The notes beneath the pieces are model-generated. The model was not told the DNA's origin. It did no database searches and saw only the letters and a program-made list of their open reading frames with translations. A DNA stretch of 64,000 nt from Lachnospiraceae bacterium 28-4 (lineage in GTDB: Bacteria > Bacillota > Clostridia > Lachnospirales > Lachnospiraceae), in contig KE159601.1 in the NCBI GenBank assembly GCA_000403275.2, positions 62,001-126,000 of the forward strand. The letters run 5' to 3'. Both the position numbers and the translations under genes were made by a program. Shown here in pieces: positions 1-64,000 of the stretch. How positions within the stretch are numbered: the stretch's first letter is position 1; each line of letters starts with the position of its first letter.

Positions 1-413
1 AATTCCGCATAACTTTCATCCTCGCTCTTTTCGCAGGAAAGCGCATACTTGTCCACCGTTTCTTCCGTCTTGTCACAGGAAAGATTATACTCGTCTATTG
101 TTTCTGTATCTTTTACGCAGCTGAGTGCATAAGCATCCACATCTGTCTGCGTTTTTCCGCAATTTAACCTATATTTTTCTATCGATGTTTCCGTTTTCCC
201 GCAGCCTGTCTTATAGCTGTCCACAGTACTTTCATTCTTACCGCAGTTTTTCTCATAGGAAATTACGGTTTTTTCATTCTTGCCGCAGTTCAATTCATAT
301 TTTTCCACACTGGAACCATTTTTTCCGCAGCCAATCTCCCACGATTCCACGGTACTTGTCTCTTTCCCACAGACACGTCTGTATTTTTCTACGGTTTTAT
401 CCGTTTTTCCGCA
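1..413 (-). repeat. 42-bp coding repeats (14-residue CGK motif)
   Basis: About ten tandem units of 42 bp, each encoding C-G-K-x-x-x-[TS]-[VI]-x-x-Y-x-x-x. The first unit starts at the Cys codon at 413 and the array continues past the left edge. Units are diverged (CGKNEKTVISYEKN beside CGKTETSIEKYRLN), so the array is old or under selection, not a fresh slippage product. Confidence 0.8.
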
Positions 414-1271
414 GACGATTCTTCTATAAGTATGCGTTTTGTTCATGTGCTGGCAAGTCCAGCAAGTACTATGGGTTCCCTCCGTCGTTCCCATGCCACA
501 ATCCATATGACTGAAAATTCCCTTGAAATGCATGACCAGTGTATTCCCATGATGATAGCAGTAACCGCTCTCTTCCCTCACCTTCTGAAAATTCCCTTCA
601 TATTTCATAGTACATTCCTCTTCCCGATAACAGGAATCCGTATGTTGGTGGGTTACCGGCTCGTAACAACCGCCGCCCGAGGTTTCATTTCCCGCATGAA
701 CATGATAAACTGCTTTCTGGTAACAGCCACCTTTTGATGACGCATTTCCGCTATGGACATGATAAACCGGCTGGCCATAGCAACCGCCCTTCGCTGTCTG
801 GCTCCCCGTATGAACATGATAGACCGGTTGATGATAGCATCCTCCTTTTCCCGCCGTGCTTCCGGTATGCTTATGATAGACCGGCTGGCTATAACATCCT
901 CCCTTTGCATTAGCGCTTCCCTCATGTTTGTGATAAACCGGTTCTCCATAACAACCCTTCCCTGCTTCCTCCGTTCCCCTGTGAACATGCACTATCTCTT
1001 TTTGATAACATTCTCCGCCTCTTTCGTTTCCCCGGTGGACATGATAAACCGGAGCGAGAAAACACTCTCCGCCTTTCTCCCCGCTCCCCTGGTGAATGTG
1101 CCTCACTTCCTCACCATAACATCCTCCGCCCTCCTCAGGACTTCCCGTATGTATATGATGGATCTTCCCCGATATCCTTTCTGCCTCTTTCGCATAAGAT
1201 GTGGCCGGCATGGCGAGCGCTGCTGCAAACAAAACGGCTGTTATCCGTATGAATCTCTTTTTTTTCTTCAT
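1..1271 (-). CDS. Secreted Cys/His tandem-repeat protein, 3' end beyond the window
   Basis: Open from an ATG at 1271 (AAGGAG 7 nt upstream) to the left edge, so at least 423 residues without a stop. The first 25 or so residues form a Sec signal peptide (Lys-rich start, hydrophobic core, ATSYA before the likely cleavage). Next come about eight repeats of 18-19 residues with the pattern C-Y-x-x-P-V-Y-H-x-H-x-G-[SN]-x5-G-G, each giving one Cys and an HxH pair. A non-repeated Cys/His-rich middle follows. The rest is a second array of 14-residue repeats, C-G-K-[TN]-x-x-[TS]-[VI]-[ED]-x-Y-x-x-[NGS], still running at the edge. I do not recognise the family. The spaced Cys and HxH residues suggest metal binding or disulfide cross-linking on the cell surface, but that is inference. 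It stands alone with its own promoter. The opposite-strand ORFs here are shadows. Confidence 0.8.
   Translation of the reverse strand, partial: MKKKKRFIRITAVLFAAALAMPATSYAKEAERISGKIHHIHTGSPEEGGGCYGEEVRHIHQGSGEKGGECFLAPVYHVHRGNERGGECYQKEIVHVHRGTEEAGKGCYGEPVYHKHEGSANAKGGCYSQPVYHKHTGSTAGKGGCYHQPVYHVHTGSQTAKGGCYGQPVYHVHSGNASSKGGCYQKAVYHVHAGNETSGGGCYEPVTHQHTDSCYREEECTMKYEGNFQKVREESGYCYHHGNTLVMHFKGIFSHMDCGMGTTEGTHSTCWTCQHMNKTHTYRRIVCGKTDKTVEKYRRVCGKETSTVESWEIGCGKNGSSVEKYELNCGKNEKTVISYEKNCGKNESTVDSYKTGCGKTETSIEKYRLNCGKTQTDVDAYALSCVKDTETIDEYNLSCDKTEETVDKYALSCEKSEDESYAE
667..1121 (-). repeat. 57-bp coding repeats (Cys plus HxH motif)
   Basis: About eight tandem units of 54-57 bp encode 18-19 residues each. 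Typical units are CYHQPVYHVHTGS and CYGQPVYHVHSGN followed by a Gly/Lys-rich spacer. The frame is kept throughout, which argues for a protein repeat rather than a DNA repeat such as CRISPR. Confidence 0.8.
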
Positions 1272-1347
1272 CTATATTCTCCTTCATTCTCTTCTGTTCC
1301 TGTCTCAATTCCCTCTTTTGATGCAATGTATCTCCCTGTTTTGGGAC

Positions 1348-1390
1348 AAAAAAACCTATCTATCGGAAATCGCATTCCGATCGACAGGTT
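1348..1390 (-). terminator. Intrinsic terminator inside the leader of the repeat-protein gene
   Basis: On the minus strand a 16-bp stem (AACCTGTCGATCGGAA pairing with TTCCGATAGATAGGTT, one mismatch and one G-U) is followed by seven T. It lies about 30 nt after the predicted transcription start and about 80 nt before the start codon, where an attenuator would sit. No known aptamer was recognised upstream; the leader before the stem is very short. Confidence 0.6.
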
Positions 1391-1427
1391 TCACGTCATT
1401 TATCATTTTCACGAATATTGTTCAATT

Positions 1428-1457
1428 ATAATAGCATTACCGCTCCCTGATTGTCAA
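1428..1457 (-). promoter_or_regulatory. Promoter of the repeat-protein gene
   Basis: On the minus strand TTGACA (1457-1452), an 18-nt spacer, then TATTAT (1433-1428). The expected start near 1421 puts a terminator-like hairpin directly downstream. Confidence 0.65.
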
Positions 1458-1516
1458 TGAAAAAACGGTAGAAAAGATTGGACATTTAGTCCAAAATCTT
1501 CATATATCGTAGATCC

Positions 1517-3583
1517 TTAAAACCTCATCAACCCCTCCAGCCAATAATACAATTCAGGATTAGATGTTCTTACATTCACGCTCAGATCTCCATTTCCAAA
1601 GATCACCCCCAAACCATAAAACGCCTGAAGAATACATATGACTGCCAGGCAGACCGTCCATTTCCTTATAGCGCCTTTCTCCGCCGCCTTTTCTGTCAAC
1701 GCCAGGCAGACAAGCACGGCGGCGAACCATACGCCCCATACCATATCCACCATATACCTTTGCAGGATTCCGGCTCCGGTCACATCCACAACGGCAAGAA
1801 CTGCCGATACCACAATCCCCGACAATGCCATGCCATATATCCTCTTCTTCCTTAGCAGTTCCCTGCCTCTTCCCAGCCATAGCAAGAGCCACAAAAACGC
1901 ATTGCTTGCCAGCAACCCTCCATAAGTATATTCCGCATTTAATTTTCCCATATAAGAACCGGATGCAATCTGAACGCCTTCCAAATAAGGAAAATCGCTC
2001 CCAATTACAGGCGGACGGAAAAAATAATGCCAAAGCCCGAGCAATGTCTGTGAAAAATTAAAGCTCCGCTTCGTCATATCATTGCTCGTAAGACTGTAGG
2101 CCGCTCCGAAATCAAACGGAGATCCGAATCTGGCCGCGTTGTAATACATAATTCCTGCCGCTACAAAGGCATAAGGAATGCAAAGGCAAAACGTATCCCA
2201 CAGATTTTTTTTACCAAACAGCTCCCTTTTTTCTATCACTTCTTCCCAAAAAAGAGGGATGGCCAAAAATGAAAATAAAAGCATCTGCGGGCGGCATCCG
2301 GCCACCAGGGCCATGCTCAGGGAACCTAGAATATAACATATCTTTCTCTTCCCTGCGGATAGCGTATATTTTCCTCTGATCCACAGCCAAAACCCGGCTG
2401 CCGTAAACATATTGGCCGCCATAATCGGCGTGTCGTACAAATCCGGTCTGGCAATTACAAACAAATAGTTTCCCGCGCATACGGTAAGAACGCTTATCAT
2501 AAGATAGACAAAAAAAGGCGTCTTCGAAAACCACTTTTTCACGATTTCCCAAAGCAGGGCGAATACTGCCAGAAGAAAACCGCTATAAAACAGAAAGACG
2601 GCAATATAATTCGGCAAATGCTCGCCCGTCAGCAAGTAGTAAGGTAAATAGAGCAAGATTTCCGGTACGACGCCAAAATAAACATAATACTTTCCTTCAA
2701 AATAAGCATAATCCGCCCTGTAATCGATGCCATTTGCCTGAAGATAGATTGTATCGTAGGGATTTTCCGCTTGGATAAGCCCTTCCGATGGTTCGAAATC
2801 CAGATAAAAATGTCCCTCTGCCATGGCTTCTGCCAATTCCTGATATTGTTTGTGATGGGGCCAGGGCGACACGATGCATATGGGATTTACATGAGCCAGC
2901 TTCCACGCCATCCCTGTCAGCAGAAGAACCGTTCCTCCGATCATAATTGCCTGTTTTGCCGTTCCAAGACAGCGCTCCGCCTCCTGCTGCCTTTTTTCCC
3001 TCCATAACGCCCGATAAAATAGAAATGCTGCGCCCAGCAGCAGAACCACTCTTCCTATACTGAACAAAAAAGGAATACGGGCATTGACACAGACTGCATT
3101 TACCGTCGCCACGCTTCCTGCCGGCACCGCAAACTGAACCGTTACCTCCCCCGCTTTCCCGGAAGGGTAAACGTTCGTATAATAGCTTTTCCTGATTCCC
3201 GGCATCAGCATCCTCTCCGGCAGGGAATAGGGATAATAATTCCCCTCATCCGTCATTGTCACCGTATAAGGAATGCCTTCTTCTTCCGAAAAATCCACGG
3301 CAAAGAAAAGATTATGTATTTTCCTGTCCACTCCGGCAATGTGTAAAGTCAAGATCCCCTCGGGTACCACATATTCCCTTGATCCTTCCGTTGTTTCAAC
3401 CCCGCCTTCCACGCCGATCTGTTCAAAAACCGCCCGTTCCTTATAAAACAGGCTCTTCCATGCGGAAAAATTAAAAATAAAAATCTCCGCCGCCAGCACC
3501 CCAAGGATAATCCAAAATACCGGCCAGCCCTTCTTTATTTTTTTTCTTCCCATCTCCGTCCGCGCCTCTCCAGTTTTTTGCAT
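1517..3583 (-). CDS. Polytopic membrane protein, GT-C glycosyltransferase-like
   Basis: About 688 residues. One membrane segment near residues 20-40 is followed by a roughly 120-residue extracytoplasmic region that looks beta-rich, then a long run of ten or more membrane helices. The loop after the second hydrophobic cluster is rich in aromatic and acidic residues (ADYAYFEGKYYVYFG), the arrangement of GT-C enzymes, whose catalytic acidic residue lies in an outer loop. No clear HDEG-type motif is seen, so the glycosyltransferase role is inference. GTG (3584-3586) and ATG (3581-3583) are adjacent possible starts behind GAGGAGAG; I chose the ATG. It is divergent from the next gene, also GT-C-like, so the two may act in the same cell-envelope pathway. 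Confidence 0.7.
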   Translation of the reverse strand: MQKTGEARTEMGRKKIKKGWPVFWIILGVLAAEIFIFNFSAWKSLFYKERAVFEQIGVEGGVETTEGSREYVVPEGILTLHIAGVDRKIHNLFFAVDFSEEEGIPYTVTMTDEGNYYPYSLPERMLMPGIRKSYYTNVYPSGKAGEVTVQFAVPAGSVATVNAVCVNARIPFLFSIGRVVLLLGAAFLFYRALWREKRQQEAERCLGTAKQAIMIGGTVLLLTGMAWKLAHVNPICIVSPWPHHKQYQELAEAMAEGHFYLDFEPSEGLIQAENPYDTIYLQANGIDYRADYAYFEGKYYVYFGVVPEILLYLPYYLLTGEHLPNYIAVFLFYSGFLLAVFALLWEIVKKWFSKTPFFVYLMISVLTVCAGNYLFVIARPDLYDTPIMAANMFTAAGFWLWIRGKYTLSAGKRKICYILGSLSMALVAGCRPQMLLFSFLAIPLFWEEVIEKRELFGKKNLWDTFCLCIPYAFVAAGIMYYNAARFGSPFDFGAAYSLTSNDMTKRSFNFSQTLLGLWHYFFRPPVIGSDFPYLEGVQIASGSYMGKLNAEYTYGGLLASNAFLWLLLWLGRGRELLRKKRIYGMALSGIVVSAVLAVVDVTGAGILQRYMVDMVWGVWFAAVLVCLALTEKAAEKGAIRKWTVCLAVICILQAFYGLGVIFGNGDLSVNVRTSNPELYYWLEGLMRF

Positions 3584-3691
3584 CACTGTTTTCTCTCCTC
3601 ATTCCATGTATTTCATCTGCCCGGCAGATCAACCAAGTCTGGTCTGCCGTCGTCCGCCGAAGCAGGATTTGTTCGTAAAATGTCAATAATA

Positions 3692-3700
3692 TGTTATAAT
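3692..3700 (+). promoter_or_regulatory. Extended -10 promoter of the GT39-like gene
   Basis: TGTTATAAT is an extended -10 element. A weak -35 candidate (TTGTTC, 3669-3674) lies 20 nt upstream. The expected start near 3707 is almost at the ATG at 3712, which supports the internal ATG at 3754 as the true start. Confidence 0.55.
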
Positions 3701-3753
3701 AAATAATACCGATGCGCAAGCAGGTTATTATTTCACGAAAGGGTTCCATACCT

Positions 3754-5328
3754 ATGACAAATCCATTAAGCAAACATGTAAAATCCATCTTACTTATTAT
3801 CTTCGCTTTCTGCCTGGCATCTGCGCTGATCCAGGGTATCCCCGTGCTTTCCCGGCTTCCCCGGGATGTTATATGGCACGGCTGTCTGCTGCTTTTTTCG
3901 GCAGTTCCTTTTTCCCTCTTTTTTCTGCACCGGGCAGGAAAATTGACGGAAGAAAAAATCATATATGCCATTATTTTTTCAGGAATGTTATTTCATTCCT
4001 GTTATGTCCTTCTGTCGGGCCTTTACGACAGACAGCATGACGAAGGCGTTTATACGGGAATTGCCACCAGCCAGATCAATCCCGGCCATATCGGCTACAT
4101 TGAATATATCTATAAATTCCGCCGGCTGCCCGACCTGAACCCTTACCAGCTCTTTTCGTACTACCATCCGCCCCTCCATTATGCATTATCCGGGCTTTGG
4201 CTGATCTTCCTGACCGGAATCGGAATGCCTGAGGATCTGGCATTTGAAAATCTCCAGATTCTCCCCCTCCTCTATTCCGGCCTGTTGATGCTCCTGACCT
4301 TTCTTATTTTAAGGAAACTGGGCGCGCATGGCAAGCCTTTTTATACCGGTCTGCTCCTTGTCGCCTTTCATCCGGCCCTTACGATCATGTCCGGCAGCGT
4401 CAATAACGATATGCTTTCCACCCTGCTTCTTGCCTGTTGTATCTATGCCTCCCTCTGCTGGATCAGGCAAAAAACGCTTAAAAATCTGATTTTCATTGCC
4501 CTTTCCATAGGTTTTGGCATGCTCTGCAAAATCAATACCGCTGTCATTGCCTTTCCTGTAGGGCTTATTTTTCTGCTGGATTTTATCCGAACCATCCGGT
4601 CGGAAAAGCGCAGGGACATTCTTCTGTCCATCCGCAATTATGCGTTGTTCGCCCTCGTTGCCGGATCAATCGGTTTATCCTGGATCATCCGCAACCTCAT
4701 CCGTTTTCATGTCAAACCCGGCATATCCTCAGCCACAGAAGCTTCGGTCATGTATACAGGAAATTATGGAATCTGGGACAGAATTGGCCTTCCGGCATTC
4801 GCCGACTGGCATTTTTCCTTTCCCTTCCATCCCTTAAGCGGCGACGCCATCCACAACACATGGGTTATTATGTTCCAGACCTCTTTATTTACAGAAGTAT
4901 ATCCGCAGGAACTTTCCGGTCTGCCTCTTATTCTTTGCCAGACCGTATATCCTCTCGCCATCATTGCCGCCTTTTGTTCGGCTGTTCTTTTCCTCGTTTC
5001 ACAATGCCGGAAATATATTTCTGCCAAAAAACAACGCCGTCATTCAACCGCCTGTGAAGCCCTCTTTCTCGTTTCCGGTTATTTGGCCCTTTTATTAAGC
5101 TTTGTCGTTTTTTCCTTAAAATACCCCTATACGTGCAGCAGCGATTTCCGCTATATCGTCATCTGCCTCGTCTATATCTCTATCGGCCTGGCTGACAACT
5201 CTTCCACGGATACCGGCAGCCCTGCCTGCGAAAAGCATACGTCCATATTCCGGCGCGCCACCTGCCTTCTGATATGGATTACCCTTTTCCTTACCACCGT
5301 TATTTATATGACCTGGAATCAATGGTAG
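3754..5328 (+). CDS. GT39/GT-C family membrane glycosyltransferase
   Basis: 524 residues with about twelve membrane helices. The first outer loop carries YDRQHDEGVY, the acidic motif of dolichyl-phosphate-mannose transferase and ArnT-like enzymes, followed by NPYQLFSYYHPPLHY, typical of that loop. Such enzymes move a sugar from a polyprenyl-phosphate donor to an acceptor on the outer membrane face; donor and acceptor cannot be read from sequence. Start taken at ATG 3754 (GAAAGGG upstream) because the predicted transcript begins just before the ATG at 3712. It is divergent from the GT-C-like gene at 1517-3583. No terminator is evident after it. Confidence 0.8.
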   Translation: MTNPLSKHVKSILLIIFAFCLASALIQGIPVLSRLPRDVIWHGCLLLFSAVPFSLFFLHRAGKLTEEKIIYAIIFSGMLFHSCYVLLSGLYDRQHDEGVYTGIATSQINPGHIGYIEYIYKFRRLPDLNPYQLFSYYHPPLHYALSGLWLIFLTGIGMPEDLAFENLQILPLLYSGLLMLLTFLILRKLGAHGKPFYTGLLLVAFHPALTIMSGSVNNDMLSTLLLACCIYASLCWIRQKTLKNLIFIALSIGFGMLCKINTAVIAFPVGLIFLLDFIRTIRSEKRRDILLSIRNYALFALVAGSIGLSWIIRNLIRFHVKPGISSATEASVMYTGNYGIWDRIGLPAFADWHFSFPFHPLSGDAIHNTWVIMFQTSLFTEVYPQELSGLPLILCQTVYPLAIIAAFCSAVLFLVSQCRKYISAKKQRRHSTACEALFLVSGYLALLLSFVVFSLKYPYTCSSDFRYIVICLVYISIGLADNSSTDTGSPACEKHTSIFRRATCLLIWITLFLTTVIYMTWNQW

Positions 5329-5415
5329 CATTCTGAAATCAAAGGCTCTGTTCCCGGTTATTGCCCGCGGCAAACGTATCATTTATTTACTCATGCGTTT
5401 GTCGTGTTCCCCCCC

Positions 5416-5444
5416 TTGACCTTAATTATAAGAAGTGTTATTAT
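5416..5444 (+). promoter_or_regulatory. Promoter of ptb-buk
   Basis: TTGACC (5416-5421), 17-nt spacer, TATTAT (5439-5444), about 70 nt before ptb. The -10 overlaps a Rex-like site, and the -35 overlaps the first of two near-identical imperfect palindromes. Confidence 0.75.
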
Positions 5445-5480
5445 TTTAACGATTAGTAAAGTTGTACCTTAATTGTAAGG
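5419..5480. repeat. Two copies of ACCTTAATTrTAAG at the ptb promoter
   Basis: Copies at 5419-5432 and 5466-5479 are 47 bp apart and differ at one base. Each is an imperfect palindrome (CTTA-N4-TAAG). One overlaps the -35, the other the transcribed leader, so they could be paired operators for an unidentified regulator. Confidence 0.5.
5435..5452. promoter_or_regulatory. Rex-like operator over the ptb-buk -10 box
   Basis: GTGTTAT-TATT-TTAACGA matches 11 of 14 positions of the Rex consensus TTGTTAA-N4-TTAACAA. Rex is the NADH/NAD+-sensing repressor of fermentation genes in clostridia. The site covers the -10 hexamer, where a repressor would block RNA polymerase. No rex gene is in the window. 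Confidence 0.5.
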
Positions 5481-5517
5481 TAAAACACAAAAATTCATGA
5501 GTACGAGGTGCAGACAA

Positions 5518-6429
5518 ATGAGCAAAACTTTTGACGATTTAATTTCCAAGGTAAAAGAAATCCCCATGAAAAAGGTTTCCGTTGCCGTTGCGCAGGATTC
5601 CGCCGTTCTGGAGGCTGTAAGGACGGCCAAAGACAGGAAGATCGCAGACGCTATCTTAGTAGGGGATGAATCCAAAATCAAGGCCATTGCATCTGACATC
5701 CAGGTGGATATCAGCGACTTTGAAATTGTGAACGTAGAGGACGATATCGAGGCTTCCCTTGCAGCGGTTAAGCTGGTTCATGAAGGCAAAGCCGACATGT
5801 ATATGAAGGGCCTCATCGACACAAAACATTTCTTAAAAAGCGTCCTCGACAAAGAAGTCGGACTTAGAACGGGCAAACCTTTATCCCATGTATGCGTTTT
5901 CGACGTGGAAGGCATCGATCATCTGCTGTTTTTAACGGACGTAGCTTTTATCCCTTATCCCACTCTGGAAGACAAAGTACATATCATTAACAATACACTG
6001 GAAATCACGAAAGCCTGCGGCATCGAATGTCCGAAAGTAGCTCCCCTCGCCGCTGTGGAAGTAGTCAATCCGAAGATGCCCGTCACCGTGGAAGCGGCGG
6101 AACTCACCCGCATGAACAAAGACGGGGAGATCACCGACTGTATCGTGGACGGCCCTCTTTCCCTTGATCTTGCCATTGATGCGGAAGCTGCAAAACATAA
6201 AGGAGCAACCGACAGGCCGATCCAGGGCGACGCCGATATCCTTCTTTTCCCGGATATCCACGCCGGCAATCTTGTTTATAAAGCGATGGTACATACCGCC
6301 AATTTAAAGAACGGCAATATTTTAACAGGAACCAAAGCGCCTGTTATCCTGACTTCCCGTTCGGACTCCATGGAAGTCAAGGTAAATTCCCTCGCTCTTG
6401 GCGCAGTTGTAGCAGAATACCTGAAATAA
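5518..6429 (+). CDS. ptb: Phosphate butyryltransferase
   Basis: 303 residues, the usual length. It converts butyryl-CoA and phosphate to butyryl-phosphate and CoA in the cytoplasm. The sequence follows the Ptb/Pta acyltransferase family throughout (QDSAVLEAVRTAKDRKIADAI near the start, MYMKGLIDTKHFLK, and a C-terminal NILTGTKAPVILTSR region). Start set at ATG 5518 because GAGGTG lies 8 nt upstream; the in-frame ATG at 5497 has no ribosome binding site. buk follows after 33 nt, so the two form the classic ptb-buk operon that gains one ATP per butyrate. It probably acts on butyryl-CoA made by the enzymes encoded at 14-20 kb. Confidence 0.95.
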   Translation: MSKTFDDLISKVKEIPMKKVSVAVAQDSAVLEAVRTAKDRKIADAILVGDESKIKAIASDIQVDISDFEIVNVEDDIEASLAAVKLVHEGKADMYMKGLIDTKHFLKSVLDKEVGLRTGKPLSHVCVFDVEGIDHLLFLTDVAFIPYPTLEDKVHIINNTLEITKACGIECPKVAPLAAVEVVNPKMPVTVEAAELTRMNKDGEITDCIVDGPLSLDLAIDAEAAKHKGATDRPIQGDADILLFPDIHAGNLVYKAMVHTANLKNGNILTGTKAPVILTSRSDSMEVKVNSLALGAVVAEYLK

Positions 6430-6462
6430 AATTATTTCATTATATAAAAAGGAGAATAGGCT

Positions 6463-7530
6463 ATGTCAATCAAAAGTTTAATTATTAATCCGGGCTCCAC
6501 TTCTACAAAAATCGGCGTATTCGAAGACGAAACTTTATTATTTGAAGAAACCTTAAGACACTCTACGGAAGAGATCGCCCAGTATGCTTCTATCGTAGAC
6601 CAGAAAGATTTCAGGAAAAACATTATTCTGGATTTGATGAAGGAAAAAGATTTCGATATGAACTCCCTTGATGTCATCGTCGGACGCGGCGGTATGCTCA
6701 AACCCGTGGCAGGTGGAACTTACCCCGTTACGGACGATCTGCTGGAGGATTTGAAAGTAGGCGTCCAGGGACAGCATGCTTCTAATCTGGGCGGCATCCT
6801 TGCAAAAGAAATCGGAGATTCCATCGGCGCACCTTCTTATATCGTAGATCCCGTAGTCGTAGATGAGCTTATGCCTATCGCGAGATATTCCGGCGTTCCC
6901 GAATTTCCCAGGGCCAGCATCTTCCACGCGCTGAACCAGAAAGCGGTTGCAAAGCGTTATGCCAATGAAAAAGGCGTTTCTTACGACTCCCTGAACCTGA
7001 TCGTCGTTCACATGGGTGGAGGCGTTTCCGTAGGCGCTCACGAAAAAGGCAAAGTAGTGGACGTATTCAATGCCGTTGACGGTGACGGAGCATTCTCCCC
7101 GGAAAGAGCGGGCGGCGTTCCCACCGGCGCATTGGTCAAAATGTGCTTCTCCGGAAAATATACGGAAAAAGAAGTTTATAAAAAGCTCGTAGGAAACGGC
7201 GGTTTTAACGCTTACCTGAATACCAACGATATGCGCGACGTGGATAAGATGGTGGATGATGGTGATGAAAAAGCAGCGGAGATCCGCGAAGCATTTATCC
7301 TCCAGGTTGCCAAAGATATCGGCTCCATGGCATGTGTTCTGAAAGGCAAAGTGGATCAGATCATCATGACCGGCGGCATCGCATATGACAAAGCTGTGAC
7401 AGAAGGTTTGAAGGAACGTGCAGCGTTTATCGCTCCGGTTACCGTATACCCTGGCGAAGATGAACTTCTGGCTCTTGCACAAGGCGCAATCCGCGTTATG
7501 ACCGGCAAGGAAGAAGCTATGGTATATTAA
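6463..7530 (+). CDS. buk: Butyrate kinase
   Basis: 355 residues, normal for the family. It turns butyryl-phosphate and ADP into butyrate and ATP. Acetokinase-superfamily motifs are visible: the N-terminal phosphate-binding [10 protein letters not shown], the central [25 protein letters not shown], and [10 protein letters not shown] with [10 protein letters not shown] at the C-terminus. An AAGGAGAATAGG ribosome binding site precedes the ATG. It is the second gene of ptb-buk, followed by a hairpin at 7575-7599. The long minus-strand ORF across it is a shadow. Confidence 0.96.
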
Positions 7531-7574
7531 TGCCGGATTTCCGATCGTTTTTAGCAATCATATGATATTTTTAC

Positions 7575-7609
7575 GGCCCTTGCCTTTCCGGTAAGGGCCT
7601 GTTTATTCT
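7575..7609 (+). terminator. Hairpin after buk
   Basis: A 7-bp stem (GGCCCTT with AAGGGCC) and an 11-nt loop are followed by TGTTTATTCT, a modest T-tract 45 nt after the buk stop. Confidence 0.6.
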
Positions 7610-7728
7610 CTCTTTATAGAATTTTTTGAAAAAATATAAAAAATACTTCATTTTTATACCATTTAGTGATAGAATTCTTTTGTATTTATACATAATTATA
7701 CATACTCAAAAGAAATGGGGTACATAAA

Positions 7729-9342
7729 ATGAAAACGCAAAAGAAAAAATTGTTTTACGGAGCAGGACTTTTATTGCTCTGCATGGCGCTTATGCCTCTT
7801 ACTGCATTTGCAGCGGAAGCCGGAGAGGAATACATCCCTGCCATGTATGCTACTTTTTGGGCTCTCGTTCCTCCGATCGTGGCGATCGTGCTGGCCCTTA
7901 TCACAAAGGAAGTCTACAGCTCCCTCTTTATCGGAATATTGGTGGGCGGGCTGTTTTATTCGGGATTTTCCTTCGAGACCACGCTCACGCATATTTTTAA
8001 CGACGGCTTTGCCGCCGTGCTTTCCGACAGTTACAATGTAGGAATCCTTATTTTCCTCGTCATACTGGGAGCCATGGTAAGTCTGATGAACCGGGCCGGA
8101 GGATCCGCTGCTTTCGGGCATTTTGCCAAGGAAAAAATCAAGTCCCGTGCCGGCGCTCAGCTTGCTACCATCGCCCTCGGCGTACTTATTTTTATCGACG
8201 ATTATTTTAACTGCCTGACAGTTGGCAGCGTAATGAAGCCGGTAACGGATGAACACAAAGTGTCCCGTGCGAAACTGGCTTATCTGATCGATGCTACGGC
8301 GGCTCCTGTCTGCATTATCGCGCCGATCTCTTCCTGGGCGGCAGCCGTATCCGGATTCGTGGAAGGCGAGGACGGCTTTTCCATATTTATCCGTGCCATA
8401 CCTTACAATTTTTACGCTATTTTGACCATTCTTATGATGGTATCCCTCGTCCTTATGAATGTGGACTTCGGGCCGATGAAATCCCATGAAGCCAACGCTC
8501 TGAAAGGAGACCTGTTCTCCATGGGTGAAAAAAATACCGGAAAGGAAGCCGGCCCCGCCAATCCGAAGGGGAAAGTGGCCGATCTTCTCATTCCCATCGT
8601 CACCCTGATCATATGCTGCGTCATCGGTATGATCTATACCGGTGGATTTTTTGAAGGCGCCGGCTTTGTGGCTGCTTTTTCCAACTCCGATGCATCGGTA
8701 GGGCTCGCCCTCGGCAGCATCTGCGCTATCATTATTACGATTATTATTTATTTGATCCGCAGAGTTTTAAGCTTCCAGGAATGCATGGAATGCCTTCCCA
8801 ACGGTTTTAAGGCAATGGTTCCCGCGATCCTCATCCTTACTTTTGCATGGACGTTAAAAGCTATGACCGACAGTCTTGGCGCGGCCGTATTTGTCGCCGA
8901 TATCATGAATCAGAGCGCAGGTTCTTTGATGAACTTTTTACCGGCCATTATCTTTCTCGTAGGCTGTTTCCTCGCTTTTTCCACGGGGACTTCCTGGGGT
9001 ACCTTCGGCATTCTTATCCCTATTGTAGTTGCCGTATTTGCGGAATCCAATCCCCAGCTTATGATCATTTCCATTTCCGCCTGTATGGCCGGCGCAGTAT
9101 GCGGAGACCACTGTTCTCCCATCTCCGATACGACGATCATGGCTTCCGCAGGAGCGCAGTGCAACCATGTCAACCATGTGTCCACGCAGCTTCCTTACGC
9201 AGTTCTGGCGGCAGCTGTCTCCTTCGTTACCTATATCGTGGCAGGTTTTACGCAAAGCGCCTGGATTTCCCTGCCTACGGGAGTCATATTGATGCTTTTG
9301 GTACTATATATCATTAAGCGGAACAGCAAAAAAACAAAGTAG
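7729..9342 (+). CDS. NhaC family Na+/H+ antiporter
   Basis: 537 residues. A signal-like hydrophobic N-terminus (Lys-rich start, cleavable-looking AFAAEAG) precedes about twelve membrane helices. NhaC-family motifs are present: DDYFNCLTVGSVMKPV in the first half, and FSTGTSWGTFGI and GDHCSPISDTTIMASAGA in the second. These proteins exchange Na+ (or an organic ion pair) for H+ across the inner membrane. Some NhaC-like proteins are amino-acid or malate/lactate antiporters, so the substrate is not certain. GGGGTACATAAAATG provides the start. The gene is monocistronic, between buk and the convergent mtnA, with a shared hairpin at 9372-9400. Confidence 0.88.
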   Translation: MKTQKKKLFYGAGLLLLCMALMPLTAFAAEAGEEYIPAMYATFWALVPPIVAIVLALITKEVYSSLFIGILVGGLFYSGFSFETTLTHIFNDGFAAVLSDSYNVGILIFLVILGAMVSLMNRAGGSAAFGHFAKEKIKSRAGAQLATIALGVLIFIDDYFNCLTVGSVMKPVTDEHKVSRAKLAYLIDATAAPVCIIAPISSWAAAVSGFVEGEDGFSIFIRAIPYNFYAILTILMMVSLVLMNVDFGPMKSHEANALKGDLFSMGEKNTGKEAGPANPKGKVADLLIPIVTLIICCVIGMIYTGGFFEGAGFVAAFSNSDASVGLALGSICAIIITIIIYLIRRVLSFQECMECLPNGFKAMVPAILILTFAWTLKAMTDSLGAAVFVADIMNQSAGSLMNFLPAIIFLVGCFLAFSTGTSWGTFGILIPIVVAVFAESNPQLMIISISACMAGAVCGDHCSPISDTTIMASAGAQCNHVNHVSTQLPYAVLAAAVSFVTYIVAGFTQSAWISLPTGVILMLLVLYIIKRNSKKTK

Positions 9343-9371
9343 TCTCCTATTATAAAAAAATATATAAACGA

Positions 9372-9400
9372 CCCGGCAAATTTGAATCTCATTTGCCGGG
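9372..9400. terminator. Bidirectional terminator between nhaC-like gene and mtnA
   Basis: A perfect 10-bp stem (CCCGGCAAAT with ATTTGCCGGG) and 9-nt loop. On the minus strand it is followed by a T-rich run, so it serves mtnA best; it lies 29 nt after the antiporter stop on the plus strand. Confidence 0.75.
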
Positions 9401-9429
9401 CCGTGCTGGTTCCGAAGGCTTTCGCCCAT

Positions 9430-10542
9430 TTATTCCCTTTCCTTTTTTTCAAAAATCTCCTGAAATGCCCTTTCATAAGGCGCTCTCGCAATGCCGTACT
9501 CGGTAACCACTGCGGTAATCAAATCATGGTCTGTCACATCAAATGCCGGATTGTATACCTTGACTCCTTCCGGTGCCATCCGTTCCTTATACCACATACT
9601 GGTCACTTCCTCTTCCGGTCTTTGCTCGATATGGATATCCCCGCCTGTTTTTGTGTTTCTGTCTATCGTAGACGTAGGGGCGCACACATAAAACGGAATG
9701 TTATGCCGTTTCGCCGCTATCGCCACCAGCGAAGTTCCTATCTTATTAGCGGTATCCCCATTAAGCGCCACCCTGTCGCAGCCTACGAAAACGGCGTTGA
9801 TCCATCCATTTTTCATAACCATGGCGGACATATTGTCGCAAATCAGCGTTACATCCACGCCGGCAGCCTGTAATTCATAAGCCGTCAGCCTTGCTCCCTG
9901 CAGCAGCGGCCGCGTCTCATCGGCAAACACCCGGAAATGATATCCTCTCTCCTGCCCAAGATAAATGGGCGCCGTAGCTGTCCCGTATTTGCTGGTAGCC
10001 AGCTGGCCGGCATTACAATGGGTCAATATCCCGTCCCCTGGCTTCACCAGACTGAGGCCATATTCCCCAATGGTTTTGCATACCCATATATCCTCTTCCT
10101 TTATGGCAAGAGCCTCCTGCTTCAAAGCTCTTTTTATCTCATCTATCCCACAGCCCTTATTCTCCCGGCAAACTTTTTCCATCCGCTCCAGCGCCCAGGA
10201 CAGGTTGACCGCCGTAGGCCTTGCCGAATTCAAATAATCCTTTTGCTTTACGAATTCCCGGTAAAAGCTCTCATAATGATCCGCATCCGTTCCTTTTGCC
10301 AGAAGATAGATTCCGAAAGCCGCCGTCACTCCGATCGCCGGCGCGCCGCGCACTCTTAGAAGATAAATGGCATCCCATATTTCCTGCGCCGTCCTTAACC
10401 GGATCAACTCCATTTTCCCGGGTAGAAGAGTCTGGTCAATGATTATGATGCTCCCATCCTCATCGTCCAGTTCCACGGTTTCATATTCCATGCTTTTATT
10501 AAAAAGCATACTTTTATCAAAAAATTGGCCATCGTCTTTCAT
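9430..10542 (-). CDS. mtnA: S-methyl-5-thioribose-1-phosphate isomerase
   Basis: 370 residues. It isomerises methylthioribose-1-phosphate to methylthioribulose-1-phosphate in methionine salvage. Family motifs seen: [19 protein letters not shown] near the N-terminus, [12 protein letters not shown] with the catalytic Cys, [18 protein letters not shown] with the catalytic Asp, and [11 protein letters not shown]. It begins 20 nt after the stop of the GGDEF/EAL gene on the same strand, so the two are probably co-transcribed. No other methionine-salvage gene is in the window, so the substrate may also be ribose-1-phosphate or a 5-deoxyribose relative, as known for some MtnA homologues. Confidence 0.93.
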
Positions 10543-10562
10543 CCCGCTTTTTCCGCCCTTTT

Positions 10563-12668
10563 CTATATTCTTTTAATGCAGACAAGGTAATGTTCTTCCC
10601 CGTGTCCGGTTTCCACCTTAAAAAAGGTGGCTGATACCCATTCAAATCCCATTTTCTCCGGATTGTTGATCCTGTAATCGACAGAAAGCCCTCCTGAGCG
10701 GCTTTCGCTCAATATGCGGTCCATCACTGCCTTATCCTTCATGGCGTCGCTGTATTCCGTGCGGTTTTTTGACACGATGTTGACCTGGAATTTATCAAAA
10801 AAATCCCGATAGTACACCCGGTCTCCTTCTTTCATGTCCCCGTCCACAGAATGCAGCACTTCCGCATAGCCGGTATCGTAATCAAGCCGGTATACTTTAT
10901 CGAACACACGGAATAATGCTTTGCTGTAACGATTGCGGTATACTTCTTCTTCCGCCTTCTTGATCGCGGTAATGTCCATCAGATAGAAGTAGTACATTTT
11001 GCGTTTTCCTTTGTTCCCAAGAAAACGTATCTTGGCATCCAGCCATATCTCTTCTCCGTCATACCGCCTCCGCCTTATCTGCGCATGAACCGTATCGCTC
11101 GTTTTCTCCGCCTCCGCGCACTTCTCCAAAAGCTCCCGATAGTCTTTTTCTTCCATGTATTTCCCTATCAGGCGTTCCTCCGCAACCATTCCTATGTTGT
11201 CCGCTTTCATCATTTCATAGTAGCCTTTGTTGACGCGAACTACCTCCATTCTATCGTCCACCCGCTCATAAATGCTGAGCCCTCCCAGCATATTCTGAAA
11301 TACGCCCTCCGATTTCAGACTTTCGCTATATAAAATGGAAAAATCGTTCTCATTGGAACCCACCATCACCGCGCTCTTAATATCCACCAGCGCCGGATCA
11401 TTCAGCAAATTTTCAAATTCCTTCTCCGGCATAGGGCGGTAAAAATAATAACCCTGAATATAGTTGCACTCTATGCTCTTTAAGAAATTCAGTTCTTCTT
11501 CCGTTTCCACGCCTTCCGCCACCGCCCGGAGACTCATCCACTTTGTCATCCTGACGATAGATTCCAGTATAATTGCCGACTTTCCCCCTTTTCCCAGGTC
11601 ATCCATAAACTTCATATCAATTTTTAATATATCCACAGGCAATTCTTTCAAAGTATTAAAAGAAGAATAGCCGCTTCCGAAATCATCCATCAATATGACA
11701 AACCCGTAATTCTGAAGTTTTTCCACGATCTCCCGGACTCTTTTCGGGTCGTCCGCATAAGCGCTCTCCGTCACCTCCAACCGGAGCAGCTGCGGATTCA
11801 ATTCATATTTTTCTACGATTTCTATGATATCTTCACAAAGATTTTTATTATAAAAATCCATCTGGGAAACATTCGTGGATATGGGTACGATATCCAGCCC
11901 CTGATCCCGTCTCCGTTTCAGCATGGCGCATACCCGGTCCCATATATACTTGTCCAATATATTGATATAACCGTTCCGCTCAAACAATGGGATAAAAACA
12001 TCCGGCGCGATCATCCCCCTTTCCGGATGCTTCCAGCGAACCAGTGCCTCCGCGCTTATAATCGTTCCGTCCGAAGCATTGCAAACCGGCTGGTAATACA
12101 CCTCAAACTGCTTTTCCCTGATGGCCGCATCGCAGTCGCTCATCAGCATCTGTTCCTTGACAATGCTTTCCCGCATGGATTCATCATAATAAGCAAATGG
12201 CTTTACATAATTCGCCTTTACCGTATCCATGGCAATCCGGCTCCTGTCCACCATAGATGCTATACCTATGCTTCTGTCCGTTACCACATATAGCCCATAA
12301 CATGCCGCAAAACGGTATTCCGTGCCTTCACAAGTATATATAATTTCACCGGAGTCGCTGAATTCCCGTAATTTCTCCAGAAGATCCGCAGGAAAACAGG
12401 CTACGAAATTATCGCTTTCCATCCTTCCGTAAGTTCCTTCCACCCCTTTGTATGCCACACGTATCCGATCCGCCATACTTTTTAATACTTCATCTCCTGC
12501 ACTTCTTCCAAACAATTCGTTGATCACCTTAAACCGCTGTACATCCCAGTAGGCGATGATATACTCCTTATCCGGATTTTTTGCAAAAAGTTCTTCCGTC
12601 GCTTTGTAAAAACCTTCCAGATTATAAATTCCGGTCAGCTGATCGATCAGCTTCTCCCTTCCCTCCAT
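10563..12668 (-). CDS. c-di-GMP phosphodiesterase: degenerate GGDEF, EAL, C-terminal PAS-like region
   Basis: 701 residues. The GGDEF domain (about 10-150) has MESDNF where GGDEF should be, so cyclase activity is unlikely; it may bind GTP as an allosteric domain. The EAL domain (about 175-415) looks intact: [57 protein letters not shown] and [10 protein letters not shown] supply the expected metal and catalytic residues. After it come a PAS domain ([13 protein letters not shown] at its end) and a second PAS-like region. Expected role: c-di-GMP hydrolysis tuned by ligand binding; no membrane segment. Start at ATG 12668, with AAAGGAG six nt upstream; upstream in-frame codons lack a site. mtnA follows. 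Confidence 0.88.
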
Positions 12669-12750
12669 ACATTCTCCTTTTTTCCTGTGCCCCGCTATCT
12701 GTTCCCTTACCCATACCTTATAAAATACACTTCTCAAACAAAAAATAGAA

Positions 12751-12779
12751 AAAATAATATAGCTGTACACCGACGTCAA
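12751..12779 (-). promoter_or_regulatory. Promoter of the GGDEF/EAL-mtnA unit
   Basis: On the minus strand TTGACG (12779-12774), 17 nt, TATTTT (12756-12751). The -35 lies inside an AGCTGT...ACAGCT inverted repeat. Confidence 0.45.
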
Positions 12780-12884
12780 GCGACAGCTATCGACATAATT
12801 ATATCACTTATTAAAAATTTGAGAAGAATGACTTTTTTCCTATTTTTCGATTTTTTTCTTCTTTTTTTTGCAGATTTTATGCCT

Positions 12885-14027
12885 CTATACCAGTTTTCCG
12901 AACCATTCTGCCGTTATATATCCGATCAAGCCGCAGCAGGGAAAGGTAATCACCCACGCCAAAAGCATTTCCTTTATCACTGCCATATCAACAGCTTCCG
13001 CATCGGTTGCCAGCCCCACTCCCATAATAGAAGTCGTCTTTACGTGGGTCGTGGAGACAGGAATACCGATCCAACTGGCAAAGAGAAGGCAGACAGCGGC
13101 GGCAGCGTCCGATGCAATTCCCTGAAGTTTCTCTAACCTTACCATTTCCATTCCCACTTTTTTTATAATCCGCTCTCCCCCGGCCGCCGTACCGGCCGCC
13201 ATAACAACACTGCACAATGCCGTCATCCATAAGGGAACGGAAAAGCTTCCATCGGACGCCCTTCCTCCTGCCAAAAAAATGCCCATCAAAAATACTCCCA
13301 TGAATTTCTGCCCGTCCTGCGCGCCGTGCATAAATGCCATAGCCGCTGCTCCGGCTGTCTGCATCCGTTCCATTCCCTTCTGATTCCGCACAGATGGCCG
13401 GTTGTCCCCCAATCGTTTTCCATTCCTGTGCTTCGCTTCTCCATATTCCGCTCTTCGCCCATTTCTTTTTCCGGACAGCAGCAGATATTTTCCTCCCGCA
13501 AAACCCATGCCCAACCCTAATATACCCGAAAAAAACAGGCCATACACAACTTTTATCCACTCCTCCCAATGAATGCCCGCCAATCCCTTATGAATGGAGA
13601 TTGCCGCCCCTGTCAACCCTGCAATCAGCGCATGGCTCTCGCTGGTAGGTATCCCAAAACACCAGGCGGCGGATGCCCACAAGATAATAGCGGCCAGCGC
13701 AGCACACAAAGCGGTCAGCGCTTTTTCAGGATCTCCTCCGAAATCCACCATATGATAAATGGTAAATGCCACATTGGCATTCCACGAAGCCATCAGAGCC
13801 AAACCGGCAAAATTAAAAAAAGCGGCCATTCGAATTGCTTTTTTCAGTTCCATTCCCCCGGATGCTACTAGGGACGCGATCGCATTCGGCGCATCTGTCG
13901 CCCCGTTTACCAAAATAGTTCCCAAAACCAAAAAAGTCGTCACTTGGAGGGGCGGATTCCCCGCCAGCCTGTTCAAAAACTCACCGAATGATAACCCCGA
14001 TATCTCCGGCAACATTGCTATTGTCAT
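12885..14027 (-). CDS. pit: PiT-family inorganic phosphate transporter
   Basis: About 380 residues and ten membrane helices in two inverted PiT repeats. The first repeat carries NGATDAPNAIASLV and FGIPTSESHALIAGLTGAA; the second AFMHGAQDGQKFMGVFL and IGIPVSTTHVKTTSIMGVG, the phosphate/sodium binding signatures. The usual GAND/GGND is GATD and GAQD here. It imports phosphate with H+ or Na+. Start set at ATG 14027 (GGAAAGCGGG upstream); the GTG at 14060 lacks a ribosome binding site. It lies 117 nt after etfA on the same strand, beyond a terminator, so it may receive read-through. The DUF47 partner often beside PiT genes is absent. Confidence 0.88.
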   Translation of the reverse strand: MTIAMLPEISGLSFGEFLNRLAGNPPLQVTTFLVLGTILVNGATDAPNAIASLVASGGMELKKAIRMAAFFNFAGLALMASWNANVAFTIYHMVDFGGDPEKALTALCAALAAIILWASAAWCFGIPTSESHALIAGLTGAAISIHKGLAGIHWEEWIKVVYGLFFSGILGLGMGFAGGKYLLLSGKRNGRRAEYGEAKHRNGKRLGDNRPSVRNQKGMERMQTAGAAAMAFMHGAQDGQKFMGVFLMGIFLAGGRASDGSFSVPLWMTALCSVVMAAGTAAGGERIIKKVGMEMVRLEKLQGIASDAAAAVCLLFASWIGIPVSTTHVKTTSIMGVGLATDAEAVDMAVIKEMLLAWVITFPCCGLIGYITAEWFGKLV

Positions 14028-14104
14028 TTTCCCGCTTTCCACCGGCTCTCCGGCTGCCACGTCTTATTTCAATATAAGCGGAATTGGAAAAGATTATGCA
14101 TAAC

Positions 14105-14135
14105 AAAAGAGCCGCTGCTCTGCAACGGCTCTTTT
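14105..14135 (-). terminator. Terminator of the butyryl-CoA operon
   Basis: A perfect 10-bp stem (AAAAGAGCCG with CGGCTCTTTT), 11-nt loop and T-run on both strands, nine nt after etfA. It can act bidirectionally. Confidence 0.8.
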
Positions 14136-14143
14136 ACTATATC

Positions 14144-15196
14144 TTAGTTCTTATTTGCCAGCTCTGCTTTCAGTTTTTCTGTCAGGGCGGGAACAATCTT
14201 GTTCAGATCGCCAACGATGCCATAGTCAGCTACATCGAAAATAGGAGCTGTCTCGTCTTTGTTGATGGCAACGATAAGATCGGATTCTTCCATACCTGCC
14301 AAGTGCTGGATCGCACCGGAGATACCGATCGCGAAGTATACGTTAGGACGTACTGTCTTGCCGGTCTGGCCTACCTGGAGATCCTTCGGCTTCCATCCTG
14401 CATCCACAACTGCACGGGAGCAGCTTACGGTTGCACCGAGTACTTCTGCAAGATCATCAAGGAGTTTGAAGTTTTCCGGGTTTCCAACGCCGCGGCCGCC
14501 GGAAACAAGGATCTTTGCATCCATAATGTCTACGGTATCCACAACGGATTTTACCACTTCAAGGATTTCCACATATTTGTCATCCGGCGTAAATCCAGGA
14601 TTGAATTCTTCCACTACTGCCTTTGCGCCCTCTACCTTAGGAGCTTTCTGCATAACGCCGGGACGTACCGTCGCCATCTGGGGACGGAACTCAGGGCATG
14701 CGATCGTAGCGATGGTGTTGCCGCCGAATGCCGGACGGGTCATTAAGAGCTGGTTATGAAGCTGCTCTTTTCCCGGAATCGGATTCATCGGGAAATCGCC
14801 GATATCGAGCTGTGTACAGTCTGCGGTAAGTCCTGTATGGATTCTTGCGGATACACGAGGACCTAAGTCACGGCCGATTGCCGTAGCGCCTACCAGGAAA
14901 ATTTCCGGTTTATATTTTTCGATAACGGAAGAGAGCGCATGTGCATAAGGCTCTGTTCTATATTCCTTTAATTCAGGATCGTCTACAAGGATTACCCTGT
15001 CTGCGCCGTATGCTGCAAGTTCGTCTGCAAGGTCTTTTACTTCATGGCCAACCAATACTGCCGTAACCTCTGTGTTCAAATCCTTTGCAAGATCTTTTCC
15101 TTTGCCGATCAGTTCCAGAGCGATTCCGCTCAGTTTATTATCTACCTGCTGTGCAAAGACAAATACTCCTTTATATTCTGCTATATTCATTTTCAT
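14144..15196 (-). CDS. etfA: Electron transfer flavoprotein alpha subunit
   Basis: 350 residues. With EtfB it forms the FAD-binding heterodimer that, with butyryl-CoA dehydrogenase, couples crotonyl-CoA reduction by NADH to ferredoxin reduction in clostridia. The C-terminal FAD domain shows VSGGRGVGNPENF, LAEVLGATVSCSRAVVDAGW, QVGQTGKTVRPNVYFAIGISGAIQHLAGM and VAINKDETAPIFDVADYGIVGD, all typical. It starts ATGAAAATGAAT, so either Met is possible. Last gene of the operon, 22 nt after etfB. Confidence 0.96.
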   Translation of the reverse strand: MKMNIAEYKGVFVFAQQVDNKLSGIALELIGKGKDLAKDLNTEVTAVLVGHEVKDLADELAAYGADRVILVDDPELKEYRTEPYAHALSSVIEKYKPEIFLVGATAIGRDLGPRVSARIHTGLTADCTQLDIGDFPMNPIPGKEQLHNQLLMTRPAFGGNTIATIACPEFRPQMATVRPGVMQKAPKVEGAKAVVEEFNPGFTPDDKYVEILEVVKSVVDTVDIMDAKILVSGGRGVGNPENFKLLDDLAEVLGATVSCSRAVVDAGWKPKDLQVGQTGKTVRPNVYFAIGISGAIQHLAGMEESDLIVAINKDETAPIFDVADYGIVGDLNKIVPALTEKLKAELANKN

Positions 15197-15218
15197 TCAC
15201 CACACTTTTCCTAATTTT

Positions 15219-16001
15219 TTATATTACGTGTTTCACTTTTAACTTGTCGATAATGTAATCAACTGCTTCCGTAGGATCCAGGGTAACTTTCTCTCCTGCG
15301 CCTTTTCTTACTTTGTCGGAAGCCTTAGCGATCTGTGTCGGAGAACCTTTCAGGCCGAGGTTGGAATCTTCTACATCGACCAGGTTTGCTCTGCCCCATA
15401 CGGTGATGTCCGCTTTGTATGCATCGAAAATTCCGCCCGGAGTCATATAACGAGGCTCATTTAATTCAGCAAGCGCCGTAATCAGACAAGGCATTTTTGC
15501 TTTTAACACATGGTATCTGTCATCGAACTGACGCTCAACGATCACGCTGTCGCCTTCGATCTGGATCTTCTGTGCATAAGAAATAACCGGAATTCCCAAA
15601 TGCTCGGAAATCTGGGGGCCAACCTGTGCGGTATCGCCGTCGATTGCCTGGCGGCCCGTGATGATCAGGTCATATTCCAGATTGCGGATCGCGCCCGCCA
15701 ATGTCTGGGATGTCGCCCATGTATCTGCGCCGCCAAGAACCCTGTCGGTTACAAGGATGCCCTTGTCAGCTCCCATAGCCATAGCTTCGCGGAGAACTTC
15801 TTCTGCCTTAGGAAGACCCATGGTGATAACGGTTACTTCCGCACCGTATTCGTCTTTTAATCTAAGAGCCGCTTCCAGACCAGCCTTGTCATCGGGGTTC
15901 ATGATCGTAAGCATCGCGCCCCTGTCAAGTGTACCGTCGGGATTAAACTTAACGCCGCCCTTTGTATCAGGTACCTGTTTAATACAAACAACAATTTTCA
16001 T
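15219..16001 (-). CDS. etfB: Electron transfer flavoprotein beta subunit
   Basis: 260 residues. Partner of EtfA in the electron-bifurcating Bcd-Etf complex; the beta subunit carries the bifurcating FAD in the clostridial enzyme. Seen: the N-terminal KIVVCIKQVPDT, MNPDDKAGLEAAL, TVITMGLPKAEEVLREAMAMG, DLIITGRQAIDGDTAQVGP and PCLITALAELNEPRYMT. ATAAGGAGTGG precedes the ATG. It lies between bcd and etfA in the conserved operon order. Confidence 0.96.
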   Translation of the reverse strand: MKIVVCIKQVPDTKGGVKFNPDGTLDRGAMLTIMNPDDKAGLEAALRLKDEYGAEVTVITMGLPKAEEVLREAMAMGADKGILVTDRVLGGADTWATSQTLAGAIRNLEYDLIITGRQAIDGDTAQVGPQISEHLGIPVISYAQKIQIEGDSVIVERQFDDRYHVLKAKMPCLITALAELNEPRYMTPGGIFDAYKADITVWGRANLVDVEDSNLGLKGSPTQIAKASDKVRKGAGEKVTLDPTEAVDYIIDKLKVKHVI

Positions 16002-16066
16002 TGTATTTCCACTCCTTATATTCGTTAGATTTTCATTTTCTCTGTAATTACGATATTGCGAAGTCC

Positions 16067-17218
16067 TTACTTCAATAATGCGCCAGAGATTACCATACGT
16101 TGCACTTCGCTTGTCCCCTCATAAATCTCCGTAATCTTCGCATCACGCATCATGCGTTCTACATCGTATTCTCTTGTATAGCCGTAGCCGCCGTGAAGCT
16201 GTACTGCTTTTGTGGTAACTTCCATAGCTACTTCCGCCGCATATAATTTTGCTTTTGCCGCTTCTACGGAGTATACCTTCTGGGTGTTCTTTGCGATTGC
16301 TGCTTTATAAACAAGTAACTGTGCCGCTTCTACCTTAGTAGCCATATCTGCCAGCTGGAACTGGGTATTCTGGAACTGTCCAATGGAGCGTCCGAACTGT
16401 TTTCTTTCTTTTACATATTCTACGGTTCTCTCCAAAGCGCCTTCTGCAAGACCAAGAGCCTGGGAAGCGATACCGATACGTCCGCCGTCCAGCGTATGCA
16501 TAGCGATGCCGAATCCCTTGCCCTGCTGTCCAAGGATATTCTCCTTCGGAATTCTGCAGTCTGTGAAAATCAATTCATATGTAGAAGAACCACGGATACC
16601 CATTTTCTTCTCTTTCGTACCGAATGTAAAGCCGGGCGTACCTTTTTCTACGATGAAAGCGGTGATCTCTTTCGACATTCTGCCACGTTTTTCAATCATT
16701 CCCGTTACGGCAAAGATAACGTACACGTCCGCTTCCTTACCGTTTGTGATAAAGATCTTGGAGCCGTTCAGAACCCACTCATCGCCTTCCAGAACTGCTT
16801 TTGTCTGCTGTCCCTGCGCATCTGTTCCTGCACCGGGTTCCGTAAGGCCGAATGCGCCGATTTTCCGGCCGCTTGCCAAGTCAGGCAGATATTTCTGTTT
16901 CTGCTCTTCCGTACCATAGGTCAGGATCGGGTCGCAACAGAGGGAAGTATGCGCGGAAACGATAACGCCTGTCGTACCGCAGACTTTCGAAAGTTCCTCC
17001 ACGCACATAGCATAGGTTAAAATATCGCAGCCCTGTCCGCCATATTCCTTCGGTACCGGAATTCCCAGGAATCCTGCTTTTGCCATTTTTTCAACGGTTC
17101 CTCTGGGGAAAACTTCTGTTTCGTCAACTTCCTGCGCCAAAGGCTTTACTTCTTTTTCAGCAAATTCCCTGAAAAGAGTTCTTGCCATTTCATGTTGTTT
17201 TGTTAACATAAAATCCAT
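16067..17218 (-). CDS. bcd: Butyryl-CoA dehydrogenase
   Basis: 383 residues, the usual length for short-chain acyl-CoA dehydrogenases. It reduces crotonyl-CoA to butyryl-CoA. Seen: the signature FGLTEPGAGTDAQGQQT with following EWVLNGSKIFITNG, and the C-terminal QLHGGYGYTREYDVERMMRDAKITEIYEGTSE, whose Glu in IYEGTSE is the catalytic base. It sits directly upstream of etfBA, as needed for the bifurcating complex. GGAGG precedes the start. Confidence 0.96.
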   Translation of the reverse strand: MDFMLTKQHEMARTLFREFAEKEVKPLAQEVDETEVFPRGTVEKMAKAGFLGIPVPKEYGGQGCDILTYAMCVEELSKVCGTTGVIVSAHTSLCCDPILTYGTEEQKQKYLPDLASGRKIGAFGLTEPGAGTDAQGQQTKAVLEGDEWVLNGSKIFITNGKEADVYVIFAVTGMIEKRGRMSKEITAFIVEKGTPGFTFGTKEKKMGIRGSSTYELIFTDCRIPKENILGQQGKGFGIAMHTLDGGRIGIASQALGLAEGALERTVEYVKERKQFGRSIGQFQNTQFQLADMATKVEAAQLLVYKAAIAKNTQKVYSVEAAKAKLYAAEVAMEVTTKAVQLHGGYGYTREYDVERMMRDAKITEIYEGTSEVQRMVISGALLK

Positions 17219-17253
17219 GATTTTATTTCCTCCATATCTTTGTTTATATTTTC

Positions 17254-18093
17254 CTATCTTGAATAATCGTAGAAGCCTTTGCCTGTCTTCTGGCCCAGCT
17301 GTCCACCGCGTACCATCTTCTTAAGAAGCGGATGAGGACGGTATTTCGGATCGCCGGTTTCTGCCTGAAGCACTTCCATAATAGCTAAAACGATATCGAG
17401 TCCAACCAGATCGCCTAAAGCCAGCGGGCCCATCGGATGGTTTGCGCCCAGCTTCATCGCATTGTCGATGCCTTCTACGGAAGCAACGCCTTCTGCGTAA
17501 ATGCCGATCGCTTCGTTGATCATAGGAATGAGAATTCTGTTTACGACAAAACCTGCCGCTTCGTTTACCTGTACCGGCGTCTTTCCGATCTCTTCGGAAA
17601 TAGTCTTAATTTTTTCCACTACTTCGTCAGGAGTATTCAGCCCTGCGATTACTTCCACCAGCTTCATAACCGGAGCCGGATTGAAGAAATGCATACCGAT
17701 AACCGGCCTGTCAAGCCCAGCGCCGATTTCCGTAATAGAAAGGGAAGAAGTATTGGTTGCAAAGATACAATCTTTTTTACAGATATCCTGTAACTCTTTG
17801 AAAGTCTGTTTCTTAATGTCCATTACCTCAAGGGCAGCTTCCACAACCAGATCGCAGTCTGTGCAGATTGTTTTTACGCCTGTTGTGATCTTCGCCAGGA
17901 TAGCATCTGCCTTATCCTGCTCCATTTTGCCCTTTGCAATACGTTTTTCAAAACCTTTTGCAATCTTGTTTTTGCCGTTTGCCGCGAATTCTTCATTGAT
18001 ATCGCAAAGGAAAACTTCATATCCTTCCGTCTGGGCAAAAGCCTGTGCAATACCGGATCCCATCGTGCCGGCACCAATAATACCTACTTTCAT
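17254..18093 (-). CDS. hbd: 3-hydroxybutyryl-CoA dehydrogenase
   Basis: 279 residues. It reduces acetoacetyl-CoA to 3-hydroxybutyryl-CoA. The N-terminal Rossmann motif [14 protein letters not shown] binds NAD(P)[13 protein letters not shown] and [18 protein letters not shown] carry the catalytic His, and [18 protein letters not shown] leads into the dimerisation domain. The strong AGGAGG site and its place between crt and bcd fit the operon. Confidence 0.96.
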
Positions 18094-18188
18094 ACTAGTT
18101 CCTCCTGGATTGTATTTGTTTATTTTTACTCTCCCCGCCCGGACATTCGGCCGGGGATTTTTATTACCATTATTTTAAAATCTTTCGA

Positions 18189-18965
18189 TTATTTATTGAG
18201 GAATTTCTCTACTTTTCTTTTTTCAAGAAATGCCGTCATTCCTTCTTTCTGGTCATAAGATTCAAAGCAGTCGCCGAACAGTTTTTCTTCGATTACGATC
18301 GCCGCATCCATATCCACATCCAGTCCTTCATTGATCGCTTTTTTGCAGTTGCGTACTGCGATAGGAGCGTTCTTTGCAATTCCTGCCGCCATTTTTTCCG
18401 CTGCCGGCATCAGTTCTTCCTGGGTGTATACCGCATTGACAAGGCCGATGCGGAGTGCTTCGTCCGCTTTGATATTTCTTGCCGTATAAATCATCTGTTT
18501 TGCCATGCCGGCGCCTACCAGACGCGCCAGACGCTGTGTGCCGCCGAAGCCCGGAGTAATGCCAAGGCCTACTTCCGGCTGTCCGAATACGGCATTATCG
18601 GAGCAGATTCTAATATCACAGCTCATGGAAATCTCACATCCGCCGCCCAAAGCAAAACCGTTGACAGCAGCGATCACCGGGATCGGGAAGGTTTCCAGTT
18701 TGCGGAAAACATCGTTTCCTTTCTTTCCAAAAGCTTCTCCTTCCGCTTTGGTCAAAGAACTCATCTCTCCGATATCAGCGCCCGCAACAAAGGATTTCTG
18801 CCCTGCGCCTGTTAAGATCAGACATCTCACTTCGTCCAGGTTTACTTCGTCCAATGTCTTGTCCAGTTCCTCTAATACTGTCGAGTTCAATGCATTTAAT
18901 GCTTTTTCACGGCTGATCGTGATCACGCCGTAGCTGCCTTTTTGTTCGTATACAATAAATTCCAT
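18189..18965 (-). CDS. crt: 3-hydroxybutyryl-CoA dehydratase (crotonase)
   Basis: 258 residues. Dehydrates 3-hydroxybutyryl-CoA to crotonyl-CoA. Crotonase features are visible: the oxyanion-hole segments KSFVAGADIGEM and NGFALGGGCEISMSCD, and PEVGLGITPGFGGTQRL containing one catalytic Glu. AAAGGAG precedes the ATG. It is separated from hbd by 95 nt containing a GC-rich hairpin, and from thl by 246 nt containing a stronger hairpin, so mRNA levels may step along the operon. Confidence 0.95.
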   Translation of the reverse strand: MEFIVYEQKGSYGVITISREKALNALNSTVLEELDKTLDEVNLDEVRCLILTGAGQKSFVAGADIGEMSSLTKAEGEAFGKKGNDVFRKLETFPIPVIAAVNGFALGGGCEISMSCDIRICSDNAVFGQPEVGLGITPGFGGTQRLARLVGAGMAKQMIYTARNIKADEALRIGLVNAVYTQEELMPAAEKMAAGIAKNAPIAVRNCKKAINEGLDVDMDAAIVIEEKLFGDCFESYDQKEGMTAFLEKRKVEKFLNK

Positions 18966-19097
18966 TTTTGAGGCTCCTTTTCTCTTTTATTTTCCGGTCT
19001 CAAAACAATGCGTCTTGCTAATCCAGCCCAACAATGCGGCTTTGCAGAATGCCTTGCCAATACAGCCGGTATCGCACCTGACCCACTGTTCGCGGAA

Positions 19098-19127
19098 ATA
19101 AGCAGACTTAAGAAAAAGTCTGCTTAT
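19098..19127 (-). terminator. Intercistronic hairpin between thl and crt
   Basis: A perfect 12-bp stem (ATAAGCAGACTT with AAGTCTGCTTAT) and 6-nt loop in the 246-nt gap between thl and crt. The T-tract on the minus strand is short (TTATTTCC), so partial termination or mRNA processing is more likely than a full stop. The rest of the gap shows no ORF. Confidence 0.5.
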
Positions 19128-19211
19128 CCTGTTTTATTTCCTTTACGGCATCCGCTGGCATCTTCACATAATGCCTGGTTCATTGCCCTCGGGAATCATT
19201 CATCAATATTT

Positions 19212-20393
19212 TTACTCTCTCGTTACTACCGTAGCGCATCCCATGCCGCCGCCGATGCAGAGAGTTGCCAGTCCTGTCTTCGCATCCTTCGCTTCCATTT
19301 CATGAAGCAGCGTAACGAGGATACGGCAGCCGGAAGCTCCTACCGGATGTCCGAGCGCGATTGCGCCGCCGTTCGGGTTGAGCTGCTTATCCACATCGAT
19401 GCCAAGGTCTTTTCCTACTGCTACGGACTGTGCTGCAAAAGCTTCGTTTGCTTCGATAATTTCGAAGTCTTCGATCTTCATGCCTGTCTTTTCCATTACT
19501 TTCTTTGTCGCTGCCACCGGGCCGATTCCCATCACTTCCGGCCTTACGCCAGCCAGCGCGCCAGCCACATAAGTAGCCATAGGCTTAACGCCCAGTTCTT
19601 TCGCTTTTTCTTCGCTCATAACAACGATCGCTGCAGCGCCGTCGTTAATGCCGGATGCATTTCCTGCCGTAACGAATCCATTCGGATTGATCGGGCGGAG
19701 TTTCGCAAGGCCTTCTATCGTAGAACCTGCACGCGGGCCTTCGTCTACCTTGAACTCAACCATTTCTTTTTTCTTCTTTACCATAACAGGTACGATTTCC
19801 TTATCGAATGCGCCGGATTTCTGAGCAGCTTCCGCTTTCTGCTGGCTCTTCAATGCGAACTCGTCCAGTTCTTCCCTTGTCAGACCCCATTCTTCACAAA
19901 TGTTGTCTGCCGTCTTAATCATGTGATACTGGTTAAATGCATCCCAAAGAGCATCGTTTACCATGGTATCTACCAGAGTGCCGTTGTTCATTCTATAACC
20001 GAAGCGTGCATTGGGCACTGCATACGGAGCCATAGACATATTTTCCATACCGCCTGCTACTACGATGTCCGCATCCCCTGCCAGGATCATCTGCGCTGCC
20101 TGATTGACACAGTTAAGGCCGGAACCGCATACAACGTTCATGGTAACTGCCGGAACTTCGATCGGAAGCCCTGCTTTGATGGATGCCTGACGAGCTACGT
20201 TCTGTCCAAGCCCCGCCTGGATAACACATCCCATGTATACCTGATCCACCTGCTCCGGGGCAACCCCCGCCCTGTTTAAAGCTTCTTTAATTACGATAGC
20301 ACCAAGTTCTGCCGCCGGTGTCGTGCTTAAGGAACCGCCCATTGTTCCGATCGCCGTACGGCAAGCGCCTGCCAAAACTACTTTTTTTGCCAT
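19212..20393 (-). CDS. thl: Acetyl-CoA acetyltransferase (thiolase)
   Basis: 393 residues. Condenses two acetyl-CoA to acetoacetyl-CoA, the entry step of butyrate formation. Seen: [14 protein letters not shown] with the nucleophilic Cys, [38 protein letters not shown] with the catalytic His, and CIGGGMGCA with the second Cys. Start at ATG 20393, seven nt after GGAGGAG; the in-frame ATG at 20408 overlaps that site. First gene of the operon, directly behind a promoter with a Rex-like operator. The 423-residue plus-strand ORF over it is a shadow. Confidence 0.96.
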
Positions 20394-20436
20394 TGTTCTC
20401 TCCTCCATATATATGCTTTACGGTTAATTGCAATGA

Positions 20437-20454
20437 TTGTTAATTTTTTATCAT
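20437..20454. promoter_or_regulatory. Rex-like operator in the thl leader
   Basis: TTGTTAA-TTTT-TTATCAT on the plus strand matches 12 of 14 positions of the Rex consensus TTGTTAA-N4-TTAACAA, one half-site being perfect. It lies about 8-25 nt after the predicted start, where a roadblock repressor would sit. A larger inverted repeat (GCAATGAT...ATCATTGC) frames it. Confidence 0.6.
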
Positions 20455-20468
20455 TGCCCATTGTTCTT

Positions 20469-20497
20469 ATTATATCATAGGGCTTTTCTTTTTGCAA
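20469..20497 (-). promoter_or_regulatory. Promoter of the thl-crt-hbd-bcd-etfBA operon
   Basis: On the minus strand TTGCAA (20497-20492), 17-nt spacer and a consensus TATAAT (20474-20469). Confidence 0.8.
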
Positions 20498-20514
20498 CGA
20501 TTATGGTATTATCT

Positions 20515-20544
20515 TTGGTCTTTTGGACGAAAGATTTTTACAAT
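20515..20544 (+). promoter_or_regulatory. Promoter candidate of the response regulator gene
   Basis: TTGGTC (20515-20520), 18 nt, TACAAT (20539-20544). A second candidate lies just downstream inside a block also found upstream of the toxin-antitoxin pair at 25.9 kb. Confidence 0.45.
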
Positions 20545-20594
20545 GGTTGCTTTTTTTTAAATAGTGGGGCAAAATATGAATCATGATAAAAATG
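20528..20594 (+). repeat. 65-bp block shared with 25845-25910
   Basis: GAAAGATTTTTACAATGGTT and the following ~45 bp align with the region upstream of the antitoxin gene at 25942 with scattered differences. Both copies sit just before a start region and contain a TTGyTT-17-nAAAT or TACAAT promoter-like pair, so this is a shared promoter module or a recombined boundary. Confidence 0.55.
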
Positions 20595-20626
20595 TAAACA
20601 TAACAGCACCCAAAAGGAATGATTTC

Positions 20627-21295
20627 ATGGCAAACATTTTAATTGTAGAAGATGAAAAGAATATGCAGGATATTATTGCCGAATATATGAAAAAAGGCGG
20701 GCATACCTGCTTTACCGCGGATGACGGTATAGACGCCTTAATGATATTGAAAAGCAATCCGATGGATTTAATGATCTTGGATATTATGATGCCCCATATT
20801 GACGGCTTTGCTGTTTGTAAAATGGCACGGGAAATGAGCAGCATGCCAATTATCATGCTGACAGCCAAAAGCGAAGAAAGCGACAAACTAAAGGGTTATG
20901 AATATGGTGCCGATGATTACACAACAAAACCTTTCAGTCCTAAAGTCTTGCTGGCTAAAGTGAATGCCCTGCTCCGCCGTTCTTCCGCTGCACCGTTAGA
21001 TGTACGGAGCATTGGAAAAATTTCTGTTATGCCTTCCTCACGTAAAGTATTTTTGGATGGGAAGGAAATCGCCCTTACTCACAAAGAATACGAATTGCTT
21101 TATTTTTTTATGATGAATCCCGGACATATTTTTACCCGCGAACAGTTGCTGAATAGAATTTGGGGCTACGATTTTGAAGGGACTACCCGTACTGTAGATA
21201 CACATATCAAAACACTGCGGCAAAAGCTTGGGAGTGAGGGAAAACATATTGTAACGCTTATCCGTTCCGGTTACAAATTAGAGGAGACATTATGA
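20627..21295 (+). CDS. OmpR-family response regulator
   Basis: 222 residues. Receiver domain (about 1-115) with the acidic pair VEDE, the phospho-acceptor Asp in LMILDIMMP, the Thr in IIMLTAKSE, and Lys in TTKPFSPK. The C-terminal winged helix (about 130-220) has the family ending RTVDTHIKTLRQKLG. Start at ATG 20627, with AAAGGAA 8 nt upstream. The kinase gene overlaps its stop (ATGA), so the pair is translationally coupled; the likely targets are the ABC exporter genes just downstream. Confidence 0.92.
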   Translation: MANILIVEDEKNMQDIIAEYMKKGGHTCFTADDGIDALMILKSNPMDLMILDIMMPHIDGFAVCKMAREMSSMPIIMLTAKSEESDKLKGYEYGADDYTTKPFSPKVLLAKVNALLRRSSAAPLDVRSIGKISVMPSSRKVFLDGKEIALTHKEYELLYFFMMNPGHIFTREQLLNRIWGYDFEGTTRTVDTHIKTLRQKLGSEGKHIVTLIRSGYKLEETL

Positions 21296-22368
21296 AAAAT
21301 AGTGATAATTTAAGTCTTCATTCCATACGAAAGAAAATACTTTTCATGTCCAAAATGATTGGCGCTGTCCTTGTTCTTTCCTATATATTTTCAACGAAAC
21401 TGCCGTTTTCTCCAAACATTTCATTTTCTATTTGGACTGTCTTTGTAGTGTTGTTGATTTTTGCTGTTGATTTTCTGATGAGCTGTTTTATCTCAAAACC
21501 TGTTGCTGACTTAGAACTGGCAGCAAAAAGAATGGCTGATTTAGACTTTTCCTCTCCATGTGACATTGTGACCAACGATGAATTTGGACGGCTTTCCGCA
21601 AGCCTTAATTCCATGGCTGAAAATTTGCAAAAAGCTCTTATAAAGTTAGAAGCAGCAAATCAACAGCTTGAAAAAGATGTTGAACAGGAACGCCTGTTGC
21701 TAGCAGAGCGCAAAGAGCTGGCAGATCGTTTATCCCATGAAATGAAAACCCCTTTAGGGATTATCAGAGCCTATGCGGAGGGTTATCAGGATGAAGATAA
21801 TGAGATGAAAAAGCAAAAATATGCAGAAATAATCATATCTGAAACAGAACGGATGGATCATATGATTACTGCTTTATTGGATTTATCTGCATTAGAAACC
21901 GGGGCTGTGCAGCTTGCCCCAGAACGTTTTGATTTTGTCGAACTTCTGGAAACAGTCGCCGGGCGGTTACTGATTGACATACCCAACGTTAATTTTGAAT
22001 TGCAGTATGAACTTCCTGATTATAAAGTTTATGTTGATACAGATAAGATTCGTATGGAGCAGGTCTTAAACAATCTTATTGTCAATGCCAAAAAGAACGT
22101 AAGGCCGGAAGGCATTTTAAAACTAAGCCTTTCAGACGAAAACGGACTCTTGCATTTTTCTGTATATAATCAAGGTGATACGATTCCAAGCGAAAAGCTG
22201 AAAAAGATTTGGACAAAATTTTATCGGGATCATCGTTCCAAATACAGCGGCTCCGGGTTGGGGCTTGCGATTGTCGCACAAATTTTATCTATGCAGGAAT
22301 TAAGCTATGGTGCAAAAAATCTTGCGGATGGCGTCCAATTTTATTTTTCCATACCTACTATTAAATAG
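21292..22368 (+). CDS. Sensor histidine kinase
   Basis: 358 residues. Two N-terminal membrane helices (about 15-33 and 42-62) with almost no outer loop, then a HAMP region, the H-box ADRLSHEMKTPLG with the phosphorylated His, and an ATPase domain with NNLIVNAKKN and GSGLGLAIVAQIL. The minimal sensor loop resembles intramembrane-sensing kinases that guard against cell-wall antibiotics through a partner ABC transporter, which fits the neighbouring genes. That role is inference. Confidence 0.9.
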   Translation: MKNSDNLSLHSIRKKILFMSKMIGAVLVLSYIFSTKLPFSPNISFSIWTVFVVLLIFAVDFLMSCFISKPVADLELAAKRMADLDFSSPCDIVTNDEFGRLSASLNSMAENLQKALIKLEAANQQLEKDVEQERLLLAERKELADRLSHEMKTPLGIIRAYAEGYQDEDNEMKKQKYAEIIISETERMDHMITALLDLSALETGAVQLAPERFDFVELLETVAGRLLIDIPNVNFELQYELPDYKVYVDTDKIRMEQVLNNLIVNAKKNVRPEGILKLSLSDENGLLHFSVYNQGDTIPSEKLKKIWTKFYRDHRSKYSGSGLGLAIVAQILSMQELSYGAKNLADGVQFYFSIPTIK

Positions 22369-22389
22369 GATCATCTGTTTACCTTTTGT

Positions 22390-22426
22390 GGTTCTGCTTT
22401 TGAATGAGCGCAGAACCATTTTTATT
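22390..22426 (+). terminator. Terminator after the two-component pair
   Basis: An 8-bp stem (GGTTCTGC with GCAGAACC), 12-nt loop, then ATTTTTATT, 22 nt after the kinase stop. The ABC genes therefore need their own promoter or read-through. Confidence 0.75.
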
Positions 22427-22495
22427 AAGCCGGCCCGCGAAGCGTGGCAGCGTTTGTTACAATAAGCTGGCTCGCAAAGCGTGGCAGCGTTTGTT
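22427..22495 (+). repeat. Two 32-bp direct repeats before the ABC operon
   Basis: Units at 22427-22458 and 22464-22495 differ at three positions and share GCGTGGCAGCGTTTGTT. They lie in the 290-nt gap between the terminator and the ABC ATPase gene. A further short repeat (ACTTCAC and TTCACACCAA variants, 22496-22540) follows. No ORF is seen in the gap. Confidence 0.6.
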
Positions 22496-22658
22496 TCACA
22501 CCAACTTCACACCAATCTCACCCCGACTTCACCTCATTTCCTTACCTTCATAATACGAAAGTAATTTCTATTCCTTTCAAGATCAAATCTATGAAATGGC
22601 GGAACAAGCGCCAACAGGAAAAGAAAAACAGCCAGAGCGGAAAATGGAGGGATGATGA

Positions 22659-23507
22659 ATGATTGAAGTCAAAAATCTGACTTTTTCTTACGGAAAGGAT
22701 AAGCAAGTCCTTCATGGTTTAAATTTTACGGTAGGTGATGGTGAAATCTTTGGATTTCTGGGGCCGAATGGTTCCGGCAAGTCAACAACGCAAAAAATCC
22801 TCACTGGAATTTTGAAGGGGCATGGCGGTAAAGTATCACTGTTTGGACAGGATATTGCTACAGCACATACGCAGGATTTTTTTCAGAAGATAGGTGTTTT
22901 ATTTGAATTTCCCTATCTGTATGCAAACCTGAGCGCTATTGACAATCTCAAATATTTTTCTTCTTTTTATCCGTCAGGGCAGTTACGGGATATAGAAGAA
23001 GTGTTGGAAGAACTGGAGTTTCAGCCAGATTTTCTCAGAAAACCGGTTTCTTCCTGCTCAAAAGGGATGCGGCAGCGTGTAAGTATGGCAAGGGTGCTTG
23101 TAAGCAATCCCAAACTGTTATTTTTGGATGAGCCAACCAGCGGACTTGACCCTTCTGGTGCGGTTTTGTTCCGCAGGATTATAGAGAAAGAACGCCGGAA
23201 AGGAACTACCGTGTTTTTAACCACGCATAATATGCTGGATGCCGACCTGTTATGCGATCGGGTGGCTTTTATCTCAAGCGGAAATATTGCTGTCTTAGAT
23301 ACCCCGAAAAAGCTGAAAGAGAAAAACGGCAGCCAGCGTGTTACGATCTCTTATCTGAATCAGGGGAAGCGGGAAGAAAAAACAATCGAAACCCCGGAAT
23401 TGGAAGCAGGTATTCCTTTCCCGCATGATGAAATCATCAGCATTCATTCGGAAGAACCGACTTTAGAAGATATGTTTATCCAATATACAGGAAGGGGGCT
23501 GTCCTGA
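22659..23507 (+). CDS. ABC transporter ATP-binding protein
   Basis: 282 residues, one nucleotide-binding domain. Walker A GPNGSGKST, signature CSKGMRQRVSMARVL, Walker B LLFLDEPTSGLDPSG and the switch His in FLTTHNM are intact. The C-terminal 60 residues are the accessory region usual in drug- or bacteriocin-efflux ATPases. ATG overlaps a TGAATGA context directly after GGAGGGATGATGA. Its stop overlaps the first permease start, so the three genes form a tight operon, probably controlled by the upstream two-component system. Confidence 0.9.
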   Translation: MIEVKNLTFSYGKDKQVLHGLNFTVGDGEIFGFLGPNGSGKSTTQKILTGILKGHGGKVSLFGQDIATAHTQDFFQKIGVLFEFPYLYANLSAIDNLKYFSSFYPSGQLRDIEEVLEELEFQPDFLRKPVSSCSKGMRQRVSMARVLVSNPKLLFLDEPTSGLDPSGAVLFRRIIEKERRKGTTVFLTTHNMLDADLLCDRVAFISSGNIAVLDTPKKLKEKNGSQRVTISYLNQGKREEKTIETPELEAGIPFPHDEIISIHSEEPTLEDMFIQYTGRGLS

Positions 23508-24502
23508 TGTGGAAACATTTTTGCTCCCTGTTCAAAAAAGATTGTCAAATGATGATTTCCGGAAAATTTTTTCTGCTTGCACTTGGCTCTTTGCTCCTTT
23601 ACACACTATTTATTAACTTCGGGTATGTCAAGTTTATGAAGGCCGAATTGTACCATGTGTATCTGTATGACCCACAGGGTACGCAGAGGCAGGTATCCGG
23701 CATGGTTTTTCCTGTAACATCATTGGAAGAATTAGATAAATCTCTTGCTACAGACACAACCGGCGTCGGGATAGATGCCAGTTCCGGTACGCCAAACATT
23801 ATTCTTTATTATGGAAGTGAAAAAGTTGACAGGCATCGGGCTGACTATGCACGCTCGCTTTTGCATCCGGATAATGGATATACCGCTAAAATAGTGGGAA
23901 CAAATACACCGGAATTAAAACAGCGGAAAGAAATTTCCTGCGAACTGCTATTTATTGAGATTGTTGCCGTTGGATTTTTAGGGATTGCTTCGGTATTGTT
24001 TAAAGAAAAGCAAATGGGGGTTATCCGTGTCCATGCAGTCCTTCCCTTAAAAAGGAGCTTATTTATCCTGTCAAAAATAGCGGTTTTCCTATTGTCGGAT
24101 TTATTATTTGCGGCATTGATGACTATATGCAATGTGGGATTTACGGATGCAATTCCTATTTTACCTGCTATATTAGTGCAGACTGCCATTTTATCTCTTA
24201 TTATGGCACTGGCGGGGTTCGGCTGTACGATGCTGCTAAATGATTTCAAACAATTTTCACTCGTCTACCTGGTAATCGCTATTTTTGCAGCAACACCTGT
24301 ATTTTTGGCGGCGAATACTTCCATAAAAATGAAATGGATCGGCTGGCATCCATTCTATCAAATTTATATGGGATTGAAAAATGCCTATTTTGGAACACCT
24401 GTCACGGCTCCTATTTATTACATTGGTTCTGCCTGTGGAATTGCTGCCCTGTTTTTAATGATACAAGCTGCGTTTCATAAGGAAACGGGAAAGGAGGAAT
24501 AA
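23507..24502 (+). CDS. ABC-2 type permease, first of two
   Basis: 331 residues. One N-terminal helix (about 20-40), an extracytoplasmic domain of about 130 residues, then five C-terminal helices. This layout and the two-permease, one-ATPase operon match three-gene exporters such as the Rv2686c-Rv2688c type and lantibiotic-immunity transporters; the substrate cannot be assigned. The start overlaps the ATPase stop by one base (TGATG). Confidence 0.82.
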   Translation: MWKHFCSLFKKDCQMMISGKFFLLALGSLLLYTLFINFGYVKFMKAELYHVYLYDPQGTQRQVSGMVFPVTSLEELDKSLATDTTGVGIDASSGTPNIILYYGSEKVDRHRADYARSLLHPDNGYTAKIVGTNTPELKQRKEISCELLFIEIVAVGFLGIASVLFKEKQMGVIRVHAVLPLKRSLFILSKIAVFLLSDLLFAALMTICNVGFTDAIPILPAILVQTAILSLIMALAGFGCTMLLNDFKQFSLVYLVIAIFAATPVFLAANTSIKMKWIGWHPFYQIYMGLKNAYFGTPVTAPIYYIGSACGIAALFLMIQAAFHKETGKEE

Positions 24503-24504
24503 TA

Positions 24505-25506
24505 ATGGGGGGATTGATTTACCAGCTTAAAAGTATCTGGAAAGACAAATTCTGCATCATGTCTTTTCTCTTGCCGATCATAGTTGCTTTTGTCCTGAAT
24601 TTTGTCGGGATGATCGATTTTTCTACGCTGAGTGAATTTCATTTTGGCGTATTGCAGGATGACCTGCCTGCACAAACTGTTCTCTGGCTAGAACGGTATG
24701 GTTCTGTAACCGAATATAAAACGCAGGAGGAATTAAGGGCTGCTGTCAATGAACCCTCTACAAACCTGATAGGCATAGAAGCCGAAGGAAACGGTATTCA
24801 AACAATGCTTTCCGGTGATGAAATGGACTTATGGCGCCAAACTGCTGACACGCTTCCTTCCTTATACATGGAATGCGAAAATACAGAGGAAATAAAAGCC
24901 ACAGTTTTAGACCGCCCGGATTTCATGGAAGGGTTCCAAAATATATTTATTGCCGCAACGCTGATTGTCGCAATGTTTATGGGCTGCACCTTTAATGCAA
25001 TGAGCATGATCGAAGAAAAGGAAAATGGCGTTGCACTGGTCAATCAGATCTTACCTATGAAACGCAGCCAGTACATTGTCCAAAAAATTTTTGTCGGATT
25101 TGTCTGCGGAGGTCTGTCTGCCGTCCTCACGGCCTGCCTTTGTTTCCGAGCGACTCCCCGGAACACGCTCCTCATGCTGGCGCTGATTATTCTTTCGGCG
25201 TTTGCAGCTGCATTGGCTGGTTTATTTATTGGCAGATTTTCTGAAAGCCTTATGTCGGGTGTTGTTTATATCAAGATCGTACTGATCGTATTTATCGCCG
25301 TGCCGCTGTTATCTTATCTATTAGGGGCAGACGGTTTCGCTTTGGTATTCTGCTACCTTATTCCGTCTAATGCAACCTTTGAAGGAATTATGAGTTTGGC
25401 AAGCGGTACGGAACAAGTGGTTATAAAAGATATATTTATTCTTATGGCACATTGCCTTGTTTGGTTTCTGATTTATCTGTCCATTTCTAAACAGAAAAAC
25501 TTGTAG
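24505..25506 (+). CDS. ABC-2 type permease, second of two
   Basis: 333 residues with the same topology as its upstream neighbour: one N-terminal helix, an outer domain (about 35-150) and a C-terminal membrane block. An AAAGGAGGAATAATA site lies inside the end of the preceding gene, two nt between stop and start. Likely heterodimer partner of the 331-residue permease. The stop is followed by the upstream region of the disrupted phosphatase gene. Confidence 0.82.
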   Translation: MGGLIYQLKSIWKDKFCIMSFLLPIIVAFVLNFVGMIDFSTLSEFHFGVLQDDLPAQTVLWLERYGSVTEYKTQEELRAAVNEPSTNLIGIEAEGNGIQTMLSGDEMDLWRQTADTLPSLYMECENTEEIKATVLDRPDFMEGFQNIFIAATLIVAMFMGCTFNAMSMIEEKENGVALVNQILPMKRSQYIVQKIFVGFVCGGLSAVLTACLCFRATPRNTLLMLALIILSAFAAALAGLFIGRFSESLMSGVVYIKIVLIVFIAVPLLSYLLGADGFALVFCYLIPSNATFEGIMSLASGTEQVVIKDIFILMAHCLVWFLIYLSISKQKNL

Positions 25507-25608
25507 TGTAAAATCAGCTTTGATATGGTACAATGAATAAGCCAGATCAAGGCTCTTCCCACTAGATTATGAAAGGATAAATCCAAGATGATAAAAATAT
25601 TATTTGTG

Positions 25609-25624
25609 TGCCACGGCAATATCT
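25609..25624 (+). other. Left att core
   Basis: TGCCACGGCAATATCT, identical to 27629-27644. Upstream of the core the two copies differ at three of 20 positions; downstream they diverge completely, so exchange occurred within this block. Confidence 0.75.
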
Positions 25625-25681
25625 TGAAGAATCCCACAAAAGCCTGTAAAACCAATGCTTTTACGGAGAGAAAAGGCGCTT

Positions 25682-25701
25682 ACTACACCACTACTACACC
25701 A
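25682..25701 (+). repeat. Left arm-type repeats
   Basis: Two copies of ACTACACCA at 25682-25690 and 25693-25701. The same nonamer recurs at the right end, the pattern expected for binding of an integrase N-terminal domain. Confidence 0.65.
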
Positions 25702-25844
25702 TTTTTGGAAGAGCCTTGAAATGACATTGCTTATAGCTAAATAAATATGTTTATAAGGTGGCAGTTTTCTTCATGGAAAGGGAACTGCCATTTGCCTTAA
25801 AAAATTCAACTACATTTTTGCATAATACATAGTAATTTAATGAA

Positions 25845-25910
25845 GAAAGATTTTTAACAGTGGTTGTTTTTTGGGGAATAGTAGAGTACAATATGGATAA
25901 TGATAAAGTT
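25845..25910 (+). repeat. Second copy of the 65-bp shared block
   Basis: Aligns with 20528-20594. This copy contains TTGTTT (25864-25869), 17 nt and TACAAT (25887-25892), a good promoter for the toxin-antitoxin operon. Confidence 0.55.
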
Positions 25911-25941
25911 AAGATAAAATATTGATAAGGAGTGAACGCTT

Positions 25942-26202
25942 ATGTTACAGATTAGACCTGTTTCAGATTTGAGAAATAAGTTCCCAGATATTGAGAAAAT
26001 TGTAAATGCGGGTGAACCGGTATATTTAACAAAAAACGGATATGGAGCAATGGTGGTGCTTAGTCTTGAAGAATATTCAAAGTTGACGGATGGTGTTGAA
26101 GCTGCATTAGATAAAGCAGATAGGTTTGCGGCAGAAAATGATACAAGGATGAGCCATGAGGAAGTTTTTGGAGGACTACGGAGGAAGATAAATGTTCAGT
26201 AA
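25942..26202 (+). CDS. Phd/YefM-family antitoxin
   Basis: 86 residues. The N-terminal half follows the Phd/YefM DNA-binding fold (IRPVSDLRNKFPDI, VYLTKNGYGAMVVLSLEEY); the charged C-terminal half would wrap the toxin. AAGGAG lies 9 nt before the ATG. The toxin gene overlaps its end by 11 nt, the normal coupling for such operons. Probably autoregulates the promoter at 25864-25892. Carried as cargo of the integrative element. Confidence 0.88.
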   Translation: MLQIRPVSDLRNKFPDIEKIVNAGEPVYLTKNGYGAMVVLSLEEYSKLTDGVEAALDKADRFAAENDTRMSHEEVFGGLRRKINVQ

Positions 26203-26521
26203 AAAGTACAGATTGAGCTATCTGCCACTTTTTTATGAGGATCTTGATGAAAAAGTAACCTATATTGCAGAGAAACTGAAGAATCCAAAAGCGGCAAATG
26301 ACTTATTGGATAAGGTAGAGTCTGCTATTATGGAGCGACTTCCAGTGGCTGAATCTTTTGAACCATATCATTCTGTCAGGGAGCGTAGATATTCTTATTA
26401 TCGTATTTATGTGGATAATTATATAATTTACTATGTGGTAATTGATGATGATCCGAATGATTTGGTTATGGAAGTTAGAAGGTTTCTTTACAATGGACAG
26501 AATCGGGATAATATGGTGTAG
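26192..26521 (+). CDS. RelE/ParE-family toxin
   Basis: 109 residues. Fits the RelE/ParE superfamily: an N-terminal strand-helix (YRLSYLPLFYEDLDEKVTYI), a middle helix, and the basic strand RERRYSYYRIYVDNYIIYYVV with the C-terminal VRRFLYNGQN. Members either cut ribosome-bound mRNA or poison gyrase; the sequence does not decide which. It appears full length, so this module is the only complete toxin-antitoxin pair in the region. Its stop codon lies within TGGTGTAGT, an inverted copy of the element's arm repeat, perhaps by chance. Confidence 0.87.
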   Translation: MFSKKYRLSYLPLFYEDLDEKVTYIAEKLKNPKAANDLLDKVESAIMERLPVAESFEPYHSVRERRYSYYRIYVDNYIIYYVVIDDDPNDLVMEVRRFLYNGQNRDNMV

Positions 26522-26629
26522 TAATAATTGATGCAATGAAGGCTGATTGTTGGTTATGACCTCAATATAATGCCTTAAGATTATAAAAAGGAAAAATTAT
26601 TTTTACAAAAATAAAGGCGGTAAACAACA

Positions 26630-26866
26630 ATGAATAAAGAGAAGGCTTTACAAGGGATTGAAGCTTTAATTCAAGATGGAAATAATGTATTGAAAACAAT
26701 GCGAAATAGCGAGCTGGGCGGAACATATGTAGATAGTGCTATATATAATAGTTGGCTGGCGAAGGCAATAGCGTTTTTGAAACTATTTTGGGAAGATGAT
26801 AATGAGTTTGTAAAAGGATTGCAAAAATCTCATCAAAGTATTATGATGAATTTGTCGTACTATTAG
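26630..26866 (+). CDS. Small protein, likely truncated by a deletion
   Basis: 78 residues, not recognised. It is acidic and helical in appearance (EALIQDGNNVLKTMRNS, SWLAKAIAFLKLFWEDDNEF). The last dozen residues overlap integrase coding sequence in another frame, so its original C-terminus was probably lost when a deletion joined it to the recombinase. AAAGGCGG precedes the start. Confidence 0.5.
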   Translation: MNKEKALQGIEALIQDGNNVLKTMRNSELGGTYVDSAIYNSWLAKAIAFLKLFWEDDNEFVKGLQKSHQSIMMNLSYY

Positions 26867-27444
26867 GAACGGGAATGCGTGTCAGCGAATTTTGTGGCTT
26901 GACAAAAAGTGATTTAGATTTTGAAAGCCGGAAAATCCGTGTGGATCATCAGCTTGTCAGGGAACGGGGCGGAAAGTATTATGTTGAGAAAACAAAAACT
27001 GAGTGCGGATGCCGCTTTATTCCGATGACAGAAGAAGTTTATCGAAGTCTGAAAAATATCCTTGTCAATCGTAAGAAGTTGAAAACAGAAATGATTGTTG
27101 ACGGATACAGCTGCTTTCTTTTGCTGGACAAAGATGATAAGCCGAAAGTGGCGCTGCATATTGAAAACGAAATGCGGTGGGCAATGAAGAAATACAAGAA
27201 ACTTTATCCTGAAAAACCATTGCCGCATATCACACCTCATGTATTCCGGCATACGTTCTGTACCAATATGGCAAATGCAGGCATGGATATTAAGACCTTG
27301 CAGTATGTAATGGGACATTCCGATGTAGGTGTTACACTGAATGTTTATACTCATGCCAGCTATGACCGTGCTGCGGAGCAGATGGCGAAGATATTGGACT
27401 TCAAAGAAACTGATATGCATGGAAAACAGAGAAAATCAGGTTGA
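26836..27444 (+). pseudogene. int: C-terminal part of a tyrosine recombinase (integrase)
   Basis: The reading frame is recognisable from about 26836 (KYYDEFVVLLGTG) and an internal ATG at 26875 opens 189 residues. The catalytic domain is complete in this part: Arg in GMRVSEFCGL, HVFRHT (H-x-x-R), GHSDVGVT and the nucleophile in VYTHASY, closest to Tn916/Tn1549-type integrases. The arm-binding and core-binding N-terminal domains, about 180-200 residues, are missing, replaced by the small gene upstream. Not expected to be functional. Confidence 0.82.
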
Positions 27445-27448
27445 GAAA

Positions 27449-27480
27449 TACACCAATCTACTACACCAATTACTACACCA
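27449..27480 (+). repeat. Right arm-type repeats
   Basis: ACTACACCA at 27460-27468 and 27472-27480, with a degenerate ATACACCA just before. Same nonamer and orientation as at 25682-25701. Confidence 0.65.
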
Positions 27481-27607
27481 TTTGCCCGTAAATTTGCGTA
27501 GATTTATAACGAATTACACAGATTAAGGGTAAAAAGCCAAAAATGAAAAAAGCGCCGAAAAGCTTGAAATATCAAGGTTTGAAGGCTTATGAAGGGATAT
27601 AAAAGAT

Positions 27608-28084
27608 ATGATTAAAATATTATTCGTCTGCCACGGCAATATCTGCCGCTCCCCCATGGCGGAGTTCATTTTTAAAGACATGGTGAAAAAACAGGGAATA
27701 TCAGATCAGTTCGAGATCGCTTCAGCTGCGACAAGCACAGAAGAAATCTGGAACGGAATCGGCAATCCCGTATACCCTCCGGCAAGGGAAGAACTTGCCC
27801 GCCACGGCATCCGCTGCGATGGAAAGCGGGCAGTCCAGTTAAAGAAATCGGATTACGATTATTATGATTACCTCATCGGCATGGATTCCATGAATATCCG
27901 AAATATGGAACGAATGACAGGCCATAAAGGCGGGAAAATTTCCATGCTGCTGTCATATGCCGGCAGACAGGACAGCATCTCCGATCCCTGGTACAGCTCC
28001 CGTTTTGACGTTGCCTATGCGGATATCGTAGAGGGCTGCGAAGCGTTCCTTTCCTATTTGCGCGGACAGGGGGAAATATCATAA
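27608..28084 (+). CDS. Low-molecular-weight protein tyrosine phosphatase
   Basis: 158 residues. The active-site loop VCHGNICRSPMAE (C-x5-R-S) is at residues 7-19 and the acid Asp lies in SDPWYSSRFD. It removes phosphate from phosphotyrosine; in Firmicutes this class commonly acts on exopolysaccharide kinases, but no such genes are nearby. The first twelve codons and the AAGGGATAT ribosome binding site come from the integrative element, with three silent or neutral differences from the displaced 5' end at 25588. It is therefore an intact gene with a replaced promoter. Confidence 0.9.
   Translation: MIKILFVCHGNICRSPMAEFIFKDMVKKQGISDQFEIASAATSTEEIWNGIGNPVYPPAREELARHGIRCDGKRAVQLKKSDYDYYDYLIGMDSMNIRNMERMTGHKGGKISMLLSYAGRQDSISDPWYSSRFDVAYADIVEGCEAFLSYLRGQGEIS
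27629..27644 (+). other. Right att core
   Basis: Second copy of TGCCACGGCAATATCT, located in codons 8-13 of the intact phosphatase gene. Confidence 0.75.
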
Positions 28085-28102
28085 AGTTTTCTTACTGTAA
28101 TT

Positions 28103-28136
28103 CAGGCATACCGGACTTTTACATCCGATATGCCTG
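28103..28136 (+). terminator. Hairpin after the phosphatase gene
   Basis: Perfect 8-bp stem (CAGGCATA with TATGCCTG), extended by CCGG/CCG pairing, then TTTGTG. The T-tract is weak. Confidence 0.5.
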
Positions 28137-28216
28137 TTTGTGTCCCAAGTTATACATCAATTTCCGTTCATTCAATCGAATCAGCAATTCTGTTTTTCAA
28201 AAAACAAGTTAGCGAT

Positions 28217-28459
28217 TTAACCGAATACGAGCGCCCTGAAGGGCAATGCTTTCTGAGAAAGTATTTTTGTCTTTTCAGTCATATGATACCCATCCTCTTT
28301 AACGAACATTGTTGTAATATGAGAATATTCTGCCAGCTTACCTACTATACCTAAAATGCCATCGGATATCCTCTACGCCGCCTGCGGGTTACAAAGATCA
28401 ACAAAGATATAGTATTCTATGTCCAGCAGGTCATACTCTGCCGGCTCGGTAAATACCAC
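28217..28459 (-). pseudogene. ParE-type toxin with an internal stop
   Basis: A minus-strand frame from GTG 28459 to a stop at 28217 reads VVFTEPAEYDLLDIEYYIF at its start, a ParE/RelE toxin beginning, then meets TAG at 28373-28375 in place of a sense codon and continues as RISDGILGIVGKLAEY. 81 codons in all. The downstream residues no longer match the family well, so this is a decayed gene. Confidence 0.6.
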
Positions 28460-28460
28460 C

Positions 28461-28615
28461 CTAGCTACGTTCTTTTCTCCTCTTTTCCAGCTTTTCCCTT
28501 ACTTCTTCAATTGTACTGGTTCTACCTTCCTGCATTGCTTTATAGCCTTCGCCAATTAATCTATATAACTCCAGTTTTGCAGAATTTGATGTTTCTGTAA
28601 TAACTTGATAATAAA
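28461..28615 (-). pseudogene. C-terminal fragment of the cognate antitoxin
   Basis: Minus-strand frame ending at the TAG at 28461-28463 reads SAKLELYRLIGEGYKAMQEG and RTSTIEEVREKLEKRRKERS, the usual tail of a ParD/Phd-like antitoxin, two nt before the toxin frame. No start or N-terminus can be found upstream. Confidence 0.5.
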
Positions 28616-28683
28616 ATATTTCCTAAAAATTTAGTCCTCTTTCACATCTTCCTTTGAATATCCTTATCACTAAACTTCCACAT

Positions 28684-28952
28684 TCAATCGCTATAATGCC
28701 CCTTGCAAGATTTTACAATTATTTGGTCACCCACAATCTCATAAATCAAACGGTTAGCTTCATCTATGCGCCTGCTAAATGACCCAGACTTTCCATATTT
28801 CATTTCAAAGGTTCAGGTTTGCCTATCCCTTGTAATGCTCCATCCCGTTCTATACTCAGCAGTAATTGATTTATCTTTTTCAATATCTTTTTATCCTGTG
28901 TCTGCCAATAGAGATATTCACTCCAGCCATCTTCTGCAAAAGTAATCTTCAT
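28684..28952 (-). pseudogene. yoeB: YoeB-family toxin, frameshifted by a 5-bp duplication
   Basis: The frame starts MKITFAEDGWSEYLYWQ at 28952, four nt after the antitoxin stop, and runs to KPEPLK, where a TGAAA tandem duplication (28798-28807) shifts it into a stop. Removing five bases restores YGKSGSFSRRIDEANRLIYEI and the C-terminal SCKGHY with the catalytic His/Tyr region, ending at 28684. So the toxin was complete apart from one small lesion. Confidence 0.75.
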
Positions 28953-28955
28953 AGA

Positions 28956-29213
28956 TTATTCCTCCATTGCCAGAAGTTCATCCATAGTTTTTGTTACTAT
29001 CTTCCCGTTTCTAATCTGCTCATCCTCTCTATTCAATTTTTCCAAGTATTCAGCATTTTTTCTGGCTTTTTCCAATTCATTATATTCTGCTTCAGATATT
29101 ATAACAACATTCTTATTTTCTTTACGAGACACAATTACCGGCTCTCCATTAAAAGCTATATCAAAATACTTTTTAATATTTGCCCTTACATCCATCTGTT
29201 TGGTTGCAATCAT
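28956..29213 (-). CDS. yefM: YefM-family antitoxin
   Basis: 85 residues. YefM/Phd fold: MIATKQMDVRANIKKYFDIA, then GEPVIVSRKENKNVVIISEAEYNEL. AAAGAGGTG precedes the ATG. Its toxin partner yoeB, four nt downstream, is broken, so the antitoxin is an orphan that may still repress its own promoter. Confidence 0.88.
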   Translation of the reverse strand: MIATKQMDVRANIKKYFDIAFNGEPVIVSRKENKNVVIISEAEYNELEKARKNAEYLEKLNREDEQIRNGKIVTKTMDELLAMEE

Positions 29214-29260
29214 ATAGCACCTCTTTCCGTACCCAAAACCGTACCATTTATTGTACTCTA

Positions 29261-29289
29261 ATTATATGCTACTATTATCTACAAGTCAA
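29261..29289 (-). promoter_or_regulatory. Promoter of yefM-yoeB
   Basis: On the minus strand TTGACT (29289-29284), 17 nt, TATAAT (29266-29261). Downstream, GTAC occurs three times before the start codon, a possible operator pattern. Confidence 0.7.
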
Positions 29290-29514
29290 CGAAATTTATT
29301 ATTTCTTTCAACCTTAAACCAGTAATATAGAAAATATTGTTCTATTTGCTTTCTTCACTTACATAAAGCAGGAACACTTACGCAGTAATATTTCACCACT
29401 AATTAAGTGTTCCAAATGTATTGCAACATTCGCTCTCCAATATTGGTAAATTGTTGGTAAATTCGTTAAACTGTTGCTGAAAATCCACTATAATCAAAGC
29501 TTTAAAGAATTGGT

Positions 29515-29553
29515 TCACATACTGCCGTGGCATATAAAAAGTATCTTAACCAT
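29515..29553 (-). pseudogene. Third copy of the phosphatase 5' end
   Basis: On the minus strand AGGAGGGAAAATATT precedes ATG 29553 and codons MVKILFICHGSM, then TGA. This is the same N-terminus as the genes at 25588 and 27608, in opposite orientation. The core TGCCACGGCAGTATGT differs at two of 16 positions from the att core above. The upstream 130 bp hold several TTTGCC/TTTTGC words that could be arm sites of another integrase. The rest of the gap 29214-29812 has no ORF I can support. Confidence 0.55.
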
Positions 29554-29745
29554 AATATTTTCCCTCCTAAAATGTCGTGATTTGCCGTGTTTTGGGGACT
29601 TTTGCACTATCTGTAAAACCCACATAAAATCTGTGAAATGTGGCACATTACGCAAAATAGGGCAAATTAAGGCAAAATGTAATAGTCAATCGTAGTTAAA
29701 TGGTAGTCTGTTTCAGGCGGGCAGACTACGCACTTTTTAACGGTA

Positions 29746-29790
29746 TTATCGTTAAAGGGGTTTCAAAGGGTGTACATATTTTAACGATAA
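29746..29790. repeat. Inverted repeat with TTTAACGrTAA words
   Basis: TTATCGTTAAA (29746-29756) and TTTAACGATAA (29780-29790) form a perfect 11-bp inverted repeat around 23 nt; a third related word, TTTAACGGTA, lies at 29736. Just upstream, GTAGTCTG...CAGACTAC forms a separate 8-bp hairpin. Confidence 0.5.
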
Positions 29791-29812
29791 CGCACAGTAA
29801 TTCTTCAAGAAA

Positions 29813-30010
29813 TCAGCCCTTATAGGACTTCATGGCTTTGTAAATCGCCATCCGTGGAGTATCCGGCACTTCTTTCTTTAAGAGTTGCGAACCGGTCGCC
29901 CTATGGATTGCCCCATCTACGCCACTGCCATCCAATAGAAATTCGTTGGCTGCATTGACAATTGCCGGAACTTTGATTTTTATAATGTCACCTTTTACTG
30001 CCTTAATCAT
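29813..30010 (-). pseudogene. Truncated macro-domain protein
   Basis: 65 residues from ATG 30010. The start ([39 protein letters not shown]) is a clear macro domain, the fold that binds ADP-ribose and removes it from proteins or hydrolyses O-acetyl-ADP-ribose. Only the first third of the roughly 170-residue domain remains. Overlaps the stop of the DUF4268 gene, so they were probably an operon. Confidence 0.75.
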
Positions 30011-30014
30011 TGTC

Positions 30015-30938
30015 TCACTCCACAAATCTCTTGACTACTTCTCGTAGCTTTATAGCCTTTTCACAATACCACTCAAAGTACTTGTCCCAATTATCAGTAT
30101 TAAAATCAGCATTATATGTGTCATATCCAAACACCGCATCTATAGAAGCCTCATGCCATGTAATTTCCTCACCCAAAAACTCCTCGATGGCTGCTTTCTG
30201 CTCTAAAAAATGGTTATACAAATCCTTGTTTTTACTGATATATATCTGAGCCGCAAGACGTTTTTTTGTCATTGTGGCAGTTAATGTAATGTGACAATGT
30301 CTGTTTCCTGCCGAGAGATCATACCACCCTTGTGGATATGCCTTTCTTTCACTAAATATCTTTTTAAATTCTGCCTTATTGAATGCGTACTTCTTGAATG
30401 CTTCCCAATATTCAAGATTAGTCTTCTTTGTATCTGACAGTCCCGCAGAAGCTTTAATTGCCTTTGCCCAATCATTAGGCCGTTCCACTATATTAAAGCG
30501 AGGTGCAGGAACAGAACCGTTGATTTTCCACAATTCAATTTCAAGCAGAAAGAACCCGATATTCTCATCCGTGTGCTGATTGAGCCATTCCACCGCTTTC
30601 CGATGTTCATCTCGGGCACGTTTAACAATCCAAATAATAACAGATGCCTCCTTCCCCGCAGCATATGTTATTATTTTACCAAGATGGTCATGGTTTGTAT
30701 CTTCCAGTTGATTTTCAATGATGATCTTCCTGCCGGTTCCCTCTTCTGTTGCGAAAAGATCAACAGAGAAACCTCCAACAGACGACTCACGTTCTTCGAG
30801 ATCAATATCAATTCCGACCGTCTCTCCAAGCATAGTAAGATTCTCATCCTGGGAAAGCCATACCGTAAAGTCTCTCGCCTCATTTGGCCATATTTTACGC
30901 AAGTCTTCTACTCGTTCAATTTTCCCTAACTCTGGCAT
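30015..30938 (-). CDS. DUF4268 protein with PD-(D/E)XK nuclease-like N-terminus
   Basis: 307 residues. The first 150 residues show [12 protein letters not shown] followed by [26 protein letters not shown]. The Asp and the ENQ triplet stand where PD-(D/E)XK nucleases have D and E-x-K, so a nuclease-like fold with a Gln variant is likely. The C-terminal half is the DUF4268 region ([30 protein letters not shown]). The family's role is not established; it is frequent near mobile and defence genes. GAGGAGG precedes the start. Next to it lies a macro-domain remnant. Confidence 0.72.
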
Positions 30939-31093
30939 ATGTACCTCCTCATGTATTTAGGATTGTCAAAATTTTTAGTTTTGACAACTGAGCTATTATA
31001 AAAGAACGACATCATTAAAGAGGTTCCAAATTTACAAAAGAAACACAATTTCATAATAACCCTTGAAAGCTACAAAATGTTATCCTGCTAAAT

Positions 31094-31291
31094 CTATTCC
31101 ATATCATTTCCAATATCTTCAATTAATTTAAAGTATACATTTTTAAATCTTTCTGGAACATCTTCATAGCTTCTAAGCACACATTCTGCCCTATTTAGGA
31201 ATCTCATTGCAAAATCACCTTTAGCAGACTTTGCTGCTTCAATATATCCTTCTACTTCGCTTCTTAATTCATCTATCGTAGTTGAGCGCAT
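31094..31291 (-). CDS. Small hypothetical protein
   Basis: 65 residues, not recognised; helical, charged (IDELRSEVEGYIEAAKSA, FKNVYFKLIEDIGNDME). A GGGGAG site lies six nt before the ATG, and TTGGTA-18-TATGAT upstream is a fair promoter, which supports a real gene. Confidence 0.55.
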   Translation of the reverse strand: MRSTTIDELRSEVEGYIEAAKSAKGDFAMRFLNRAECVLRSYEDVPERFKNVYFKLIEDIGNDME

Positions 31292-31394
31292 GACTACTCC
31301 CCTATATAAAATTCCGCATACAGTTTTATGACCGCTATAAATTTAATCATACCATAACAGAAGTGATTTTACCAATCGGGTAGGAGGCAGATAA

Positions 31395-31626
31395 TTATTT
31401 GGCACAAAAAAAGCGGCCAGAAGCATCTGGCACAAAACCGATGCCCCGAAAGGAAGCCGCTGAAAATGCCATACTGGATTTCTTTCTCCTCCCGTTCCTT
31501 TTGCATACTGTCCTCCCGGCTCTCAAGGGCGGCATACCGGCTTGCATACCCGTCATACTTTTTGCGGTAGTCGTGCTGGTCAAGTTTCCGGGCGGCGTTC
31601 TCATCGACCAGCCTCTGGATCAGCTC
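31395..31626 (-). pseudogene. Fragment resembling the C-terminus of a large serine recombinase
   Basis: One minus-strand frame reads ELIQRLVDENAARKLDQHDY, then RKKYDGYASRYAALESRE, the heptad-rich pattern at the end of clostridial serine recombinases. A frame change at about 31630 separates it from KFLAEEEHGAEPQLRQ upstream. Higher GC than its surroundings. No complete ORF can be made. The remaining 31292-31913 holds nothing else I can support. Confidence 0.35.
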
Positions 31627-31913
31627 CGCAGTCGCTGCATTTCAGCTTTGCCGAAAACGGACTGCCGCAGTTGTGGCTCCGCCCCGTGTTCTTCCTCCGC
31701 TAAAAACTTTGAATAATAATAGCCCTTATATTTTGAGATTATCTTCTAACATCTTTTCACCCCAGACTACAGCTAACTAATCACATTGGAAATTAGGGCC
31801 GCAAACCAATATCAAAACACTGGCGGTTCCGGAATGCTGCAAACACCTTTTTCGTAAAACACACGATTATCAACATATCCGCAACACCCCCTCTCTCTTT
31901 CGAAGTAACAATT

Positions 31914-32054
31914 CTATATACGGATTGCCATCCCCTTTTGTAGATTCCTAACATTCCTCTTAATCTTCCTGCACACCCCATTATTTTCTTTTTCATTGGA
32001 AGACAGCTTTTGAAGCCTATCCTCCAATAATTTAATTTTTGCCATTGTGTCCAT
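31914..32054 (-). CDS. Small coiled-coil protein of the mobile-element type
   Basis: 46 residues: MDTMAKIKLLEDRLQKLSSN, then CRKIKRNVRNLQKGMA. Short leucine-rich coiled coil with a basic tail, like the small ORFs often found beside clostridial conjugative elements; no function known. AAAGGATGG precedes the ATG. A longer frame over the same stretch looks like a shadow. Confidence 0.5.
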   Translation of the reverse strand: MDTMAKIKLLEDRLQKLSSNEKENNGVCRKIKRNVRNLQKGMAIRI

Positions 32055-32130
32055 ATAAGCACCATCCTTTCTTTACTTTATGCTTCTTTTTCAATCCAGC
32101 TCTGATCATTTGAATCATGACAGATAAAAC

Positions 32131-34008
32131 CTATTCCTGCTCCAGTTTCCCGGTATAAAGCTGATAATACATTCCCCGCTTCGCCAACAAGCTGTCATGA
32201 TCTCCTCTCTCCACAATCCTCCCGTGATCCAACACCATGATCACATCCGAATTTTTGATTGTGGAAAGCCTGTGGGCGATCACAAATACCGTCCTGCCTT
32301 TCATCAGCCGGTCCATGCCGTCCTGCACGATTTTTTCCGTGCGGGTATCAATGCTGGAAGTCGCTTCATCCAGAATCAGCACCGGCGGATCAGCCACCGC
32401 CACTCTCGCAATCGCCAGGAGCTGACGCTGGCCCTGGGAAAGACTGTTCCCGCTTCCTTTTAGCTCTGTCTGATACCCATCGGGAAGTTTCATAATAAAT
32501 TCGTGGGCATTTGCCAGTTTTGCAGCCTGAATGACTTCCTCTTCCGCAGCATCCAATTTCCCATACCGGATATTGTCCATGACAGTACCGGTAAACAAAT
32601 GGGTATCCTGTAGTACCAAGCCTAAGGAATGCCGCAGATCATCTTTCCTGATTTTATTGATATTGATGCCGTCATAACGGATCTTGCCATCCTGCACATC
32701 ATAAAACCGGTTGATCAGATTGGTAATCGTTGTTTTTCCTGCGCCGGTAGCTCCCACAAAGGCTACTTTCTGCCCCGGTCTCGCAAAAATCTCTATATCA
32801 TGCAAAATCTCCTTATCTTCCGTATAGCCGAAGTCCACATGGTCAAAAACTACATCTCCCTGCATCGGCTGATAAGTTGTCGTATTGTCTGCCTTATGAT
32901 AATGCTTCCACGCCCACATCCCCGTCCTGTCAGGAGCTTCCGTCAGATTTCCCTTTTCATCATAACGTGCGTTTACCAGCTTCACATATCCGCCGTCCTT
33001 TTCCGGCTCCTCATCCAACAGCCCAAAAATCCTCTCTGCGCCCGCAATGGCCATGATGATAGAATTCAACTGCTGCGAAAGCTGCGAAATCGGCTGATTA
33101 AAGGAACGAGAAAACTGCAGGAAAGATGCCAGCGTTCCAAGAGTCATCTGCCCGCCAAAAATGGACAGGCAGGCTCCGACCATTGCGATTACCGCATAGC
33201 TGACATACCCAAGGTTGCCAAGCACAGGCATAAGGATACTGGCATAACGGTTCGCATTGTTCGTGCTGTCCCGCAATTTTCCATTCAGAGCCTTAAAATC
33301 CTGTATACAGGCTTTCTCATGGCAGAATACCTTTACTACCTTCTGGCCTTCCATCATTTCCTCTATGTATCCGTTCAGGCTCCCCACGTCCGTCTGCTGC
33401 TTCACAAAATAGTGCCCGCTCTTTGAGGATATGTTTCTCGTTGCGAATACCATGCAGACCACCATCACAACCGTGATCAGTGTCAGTGGACGGTTTAAAA
33501 CCAGCATAGATACAAAAACACCCACAATCGTGATCGCTGCGGACAGCATCTGCGGCATACTCTGGCTGATTACCTGCCGCAGGGTATCCGTGTCATTGAT
33601 GTAAATGCTCATGATGTCCCCATGGGATTTTGTGTCAAAATAGCGGATGGGCAGATGTTCCATGTGACGAAACAGGTCATCCCTTACTTTTTTTAACATT
33701 CCCTGCGACACATAAATCATAATGTAGTTATAAGCCCACGTGCAGAACACGTCGACATAATAAACTGCTGCCATCACAAGCAATGCTTTGAAAAGAGGGG
33801 ACAAATCGGGCTGTGTCTGATTCACAAATGGCAGGATGTAGTCATCAATCAGGTTCCGCATGAACAGAGTGCCGCCGATATTCGCGACGGTGCTGACCAG
33901 AATACATAACGCCACCAACAGGCACTGCCATTTATATTCTTTCAGGATATAAGCAATCAGCCGCCTTAACGTCGCCCCCATATTCTTTTTATTCCCTACT
34001 ATCATCAT
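32131..34008 (-). CDS. ABC exporter half-transporter with canonical ATPase site
   Basis: 625 residues: six membrane helices then one nucleotide-binding domain. Walker [10 protein letters not shown], signature LSQGQRQLL, Walker [12 protein letters not shown] with the catalytic Glu, and the switch His in VIAHRLS are complete. Start at ATG 34008, six nt after AAGGAGG. It is the consensus-site half of a heterodimeric multidrug-type exporter; the degenerate-site half is encoded just upstream and is broken. Alone it may be inactive or pair with another subunit. Confidence 0.88.
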
Positions 34009-35718
34009 CGCCGCCCTCCTTCGTCTGTGACTCATAAATTTCTCTGTAAATCGGGCTGCTTTCCAGCAGTTCTTCATGGGTGCCGACTGATTTCATCCTG
34101 CCGTTGTCAAATACCAGAATCCTGTCCGCATCCTAGATCGACGAGATTCTCTGGGCTATGATAATCTTTGTGGTATCCGGTATCTTCTCCCTGAATGCCC
34201 TGCGGATCAACGCATCCGTCTTTGTGTCAACTGCACTTGTGGAATCATCGAGGATCAGGATTTTCGGTTTCTTTAAAAGCGCTCTGGCAATACAGAGCCT
34301 CTGTTTCTGCCCGCCCGATACATTTGCCCCGCCCCGCTCAATGTAGGTATCATACCCTGCCGGGAAATCCCGGATAAATTCATCCGCCTGGGCAAGCCGG
34401 CACACATTTATTATCTCATCATCCGTTGCATCTTCTTTTCCCCACCGCAGGTTCTCTCTGATTGTTCCGGAAAAGAGCACATTTTTCTGGAGGACCACAG
34501 CCACACTGTCCCGCAGACTGGCCATGTCATAATCCTTGACCGGAACGCCCCCAACCCGCACCTCGCCCCTTGTCACATCATAAAGCCTTGGTATCAGAGC
34601 GGCAAAGGTGGACTTTGCGCTCCCGGTTCCTCCAAGAACGCCAATGGTCTCTCCCGGCCTGATATGAAGGTCCAGATCACTGATTACTTCCTTATCGGGA
34701 TTGGAGGGATACGCAAAACCTACCTGTTCAAAATCAATAGAACCATCCGCGACCTCCCTGATCGCATGGGAAACGTTAAATAAATCCGGCTCCTCCGTCA
34801 GCACCTCAGAAATCCTTTCCCCCGATGCCCTTGACATAATAAGCATCACAAACGTCATGGATACCATCATCAGGCTGATCAGAATGTTGATCACGTATGT
34901 AAACATACTCATAAGCTGCCCTTCTGTCAGGCTTCCCGCAATAATCATTTTCGCACCCATCCATGAAATCAGTAAAATACATGAATACATGGAAAACTGC
35001 ATGACAGGGGAATTCAGTGCAAGCAGCTTTTCCGCGCTTACAAACAGGCTGCGGATTTTTTCACTTTCCGTTTCAAACCGTCCAATCTCATGATCCTCAC
35101 GTACAAAAGATTTTACCACCCGTATTCCGTTTACATTTTCCTGCACCTTTGCGTTCAATTCATCGTATTGACGAAAAACTTTCCTTAAAGTCGGATTTGC
35201 CTTCGATGAAATCAGGGCAAGCACGGCTGCCAGGCAGACGATCACCACCAAAAAAATACGGGCAAAACGAGGGTGTATCATAAATGTCATCACCATCGCA
35301 CTGACCAGCATGATCGGCGCCCTCACGCAGATACGGATGGACATCTGGAACGCCTGCTGTACGTTCATCACGTCTGTCGTCATTCTGGTCACAAGTCCTG
35401 CTGTAGAAAATTTATCGATATTGGAGAAAGAAAAGGTCTGTATCTTCTCGTACATTGCCTGCCTCAGATTCATGGCAAACCCGGAGCTGGCACTGGAAGC
35501 CGTCCTGCCTGATTCCACCCCAAACCACAACGCCAGCATTGCCGCCACGATCATGGCAAGCCCGATCAGCACAACTTTCCCAAGGCTCCGGCTTTCCAGC
35601 CCATAGTCAATAATAACCGCCATTATAATGGGAATGATCACTTCCATGATCACTTCCATAACCACAAGAACAGGAGTGAGTACGGCATCCCGTTTAAATT
35701 CTCCAATGTTTTAAACAT
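33989..35718 (-). pseudogene. ABC exporter half-transporter broken by a frameshift and a nonsense codon
   Basis: The original start is ATG 35718 behind AGGAGGG. After MFKTL, one G seems lost (ACATTGG then AGAATTTAAACGG), so translation leaves the frame; the correct frame (EFKRDAVLTPVLVV) is open from about 35703. It is then intact for over 500 codons with six helices, Walker A GGTGSAKST, signature VSGGQKQRL and LILDDSTSAVD, where Asp replaces the catalytic Glu, as in the degenerate half of such pairs. At 34133-34135 TAG replaces what was probably CAG (SSI[15 protein letters not shown]), removing the last 47 residues to 33989. Confidence 0.8.
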
Positions 35719-35806
35719 AAAATCCCTCCTGGCAATCCCGTCTCAACTGCTCCTGACGCCATCACGCCAGTTCCGGATCACGGCCACTGCCAAATTCTTC
35801 CTTTCT

Positions 35807-36430
35807 CTATTGCCCTGCATTTATGGACTGATAAATATCACAGATTACAGAAACACATTTTTCAACCCCAATCAGGCTGCTGTCCAGGCACAGATGGTAA
35901 TTCTCCGCAAGGCCCCATACCTGGTCCGTATAATATTTATAATGGGAAGCCCTGCGTTTATCCAGCCGTTCCATTTCTCTGACAGCCTCATCATAAGACA
36001 CATGGTTTCTTTCCATAAGATGCTTTGCCTTAAATGCGTTTTCCGCATGAATATAAATATTCAGACTGTTTCCTGTTTCTTTCAGAATAGAATCCGCACA
36101 GCGTCCCACGATCACACAGGGTTCTTTTTCTGCAAGTTCCGTGATGATCTTTCTCTGGACAAAGAAAATTTCATCCTGCAGGTATTCCGAATTTCCGGAG
36201 GGCATGGAACGGGAATAAGATAAATTTTTCACCAAATTATACAGCATACTGCTGTTACGGTGTTCCCCCTGTTCCTCCACGAACTCTTTTCCAAAACCGC
36301 TTTCCTGCGCCGTCATTTCTATCAGTTCTCTGTCATAAAAGGGAACGCCGAGTATTTTAGCAACCTGCTCCCCTATGGTATGTCCGCCGCTTCCGCATTG
36401 CCGTCCGATTGTAATAACCTGACCTGCCAT
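35807..36430 (-). CDS. Cytidylate kinase-like family protein
   Basis: 207 residues. P-loop GRQCGSGGHTIG at residues 9-20, then VPFYDRELIEM; central VIVGRCADSIL and the C-terminal HYKYYTDQVWGLAENYHLCLDSS are family features. Related to bacterial CMP kinases but lacking parts of the CMP-binding insert, so the substrate is not certain. GGAGG precedes the ATG. It starts six nt after the MATE gene, an arrangement that looks like one operon. Confidence 0.85.
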   Translation of the reverse strand: MAGQVITIGRQCGSGGHTIGEQVAKILGVPFYDRELIEMTAQESGFGKEFVEEQGEHRNSSMLYNLVKNLSYSRSMPSGNSEYLQDEIFFVQRKIITELAEKEPCVIVGRCADSILKETGNSLNIYIHAENAFKAKHLMERNHVSYDEAVREMERLDKRRASHYKYYTDQVWGLAENYHLCLDSSLIGVEKCVSVICDIYQSINAGQ

Positions 36431-36436
36431 AATCCA

Positions 36437-37831
36437 TTACCTCCCTGCTGTTTCTTTTTGTCCCTTATTCTCAAAAATACGTTTCCAGAATACTTTCACT
36501 GTAATCAATGCAATAATCCCGGACAAAGTGTCAGAAAACGGGCCTGCCCATAAAATTCCTTCCACGCCCATTGTATAACCTAAAATCAGCATAGCAGGAA
36601 TCAACAGGATAATCTGCCTTGAAAGGGTAAGCGCCGCAGCCGGAACCGGCTTTCCGATTGCCTGAAAAAAAATACCTACAACTGCGCCCGACGGGATCAG
36701 AAAGCAGGCAAGCAGATAAATGCGGAAACACTTTACCGCGAATTCTACATAAAGGTCTGATTCCTGTCCAAAAATACCGATGATCTGCTCCGGGAAAACC
36801 TGGAAGATAAACAATGCCACAAACATGATTGCGGTACCCAAAATAAGCGACCATTTCAATGTACTTTTAACACGGTCATGCTGTCTGCTTCCGTAATTGT
36901 ATCCAAGAATTGGCTGCACGCCGCTTGCAATCCCTAATGTAACCCCGGTAATCAACTGGCTGACCTTCATCGTGACACCCAAAGCTGCCAATGGAATATC
37001 AGCTCCATATTTAGAAACCGCCCCGTACTTTACCAGCATATTATTCATAATTGCAATAACGAACACCGAAGCAATCTGTGAAATAAGGCTGGATGTTCCA
37101 AGAGAAGCGATGTTCCCCACAACCTTTGCATCCGGAATAAAATATTCTTTTTTTATTTTAATTGACTTAAATTGAAACAAACAGATAATAAAGTAAAGCG
37201 CGTTCAATACCTGTCCCAGTATCGTTGCCCATGCGGCTCCTTTTACGCCCCACCCGCATACAAAAATAAAAATCGGGTCAAGAATCATGTTTGTAGCACA
37301 TCCGATCAGAAGACCGACCATGCTTATCTTCGGTCTGCCGTCAGCACGGATCGGGCTTCCAAAAGCAGAACAGATGATCGAAAAAGGAAATCCAAGTACA
37401 ATGATCCGTCCATAGTCCAGCGCATAAGGAAGTACGTTATCCGTAGCCCCAAACAGCCGGCAAAGCGGTGTCAAAAACAATTCAAACAAGATCATCAGGA
37501 CAACTCCGGTTCCAATGACTATCGCTACCATATTCCCTATGCCTTTTGCGGCCTTTTCCGGTTCCTTTTTCCCAAGGTGCAGGCTCATAAAAGCTGCCGC
37601 CCCGTCCCCAAACATAAAGCCGAGAGCCAGCATAATCGTTGAAACCGGCATAATTACATTCGTTGCCGCATTTCCAAGATATCCTACCCCCTGGCCGATA
37701 AAGACCTGGTCTACCATGTTATACAGTGAATTCACCACAATGGAAATAATGCTTGGCACTGCATAACGCATCATCAGTTTTCCAACCCTTTCTGCGCCGA
37801 GAGGGTTGGTTTTTGTTATCGTTGCTTCCAT
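36437..37831 (-). CDS. MATE family efflux transporter
   Basis: 464 residues, twelve helices in two MatE repeats. Seen: NSLYNMVDQVFIGQGVG in the first helix region, PVSTIMLALGFMFGDGAAAFMSLHLGKKE, FPFSIICSAFGSPIRADGRPK and, in the second half, GIASGVQPILGYNYGSRQ. Such proteins expel cationic drugs or metabolites in exchange for Na+ or H+. AGGAGGTAGAAA gives the start. Followed by the kinase-like gene; the LysR gene across the groESL relic may regulate it. Confidence 0.9.
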   Translation of the reverse strand: MEATITKTNPLGAERVGKLMMRYAVPSIISIVVNSLYNMVDQVFIGQGVGYLGNAATNVIMPVSTIMLALGFMFGDGAAAFMSLHLGKKEPEKAAKGIGNMVAIVIGTGVVLMILFELFLTPLCRLFGATDNVLPYALDYGRIIVLGFPFSIICSAFGSPIRADGRPKISMVGLLIGCATNMILDPIFIFVCGWGVKGAAWATILGQVLNALYFIICLFQFKSIKIKKEYFIPDAKVVGNIASLGTSSLISQIASVFVIAIMNNMLVKYGAVSKYGADIPLAALGVTMKVSQLITGVTLGIASGVQPILGYNYGSRQHDRVKSTLKWSLILGTAIMFVALFIFQVFPEQIIGIFGQESDLYVEFAVKCFRIYLLACFLIPSGAVVGIFFQAIGKPVPAAALTLSRQIILLIPAMLILGYTMGVEGILWAGPFSDTLSGIIALITVKVFWKRIFENKGQKETAGR

Positions 37832-37986
37832 TTTCTACCTCCTGGTTTTATAAATCTGCTGAGCGGGTTTCACTCCGTATGTTTCATTCCTCTTCTATAT
37901 CTTTCTGATATATCTCCCTGTCCGGATATGCCACCAAGACAAAGTTCAAGATTCTTATCTGTGCGCCGCAACGTCCTGTTATTGTA

Positions 37987-38401
37987 TCAAAAACCCTTTT
38001 TATCTGATTGGCCAGCCCCAAAACAGAACTGGATTCTCACAGCGTCAAATCCGATTCCTGCTTCTTTTTCCCGTACCTTGTTCACAATGGCGGCATCCTT
38101 CAGACCTGCGTTCTCTGCGATTGACCGGAGGGGCGCTTCCAACGCCTTACCAACAATCTCAGCGCCTGTCTTTTCATCGCCCTCCAGGGATTTTGCTGCC
38201 TTCATTTCTGTTTCCGCAGCCGCGCCGTTTGTTCCAAAACCGGAAAAATATCCTGGATATTGGAAATTTTCTTATCCGTGATCAGAATATATGGATTTTC
38301 CATATTCAAAGTCATCTTTTCTTTGCCATCGCACATATATGAGGATCTTCCGCTTCCTGGTACTTTAAAATTACTCTGTCACTTAATGGTCTTAATTTCA
38401 T
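37987..38401 (-). pseudogene. groESL relic with large internal deletions
   Basis: From ATG 38401 the frame reads [19 protein letters not shown], the GroES start. It passes at once into [20 protein letters not shown], from the GroEL apical domain, then after a frame break into EGDEKTGAEIVGKALEAPLR and SIAENAGLKDAAIVNKVRE, near GroEL residues 420-460. Segments keep the groES-groEL order, with deletions between them. A perfect CIRCE element sits 28 nt upstream. The functional groESL must be elsewhere. Confidence 0.85.
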
Positions 38402-38428
38402 TCCTGTTACCTGCCTTTCTGTTTGCTG

Positions 38429-38455
38429 TTAGCACTCATGTTCTTCGAGTGCTAA
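38429..38455. promoter_or_regulatory. CIRCE element (HrcA operator)
   Basis: TTAGCACTC-N9-GAGTGCTAA, an exact match to the CIRCE consensus bound by the heat-shock repressor HrcA. It stands in front of a dead groESL remnant, so it may still bind HrcA without controlling a chaperone. Confidence 0.92.
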
Positions 38456-38549
38456 CCCTTGTCTAAAAAAATATGCCAGCCACCACTGGCAGACTCTGTT
38501 AGCAATATAACCCTGTCGGACTATATGCTATATTAAAGCACACCAGCTC

Positions 38550-38578
38550 TTGAAAGTGAAGTGAAAATATGGTATTAT
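38550..38578 (+). promoter_or_regulatory. Promoter of the LysR gene
   Basis: TTGAAA (38550-38555), 17 nt, TATTAT (38573-38578), 34 nt before the start codon. Confidence 0.65.
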
Positions 38579-38612
38579 CAATGAAAAAAACGCAATAATC
38601 GAGGTAAAACCC

Positions 38613-39491
38613 ATGAATACAGACCAGTTAAAGAGCTTTATCCAGGTTGCCGAAAACCTGAACTTTGCAAGAGCCGCTGAAATTTTAAAGATTACACAAT
38701 CAGCCGTCTCCCGGCAGATTCATTCGCTGGAAGATGAATTGGGAACAAAACTTCTGCACCGTACTACCCGGACAGTTACCCTTACACCCGCCGGAATCAG
38801 TTTTTTGGAAGATGCGAAAAATGTTATGGGCAGGTTAAAAGTTGCTGAGCAAAAAATACAGCGCCACCAAAGTACAAATATACAGGTCTTAACCATTGGA
38901 TGTCAGAACGAAGCTAACCTGGATCTGCTCTGCAAGGTACTCAAATCCTGCAAGCAGCAGATTCCCGAACTTTATCCATTTTTAAAAGTGATCCCTCACA
39001 GATCTATTTTAAATCTTTTCTATCAAGATGAACTGGATCTGCTGTTTGGTTTTCAGGAGGATATTCCAATAAAAAATGACACGGTTTACAAAGAACTGTT
39101 CCAGATACCACTGTGCTGTATTGTTCCAGCCTCACACCCTTATGCCGAACGCCCGGAGCTTGCAAAGGAAGAACTGTACCTGGAAAATATTGTCGTCTGC
39201 AATTCCTATGCAATCCCCGCCAGGGTTGCGGAAATGCAAAATCAGATTTCACAGCATATCCTGCCAGAGTCCACTTATATGTGTGAAAACCTGCAGGTAC
39301 TCCTTACACTTGTAAGGGCAGGTTATGGCTGCTCGGTTCTTCCTCTTATGAATTTTGTAAACACGGATATACGCGGAATTCCCTTAAAAGACAGCGAGCC
39401 TTTATCCTATGGTATTTTCTTTAAGAAAAGTTCTCAAAGCCCTCTTTTGAAAAAATTTATTTCCATTGTAACGAATACATCTTACAGTTAA
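38613..39491 (+). CDS. LysR-family transcriptional regulator
   Basis: 292 residues. N-terminal winged helix (about 1-60: FIQVAENLNFARAAEILKITQSAVSRQIHSLEDELG), then a LysR substrate-binding domain (about 90-285) with VPASHPYAER and GYGCSVLPLMNF. The co-inducer is unknown. It is divergent from the groESL relic and the MATE/kinase genes, so the MATE gene is a candidate target. A strong terminator follows. Confidence 0.92.
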   Translation: MNTDQLKSFIQVAENLNFARAAEILKITQSAVSRQIHSLEDELGTKLLHRTTRTVTLTPAGISFLEDAKNVMGRLKVAEQKIQRHQSTNIQVLTIGCQNEANLDLLCKVLKSCKQQIPELYPFLKVIPHRSILNLFYQDELDLLFGFQEDIPIKNDTVYKELFQIPLCCIVPASHPYAERPELAKEELYLENIVVCNSYAIPARVAEMQNQISQHILPESTYMCENLQVLLTLVRAGYGCSVLPLMNFVNTDIRGIPLKDSEPLSYGIFFKKSSQSPLLKKFISIVTNTSYS

Positions 39492-39495
39492 CCAC

Positions 39496-39539
39496 AAACA
39501 GCGGAGGGTCAGAGATGCCCCTCCGCTGTTTGCTTTTTT
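39496..39539 (+). terminator. Terminator of the LysR gene
   Basis: Perfect 13-bp stem (AAACAGCGGAGGG with CCCTCCGCTGTTT), 10-nt loop, then GC and six T, five nt after the stop. Confidence 0.9.
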
Positions 39540-39675
39540 CCGCGCTTCGCCCCACATACGCGAACCGAACTTCCCGAAGGCAAAGCCCGCCCCCAACACC
39601 TGTATTACTAATAAATTCCTTATGATATAACATTTGGGAAAAAGATTGCAGATGTGCCGGGGCACAGAATCTCTT

Positions 39676-40263
39676 TTATCCCGATACGGAAGCATTCTGC
39701 CGCCTGTATGTATCATTGTCTTTTTGTCTTAGCTCATTCTCTACCTGCGCCAGCTTTTTCTCCAGCTCCCGGACTTTCTTTTCATCCCCGGAAGCGGATC
39801 GGATCTGCTGTTCCAGCTGCTGCTTTTTTTCTTTCAGTCTCTTGATTTCCCTGTCAACTTTATCCGTATTCGCGACACATTTCTCCGCTGGCTTTCCCTC
39901 TCCGTTCCCGCTTATCTTCGGCTCTTTGCCGTCTTCGCCTTCCCCGGAACGTTCTTTCTCTTCATTCAAATGAGTGGATCTTAAATTCTCTTTTCCATCT
40001 GCGCAAGCGGCTTTCGGATCATCGAAAAAGATTTTCCGGCTGCCATTCTCATCCTGCCCTACCCGGTACAATCCCGTAGGCTTTTTCCCTGATTTTTCAC
40101 TGCTGATGTATTCATCCTGTAGTTCGGACAACTTACCGGAACCTCTTCCCTCTGCCGCCCTCTCCGCTTCTTTTGCCGCCCTTTCGACAGCCTGTTTTTC
40201 TTTTACTCTTTCCGCGTAGTCAGTTCCGGAATGATCATAGTTTCCATTAATCTGCATTGCCAT
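39676..40263 (-). CDS. Hypothetical protein with C-terminal coiled coil
   Basis: 195 residues, not recognised. No signal peptide. Very charged; a Lys/Glu-rich middle with low complexity (EKERSGEGEDGKE) leads to a coiled coil (about 135-180: DREIKRLKEKKQQLEQQIRS, VRELEKKLAQVENEL). Start at ATG 40263, eight nt after AAGGAGA; 12 upstream in-frame codons lack a site. It lies downstream of the Agr-like two-component genes on the same strand, 136 nt after the kinase stop, and may belong to that unit. Confidence 0.65.
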   Translation of the reverse strand: MAMQINGNYDHSGTDYAERVKEKQAVERAAKEAERAAEGRGSGKLSELQDEYISSEKSGKKPTGLYRVGQDENGSRKIFFDDPKAACADGKENLRSTHLNEEKERSGEGEDGKEPKISGNGEGKPAEKCVANTDKVDREIKRLKEKKQQLEQQIRSASGDEKKVRELEKKLAQVENELRQKDNDTYRRQNASVSG

Positions 40264-40399
40264 AAGTATGTTCTCCTTCCATTTGATATTGTCAGGCAAC
40301 TATTTGGTTGTTGTCGCCCTACAACCATTTTATTGCCGCCTTGCAGCCACCTTTACAGACAGCTTCCTTTTTCTTTTTTCGGCTGCGGAAAGTCGCCTA

Positions 40400-41746
40400 T
40401 TAATCCATTTGCTGCGAGATACCTTCTGAATGCCGTGGAATGATCAGCAGTACATGGAGGACAAATACATTCCCCCGCGTCTCTATACTCATGGCGCCGC
40501 CATATTTTTCGGCTACCGTTTTTACATTTGACAATCCCGTCCCTTTTTTGAACACACCCTTTCCATGAAAACTGTTTTCAATTTCCATCATAAGGAAATC
40601 CCCCTGTATGCGCCCAGATACCCGGATATATTTCTCTGTGCCGGAGTCCTGACTCTTACATGCATGGATTGCATTGTCCAAAGCATTAGACAAAATAATG
40701 CAGATATCAATATCCCGCAGACCGCATGGGTATGGCAGAAGGAGGAAACAGCCCACGTCTATCCCCATGCTCTTTGCAATCCCCAGCTTGTTTCCCACCA
40801 GGATATCCACTACCGGGTTATTGGTGCTGATGGGGAATGACATTTCTTCCGCCATATCGTCCATATCCTCCATATATCTTACAGCCTCCTCCAACCTCCC
40901 ATTCTGCAAAAGCTTTTTTATCACCTCGATGTGGTTTCTGATGTCATGGCGGAATGATTTTGTCTTGTCATACCGGGTCTTCGCTTCTTCTACATACTGA
41001 TTCAGGGAATGTTCTTCCTGTTCCAGCAGAGTTAATTCTGTTCTGAGACGAAAACCCTGCAGCAGCTTCTTATAGCCAATCAGAAGGCAGAACAGGCTGG
41101 CAAGCCCCAAAAGATGCATGGCAAACAGCTGCCAGTGACTGAACAGATACCTAAAATATCCTTCTTCCTCTACAACCATATATTGGAATTCAAATCCAAT
41201 CGTATTAATGTACTCACCCATAATAAAGATCATCAGGATTGGGATAAAAACCAGAAACATCTGCTGCATTTCCGCTGTAGTCCCAGAAGGATAAAGGGCA
41301 TCCCTGGAAAAATAACGGTACACCATATAATAGCAAAACCCGGTCAGCGCCAGTGACGCCGCCTCGCTGGCCAGCATGACCGCAATACCGGCCGTATCAT
41401 GAAAAGCGTCAAACAGAAACGGACATAAAAGGCTTATCAGAGAGTTCACAACTCCATAACATAGCAGCATGATTTCAGTCATCAGGGCTGCATACAAACT
41501 GGAAGGCTTAAAATCCGCACGGCAGACCAGCACCCCGCATACCGTAAGAAGAAGGACAAGCGCCGCGAAACCAGCTATCGTACCCACCGGGAGAAAATCC
41601 TTGACAATCACCGCACATACTGCAAACAGAACATAAAAAGGCGGCCATACTTTCTTTTTCAGTATTTTTATCAGGAAATAAAACTGGAAAAGCATCTCTA
41701 TTACGCCCATAATATAAATATTGAAAAAATCTAAATGTTCAGCCAT
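40400..41746 (-). CDS. GHKL-domain sensor histidine kinase (AgrC-like)
   Basis: 448 residues. About six membrane helices in the first 215 residues form the sensor, as in peptide-sensing AgrC-type kinases. The phospho-acceptor lies in SFRHDIRNHIEVIKKLL. The ATPase domain has ILSNALDNAIHACKS and GKGVFKKGTGLSNVKTVAEKYGG. It starts 27 nt after the LytTR regulator. No agrB or signal-peptide gene is visible nearby, so the signal may be made elsewhere or be of another kind. Confidence 0.88.
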   Translation of the reverse strand: MAEHLDFFNIYIMGVIEMLFQFYFLIKILKKKVWPPFYVLFAVCAVIVKDFLPVGTIAGFAALVLLLTVCGVLVCRADFKPSSLYAALMTEIMLLCYGVVNSLISLLCPFLFDAFHDTAGIAVMLASEAASLALTGFCYYMVYRYFSRDALYPSGTTAEMQQMFLVFIPILMIFIMGEYINTIGFEFQYMVVEEEGYFRYLFSHWQLFAMHLLGLASLFCLLIGYKKLLQGFRLRTELTLLEQEEHSLNQYVEEAKTRYDKTKSFRHDIRNHIEVIKKLLQNGRLEEAVRYMEDMDDMAEEMSFPISTNNPVVDILVGNKLGIAKSMGIDVGCFLLLPYPCGLRDIDICIILSNALDNAIHACKSQDSGTEKYIRVSGRIQGDFLMMEIENSFHGKGVFKKGTGLSNVKTVAEKYGGAMSIETRGNVFVLHVLLIIPRHSEGISQQMD

Positions 41747-41773
41747 TTGATCTGCCCCCGTATCTAAAAACTC

Positions 41774-42478
41774 TTAAATATTCTTCATGTACTGTAGAAC
41801 CACACCGGAAAACTCCTTGCTCCGCAGCCGCGATACGGGAACCTCCCTGCCGTTATCCATATAGGCAGTCCCGTTTTTATAACCTTTCAAATGTCGCAGA
41901 TTGATGAGATAGCTCCTGTGGCATCGGAAAAAATGCTCGTCCAGTTTCGTTTCCAGCTTTTCGATCCGCTCATAATAATCAAGAATCTCGCCTGAAGCCA
42001 GGTTCAAATATATTTTCCGGTCTATAATCTCGCAGAAAACAATCTCATCCTTCCGTATGATACGCCCCTCATATCCCTTTTGCACGAGCAGGCTGTCTTC
42101 GCTGGCATTTTGTATGGAAGCCAAACAACGCTCCATTGTTTTCTCAAACAATTTCTCATCCACCGGCTTCACCAAATAGTCGTAGGCCTGCACCTCGAAA
42201 GATTGGAATACCATCTCCTTCAGTACCGTAATGAAAATCAGGAATCCCCGGAACTTATTCTCTCTCAGCCTCCTTGCCGTTTCCATGCCGTCCATGTCTT
42301 TCATCTGGATATCCAAAAACAGAATATCTATCTGCCCGTCATATTTCAATAGTTCTTCGCCGCCGGAAAATGTCCGGCAGCTAATCTCCCGGTTCTTTTT
42401 ACGGAAAAAATCGGAAACCATTGTCTTTATATGCCTGGACATATGTTTTTCATCATCACAGATTGCAATATGAATCAA
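41774..42478 (-). CDS. LytTR-family response regulator (AgrA-like)
   Basis: 234 residues. Receiver domain (about 1-120) with CDDEKHM, phospho-Asp in ILFLDIQMKDMDGMETA, and the YDYLVKPVDEKLF end. LytTR DNA-binding domain (about 135-230) with FCEIIDRKIYLNL and FFRCHRSYLINLRHLKGY. Partner of the GHKL kinase directly downstream. Targets unknown; the coiled-coil gene at 39676 is the nearest candidate. Confidence 0.92.
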   Translation of the reverse strand: MIHIAICDDEKHMSRHIKTMVSDFFRKKNREISCRTFSGGEELLKYDGQIDILFLDIQMKDMDGMETARRLRENKFRGFLIFITVLKEMVFQSFEVQAYDYLVKPVDEKLFEKTMERCLASIQNASEDSLLVQKGYEGRIIRKDEIVFCEIIDRKIYLNLASGEILDYYERIEKLETKLDEHFFRCHRSYLINLRHLKGYKNGTAYMDNGREVPVSRLRSKEFSGVVLQYMKNI

Positions 42479-42686
42479 TGTGCCACCTCCTCGTCACCAT
42501 CAAGACAAGTGTATTTCAGTCAAAATCAGTTTGCTGCCCTGATCCTCCCCACAAGGGATTTCCAGTCAAGAGACCTTCACAAAAGACTGAAAGAGATCAT
42601 CATAAAAATAACAATTATTATAATCTTTCTGAATCGTTCAAGCAACCTGTTTGTTGTGAAATGATTTCCGGATGCCGCAAACTAAA

Positions 42687-42736
42687 AATGTGGCAATCTG
42701 CTTCATACTGCATACTGCAAACTGCCACATTACTAC
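42687..42736 (-). terminator. Terminator of the first chemoreceptor gene
   Basis: On the minus strand AATGTGGCA (42731-42723) pairs perfectly with TGCCACATT (42695-42687) over a 27-nt loop, followed by TTTTAG. The loop holds small GCAGTAT repeats. Confidence 0.6.
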
Positions 42737-42759
42737 ATTTCCCTTATCCACATTCGTTC

Positions 42760-44727
42760 TTAAGCAAGCGTAAACTGATCTACCAATTCCTTCAGACAGG
42801 CAGCCTCTGCAGAAAGCTGTTCGCTTGCGGCTGCGCCTTCTTCAGCAGTGGCGCTGTTGCTCTGCACGACGAGCGAAATCTGATTGATCCCTTCGGCAAC
42901 CTGTTCCACCGATTCTGACTGCTCATTGGATACTGCTGCAATATGGTCGATGGCATCGGTCACAGACTGAATACTGTTTACGACGCCGCCCAAAACGTCC
43001 GCCGTATTTTGGGCAATCTCCGTACCGATATGTACTGCATCCGTAGAGTTGGCAATCAATTCCGATGTATTTTTAGCCGCTTGTGCAGATTTACCGGCCA
43101 AATCCCGAACCTCTTCCGCAACAACGGCAAATCCTTTCCCGGCGCTGCCGGCTCTGGCCGCCTCCACCGCCGCATTCAATGCAAGTATATTTGTCTGGAA
43201 TGCAATATCATCGATTGTCTTAAGAATCTTCTCAATCTCTTCAGAGCTGGTCTGAATCCTTCCCATGGCCTCTACCAAGTTCTGCATTTTCTGGTTGCAC
43301 AGGAGAACTTCTTCACCGGTCTGATGTGTCTGGCTCCTGACATCCAGCGCTCCGTCTGCCATATTTTTCACTTCACCGGAAATGATACCGATCCTCGCTG
43401 CCAGTTCCTGTACTGAGCTGGCTTGTTCCGTAGTGCCCTGGCTAAGTGTCTGCGCGCTTGAAGATAACTGATTGCTGGCGTTCGCCACCTCTTTTGCAGA
43501 ATGATTCACCTGGCGCATGGCCTCGCACAGCTCAATCCTCATATTGCGCATGGAATGCAAAATAGCCTGAAAACTGCCAACATATGCTTCCTCATGCTCC
43601 GTATGGATATCTAGATTCTGGTTTGCCATCTCATTGAGCAAATAACTGATATCGCCAATAACAATGCGTAGTCCCTCTACCAATGCCTCTGTTGACTTGA
43701 CAAGCACGCCGGTTTCATCCTTATTTTTGATTTTAGGCATCGGTGTCTCCAAATCACCCTCCACAAGCAGTTTCATCCGATTTACACAGGCCTTCATTGG
43801 TTTACCGATATTGAGCGCCAAAACGAGGGCAACCACAACGGAAATCAATATGGATACCACAATAACCACAATATTGATAACCATTGCATCCCTTGTGGAT
43901 TCCAGATAATTGATCTGCGGCGCAGTCACTGCGATACTCCATCCATCCGTATCCAATACCGGAGCATAAGCTGCAAACATCTTATCTTCTCCGTTTGTGT
44001 AACTTCCAAACCCATTTTTCCCCTGGCGCATCCCGGAATGGATCGCTGCCAGCTCTTGCAGCGAAGGATCGCTCTCCGCCTCCGCTTCTATATTTTGCAC
44101 TGTAATCGTATCAAGCGTAATGTCGGCAATCGTATCGCCGGATTTATTAATCATGTAAGCCCTGCTGTTTTCACCAATCTGGATAGCCGATACAATGTCA
44201 TTCAAAAAGGTTTCATGAGGGACAAAATATACGACGCCAACAATGGATGCCCCATAGTTTCCTCCATCATATAAAGGAGCCGCTACCATAATGGACAGTT
44301 CCCCTGTAATCTTGCTGATCAATGGCTCCGACACATAAACATTTCCCTCCATGGCCTGGCGTACATATTCACGGTCTGAATAATCATTTCCATCAAAAAT
44401 ACTGATACCATCCGCGCCCACAATATTTCCCCTCTGGAAATCATGCATGGAAACGCGTTCGTTAATGATCGCCTGTTTTGTTTCCACAGACACTCCCGGA
44501 TCGGACAGATCCGGAATGCACCCTACCTCCATAACAACATTCTTATATACATCCAGCTCCTGCTGCACGCGCCCCGCCGCCAGCACTGCCGTCTGGCTCA
44601 TCATCCGCTCTACGGTGGACATGGTATTGTTATAGTTTAGCATAATACTTGAGGAACCGGACGCGACTAGTCCAATCAGAACAGTTAGAATAAGAGATAA
44701 GGTGATTTTGGTTCGAATACTTTTCAT
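42760..44727 (-). CDS. Methyl-accepting chemotaxis protein with dCache-type sensor
   Basis: 655 residues. Membrane helix at about 7-29, an outer double-Cache-like sensor (about 35-275), second helix (about 278-303), HAMP, and a cytoplasmic signalling domain whose tip is [22 protein letters not shown] then [21 protein letters not shown]. Motifs [20 protein letters not shown] and [12 protein letters not shown] in the sensor resemble amino-acid or organic-acid sensing Cache domains; the ligand is unknown. No chemotaxis operon is adjacent. GGGGGTAG precedes the ATG. Confidence 0.92.
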
Positions 44728-44887
44728 TTTAATACTACCCCCTGCTCACGTAGCCGGAATACGAGATGTTCCAATCAACATATCCGACCCTTTTTATTTA
44801 TATTATAATTATTATAAAAGTTACTGTTTCCGCTTGTCAACTACTATCCTTGGGTTACACGGAAATCAGTTTTTATAAACGCCAGGG

Positions 44888-45234
44888 CGGAGGAAAGCCA
44901 GGAAGGCCTGAATAGCTGGGAAGGAGCGGGCAAGGAAGGCGGGAGGCAATGGCAGCGGGCAGTGGTTTCGAAGCTGCTGCTTCGGGAAATGGATTTTCTA
45001 AATATTCCGTTAAAAGAGTATCGACCGTACGCAACCGCGCGCGATTCGCCATCCGGGCTCATTGCGCGCTTTTGGTGACATCCGTGTCACCAAATTGCTG
45101 TTTTAAAAACGGAATATTAAGAAAATCTCATTTCCCTGCGCCAAGCAGCTTCGAAACCACTGCCCGCTGCCTCTGCCTCCCGCCTTCCTTGCCCGCCCCT
45201 TCCCAGCTATTCAGGCCCTCCTGGCTTTCCTCCG
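44888..45234. repeat. 347-bp fold-back element with 127-bp inverted arms
   Basis: Left arm 44888-45014 and right arm 45106-45234 are inverted copies with only scattered differences and one or two small indels, from CGGAGGAAAGCCAGG at the outer ends to AATATTCCGTT at the inner ends. The 91-bp loop holds a perfect GGTGACA-tccg-TGTCACC hairpin and a GCGCGC...GCGCGC pair. Small ORFs on both strands encode the same peptide because of the symmetry and are not taken as genes. It sits between the promoter side of a chemoreceptor gene and the 3' end of the LRR gene. Looks like a MITE-type fold-back element or a structured RNA gene. The rest of 44728-45254 shows nothing else. Confidence 0.8.
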
Positions 45235-45254
45235 TAGTGCTGATATTTATATAA

Positions 45255-46616
45255 CTACAAGTCCCAATATCCATCCTCCACATACAGGCTTTCCGCCTGT
45301 TCATAGGCATCCTGCCAGGCTTCCTCTGCGGATGGATCCCGCGGGTAAAAGATTTCCTGATGATAAATCCGCCATTCTCCTTCCAACAAACGCTCATCCA
45401 CAATTTCAACTTCATCTCCCGCATGCACGATCTGGCTGAGCCTCGCCACATTCGTAAGCTGCCCGTCTATATACTCATACCTGTCTACATAATGTGCCGC
45501 CGCGCCGCTTCTGGAAAATCCATAAATACACTGTTTATCCCGCCTTATGGATGGCGAATCAATCCCCGTAAATTCCGGCACGTTTTTGTACAACCCGCTG
45601 TCCGGCTCATAAGTAAATAAGGAAGAATAGGACGCCGCCCCCGTACCAAATGTACCCTGATAGCAATAGATATCCTCCTCTCCGTCAAAATTCCAATCCT
45701 TCAAAGATAAAAAATTCTGGCAGGAAACATTATCCAGCCAATAAAATGCCACTTTTTCCGCGTCCATGCAGGACGAATCGATGCATTGCAGAATATCCCC
45801 CCGGGATTTGTCCAAAACCAGCACCAAAAATTCATTAGGCTCATGATAAACAAGCTCCCCTTCCAGCCTTTTTTCTATTTCGTTATCCCTGTATTCGATC
45901 GTAATATAATCAAATCTTTCTCCTTCCATTCTTAGATGGGCAAAATACGGAATCTCTGTCGTCGTTCCTTTCCGATATCCACTAAGAAAATCATTTTCCG
46001 GCAAAACAGCTTCCATTAACTGACAGGCATAGCCATTTTCCTTCGCGTATTGATAGGCATAGGAAGTATCACTGCAAGCCACCACAACCGGCCACGGATA
46101 TTCATTTCTCCAAAAAGCCTTCTCATCAATGGATATCACACTGTCCGGCAGTTTGATAAGGGAAATGTCATATGCATTCTCAATTACATTTTCTTCTATT
46201 GTAGTAATTCCGTCAGAAACCGTAAGTTCCAGCAGGTTTCCGGCAGAATAAGGCACGCCCAGGCATTCTTTGCCGAGCGTGGATACCCTTTTCCCGTCAA
46301 TCACGGATGGAATGACGACCTGATAAGGGTTCTGCGTATTTTTCTCCTCATTATATCCCGTAATCCGCAGAGTTCCGTCCGGCAGCTCTTCATAGGTAAA
46401 GCAAGCCGTATGTTTTTCCAGAACCAGATGGCTGACTGCCTGTGACAACAACAATTCCAAATCCGGCATCTCCACTTTTTTTGCTGCCCCGCCCAAAGCT
46501 TCCTTCCCCTTTGCTGCCCCGTCCTTTCGTCCATCAATCGATAAAGATGCTATGGTTCCTGCGAGAATCAATAACGATACAAGCCCGATTATTATATTTT
46601 TCTTTTTCTTCATCAT
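45255..46616 (-). CDS. Secreted or membrane-anchored leucine-rich repeat protein
   Basis: 453 residues. N-terminal hydrophobic segment (about 6-25, after MMKKKK) acts as signal or anchor. Residues about 95-190 show BspA/LRR_5-type repeats: VVIPSVIDGKRVSTLGKECL, LTVSDGITTIEENVIENAYD and IKLPDSVISIDEKAFWRNEY. The C-terminal 200 residues contain a calcium-loop-like DWNFDGEEDIYCYQG, as in VCBS/FG-GAP-like surface proteins. Probable extracellular binding protein; ligand unknown. Stands alone beside the fold-back element. Confidence 0.75.
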   Translation of the reverse strand: MMKKKKNIIIGLVSLLILAGTIASLSIDGRKDGAAKGKEALGGAAKKVEMPDLELLLSQAVSHLVLEKHTACFTYEELPDGTLRITGYNEEKNTQNPYQVVIPSVIDGKRVSTLGKECLGVPYSAGNLLELTVSDGITTIEENVIENAYDISLIKLPDSVISIDEKAFWRNEYPWPVVVACSDTSYAYQYAKENGYACQLMEAVLPENDFLSGYRKGTTTEIPYFAHLRMEGERFDYITIEYRDNEIEKRLEGELVYHEPNEFLVLVLDKSRGDILQCIDSSCMDAEKVAFYWLDNVSCQNFLSLKDWNFDGEEDIYCYQGTFGTGAASYSSLFTYEPDSGLYKNVPEFTGIDSPSIRRDKQCIYGFSRSGAAAHYVDRYEYIDGQLTNVARLSQIVHAGDEVEIVDERLLEGEWRIYHQEIFYPRDPSAEEAWQDAYEQAESLYVEDGYWDL

Positions 46617-46789
46617 AACCAGCCTCCATGCTATGAACTATTCGATTATCCCTCTTATGTTCCTTTTTTTATTATACAGAACCCCCTCCAAAAAATCACC
46701 CGTTATTTCTCCTGAAACTCTTTTCGCATAAAACAATCCTTTCTTCACTGACATTTTGATAAGACCGTAAAATTTTTCGATTCTGAAAC

Positions 46790-46838
46790 AAAAAAGGGAC
46801 GGCATTTACCATATTTTTCCGCCTGGCAAATGCCTCCC
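46790..46838 (-). terminator. Terminator of the phosphoglucomutase gene
   Basis: On the minus strand GGGA-GGCATTT pairs with AAATGCC-GTCCC, one mismatch, 20-nt loop, then six T. It ends the sugar locus. Confidence 0.75.
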
Positions 46839-46853
46839 TTTTCCTGTTATCCT

Positions 46854-47549
46854 CTAATTTTGCCGCCTGTCCTGTTCCTTCCGGGCATCGCCCGACAGAC
46901 CGGCAACCGGATCTAATATTCCCAGCAGATCCCCAAGTCTTTCCAGCCGGTAATCCGCCTTCCCGCATGTCACCGCCCCGCCGATCGCCGCGGTTTTCAT
47001 TCCACCGGCGATTCCAGCTTCGATCCCGGCTTCCGCGTCCTCCACTACCAGACAATCCTCCGGTTTTTCGCCCAGCAGCGCCGCCCCTTTTAAAAACACC
47101 TCCGGGTCAGGCTTGGACTTCTTAATTTGATTCCCGTCCACGATCCGGTCAAAAGCTTCCTTTAACCCGGTTCTTTCCAGGATATACCCCGCATTCCGGC
47201 TCGAAGAGCCAAGGCAGATCCCATATCCCCTTCTGCGTATTTCCGCCAGGGTATCTCTCACTTCCTCCGTTACATCATCCGGTGTCATCGCAGCGAGCAG
47301 TCCGCGGTATATTTCATTTTTCTGCGCCGCCAATTTCTCTTTCTCCTCCCGGGAAAACGATCGGTTTCCGCCGTATTCCAACAAGATTTCCAAACTTTCC
47401 ATTCTGCCGACGCCCCGCAGACGGTTATTCATCTCCTCATCAAAGGAAATCCCCAATCCTTCCACTGTCTCTTTCCACGCTTGATAATGAAACCGGTCGG
47501 TACATACAATCACTCCGTCCAAATCAAAAATCACCGCCCTGAAGTTCAT
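46854..47549 (-). CDS. pgmB: Beta-phosphoglucomutase, HAD family
   Basis: 231 residues. HAD motif I FDLDGVIVCTDRFHYQAW, motif II GSSSRN, Lys in KKSKPDPEVF and motif IV VVEDAEAGIEAG. The LRGVGRMESLEILLEYGG cap segment is typical for PgmB. It interconverts beta-glucose-1-phosphate and glucose-6-phosphate, normally after a phosphorylase. No phosphorylase is in the locus; the GH3 gene upstream may supply the sugar. Starts about 250 nt after the ROK gene stop, separated by short tandem repeats. Confidence 0.92.
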   Translation of the reverse strand: MNFRAVIFDLDGVIVCTDRFHYQAWKETVEGLGISFDEEMNNRLRGVGRMESLEILLEYGGNRSFSREEKEKLAAQKNEIYRGLLAAMTPDDVTEEVRDTLAEIRRRGYGICLGSSSRNAGYILERTGLKEAFDRIVDGNQIKKSKPDPEVFLKGAALLGEKPEDCLVVEDAEAGIEAGIAGGMKTAAIGGAVTCGKADYRLERLGDLLGILDPVAGLSGDARKEQDRRQN

Positions 47550-47705
47550 TCTTCTTTCTCCTTCCTTCCAGCGGCCCCTTATATATCCCGTTCCTTTCTA
47601 TATTCCCGTTTTTATATTTCCCATGGATGAGTCCACATCGTAACCACATAAAAAACGCACACTATACAACAATAATATGTATTTCAAAGTATAAAAATAC
47701 TTGCC

Positions 47706-47795
47706 CATTCCCAGCGGGGATGCCCACAACGGGAATGCCCACAATGGGAATATCCCACAGCGGGAATATCCCCCATGAAAATGTTCCCAGCAGGA
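47706..47795 (-). repeat. 15-16-bp tandem repeats after the ROK gene
   Basis: Five to six units such as GGGAATGCCCACAAC and GGGAATATCCCACAGC follow each other directly, with divergence toward the right. Each unit pairs GGGAAT with ATtCCC of its neighbour, so the transcript could fold into serial hairpins. They end two bases before the ROK stop codon. Confidence 0.6.
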
Positions 47796-47796
47796 A

Positions 47797-48966
47797 TCAT
47801 AATTGTTCCAAGTGAAACCCTTCCAATGTATCGTTCAAAAAACTGGATACGATCATGAGCGCCGCGCCCTCTGCCATAGGGCTGTCCGCCTCCGTATCCA
47901 CCCATATATCCATGCAGTCCTCCGCCAACGCCGGATAAGCTGCCACCATTTTTTTCAGTTCATCAATTCTGGGCGCGAGATAAGGGGCCAGTTTTCCTCC
48001 TATAATAATTTCCGTATCAAAACTTAACCTTATATTGGCCAATGCCTGGGCAAAACGCTCCAAGTATTCTTTCCAGCGCAGAGCGCATCCTTTGTCTCCC
48101 CGATCCAGCTTCTTAAAAAAACCTTCCAAGTCCGGATCTTCTTCGCCCGTCAGGCACGTCAGCGCTCCATAAGCCGACCAGCATCCCCGTCCGCCGCAAA
48201 AACACTTCCTTCCCTCCGGGTTTAATACCATATGCCCGAAAGCACCCGGTTTATTATAACGCCCTCTGTATATTTCTTTATTTAAAATAACCGAACCGGC
48301 AACTCCATTATTGGTCACAATCACATATACCGCATCCTTTAACTCCCGGCTGCGCCATACGGTCCCAAAACCTGCCGCATTCGCCCCGTACTCCACGTAA
48401 ACGGGATAATCAAAATTTTTCTGAATATGATCCAGTGGAAAATTCTTCAGCCCCAGCACCGTAGAACGCGAAACGATATTGCCCTTCGGCGAAATTTCTC
48501 CGGGAAAAGCGATCCCTACGCCGAGTACGCGCCCCGCCCGCGGGCCGGAACCGACGGTCTCCCTCACAATATCATTGACCTGTCTCCAATAAGCACCGCT
48601 GTCCTCAAAAACAAGACGGCGCACCGTTCCGGCCTCTGTTTTCCCCTTCAAATCCATCACCTGGACATCCACATGATGCCGCCGTATTTCTACCCCTACC
48701 GCAAAGAAAGAACGGTAGCAGAATTCAATCGGCCTTGGCTTGCGCCCGCCCGAAGAGGGAATCTCATCCCCCTCCCGCAGCAGGCCCGCCTCCTTAAAAA
48801 ACTGCAAAATCTGCGTTACGGTAGGCCCGCTCAGATTCAACCTGTTTTTAATTTCCAGCTGGGTCATGCTCCCTTCCTGAAACAGAAGCCGCAAGACCCT
48901 TCCACGGTTAATAATGCGTACTGATGCATTGCTGAATGTTTGTTGCTCCTTGAGTTCCGCTTCCAT
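47797..48966 (-). CDS. ROK-family transcriptional regulator
   Basis: 389 residues. N-terminal winged helix (about 20-75: MTQLEIKNRLNLSGPTVTQILQFF) and a ROK sugar-kinase-like domain with GVGIAFPGEI, EYGANAAGFG and the Zn-binding signature GHMVLNPEGRKCFCGGRGCW. Acts as a NagC/XylR-type repressor released by a sugar ligand. Start at ATG 48966 behind GGGAAGGA; the GTG seven codons earlier is less likely. Its place in the ABC-importer/GH3 locus and the inverted repeat at 54749 suggest it controls that operon. Confidence 0.9.
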   Translation of the reverse strand: MEAELKEQQTFSNASVRIINRGRVLRLLFQEGSMTQLEIKNRLNLSGPTVTQILQFFKEAGLLREGDEIPSSGGRKPRPIEFCYRSFFAVGVEIRRHHVDVQVMDLKGKTEAGTVRRLVFEDSGAYWRQVNDIVRETVGSGPRAGRVLGVGIAFPGEISPKGNIVSRSTVLGLKNFPLDHIQKNFDYPVYVEYGANAAGFGTVWRSRELKDAVYVIVTNNGVAGSVILNKEIYRGRYNKPGAFGHMVLNPEGRKCFCGGRGCWSAYGALTCLTGEEDPDLEGFFKKLDRGDKGCALRWKEYLERFAQALANIRLSFDTEIIIGGKLAPYLAPRIDELKKMVAAYPALAEDCMDIWVDTEADSPMAEGAALMIVSSFLNDTLEGFHLEQL

Positions 48967-49036
48967 GTTCTCGTATTCCTTCCCCACTAACCTTAATAAT
49001 AGAATAACATTTTTCCGTCTTTTTGTATAGTTTCTT

Positions 49037-49333
49037 TTACCTGTAAACCTGCATATATCCGCCGCATACGCCCTCTCTGACCTCCCTTCTGCGGTTCACA
49101 AAATAAACTGCAAAATCTGCCACGACCATAGCCTCGTTCACGATATAAAAGTAAACTGCCCCGTCCGCCGCTGCCAGCAGTTTGTGCAGGATGCCGAATA
49201 CATAAGCTAGCAGGATAAAACTCATAAAAAGCAGATTTTTACCTTTAGTAGAGCGGCTTTTCACGCTGTTGTACAAATTGACCGGCCATGCAAGTCCGAA
49301 ACATATAATCATAAGTACTTCTAAAATCGACAT
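49037..49333 (-). CDS. Small PQ-loop/SemiSWEET-like membrane protein
   Basis: 98 residues, three membrane helices. FGLAWPVNLYNSVKSRSTKGKN has the Pro and the basic loop of SemiSWEET-type half-transporters, which dimerise to pass sugars. The match is loose and the function unproven. ATG 49333 has GAGGTGG five nt upstream; the start lies eight nt after the GH3 stop region, so it is translated as part of the sugar operon. Confidence 0.68.
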   Translation of the reverse strand: MSILEVLMIICFGLAWPVNLYNSVKSRSTKGKNLLFMSFILLAYVFGILHKLLAAADGAVYFYIVNEAMVVADFAVYFVNRRREVREGVCGGYMQVYR

Positions 49334-49340
49334 TTCCACC

Positions 49341-51041
49341 TCATAAACGCGTATCCCACAGCCCCGCAAAAGGATCCACCGGGCTATGTCCCAGGAAAGG
49401 GCTGCGCCCCATTAATTTTTCCACCATGGCATAAACGCTTTCCTCGTTGCAGGTATAAGCATTGATATAAGTTCCCACCATCGGCACATCCACCAGATGA
49501 TAGGGATTGGAAAAGGATAAAAATAACACCGGTATGTCCTTTACATACTTCGGCGAATCCTCTCCCAGAAAGTCGTCCCATACGATGCGGATGGTCGTCT
49601 GGTTGCTGCCGACTTTCATATTGGCAAAATAAATCATGAGATCCGTCTCTTTTTTAAATTCCGCCAGGCTGCAGTCCTCTCCTGGAAACCGTCCGTCCTT
49701 AAAATAGGACACCTCAAACCCTTCCTTCTCCAGAAGCGACTTAAACAGTTCTATTTCCGGCAAAAGCCCGCCGGCAGGAAGTTTCTCGTTCGTAATCTGT
49801 ATCAGCTTCACCTTCCGCATTTTTTCCGGAGACAAAGGAAGACATTGCTCCCTGTCTTTTACAAGCGTAATGCTGCGCTCCGCAATTTCCCTGGCCGCCG
49901 CCAGATGTTCCGGACACCGCAGACAGGAGAGTCCCTCCTTCGACGGTATTGCCGGCCTCTTCCAAAGTCCGGCATGCGCTTTCAATGCCAGGATGCGCTT
50001 CACCGCTTCGTCTAATCGTTTCCGGCTCAAAAGCCCTTTCCTTAACCCTTCCATCATAAAGCCCACGTCTTCTTTCCTGTTGATGGTAAACAGGAACATA
50101 TCGGCTCCCCGCTCGATCGCGGCTGGCACTGCCAGATGTCTCGGCATACTGCACGTAAAGCCCACCATCTGGGTAGCATCCGTCACAATTAATCCGTTGA
50201 AGCCCAGCTTTTCCCTCAATATCCCCTGCATGAGTTCCCTGCTCAGGGACGCCGGCATAATATCCTCATCCTTTATCCCGGGATCCACCTCCCGGCACAA
50301 AGCGGGTTGTTTGATATGGGCGCACATAACCGCCGGCGCACCGTCATCGATCAATTCCTTGTAAATGCGGCCATAGGATTCATACCATTCCTGTGCCGGC
50401 AGACTATTTATGCTGCTCATCAAATGCTGATCCCGTTCATCCACCCCGTCCCCCGGAAAATGTTTGACTGTGCTGATCACTCCATACCGGCGGCAAGCCT
50501 CCATATAGCCTTTTGCCATGCGTATGATGCGCTCCGGGCTGCTGCCATATGTACGGACGTTGGTAATCGGGTTCCCCGGATTTAAGTCGATATCTACAAT
50601 GGGTTCAAATGTCCAGTTCACCCCTGCGGCCCCGCCTTCCTTGCAGGCCACCTCCGCCAGCTTGTATGCGCTCTGCGCATCGTCCGTCGCCGCGCAGCCC
50701 ATGGGGCTTGAAACATATGTGCCGTCTGTCAGCCCTCCGTTTCCGCCGGAACCGCCCCGCTCCAGATTACAGGCAATCAGCAAGGGGATTTTTGCCTTTT
50801 TCTGCATCCGCTCTGTATACTCCCGCATTTTTTCCCCGGAAAAAGGACGGTACATCACACCGCCCGGCTCCGTATCCTCCAGCAAAGCCTCCGGGCTGCA
50901 TCCAGGCCTGTCCCATAAAATCTCACAAAACAACTGCCCCACTTTTTCCTTGTCCGTCATTCCTTGCAAAGTCTCTTCTACCCAGCGGACGGCCTCATCC
51001 CCCAGATAAAAAGGTTTTCCTCTCAAATCTATCCTGTCCAT
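49341..51041 (-). CDS. Glycoside hydrolase family 3 protein
   Basis: 566 residues. GH3 N-terminal barrel with STVKHFPGDGVDERDQHLMS and nucleophile Asp in FNGLIVTDATQMVGF, plus a C-terminal alpha/beta domain (about 390-560). The KHFPG-D...DQH arrangement is that of NagZ-like beta-N-acetylhexosaminidases, but the two-domain form also occurs in beta-glucosidases, so the substrate is open. No signal peptide, so it acts on imported sugar. Start at ATG 51041, eight nt after GGAAGGG; an ATG at 51047 is also possible. Overlap region with the permease stop shows it is part of the ABC operon. Confidence 0.87.
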   Translation of the reverse strand: MDRIDLRGKPFYLGDEAVRWVEETLQGMTDKEKVGQLFCEILWDRPGCSPEALLEDTEPGGVMYRPFSGEKMREYTERMQKKAKIPLLIACNLERGGSGGNGGLTDGTYVSSPMGCAATDDAQSAYKLAEVACKEGGAAGVNWTFEPIVDIDLNPGNPITNVRTYGSSPERIIRMAKGYMEACRRYGVISTVKHFPGDGVDERDQHLMSSINSLPAQEWYESYGRIYKELIDDGAPAVMCAHIKQPALCREVDPGIKDEDIMPASLSRELMQGILREKLGFNGLIVTDATQMVGFTCSMPRHLAVPAAIERGADMFLFTINRKEDVGFMMEGLRKGLLSRKRLDEAVKRILALKAHAGLWKRPAIPSKEGLSCLRCPEHLAAAREIAERSITLVKDREQCLPLSPEKMRKVKLIQITNEKLPAGGLLPEIELFKSLLEKEGFEVSYFKDGRFPGEDCSLAEFKKETDLMIYFANMKVGSNQTTIRIVWDDFLGEDSPKYVKDIPVLFLSFSNPYHLVDVPMVGTYINAYTCNEESVYAMVEKLMGRSPFLGHSPVDPFAGLWDTRL

Positions 51042-51054
51042 AACCATGCCCTTC

Positions 51055-52041
51055 CTACTCCTTATTACGCATACGCTCATAAATACGTTCGCTGTATACA
51101 TCCAGAACCACGGCCACCAGAATAATCACTCCCTTGGATACCATCTGCCAATAGCTCGATACTTTCAACAGATTCAGCCCGTTGCTGATCAGTCCTATCA
51201 CCAGGCAGCCGAACAAGGTTCCTCCTACCGTGCCCGATCCTCCGCCCATGGGCGTTCCGCCGATGACTACGGCCGCAATAATATCCATAACCGTGTCTCC
51301 TCCCAGCGTAGTCTGCGCAGATGCCACCCGCCCGCAGGATACCAGCGCCATAATAGCGATCGTAAAGCCCAGAAGCGCGGACACATACACCCGTGTGCGT
51401 TCCACGTGAATGCCGGAAACACGTGCCGCGTCCGGGTTGCCTCCTACCGCAATGACATTCCGTCCGAACTGGGTGCGGCTGAATATAATGTGGCCTGCAA
51501 CAATAAAAATAACCATCAACAGCACCGAAAAGGGAATCGGCCCTATATATCCCTGTCCCATGAAAATAATCCCTTCATTCAAGTTGCTGATCGGGGAACC
51601 ATTGGAAAGCAGCATCAGCACCCCTCTGAATACCTGCTGCATCGCCAGCGTCACGAGAAAGGGCGGCAGATTAAAGCGGTTCTCAATCACCGCATTCATA
51701 CTGCTGCAAAACATCGCGATCACGATACAAATGAGCAGAATCACCACAAAGGGCAGGGATGTCTGGCTCAACAGCCCGCTGATAATGCCGATCATGCACA
51801 TCATATATCCCGCCGAAAGGTCAACGCTGTCCGAGGCCAGAAGGAAAGTATAACCCACGCCGATAATCCCGTTGGCCGCTATCTGCCTCGCAAGGCTCAT
51901 CAAATTGCTGCCGGTCAGGAAGGTATCTGTCGTCAGCATCAACAGAATAAAGAATAAGATCACGAGCAGGAAAGCCCTGTTTTTCAGAAAAAATATGAGT
52001 ACGGAATCTCCCGTCCACTTTTTCTTTGTTTTTTGCTGCAT
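51055..52041 (-). CDS. Sugar ABC transporter permease (RbsC type)
   Basis: 328 residues, about nine helices. BPD_transp_2 motifs: ANGIIGVGYTFLLASDSVDLSAG, FLVTLAMQQVFRGV, GGNPDAARVSGIHVERT and GGTPMGGGSGTVGGTLFG. GGAGG precedes ATG 52041, which overlaps the end of the ATPase gene. Forms the membrane channel of the importer with the ATPase and binding protein next to it. Confidence 0.93.
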   Translation of the reverse strand: MQQKTKKKWTGDSVLIFFLKNRAFLLVILFFILLMLTTDTFLTGSNLMSLARQIAANGIIGVGYTFLLASDSVDLSAGYMMCMIGIISGLLSQTSLPFVVILLICIVIAMFCSSMNAVIENRFNLPPFLVTLAMQQVFRGVLMLLSNGSPISNLNEGIIFMGQGYIGPIPFSVLLMVIFIVAGHIIFSRTQFGRNVIAVGGNPDAARVSGIHVERTRVYVSALLGFTIAIMALVSCGRVASAQTTLGGDTVMDIIAAVVIGGTPMGGGSGTVGGTLFGCLVIGLISNGLNLLKVSSYWQMVSKGVIILVAVVLDVYSERIYERMRNKE

Positions 52042-52042
52042 A

Positions 52043-53554
52043 TCATTTATCCTCCTTTTTCTCTCCGCCCGGCAGACCGAACATTTCTGCCATAATCTCT
52101 TCTGCTTCGGCCTCCCGCCTGTCATGCTCCGCCACAATGCGCCCCTGCCGGACGACCAGCACTCTGTCGCTCATGCCCATGACTTCCGGCAAATCGCTGG
52201 AAATCAGCAGAATCGCCATACCCTGGCGGGCCAGTTCATTGCAGTAGCCGTAGATTTCACTCTTCGCCCCCACATCCACCCCGCGGGTAGGCTCATCCAT
52301 AATCAGGATACGGGGGCTGGTCATCAGCGCCCTCCCGATCATTACCTTCTGCTGGTTGCCTCCTGAAAGGGACCAAATCGGCATTCTGCTTCCGGCAGTT
52401 TTCACGCGCAGTTCTTTGATCATCGCGTCCGTATCGGCCTCTTCCCTCTTCCGGCTGATAAAGCCGGCTTTGCAGATTTTGTAAAAATAAGCAAGCGTCA
52501 TATTCATCTGCACATTCATTTTCTTAATAACACCCTGCCTGAGACGGTCCTCCGTCACCATCGCTATTTTATGGTTCAGTCCTTCCCGGGAGGAACGGTT
52601 TTCCACTTTTTGTCCGTCCACATAGATTTCCCCTTCATCGGCCGGCATAATGCCGTATATGCTCTGCATGATTTCCGTCCTGCCCGCTCCTACCAGCCCG
52701 GCAAAGCCCAGGACCTCCCCTGCCCTGACCTGAAAACTGATATCTTCAAAAACCCCTTTCAAGCTGAGATTCTTTACTTCCAGAAGCACTTTACCCAGAT
52801 TGGTCATTTCCTTTGGATAAAGATTTTCCACCTTCCTCCCGGCGATTCCGTTAATCAGCTCTTCCATGGTCAGCCCCCCTACGTTGCGTTCCTCTACCAT
52901 ATGGCCGTCCCGGAAAATAGTCACCCTGTCGGCAAGATCAAAAACCTCCTCCAGTTTGTGGCTGATAAACAAAACGGAAACCCCTTCTTTGGTCAGCCGC
53001 CGGATAATCTTATACAGAACCTTTACCTCCTTATCGGATAAAGCGCTCGTCGGCTCGTCCATAATCACAATTCTGGAACCGTAAGAAATTGCCCTTGCGA
53101 TTTCCACCATCTGCATCTGGGCGGTACTCAAATCCTTCACGTTTTCCTTCGGATTCAGTTCTATCTCATACTCGTCAAAAAGCTGCTGGGTGCGGGCCTC
53201 ACATAAGGACGGCATATAAATCCCGCCCCGGGAAAACTGCCCGCACCTCCCAATCCAGACATTATCGGCCACCGACATGCTCGGAACAAGGCAAAGCTCC
53301 TGATGAATCATGGAAATCCCCTTTTGCAGCGCGTCATGGGGGCTTTTGGGTTCATAGGGTTCTCCGTTTAAAATCATCTCCCCTTTGCTCGGAGGGAAGC
53401 TTCCTAACAGGATATTCATCATCGTCGATTTTCCCGCCCCGTTTTCCCCTGCCAGAGCCAGCACCTCGCCTTTTTCCAGGTGAAAACTAACGTCCGTCAG
53501 GGCATGGGTCTGGTAAAAATTTTTGCTGACGCCCTTTACCTCTAATATTTTCAA
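52043..53554 (-). CDS. Sugar ABC transporter ATPase (RbsA/MglA type)
   Basis: 503 residues, two fused nucleotide-binding domains. Domain 1: GENGAGKST, the signature region LSTAQMQMVEIARA, and VIMDEPTSALS. Domain 2 has the degenerate Walker A GLVGAGRTE usual for this class, the signature LSGGNQQKVMIGRAL and LIMDEPTRGVD. Energises the importer. It starts 40 nt after the binding-protein gene. Confidence 0.95.
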   Translation of the reverse strand: MKILEVKGVSKNFYQTHALTDVSFHLEKGEVLALAGENGAGKSTMMNILLGSFPPSKGEMILNGEPYEPKSPHDALQKGISMIHQELCLVPSMSVADNVWIGRCGQFSRGGIYMPSLCEARTQQLFDEYEIELNPKENVKDLSTAQMQMVEIARAISYGSRIVIMDEPTSALSDKEVKVLYKIIRRLTKEGVSVLFISHKLEEVFDLADRVTIFRDGHMVEERNVGGLTMEELINGIAGRKVENLYPKEMTNLGKVLLEVKNLSLKGVFEDISFQVRAGEVLGFAGLVGAGRTEIMQSIYGIMPADEGEIYVDGQKVENRSSREGLNHKIAMVTEDRLRQGVIKKMNVQMNMTLAYFYKICKAGFISRKREEADTDAMIKELRVKTAGSRMPIWSLSGGNQQKVMIGRALMTSPRILIMDEPTRGVDVGAKSEIYGYCNELARQGMAILLISSDLPEVMGMSDRVLVVRQGRIVAEHDRREAEAEEIMAEMFGLPGGEKKEDK

Positions 53555-53594
53555 TCCTCCTACCGCCTTTCCTGTTTTGCCGTCACCCCGTTTT

Positions 53595-54722
53595 TTATTC
53601 CTCCGCCGTCATGCCGTTGGCTTCCATGACGGAAACATAAGTATCCGGTGTTACCAGCTGGTAATATCCCTCTACCTGATTGGTTTTTTCCGCCGTTTCT
53701 CCGTTTAACGCCGCTTCCACATAGTCTGCGGAAGAAACTGCCAGCTGCCGCATCGCCATCAGTACGGTCGCATCCAATTCTCCGCTCTTTAAATATGACT
53801 GTCCTGTGGTAGAGCAATCGATCGATACGATGATGAAGTCTTCCACCGGCTCCCCTTTGGCCTTAATGGCATTTATAATACCCGCCGCCTGTTCGTCCGA
53901 CTGGGTGACAAAGCAGTTGATTTCCGGATACGTGGTCAGCATGTCGCTGGTAATGTCATATGCCTTCTGTGTATCGAATTCCGCATACTGGCTGGCCACC
54001 AGGTGAACTCTGTCCGCATAGGTTCCTTTCAGGCAGTTTTCCTCAAAGCCTTCGTAACGCTGCTCCACGGAAGAAGAACCGGACTGTCCGTATAAAAATG
54101 CGATGTTCAGCTCCAGCGCCTCGTCCTGCTCCAGAAGCCCGTTCAAATATTCTCCCTGCACCTTTCCTGCCTCGCGGTGGTCTCCCGCCACATAGGTATA
54201 ATAACTTTCTTCTTTTGCCGCAATCGCGCGTCCCGCTATAATCACCGGAATCCCCGCTGCGCCTAACTCCTCGATGGCTGCCGCAGATCCTTCCGTATCA
54301 CAGCCCATGATGACAACTGCATCACAGCCCATATTCATCAATGCTTCCATGTTATTTAATTCTGTCGTCACATCTCCGTTGGCATTCTGTAAAACAGGCT
54401 CCCATCCTTTTTCCTTGGCTACGCCTTCAAAATAATCCGCCATGGTTTTCATCGTAGAGTCCATGGAATTAAGGGAATAACCGATTAAATAACCGTCCTT
54501 GCCTGACTCTTCCCCGGTTTCTGCTTCCGCTGCGTCCGCTTCCTCAGCCGCTGCCTCTTCATTCGCCTCTGCCTCAGCCGCTTCCGGCGCATTCTCCTGA
54601 GCAGCCTCCCCTGCTGCATTGCCGCATCCTGCCGCTCCAAAAACCATCAGCCCGGCCAGCAGCAGCGCGAGCCCTCTCCGGCGCAAATTCTTGACTACAT
54701 CCTTCATTTCCGTTCCTTTCAT
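53595..54722 (-). CDS. Sugar ABC transporter substrate-binding lipoprotein
   Basis: 375 residues. Lipoprotein signal with lipobox AAGC near residue 33, then an Ala/Glu-rich linker of about 40 residues and a periplasmic-binding-protein type I domain (YLIGYSLNSMDSTMKTMADYF, VVIMGCDTEGSAAAIEELGAAGIPVI, FVTQSDEQAAGIINAI). RbsB/ChvE-like; the sugar is unknown. First gene of the operon, with GGAGGG five nt before the start, behind a strong promoter and a perfect inverted-repeat operator. Confidence 0.93.
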   Translation of the reverse strand: MKGTEMKDVVKNLRRRGLALLLAGLMVFGAAGCGNAAGEAAQENAPEAAEAEANEEAAAEEADAAEAETGEESGKDGYLIGYSLNSMDSTMKTMADYFEGVAKEKGWEPVLQNANGDVTTELNNMEALMNMGCDAVVIMGCDTEGSAAAIEELGAAGIPVIIAGRAIAAKEESYYTYVAGDHREAGKVQGEYLNGLLEQDEALELNIAFLYGQSGSSSVEQRYEGFEENCLKGTYADRVHLVASQYAEFDTQKAYDITSDMLTTYPEINCFVTQSDEQAAGIINAIKAKGEPVEDFIIVSIDCSTTGQSYLKSGELDATVLMAMRQLAVSSADYVEAALNGETAEKTNQVEGYYQLVTPDTYVSVMEANGMTAEE

Positions 54723-54748
54723 AAATACCCTCCTTATTTGAAATTACT

Positions 54749-54769
54749 TTTGCAAAATACTTTTGCAAA
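54749..54769. promoter_or_regulatory. Perfect inverted-repeat operator of the sugar operon
   Basis: TTTGCAAAA-TAC-TTTTGCAAA, 9-3-9 bp, about 12-32 nt after the predicted start and before the binding-protein gene. Probable target of the ROK regulator encoded downstream. Confidence 0.6.
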
Positions 54770-54786
54770 TCTATTTAATTAATCAT

Positions 54787-54815
54787 ATTTTACACAGGCA
54801 GGTTCCGTTTGTCAA
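54787..54815 (-). promoter_or_regulatory. Promoter of the sugar ABC/GH3 operon
   Basis: On the minus strand TTGACA (54815-54810), 17 nt, TAAAAT (54792-54787). Confidence 0.8.
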
Positions 54816-54864
54816 TATGATTCTTTTATATTTTCCTGTTTTCTTTTAAACTATGTTTTTGGAT

Positions 54865-54913
54865 AAAAAAAGCGGGGGCTGCGCACTGGATCATTTGTGC
54901 GCGGCTCCCCGTT
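54865..54913 (-). terminator. Terminator of ribU
   Basis: On the minus strand a GC-rich stem of about 16 bp (AACGGGGAGCCGCGCAC with GTGCGCAGCCCCCGCTT, one or two mismatches) is followed by seven T. Confidence 0.85.
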
Positions 54914-54974
54914 GGGTATGTAAGGCTTGTAACTTTTAACTTCCACTTTTTTCTTCTTTTTGTTGTATGAGATT

Positions 54975-55535
54975 CTATCTATCCCCCTCTTCCCATTCCA
55001 CCAGCCCTGAACGCCGCAATGCTATCATCACCGGATGATATAAAACCGCTGTGAATACCGCATTCAATCCTCCCTTAATTAAATTGAACGGTAAAAATGC
55101 CGGTAGCAGCAATTCTACAACAGCTTCCCTCGGATACCCCATATAAATCGGAGCGATCCAATAATTCCAAAGCATCATCACCGATACCTGGCAAATGAAG
55201 CCGCCAAGCAGCCCGGAGGCCAGCCCTGACGGCCTTCGCCTCTTTTCATATACCAGCGCCGCAGTACATGCAAAGGAACAACTGGAGACAATATTCATGA
55301 TACAGCCCAGGACTCCCGTTCCGCTGATCGTAAGCATCTGCGCTATGGCAACGATCACACTGACCGCCAATGAAGCAGCCGGTCCAAACAATAATCCCCC
55401 AATGACTATAATAATATCTTTGGGATCATACTTCAAAAAAAGAACGACCGGAACACGCCCGACGGCCGCAGCCGCATACGCCAGCACACATAGCATGCCC
55501 ATTGTTGTAAGTTTCTTTGTCTTGTTTCGATTCAT
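54975..55535 (-). CDS. ribU: ECF transporter S component, riboflavin-specific
   Basis: 186 residues, about six helices. RibU-type sequence: VPVVLFLKYDPKDIIIVIGG, then GPAASLAVSVIVAIAQ and ISGTGVLGCIMNIVSS near the flavin site, and a C-terminal FLPFNLIKGGLNAVFT. Binds riboflavin and works with the shared EcfAA'T module encoded elsewhere. Specificity is confirmed by the FMN riboswitch in its leader. CAGGAGG precedes the ATG and a terminator follows. Confidence 0.92.
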   Translation of the reverse strand: MNRNKTKKLTTMGMLCVLAYAAAAVGRVPVVLFLKYDPKDIIIVIGGLLFGPAASLAVSVIVAIAQMLTISGTGVLGCIMNIVSSCSFACTAALVYEKRRRPSGLASGLLGGFICQVSVMMLWNYWIAPIYMGYPREAVVELLLPAFLPFNLIKGGLNAVFTAVLYHPVMIALRRSGLVEWEEGDR

Positions 55536-55550
55536 ATAGAATACCTCCTG

Positions 55551-55595
55551 AAAATAAAATAAACGCTTGAAAGCATAAAATGCCTTTCAGGCGTT
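55551..55595 (-). terminator. Expression-platform terminator of the FMN riboswitch
   Basis: On the minus strand AACGCCTGAAAG pairs with CTTTCAAGCGTT (one mismatch) over a 10-nt loop, then TTTATTTTATTTT. It sits between the aptamer and the ribU ribosome binding site, so FMN binding should stop transcription. Confidence 0.8.
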
Positions 55596-55687
55596 GATTT
55601 TCAGGTGTATTAAAAATGCCCACAGGACAGGTTTATAAAAAAGAGTGCAAAAACCAAAATCAGATTTTCTCTGACCATTTCAACACA

Positions 55688-55796
55688 CCTTCTTTAATCC
55701 GGACTATACCGTCGGTTTTGGAATTTCACCAAACCCCGCGCTTTCGCGCCCGCGGACTGTCACCGCCGATCGGGAATTTCACCCTGCCCTGAAGAC
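55688..55796 (-). ncRNA. FMN riboswitch (RFN element)
   Basis: On the minus strand the conserved blocks are all present in order: TCTTCAGGGCAGGGTGAAAT, TCCCGATCGGCGGTGACAGT, CCGCGGGC, TTTGGTGAAATTCCAAAACC, then GACGGTATAGTCCGGAT and AAAGAAGG. This is a complete FMN aptamer. With the terminator downstream it should shut off ribU when FMN is plentiful. Confidence 0.95.
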
Positions 55797-55822
55797 ATTA
55801 CTGCTATTCAATTATTTACCCA

Positions 55823-55851
55823 AGTATACCACCGAAAAGAACTTTTTACAA
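55823..55851 (-). promoter_or_regulatory. Promoter of the FMN riboswitch/ribU unit
   Basis: On the minus strand TTGTAA (55851-55846), 17 nt, TATACT (55828-55823). The -35 overlaps the stop codon of the upstream chemoreceptor gene. Confidence 0.7.
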
Positions 55852-57624
55852 CTGGAATTTGCCGGTCGCATCGTTCAGTCTGTCCACTACCCCATTCGTA
55901 TTCTGTAAGGACGTATTCACGGAGTCGGAGATCTGCACCACATCCATAATGCGCTCCGCAATATTGGCCGTTCCTTCGGCACTCTGCTGCGCCGCCTGTG
56001 AGATGCCTTCCAAAGAATCCGTAATATTGCCGATGGATGCCAGAAGTTCCTCGGAAATCGCGCTGAAATCAGCCACAAGGGAATCGATTTCCCCGGCGTC
56101 TTCATTATAATCGCCCGCAATCGTTTCAAACAAACCAATGCTTTCCATCACCTGATGATCGATAAACGCCAGCAAAAGCTTCGCATCCCTTGCCAGGCTC
56201 CCTACCGCTTCGTTTACCTGCTCCGTTACTTTCTTGATGTTCTCCGTACTCTGTTTGGACTGCTCGGCCAGCTTGCGGATCTCATCCGCCACCACTGCAA
56301 AACCTTTTCCTGCTTCTCCTGCCCTTGCAGCCTCGATGCTTGCGTTCAGCGATAACAAGTTCGTCTGCGCTGTAATCTCCATAATGGACTCTGCCAGAGT
56401 GGATATCTCGGAAACTACCCTCACTTTTACCAATGCTTCCTGTAAGTTTCCTTCTATAGACTCTTTCTGCGCAACCAGGCTGCTCTTGCTTTCGCCCGCG
56501 GAGTTTTTCGCATCGACCGCTTTTCTATGTATTACCTCCGCGCGCCCTGCCCCTTCCTGCGCACGCTCCGCAATATTTCTTGCCGCATATTCGATCTCTT
56601 TTGTCATTTCATCGATGCTGCCGGCCGTGGCCGCCGTTTCCTCCATTGATGCGGAAAGCTGGGTGGTCGTCGTTGACACATCCTCCACTTCCTGGTTCAA
56701 ATGAGCCATATCCTGCGTCATGCCATTGACGCTCTCCGTTGTCAGTCCGGTTTCCTTTTTCACGTCGCTGATCAGCCCGCCGATCCCTGTCCGCATCCTC
56801 TCTAGAATATTCAACAACTTGCCAAAATCATCTCTGCGCTTTAAAGCCATTCCGTCGATCTTTGTGGAAAAATCTCCCTCGGCCATGCTCTGCAGCACCC
56901 CTGACACCAATTTCAACGGCCTTGTAATGTTTAAAATAGTAACCAAAAGATAGATAACGATAAAAACTCCAAACAGGAGGCATACCGTTAAAAACATCCA
57001 TATCTTCTGCCAGGTAAACTGGTTTGCGGATTCCGTGGACGCCGCAATCTGGGCATCGATATTGTCCACATAGTTTCCGGTTCCGATAACCCAGTCAAAA
57101 GGTTCGTAATATTGTGTATATGCCCGCTTCGGCATAGGCTCCGTTTCGCCCTCTTTCGGGTATTGGTAGTCAGTATAGCAGCTTCCTTCCGCCACGGCGC
57201 CCTGAATAAAAGCTTTTACCATTTCATAGCCCGTAACATCCTTCGTGCCTATGCGGTTCGTTCCCTCAACTTCATTTCCAAGAAGCACCACATTTACCCC
57301 GTCCGACTGATCCACCCAGAAATATCCGTCCTTACCGTACCGCAGCTCCCTGACCTTATCTGCGGCAAGCTGCATCCCTTCCTCCATGGTATAAACGCCC
57401 GCATCGATATCAGCCTTATAGCTGTCAAGCAGCGAAACAACCATTTCCACCTGCTGCCGGATACTGTCATCATAATCCTTACGGATGTTTTCCTCTTCCT
57501 CCTGGAGAATCCGTTCGTTGATTGCTTTCATATTGCTCACGGAAAAATTTATGCTGAACAACATAAATGCAATCATCATAACTCCAATAACCGCCATCTT
57601 CACTTTTACACTCAAGTTCTTCAT
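55846..57624 (-). CDS. Methyl-accepting chemotaxis protein with single Cache sensor
   Basis: 592 residues. Helix at about 9-29, sCache_2-type outer domain (about 35-190; [20 protein letters not shown] and [15 protein letters not shown]), second helix (about 207-230), HAMP (about 230-285) and a signalling domain with tip [20 protein letters not shown] and [17 protein letters not shown]. sCache_2 domains bind small organic acids; ligand unknown. AAGGAGGAGATAGATA precedes the ATG. Monocistronic; its stop overlaps the ribU promoter. Confidence 0.93.
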
Positions 57625-57868
57625 TATCTATCTCCTCCTTCTGTTTTTTATTATAACACCAAAAAAGAAAGAGACACAATAAAATTGGTCATTGTGTACA
57701 AATGAATAGATAATAATGCAAATTTTCTATTCATTATTACCTTTCGCATGACCGGATGTCATGCTATAATTCCTGTTAGACTACTAAAACTTGAAAATCA
57801 AAAGCGCAAAAATTCCACAGTTCCGGCACACGATACAAACAGCCCACTCAAAATAAGGAGAACATAAT

Positions 57869-58087
57869 ATGTCCGTTTATCAGATCGTATTCAGCCCAAC
57901 CGAAGGCACAAAAAAAGTATCCGGCCTATTTACCGATTCCTTTGATGCAACAGCCATACTTTTCGAAAGTATACTTTTGAAAAGCATGCTCTTTGGTAAA
58001 AGCCTCACGCACCGCTCAGCAAAGTTGAGGCAAAAGCCACACAGAGATGGAGGAAAAGATGAAGATTACAGCTTTACTCGAAAATAA
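57869..58087 (+). pseudogene. Remnant of a flavodoxin-like (EFR1-type) gene
   Basis: The first ~25 codons, MSVYQIVFSPTEGTKKVSGL, match the FMN-binding loop start of flavodoxin-domain ferredoxin (EFR1-type) proteins, with a good AAGGAG site. After FTDSF the sequence is unrelated (an ATACTTTTCGAAAGTAT palindrome and basic residues) and stops at 58087, overlapping the next gene. The body, about 230 residues, is deleted. The intact start region may still give the transcript for the MBL-fold gene. Confidence 0.6.
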
Positions 58088-58871
58088 AACGAACCGGGAA
58101 GATATGCTCACCGAACACGGATTGAGCCTATATATAGAAACTGAAAAGCATAAGATTCTTTTTGATATGGGACAGAGCAATTTGTTTGCCAAAAACGCCG
58201 CCGCGCTTGGCATCGATCTTTCGTCCGTAGATATCGCCGTCCTTTCCCACGGCCACTACGACCATGGCGGCGGACTCGAAACATTCCTGGAAATAAACAA
58301 AACAGCGCCCGTCTACCTGAACCGGCATGCCCTGGAACCGCATTACCATGGAGCGGAAAAATATATCGGGTTGGACGTTTCCCTCGCAAATAACAAGCGG
58401 CTCATTTTCACCGATGGCACAACAGCCATTGAAGACGGGCTGACCCTTTATTCCTGCCACGAAAAAGTGCGGAAGCATGACCTTGGCAGCTTCGGTTTGC
58501 AAGTTCTGGAAAACGGTGAATTTCTGCCCGAGGATTTCCGCCATGAACAATATCTCCTTATCGAAATCCCGCCAGCGGAAAGCGGATCGGACAAGGATCA
58601 AAATAGAACAGTACTGTTCAGCGGCTGTTCCCACAAAGGAATTCTCGATATCGCCGACTGGTTCCGACCAGATGTTCTCATAGGGGGCTTTCACTTTTCC
58701 AAACTGCCTCTCGACGATACCTTAAAAAGTTTTGCAAAATATCTGGATACCTTCCCCACCGAATACTATACATGCCACTGTACCGGCCAAAAGCAGTTTG
58801 AATTTATGAAACAATGTATGCACGGTCTGCATTACTTATCCTGCGGGCAGAGCATTGAACTTTTTCAATAG
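58059..58871 (+). CDS. MBL-fold metallohydrolase
   Basis: 270 residues. Metal-binding HGHYDHGGG at about 64-72 with further His at HALEPHYHG, CSHKG and CHCTGQ. The pattern is that of the COG1237 branch (dihydropterin-aminobenzene-phosphate synthase-like MBL proteins), whose substrates are poorly known. ATG 58059 follows GGAGGAAAAG. It is read in the opposite direction to the SIR2 cassette and shares no obvious link with it. Confidence 0.85.
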   Translation: MKITALLENKTNREDMLTEHGLSLYIETEKHKILFDMGQSNLFAKNAAALGIDLSSVDIAVLSHGHYDHGGGLETFLEINKTAPVYLNRHALEPHYHGAEKYIGLDVSLANNKRLIFTDGTTAIEDGLTLYSCHEKVRKHDLGSFGLQVLENGEFLPEDFRHEQYLLIEIPPAESGSDKDQNRTVLFSGCSHKGILDIADWFRPDVLIGGFHFSKLPLDDTLKSFAKYLDTFPTEYYTCHCTGQKQFEFMKQCMHGLHYLSCGQSIELFQ

Positions 58872-58956
58872 CGGCCCTTTTTCCGCTTTCCTCCGCTTAT
58901 AACCAGATCATAAAAGCCGCCGCTTAGGAATTCCCCTATGCGGCAGCAGGTAAAAA

Positions 58957-59058
58957 TCATTTTCCAAACAGATCACTATGCGTCCCTGTACGCGATAGTT
59001 TCATTGCCAATTTGTAATCTTTTTTAAATTTTGTCGTCCAAACAATATCCCGACTCAT
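58957..59058 (-). pseudogene. YafQ-type toxin with internal deletion
   Basis: 33 codons from ATG 59058: SRDIVWTTKFKKDYKLAMKL, a YafQ-like start, joined in frame to SRTGTHSDLFGK, the family's C-terminus. About 55 central residues are missing, so the toxin is dead while its ends survive. Its ATG overlaps the antitoxin stop, as in intact dinJ-yafQ operons. Confidence 0.7.
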
Positions 59059-59282
59059 CTTTTCAGCTCCCAGAGAGCTTCCTCAACATCGGAATAACGC
59101 TTCACATCAAGATCATGTGTAATGCATTCCGCCTCCAACATCGCTGCTACTGTTTCTTTGTTTGGCTGCTCCAGTCTCACATCAAAAGGAAAGCCTCCCA
59201 CACGAAGTGACTGGCGTAAAAAAACATTAATAGCAGTGGTAAGGTTCATCCCTAATTCATCGAATAAGCTTTCGCACTGCTT
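59055..59282 (-). pseudogene. DinJ/RelB-type antitoxin lacking its start
   Basis: The frame is homologous from about 59282 (KQCESLFDELGMNLTTAINV) through FLRQSLRVGGFPFDV to the TGA at 59055. The ribbon that begins DinJ proteins is missing: the sequence joins the stop of the SIR2 fusion gene four nt upstream. An internal Met at 59249 could start a 64-residue piece, but its ribosome binding site is poor. Confidence 0.7.
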
Positions 59283-59285
59283 TTT

Positions 59286-62033
59286 CTATTGCGTCCGAAA
59301 GTATTCTCCATACTCTTTATTATATTCTGCAAATTCTACATTAACGCCCTTTTCTTTCAGAAGATCTACGAACCCCTGTCCGTCGAAACATAATTTTTCC
59401 ACCGCATTTTTACAAACCAGAAGATTGCCGTCTGGTTCCAGCGTCAACGCAAAATTTTCAAAGCAATCCTCATTATAACCATTGCAGGACTTACATGGAT
59501 ACACAAAATAATTGATATTGTTTTTCAGTTCCTCATAATGCCGGGATCCGCCCCCTGTTTCCCCTGTCGTCAAATCTCTTTTTGCATCTTCCAACGGAAC
59601 ATATATGTCCTCAAAAACACCGCCGTCTTCCCCCCTCGGCTTTACCATATCAATGACTTTGACTTTGGAATCCTTTTCCAGTAAAAGCTCCTGCATCCGG
59701 TCATCGTCCAACAGGCCCCTTAATCCGGGGGCAATATATTTATGCACCGGTATATTCACTGTAAAGCGAATATTTTCCTCGTTCAATACCTTCAGCTTTT
59801 TCTGGAAAGCTTCCAGATAGGTTTCTCTTTTGTAGTTCCTGCATCCGGTATATGCCTCAAAAGAATCGTTATCATATCCATACAGGCTGATTTTATAGCG
59901 GATATGGTACTTATCCAGTTTTTTTGCCACTTCCCTGTCCAGTCTTTCGCCATTCGTAATGACAGCTACGTCTGTCATAGGGAAATACTGTGCAATGCCT
60001 TCCAGCAGATTTTCCAGCTGGGGGATGCTCTGCATCGGTTCTCCGCCTGTGACGGTAATCTGTCTCACATCAAAGAGCTGTTCCAGCCTTTTCAAGCTTT
60101 CCAAAACGGCTTTATGGTCATACACTATCGCCGTATTGCTCAAATTTTCATGATGGCATCCCCTGCATTTATAGCAGCAGTTCGACCATAGCACGATCCT
60201 CAGCTTTATCGTCTTTTTCCGTATTTTCTCTTTTTTATCAAAAGCCTCCAGAAGCAGCTGTTCCGTGCATGCCAGTTTTCCTTCCCGATGCAGCTCCAGC
60301 AATTCTTCTTTTGTATATAATTGATAATTTTCAGCCAATTCCTTATTCATTTTTTCATTTTTTCTACAAGTCCCGTTACTGGTGCATACAAAAGCAAGAC
60401 CCGGAATATTGGCGTTAAACGTTTTAAAGGTATTGCATATTTCCACATTGTCTATTAACAGATTACAGTCATCCCTGTAATGCCTTGCCAGCGCCCCTTC
60501 AAAGTCTTCGCCGGTGCGCATGCGCCCGCCCACCGGAGCGATCATCCCCGAAGCAATCGCTGTATTTTGCTTTCTTTTTTCCATCAAAACCTTGTCGTTA
60601 AAAAAGCAAAATCCCGATACATGCACTTCCATGCCGTAAATTTCGGCTCCCTTTATAGCGATTCCCTCATCCACATAAAAGTTGTAACTCTTTTGAAGCA
60701 TCACGCCGCCGTTCTTATTGGACTCTATGTTATACTGAACCGTCTGGAACTTCCCAAACATCTTTTCATCCCTGTCTTTGAACTCCAAACCGGCGCGATC
60801 CACAATATACCCCTTGGAGCCTTCTTTCATTTGACGCTGCATCATGCCTTCCATATCTTTTTTGAAAGTTGCGTCAAAATCCCTCTCATGAAAATTCTCT
60901 TCATTGCAGGAGTAAAAATATACGATACCGGCATCTTCCAAAATATATTTTTTGGCGTTGCCCCGCTTCCATATATCCTTATACTTTTTAAAAGCTTCCT
61001 CGATAACTGTTGATTTTTCCATATGTATCGCCGCTATAATCATAGAATTCTTATGGCTGTTATAAATATATCTTACTTCCCTGCCTTCCGTTTTCTCCAG
61101 ACATTTTTCCACGCATTCCCGAAATGCCTTTTGGTTCGCCGCCTCCACGCCAACCCGGATCCATACGGTTTCTCTCGGTCGTTCTTTTATTCTATTTAAA
61201 ATTTTCCGAATCTCTCCGACCTTTTTCTCATTTTCCTTCGGTATGGCAATTTTCTTGCAATCGATCTCCACTTTCTCGTCCGTGATAACAAAATAACTGT
61301 TATTCGTATTTTTTGCGTTTTGCGTAAGAAAGTTCCTTAAATACTCATCCGCCAGGGAAATACCTATAAAAAGAATATGATAATTATTTAACAGACCGTG
61401 GAAAACGGAAATCCACCGTTCATTCCGGTAGATTTCTTCTACCGCTTCTTTTGTTATAATAATAGAAGACTCTTTATTAATATGCCCGTGCAGGTAAAGA
61501 ACCTTTTTCCTTTTTTCATCCGGCCCGAATAAATCCGCATTTGCCTGGTCCTTGAGTACATCAATGTCATAAGACTCGCACCGCGGATCCACCTTATTCA
61601 AAAAAGTATCATAATTTGTTGTTATAAAAAAGGAAATGTCGCTGTCTTTCAAGTCTTTATAATTATGATCCATCGCAGATAAAATTTCTTCATTGTTATT
61701 CTGCTTATCTCTGATATAGTTCGCGATCAGAGACCTGATCTTATCTTCCCCTACTTTGGCCACACTCTTTACATATTCCATGGCTTCCCAAAAATTCACT
61801 CTGTCTATTTCCTCAATGCAAGCCTTTCTTTGCTGGGGATTGGCAATCACCTCTTCCACTACATGCTGAATCAGCTCCTTCCACCCCGGCAGATTGAGCT
61901 GCATCGATAATCCCGCTCCATAAAATACGATCAGGCGCTTTTTTAAATATGCCGTATTTAACTGCTTAATGTATTGATGCAGTCTGTTTTCGTCTTCGCT
62001 TCCTTCTGTTATTTCCTCCCGCCTTTTTCTCAT
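59286..62033 (-). CDS. SIR2 - Nudix-like - radical SAM fusion protein
   Basis: 915 residues from ATG 62033 (AAGGGGGGAATCGGAA upstream; the ATG at 62060 is less likely). SIR2_2-type domain, about 28-255: FYGAGLSMQLNLPGW, ITTNYDTFL, YLHGHINK with the catalytic His, and LFIGISLADEYL. Unrecognised region, about 290-460. Nudix-like domain, about 465-580: the box reads G-x5-E-x7-R but HY-x-DD replaces the usual E-x-x-EE, so hydrolysis is doubtful. Radical SAM domain, about 608-905: C-x3-C-x2-C (Cys 619, 623, 626), TGGEP at 662-666, ISLYGY, and a C-terminal Cys group (847, 850, 857, 874, 882) like a SPASM/twitch cluster site. SIR2 domains of this class cleave NAD+ in phage defence. The combination is new to me; the natural guess is a nucleotide/NAD-linked conflict or modification enzyme. 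Third gene of its cassette. Confidence 0.85.
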   Translation of the reverse strand: MRKRREEITEGSEDENRLHQYIKQLNTAYLKKRLIVFYGAGLSMQLNLPGWKELIQHVVEEVIANPQQRKACIEEIDRVNFWEAMEYVKSVAKVGEDKIRSLIANYIRDKQNNNEEILSAMDHNYKDLKDSDISFFITTNYDTFLNKVDPRCESYDIDVLKDQANADLFGPDEKRKKVLYLHGHINKESSIIITKEAVEEIYRNERWISVFHGLLNNYHILFIGISLADEYLRNFLTQNAKNTNNSYFVITDEKVEIDCKKIAIPKENEKKVGEIRKILNRIKERPRETVWIRVGVEAANQKAFRECVEKCLEKTEGREVRYIYNSHKNSMIIAAIHMEKSTVIEEAFKKYKDIWKRGNAKKYILEDAGIVYFYSCNEENFHERDFDATFKKDMEGMMQRQMKEGSKGYIVDRAGLEFKDRDEKMFGKFQTVQYNIESNKNGGVMLQKSYNFYVDEGIAIKGAEIYGMEVHVSGFCFFNDKVLMEKRKQNTAIASGMIAPVGGRMRTGEDFEGALARHYRDDCNLLIDNVEICNTFKTFNANIPGLAFVCTSNGTCRKNEKMNKELAENYQLYTKEELLELHREGKLACTEQLLLEAFDKKEKIRKKTIKLRIVLWSNCCYKCRGCHHENLSNTAIVYDHKAVLESLKRLEQLFDVRQITVTGGEPMQSIPQLENLLEGIAQYFPMTDVAVITNGERLDREVAKKLDKYHIRYKISLYGYDNDSFEAYTGCRNYKRETYLEAFQKKLKVLNEENIRFTVNIPVHKYIAPGLRGLLDDDRMQELLLEKDSKVKVIDMVKPRGEDGGVFEDIYVPLEDAKRDLTTGETGGGSRHYEELKNNINYFVYPCKSCNGYNEDCFENFALTLEPDGNLLVCKNAVEKLCFDGQGFVDLLKEKGVNVEFAEYNKEYGEYFRTQ

Positions 62034-62057
62034 TTCCGATTCCCCCCTTCTTCCAAA

Positions 62058-62108
62058 CATTTAGGAACTCTTGGGCTGCGCCCTTTGCAGCCTTAGTGTT
62101 CCTTAATG
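62058..62108 (-). repeat. Stem-loop between the oxidoreductase and SIR2 fusion genes
   Basis: Minus strand: CATTAAGGAACACT, GGCTGC, loop AAAGGGC, GCAGCC, then AGAGTTCCTAAATG forms an imperfect 20-bp stem without a T-tract. It could stabilise or process the transcript between the two genes rather than terminate it. Confidence 0.55.
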
Positions 62109-62114
62109 TTTTTC

Positions 62115-63488
62115 TCACACGATCTTCTCTGCCACGTACACTCCCGAAACTGCGGCAGGTATGATCCCCTGTGCCAGTCCCGCGCAATCTCCCGTTACGT
62201 ATAATCCGTCCACCGTCGTCATCATAGCTTCATCCAGACAGATCGTATCCCATAAAGACTCGATCTCCATTCCCAGAATATATATTTTTTTCCCAAACTC
62301 CTCTATCTGCCCTGCATGCAAACCGTTGAACTCCATGATCCATCGAATAATCTCATCCGCGACCTCGCAAAACATAGTATGCTCCTCCGGCTCTAAAAGC
62401 TTCCATACCGCTGCCGGCCTGGCAGATGCCAGGCTGGTGCCGTTTTGCTCCGAACCATCTTCCCTGTTTCGGAAAGAACTATAGTTTTGAAAAACCGGCA
62501 TTCCCGAATAACCGCCCAACTTTTTATAACGGGCAATATAGCGGGAAACCACCTGTGAATATGTCATTCGCTCCCTGTCATGAGTAAGCTGCATCAGCAG
62601 CGCAAAGTTTGCAAAACCGCTCTCCTCATCTTTATCCAGAAGAATGTGACCGTCCAATAACGTAAAGTCCCCGTAATTCTCGCCTTTCAGTTTTCCGCCT
62701 TTCTTTCCCGCGCAAAAACAGAAAGTCTTAAACTTTCTCCCGCCTTTGACAAACCGCAGCTTCAAATCGGGATGACGTTCTCCGATGCCCGTCAAATATT
62801 TCTTATCCATTTCAAACCGGAAGCCTAACGATATAACGGGCGGTTCCGCCTTTACTCCCAGATGTCCTGTCATTTCCTTCCACCATGTCACGCCGTCTCT
62901 GCCCGTAGCGATGACAACTTTTGCCGCATAAACGGTCTCTTCCCCCGACGTCCTCTGCAATGTCAGAAAAAATCCATCTTCCTGTTTTTCTATCTTTTTT
63001 ACTACTGTTTCCAGAGAAATACATTGGTTGGATTCCAAATAATCAAAACTGTTCCTGAGAGCCTCCTTCACCTGCCCGCTGTCCAAAGAACAGATCCCAT
63101 AATCCTTTACATCCATCTCCGTTATCTTATTTCCCTCTGTCATCTGAAATTCCAGATACCGGTTCCGGAAAAAATGTTCCAAAGCAAACTCCAGGCAGGA
63201 ATAATAAGCATCCGGGCCTAAAAGCTGATACAGCCTTTTCCCGCTTGGATACACGGACAGTTTCACGGAATCCCCATAATGGATACAGCCGCCAAATCCG
63301 GAAATCACATTGCAAATGCCATCGCATTTCATGCATGTCCTCCCGTGGTCCACCGGACAATACCGCTTTTCGTAGGAACGCCCTTTCTCGTAAATCATAA
63401 AATTATGGTTCCCTTTATCTAAAAGCTTCATGCCGCATGCAATGCCGGCAGCCCCTGCGCCGACAATCGCCACATCTAATTTTCTCAT
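62115..63488 (-). CDS. FAD-dependent oxidoreductase with cysteine cluster
   Basis: 457 residues. N-terminal dinucleotide motif AIVGAGAAGIACG and C-terminal TGDCAGLAQGIIPAAVSGVY bind FAD. Residues about 40-65 carry CPVDHGRTCMKCDGICN (C-x7-C-x2-C-x3-C) followed by GFGGCIHYGDSVKLS, like the COG2509 FAD-dehydrogenase family, where the cysteines may hold an Fe-S cluster. It could supply electrons or reductively process a product for the radical SAM partner; this is inference. Start at ATG 63488. It lies 41 nt after the deoxyribosyltransferase-like gene and 81 nt before the SIR2 fusion gene. Confidence 0.83.
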   Translation of the reverse strand: MRKLDVAIVGAGAAGIACGMKLLDKGNHNFMIYEKGRSYEKRYCPVDHGRTCMKCDGICNVISGFGGCIHYGDSVKLSVYPSGKRLYQLLGPDAYYSCLEFALEHFFRNRYLEFQMTEGNKITEMDVKDYGICSLDSGQVKEALRNSFDYLESNQCISLETVVKKIEKQEDGFFLTLQRTSGEETVYAAKVVIATGRDGVTWWKEMTGHLGVKAEPPVISLGFRFEMDKKYLTGIGERHPDLKLRFVKGGRKFKTFCFCAGKKGGKLKGENYGDFTLLDGHILLDKDEESGFANFALLMQLTHDRERMTYSQVVSRYIARYKKLGGYSGMPVFQNYSSFRNREDGSEQNGTSLASARPAAVWKLLEPEEHTMFCEVADEIIRWIMEFNGLHAGQIEEFGKKIYILGMEIESLWDTICLDEAMMTTVDGLYVTGDCAGLAQGIIPAAVSGVYVAEKIV

Positions 63489-63529
63489 TTTTGTCCCCAT
63501 TCCATTCCTGATGCGCAAATAGCAACAAA

Positions 63530-63943
63530 CTACTCCATATTCGAAAATTCCTGCAGCAAACGCTCTTTTTCTTCTTTTCTGAGAACATTTTCTTCAAAAG
63601 TCAAATCTTCGATTCCTATTTCCTGAATTTCTTCATATGTCTTTCCCAAAGAAAAAAAACGTATGCTTTTTCCCTGTGCCATTCCCATGCGCATCTCTGC
63701 CAGCACGCCGTCGGCAACAGGGCCAAAAACCCATATTTCATCACTTAAATCAACCAAACTGGCATTTGCCGAAATCACCAGTTCCCTGTCTACCATGTCA
63801 TTCATAAAATAGGACCAGTTATTAAAAGGATTCAACGGAACAGCATCATGTTCTAATACATACTTTGCAACCATCATCTTTGCAAAATAGTAATATTTAG
63901 ACTGTGCAGTATATACTACTTTTTTTCTTCCCTCATTTTTCAT
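63530..63943 (-). CDS. Nucleoside 2-deoxyribosyltransferase-like protein
   Basis: 137 residues, a single alpha/beta domain. Start VVYTAQSKYYYFAKMMVAKYVLEHDAVPLNPFNNW, then NDMVDRELVISANASLVDLSDEIWVFGP and DGVLAEMRMGMAQGKSIRFF. The order strand, Tyr-rich helix, LNPF, then a G-x-x-x-E helix matches the nucleoside deoxyribosyltransferase/DUF4406 superfamily, the Glu being the usual nucleophile. These act on N-glycosidic bonds of nucleotides or signals. First gene of the cassette within the window; its upstream region reaches the right edge. Confidence 0.72.
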   Translation of the reverse strand: MKNEGRKKVVYTAQSKYYYFAKMMVAKYVLEHDAVPLNPFNNWSYFMNDMVDRELVISANASLVDLSDEIWVFGPVADGVLAEMRMGMAQGKSIRFFSLGKTYEEIQEIGIEDLTFEENVLRKEEKERLLQEFSNME

Positions 63944-64000
63944 AAATCCACACCTTTAAAAATGCCATGACTGATACTCTGTTCCTTTCTATTATGTATC

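Follow-up and report, generated by a model that had tools for sequence, protein, structure and literature searches.

The window analysed here, a 64,000-nt stretch of contig KE159601.1 (GCA_000403275.2) from Lachnospiraceae bacterium 28-4 whose positions supply all coordinates below, carries on its minus strand a three-gene cassette (59286–63943) in which all open reading frames were confirmed. The host is a gut bacterium. Gene 1 (P0003; 63530-63943, minus strand) encodes a 137-aa DUF7768 protein resembling nucleoside 2-deoxyribosyltransferases (NDTs) and nucleotide N-glycosidases, and gene 2 (P0002; 62115-63518, minus strand) an FAD-dependent oxidoreductase with a conserved Cys cluster, 467 aa long if read from a TTG and 457 aa from the ATG at 63488, the likely start. 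Gene 3 (P0001; 59286-62060, minus strand) encodes a 924-aa fusion of a SIR2 domain, a region without assignment, a Nudix-like domain and a radical SAM domain; an alternative start at ATG 62033, preceded by a G-rich stretch resembling a ribosome-binding site, gives 915 aa. With the inner ATGs 63488 and 62033, the co-directional arrangement and the gaps of 41 and 81 nt given in the original prediction are exact. The G+C content of genes 1 (0.374) and 3 (0.414) is lower than that of the window (0.455), but that of gene 2 (0.474) is not, and Pfam searches found no integrase or transposase among the three cassette genes. Directly after the gene 3 stop, and in frame with it, an N-terminally cut antitoxin-like frame (59055..59285, minus strand), which we take to be a DinJ/RelB-like antitoxin, marks the insert junction, and is followed by a 33-codon toxin-like stub, read from the sequence (58957..59058, minus strand), that presumably resembles the start of a YafQ-type toxin. 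The toxin-antitoxin relics that had been reported beside the cassette are thus real.

In bacterial immunity, suicide effectors with a SIR2 NADase are common, and for many of them the trigger of activation is obscure. The SIR2 domain of gene 3 (61167..61976, minus strand; residues 29-298 of 924) matched Pfam SIR2_2 (2e-18) and the PADLOC models for LmuA (3.6e-45), ThsA (6.2e-17) and Dsr1 (1.9e-15), and its nearest PDB chains were KomC (8e-12, the best) and ThsA (2.3e-07). Aligned to KomC and ThsA, it keeps the SIR2 motifs GAGLS (48-52), N149 and H191, the last aligning with KomC H146, the histidine changed in the H146N entry. Moreover, its best match in 398 genomes of the phylum (7.9e-29) is the LmuA of an LmuA-LmuC-LmuB operon whose products PADLOC assigned at 9e-188, 1.2e-52 and 1.2e-273 respectively. 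Judging from these closest relatives (LmuA, KomC, ThsA) and the retained catalytic residues, the domain appears to be of the defence-effector kind, in line with the original prediction.

The cassette nonetheless differs from the systems in which such domains are found. The LmuA protein of Lamassu continues beyond its effector domain with a part that presumably docks to the other components. The LmuA profile match covers positions 3-276 of 433 and stops at gene 3 residue 298, leaving the C-terminal part unmatched, and PADLOC identified neither LmuB nor LmuC among the three cassette and five flanking proteins; the cassette thus shares an LmuA-type SIR2 with Lamassu, where a SIR2-type effector occurs with the SMC-like LmuB and usually LmuC, but is not a Lamassu system. 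As for Kongming (KomA-KomB-KomC), KomA is adenosine-deaminase-like and KomB HAM1-like, whereas the enzymes of the cassette are NDT-like, FAD-dependent and radical SAM proteins, and no deaminase or HAM1-type family was detected by Pfam in the cassette genes or the neighbouring metallo-β-lactamase (MBL)-fold gene. Kongming does provide, in KomC, the solved SIR2 chain nearest to gene 3 and, according to excerpts of PMC12774641, a nucleotide-gated NADase akin to the logic proposed below for the cassette. Excerpts of PMC12774641 and PMC12926258 describe two such nucleotide-gated SIR2 effectors, responding to dITP in Kongming and to gcADPR in Thoeris.

Residues 299-470 of gene 3 (60651..61166, minus strand), a possible linker or sensor, had no family match in Pfam, PADLOC and other profile searches and no similarity to the C-terminal, docking part of LmuA, and a single-sequence model of residues 290-625 was unusable (pLDDT 37.9). 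The Nudix-like domain that follows (60228..60647, minus strand; residues 472-611) scored 0.006 and 17 bits against Pfam NUDIX, below the cut-off of 21.1, which makes the domain call weak. When residues 294-619 were searched against 299 genomes of the family, the only matches besides the window's own were two Nudix-type proteins, one of them with a canonical box (2.3e-5) and the other aligning weakly with residues 398-609 (E 4.2e-4), so that the Nudix similarity may start as early as residue ~398. Compared to the consensus GX5EX7REUXEEXGU, G-x5-E and the R are kept, REUxEE is replaced by RHYRDD and the last G by N. The Nudix fold put forward in the original prediction is therefore backed by the matches to these two proteins but weakened by the sub-threshold Pfam score, and its catalytic box is degenerate. 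This bears on the idea of an NAD+-dismantling pathway, in which SIR2 would make ADP-ribose, the Nudix domain would split it and gene 1 would remove the base, blocking the rebuilding of NAD+ by phage NARP1, described in excerpts of PMC12774641 as reusing ADPR and nicotinamide. SIR2, Nudix-like and N-glycosidase-like parts do share one operon, and the nearest solved Nudix protein by sequence is an ADP-ribose pyrophosphatase (E 0.019), but with a catalytic box reading RHYRDD and no role left for the radical SAM and FAD enzymes, we consider such a pathway very unlikely.

The radical SAM domain (59286..60227, minus strand; residues 612-924; Pfam Radical_SAM 3.9e-14) has intact motifs, C628-x3-C632-x2-C635 and GGEP (672-675), as expected from the original prediction. 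Four extra C-terminal cysteines, C856, C859, C866 and C883, are all kept in a second copy of the cassette found in Lachnospiraceae bacterium 3-1 (see below). In PADLOC the domain matched pVip (1.5e-11), the model for prokaryotic viperins, at 42.2 bits, less than its 45.5 bits with one MoaA model and comparable to the 44.9 bits with another; since the MoaA models score as well as pVip, the similarity is at superfamily level, and neither family can claim the domain, the MoaA score also being far below the curated cut-off for GTP 3',8-cyclases (325.25). A prokaryotic viperin relative, whose radical SAM domain would make a chain-terminating nucleotide with SIR2 as an add-on, would have in its favour the pVip match, the defence-like setting of a radical SAM enzyme and the precedent, in excerpts of PMC12926258, of radical SAM enzymes making nucleotide analogues in defence. 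Given the equal standing of MoaA and the extra cysteines, this reading is highly improbable. The C-terminal cysteine set is not a known viperin feature, and the fusion to SIR2 is a further difference from prokaryotic viperins. In the open-licence literature searched, no described system had a SIR2-Nudix-radical SAM architecture, as had been surmised; in excerpts of PMC11326445 and PMC12926258, radical SAM enzymes and SIR2 or NADase proteins come up separately and not as one fusion.

Gene 1 matched Pfam DUF7768 (2.5e-06; 28.1 bits versus a cut-off of 26) and, among phage protein families, PHROG 355, a nucleoside 2-deoxyribosyltransferase (1.9e-4). Its predicted structure (pLDDT 72.9) found NDTs as the best PDB fold matches (top E 6.9e-04, with TM <0.5; three matches at E<=0.001), and residues D78 and E83 are invariant in the three sequences aligned. 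Together, the DUF7768 match, NDT folds and conserved acidic residues uphold its description as deoxyribosyltransferase-like. Lower-ranked fold matches included the BcmB and MilB CMP N-glycosidases, DNPH1, and ThsB2 and ThsB of Thoeris (ThsA-ThsB), the last two at ranks 12 and 18. SLOG is a feature of ThsA, and no Pfam SLOG match was found in gene 3. Thus, the cassette resembles Thoeris in the ThsA match of its SIR2 domain and in these fold matches but does not belong to it, gene 1 carrying DUF7768, with NDTs ranking above ThsB, rather than being a TIR-type ThsB. Neither gene 1 nor its relative from Catenulispora had a match in plasmids, and the latter weakly matched 12 phage records.

Gene 2 falls into FAD/NAD-binding families (Pfam Pyr_redox_2, 5.8e-10) and is 35-38% identical to four actinobacterial relatives; cysteines C54, C62, C65 and C69 are invariant in all five proteins, the window's own included, so that a flavoenzyme with a Cys cluster is indeed present. 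The protein had no match in viral contigs. On three actinobacterial plasmids, the FAD relative adjoins two radical SAM genes, a nucleotidyltransferase, a GlutR_N-like protein and a GluRS-like gene, and further genomes place FAD relatives in similar clusters. Pfam-confirmed Nudix genes lie near the FAD relative at two loci (L081 and L085), and in Catenulispora (L082) the FAD protein, a protein without assignment and a DUF7768 protein occur within 3.2 kb. The actinobacterial FAD-radical SAM clusters (in Nocardia, Kitasatospora and Streptomyces) look biosynthetic or metabolic. They resemble the cassette in an FAD protein with the same Cys motif and, in some, neighbouring radical SAM, Nudix or DUF7768 genes, but differ in their extra genes (nucleotidyltransferase, GlutR_N-like, GluRS-like), in radical SAM proteins only distantly similar to the gene 3 domain (the six encoded at L038-L040 gave no BLASTP match to it at E<1), and in having no SIR2. 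The last point comes from a scan of 15 FAD loci of at most ~21 kb, some much shorter, with a SIR2 profile built without gene 3; only this absence is used from the scan, because the Nudix and radical SAM profiles, built with gene 3 and with sequences from some of the loci, were partly circular.

Such neighbourhoods raise the possibility that the cassette is itself a small biosynthetic cluster, in which genes 1 and 2 and the radical SAM enzyme would make a nucleotide-derived or other metabolite (an antimetabolite, cofactor or signal), with SIR2 regulatory or precursor-supplying rather than killing. BcmB and MilB, whose folds the gene 1 model matched, are from antimetabolite pathways, which would suit this account together with the actinobacterial FAD, radical SAM, Nudix and DUF7768 associations. 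Against it count the defence-effector type of the SIR2 domain with its catalytic residues intact, the unmatched radical SAM proteins of L038-L040 and the finding that none of the cassette genes is, by Pfam, a transporter, ligase or resistance gene, and we regard it as somewhat unlikely but a serious rival.

A single intact copy of gene 3 was found among 299 family, 16 genus and 398 phylum genomes (the two best candidates per genome were scored in the family and phylum searches), and no full-length relative in contigs of 84,980 species searched with exact 8-residue patterns, which detect close relatives only. Gene 3 had no match in phage records, and short exact patterns, including those from its C-terminal part, found none in viral contigs; 103 plasmid records matched, in no case across 80% of the query, and the 20 listed among them cover the SIR2 part only. 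Lachnospiraceae bacterium 3-1, however, has ~71%-identical DNA, confined to the cassette and at an unrelated site. This copy is broken by a deletion and lacks the region in which SIR2 and Nudix would be expected, so it carries no evidence on whether the fusion is ancestral. A promoter-like TTGTTA-17-TATATT with an extended TG precedes both copies; with 1.2 and 1.9 such sites expected by chance in the scans, only the sharing between copies counts.

At the window site, a genome of the same genus (G307) has syntenic flanks without the cassette, with 60 nt in place of ~5.2 kb. It is one of two genomes examined of nine others with a relative of the MBL-fold gene; the second has no other flank gene in the 9 kb examined and is uninformative, its contig ending 1 kb away on the relevant side. 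For the 3-1 site, the upstream flank occurs in 11 other genomes; eight of these were examined, one of which also keeps the downstream PadR gene but has ~1 kb with a different gene at the place of the cassette and is not a clean empty site. The empty site in G307 and the copy at a non-homologous site in 3-1 identify the cassette as a discrete, horizontally moving module, and the low G+C of genes 1 and 3, the shared promoter-like site and the patchy distribution fit this. It is hence a mobile unit, as originally proposed, and not a fixed operon. The proposal that it sits in a defence region fared otherwise: the five flanking genes tested (IbrA-like, IbrB-like, J-domain TPR, MBL-fold and chemotaxis receptor) keep their synteny in a genome of the same genus and do not resemble a defence island, with PADLOC matches that are weak at most (DndC for the IbrA-like protein, 2e-08 and 31.7 bits; weaker still for the MBL protein and the receptor).

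The same rarity could reflect an accident in one strain that recently joined a SIR2 gene to a Nudix-radical SAM gene, giving a protein whose parts do not work together or that is already in decay, the outcome named at the outset as one that would overturn the prediction. The single intact SIR2 fusion and a sole other copy that is broken fit this account. Yet the frame of gene 3 runs uninterrupted over 924 aa with SIR2 and radical SAM motifs intact, and G+C is even along the gene (0.39-0.43). In segments shared by the window and 3-1, dN is 0.13-0.24, and dS is 3.4 for gene 1, 2.1 for the beginning of gene 2 and saturated for the two remaining segments. This fits earlier selection acting on both genes and on the last part of gene 3, but dS values of this size are unreliable and uninformative about the fusion itself. 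We hold an accident of this sort to be unlikely but a serious rival, since one intact fusion and one broken relative are all that the searched genomes yielded.

Our preferred reading, held tentatively at a probability of roughly 0.45, is that the cassette forms a self-contained operon, mobile by horizontal transfer and serving in stress or anti-phage responses, whose nucleotide-chemistry enzymes gate or feed a SIR2 NADase. Once switched on, the LmuA-type SIR2 of gene 3 would split NAD+, leading to cell arrest or death. The docking part of LmuA would be replaced by the middle region, the non-canonical Nudix fold and the radical SAM enzyme. Together with this enzyme, the products of genes 1 and 2 would process a nucleotide-like small molecule, and the NADase would be gated in cis by the amount of substrate or product present, as sensed by the degenerate Nudix domain or the middle region. 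We infer the NADase activity, toxicity, small molecule, gating and anti-phage effect. What favours this reading is the closeness of the SIR2 domain to defence effectors, with the catalytic Asn and His kept, the existence of nucleotide-gated SIR2 effectors in Kongming and Thoeris and the behaviour of the cassette as a module; it is weakened by the single intact SIR2-bearing copy, the five flanks without a defence-island look, the failure of gene 3 to match phage records or, with short exact patterns, viral contigs, and the metabolic-looking actinobacterial clusters in which FAD relatives reside. A bolder and, in our estimate, fairly unlikely form joins suicide NADase and radical SAM enzyme functionally in one polypeptide, such that a nucleotide derivative made or consumed by radical chemistry would switch NAD+ destruction in cis, with the N-glycosidase and flavoenzyme helping; if true, this would constitute a defence class using radical chemistry as a sensor or signal step and not as the weapon.

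A SIR2-radical SAM fusion and two likely nucleotide enzymes in one operon would hint at a small-molecule switch of an unexplored type, and the cassette offers a testable three-gene construct. It is also a case in which the effector part of Lamassu is reused outside Lamassu. This rare movable unit may represent a novel sort of defence switch that acts by NAD depletion.

The cassette (59286–63943) lies entirely on the minus strand, with gene 1 at 63530–63943, gene 2 at 62115–63518 and gene 3 at 59286–62060. The positions agree with the original prediction, as do its intergenic gaps of 41 and 81 nt and the 915 aa of the large protein, when the inner ATGs at 63488 and 62033 are taken as starts; from its first ATG, gene 3 encodes 924 aa, the version to which residue numbers refer here. 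Residues 29–298 matched LmuA of Lamassu (PADLOC, 3.6e-45) and residues 145–264 SIR2_2 (Pfam, 2e-18), with further PADLOC matches to ThsA (6.2e-17) and Dsr1 (1.9e-15) and, in sequence searches of solved structures, to KomC of Kongming (8e-12) and ThsA of Thoeris (2.3e-07). The SIR2 motifs are intact, namely GAGLS (48–52), TTNYD with N149, and LHGH with H191, which aligns with H146 of KomC. Given these intact catalytic residues and the kinship to LmuA, NAD+ destruction is, judging from sequence, the most likely output of the domain. Two more SIR2-type proteins, with open frames of 1249 aa and 545 aa, are encoded in the same genome (G000:C1:351823-352527 and G000:C3:586619-587029).

The radical SAM domain of gene 3 (624–772; Pfam, 3.9e-14) has the motifs C628-x3-C632-x2-C635 and GGEP (672–675), with extra C-terminal cysteines at 856, 859, 866 and 883, and was covered by a PADLOC match to prokaryotic viperin (pVip, 1.5e-11). 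Every NCBIfam match of gene 3 fell far under its cut-off, the top radical SAM match being MoaA (45.5 bits vs a cut-off of 325). The Nudix-like domain (481–588) scored 0.006 in Pfam, below the family cut-off, and only 0.019 against a Nudix chain among solved structures, an ADP-ribose pyrophosphatase; its Nudix box retains G-x5-E and the R, with RHYRDD in place of REUxEE. Residues 299–470 matched no family in Pfam, NCBIfam or PADLOC, similarity to a Nudix-type protein, weak at 4.2e-4, extends back to residue 398, and a single-sequence model of residues 290–625 reached a pLDDT of only 37.9.

Gene 1 matched DUF7768 (Pfam, 2.5e-06) and PHROG 355, nucleoside 2-deoxyribosyltransferase (NDT; 1.9e-4). 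The top structural matches of its model (built from three sequences, pLDDT 72.9) were NDTs, at E 6.9e-04 and TM below 0.5, and just three matches had E<=0.001; the CMP N-glycosidases BcmB and MilB ranked 8 and 13, ThsB2 12 and DNPH1 20, while rank 6 was an unrelated ribose-binding-protein lobe. D78 and E83 are unchanged in 3/3 aligned sequences, and so, in 5/5, are Cys 54, 62, 65 and 69 of gene 2, an FAD oxidoreductase whose more distant homologues (mostly ~25% identity) occur at E<=1e-15 in 125/299 family genomes, a count that includes the window's genome.

Full-length gene 3 was found only in the window's genome, whether among 299 family genomes (partial matches in 37), 16 genus genomes (part or whole matches in five) or 398 phylum genomes (two matching at E<=1e-10), two best candidates being scored per genome in the family and phylum searches; exact 8-residue patterns, which reach close relatives only, found no full-length relative in contigs of 84,980 species. 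Its detection in one strain only would fit a chance fusion, which the original prediction had named as evidence against it and which we judge a main but improbable rival explanation. The top partial match in the phylum, spanning the SIR2 part (7.9e-29), comes from a Lamassu operon, in which it is the LmuA protein (9e-188), with LmuC (1.2e-52) and LmuB (1.2e-273). Scanning with the FAD alignment yielded 12 loci, one of which, L088 of Lachnospiraceae bacterium 3-1, holds a damaged second cassette copy: a gene 1 71% identical to the window's, the first half of a gene 2 whose frame is broken and, after a deletion, a gene 3 remnant (residues 839–922, 68%, one internal stop). The 3-1 genome gave no further match; elsewhere in its genus, 27 of 28 genomes gave none and the remaining one matched the SIR2 part only.

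DNA similarity between the window (with the adjoining 33 kb) and the 20.8-kb L088 was limited to the cassette (L088 9589–10985). In both, gene 1 is preceded by TTGTTA-17-TATATT and its extended TG, which in the window's genome lies 4–33 nt past the window end; with 1–2 such sites expected by chance in promoter-type scans, the argument lies in the sharing, not the score. A same-genus genome (G307) keeps the order IbrA, IbrB, J-domain TPR, MBL protein and chemotaxis receptor at 77–96% identity without the cassette, having 60 nt where the window's genome has ~5,200, and at the window-side end of the insert an antitoxin frame lacks its N-terminus exactly at the gene 3 stop codon. Because of the cassette-only similarity, the cassette-free site and this junction, the cassette is not a fixed biosynthetic operon, which the original prediction had named as evidence against it. 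On the same contig, upstream of the window end, L075:7066-12474 encodes a protein with DUF3440 and PAPS-reductase domains (weak DndC match in PADLOC), which we take to be IbrA-like, a small overlapping, presumably IbrB-like partner and a 1178-aa J-domain TPR protein, an order kept in a same-genus genome.

That the cassette is a biosynthetic cluster, the other main rival, seems to us rather unlikely, though less so than a chance fusion. Three actinobacterial plasmid loci, from five examined among 14 found, have in order GlutR_N-like, FAD, nucleotidyltransferase, radical SAM, radical SAM and convergent GluRS-like genes. All six occur in L079, five (GlutR_N-like missing) in L080 and in L084, whose contig begins at the FAD gene, and FAD, nucleotidyltransferase, second radical SAM and GluRS-like genes in L078. 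L038, L039, L040 and L079 (partly L078, L080 and L084) look like an undescribed actinobacterial biosynthetic cluster, no paper combining all five terms searched for being found in the open-licence PMC literature; the radical SAM proteins of L038–L040 lack close similarity to the one in gene 3, BLASTP giving no match at E<1. Pfam-confirmed Nudix genes lie near the FAD relatives of L081 and L085, and Catenulispora L082 encodes an FAD protein, an unknown protein and a DUF7768 protein that shares 36% identity with gene 1 across 102 residues. None of these 15 loci contains a SIR2 protein recognised by a SIR2 profile from which gene 3 had been left out. Since FAD recurs with a radical SAM, Nudix or NDT-like protein in differing clusters without SIR2, SIR2 may be the newcomer.

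Twelve phage records (including PV036453 and PV036457), chiefly of Clostridia-type hosts, encode proteins distantly resembling the Catenulispora gene 1 relative, two being annotated nucleoside 2-deoxyribosyltransferase. A second group of FAD relatives, from Streptomyces and relatives (L081, L083, L085, L086, L087, L041; 55–86% mutual identity), in several cases adjoins an unknown ~420-aa protein, what we take to be a sugar-nucleotide-dehydrogenase-like protein, or a Nudix gene.

Passages of PMC10586767 describe LmuA effectors with variable C-terminal parts, possibly docking to other components; gene 3 instead has a Nudix-like domain and a radical SAM enzyme in that place. Nudix domains serve as sensors within transcription factors of NAD/ADPr systems (in passages of PMC9503650), and small nucleotides switch SIR2 NADases in Kongming and Thoeris (in passages of PMC12774641 and PMC12926258). 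With these precedents, and an LmuA-type SIR2 domain with intact catalytic residues behind which the LmuA C-terminal part is exchanged, we favour by analogy a defence or stress role in which a nucleotide-chemistry module would gate the SIR2 effector in cis, the defence/stress reading as a whole being tentative (probability roughly 0.45). In the titles, abstract starts and some passages of the open-licence PMC papers listed, no description of the SIR2-Nudix-radical SAM fusion or its operon was found, in keeping with the original prediction, which knew of no described system with such an architecture. SIR2 effectors are already known; what is new is what SIR2 is coupled to.
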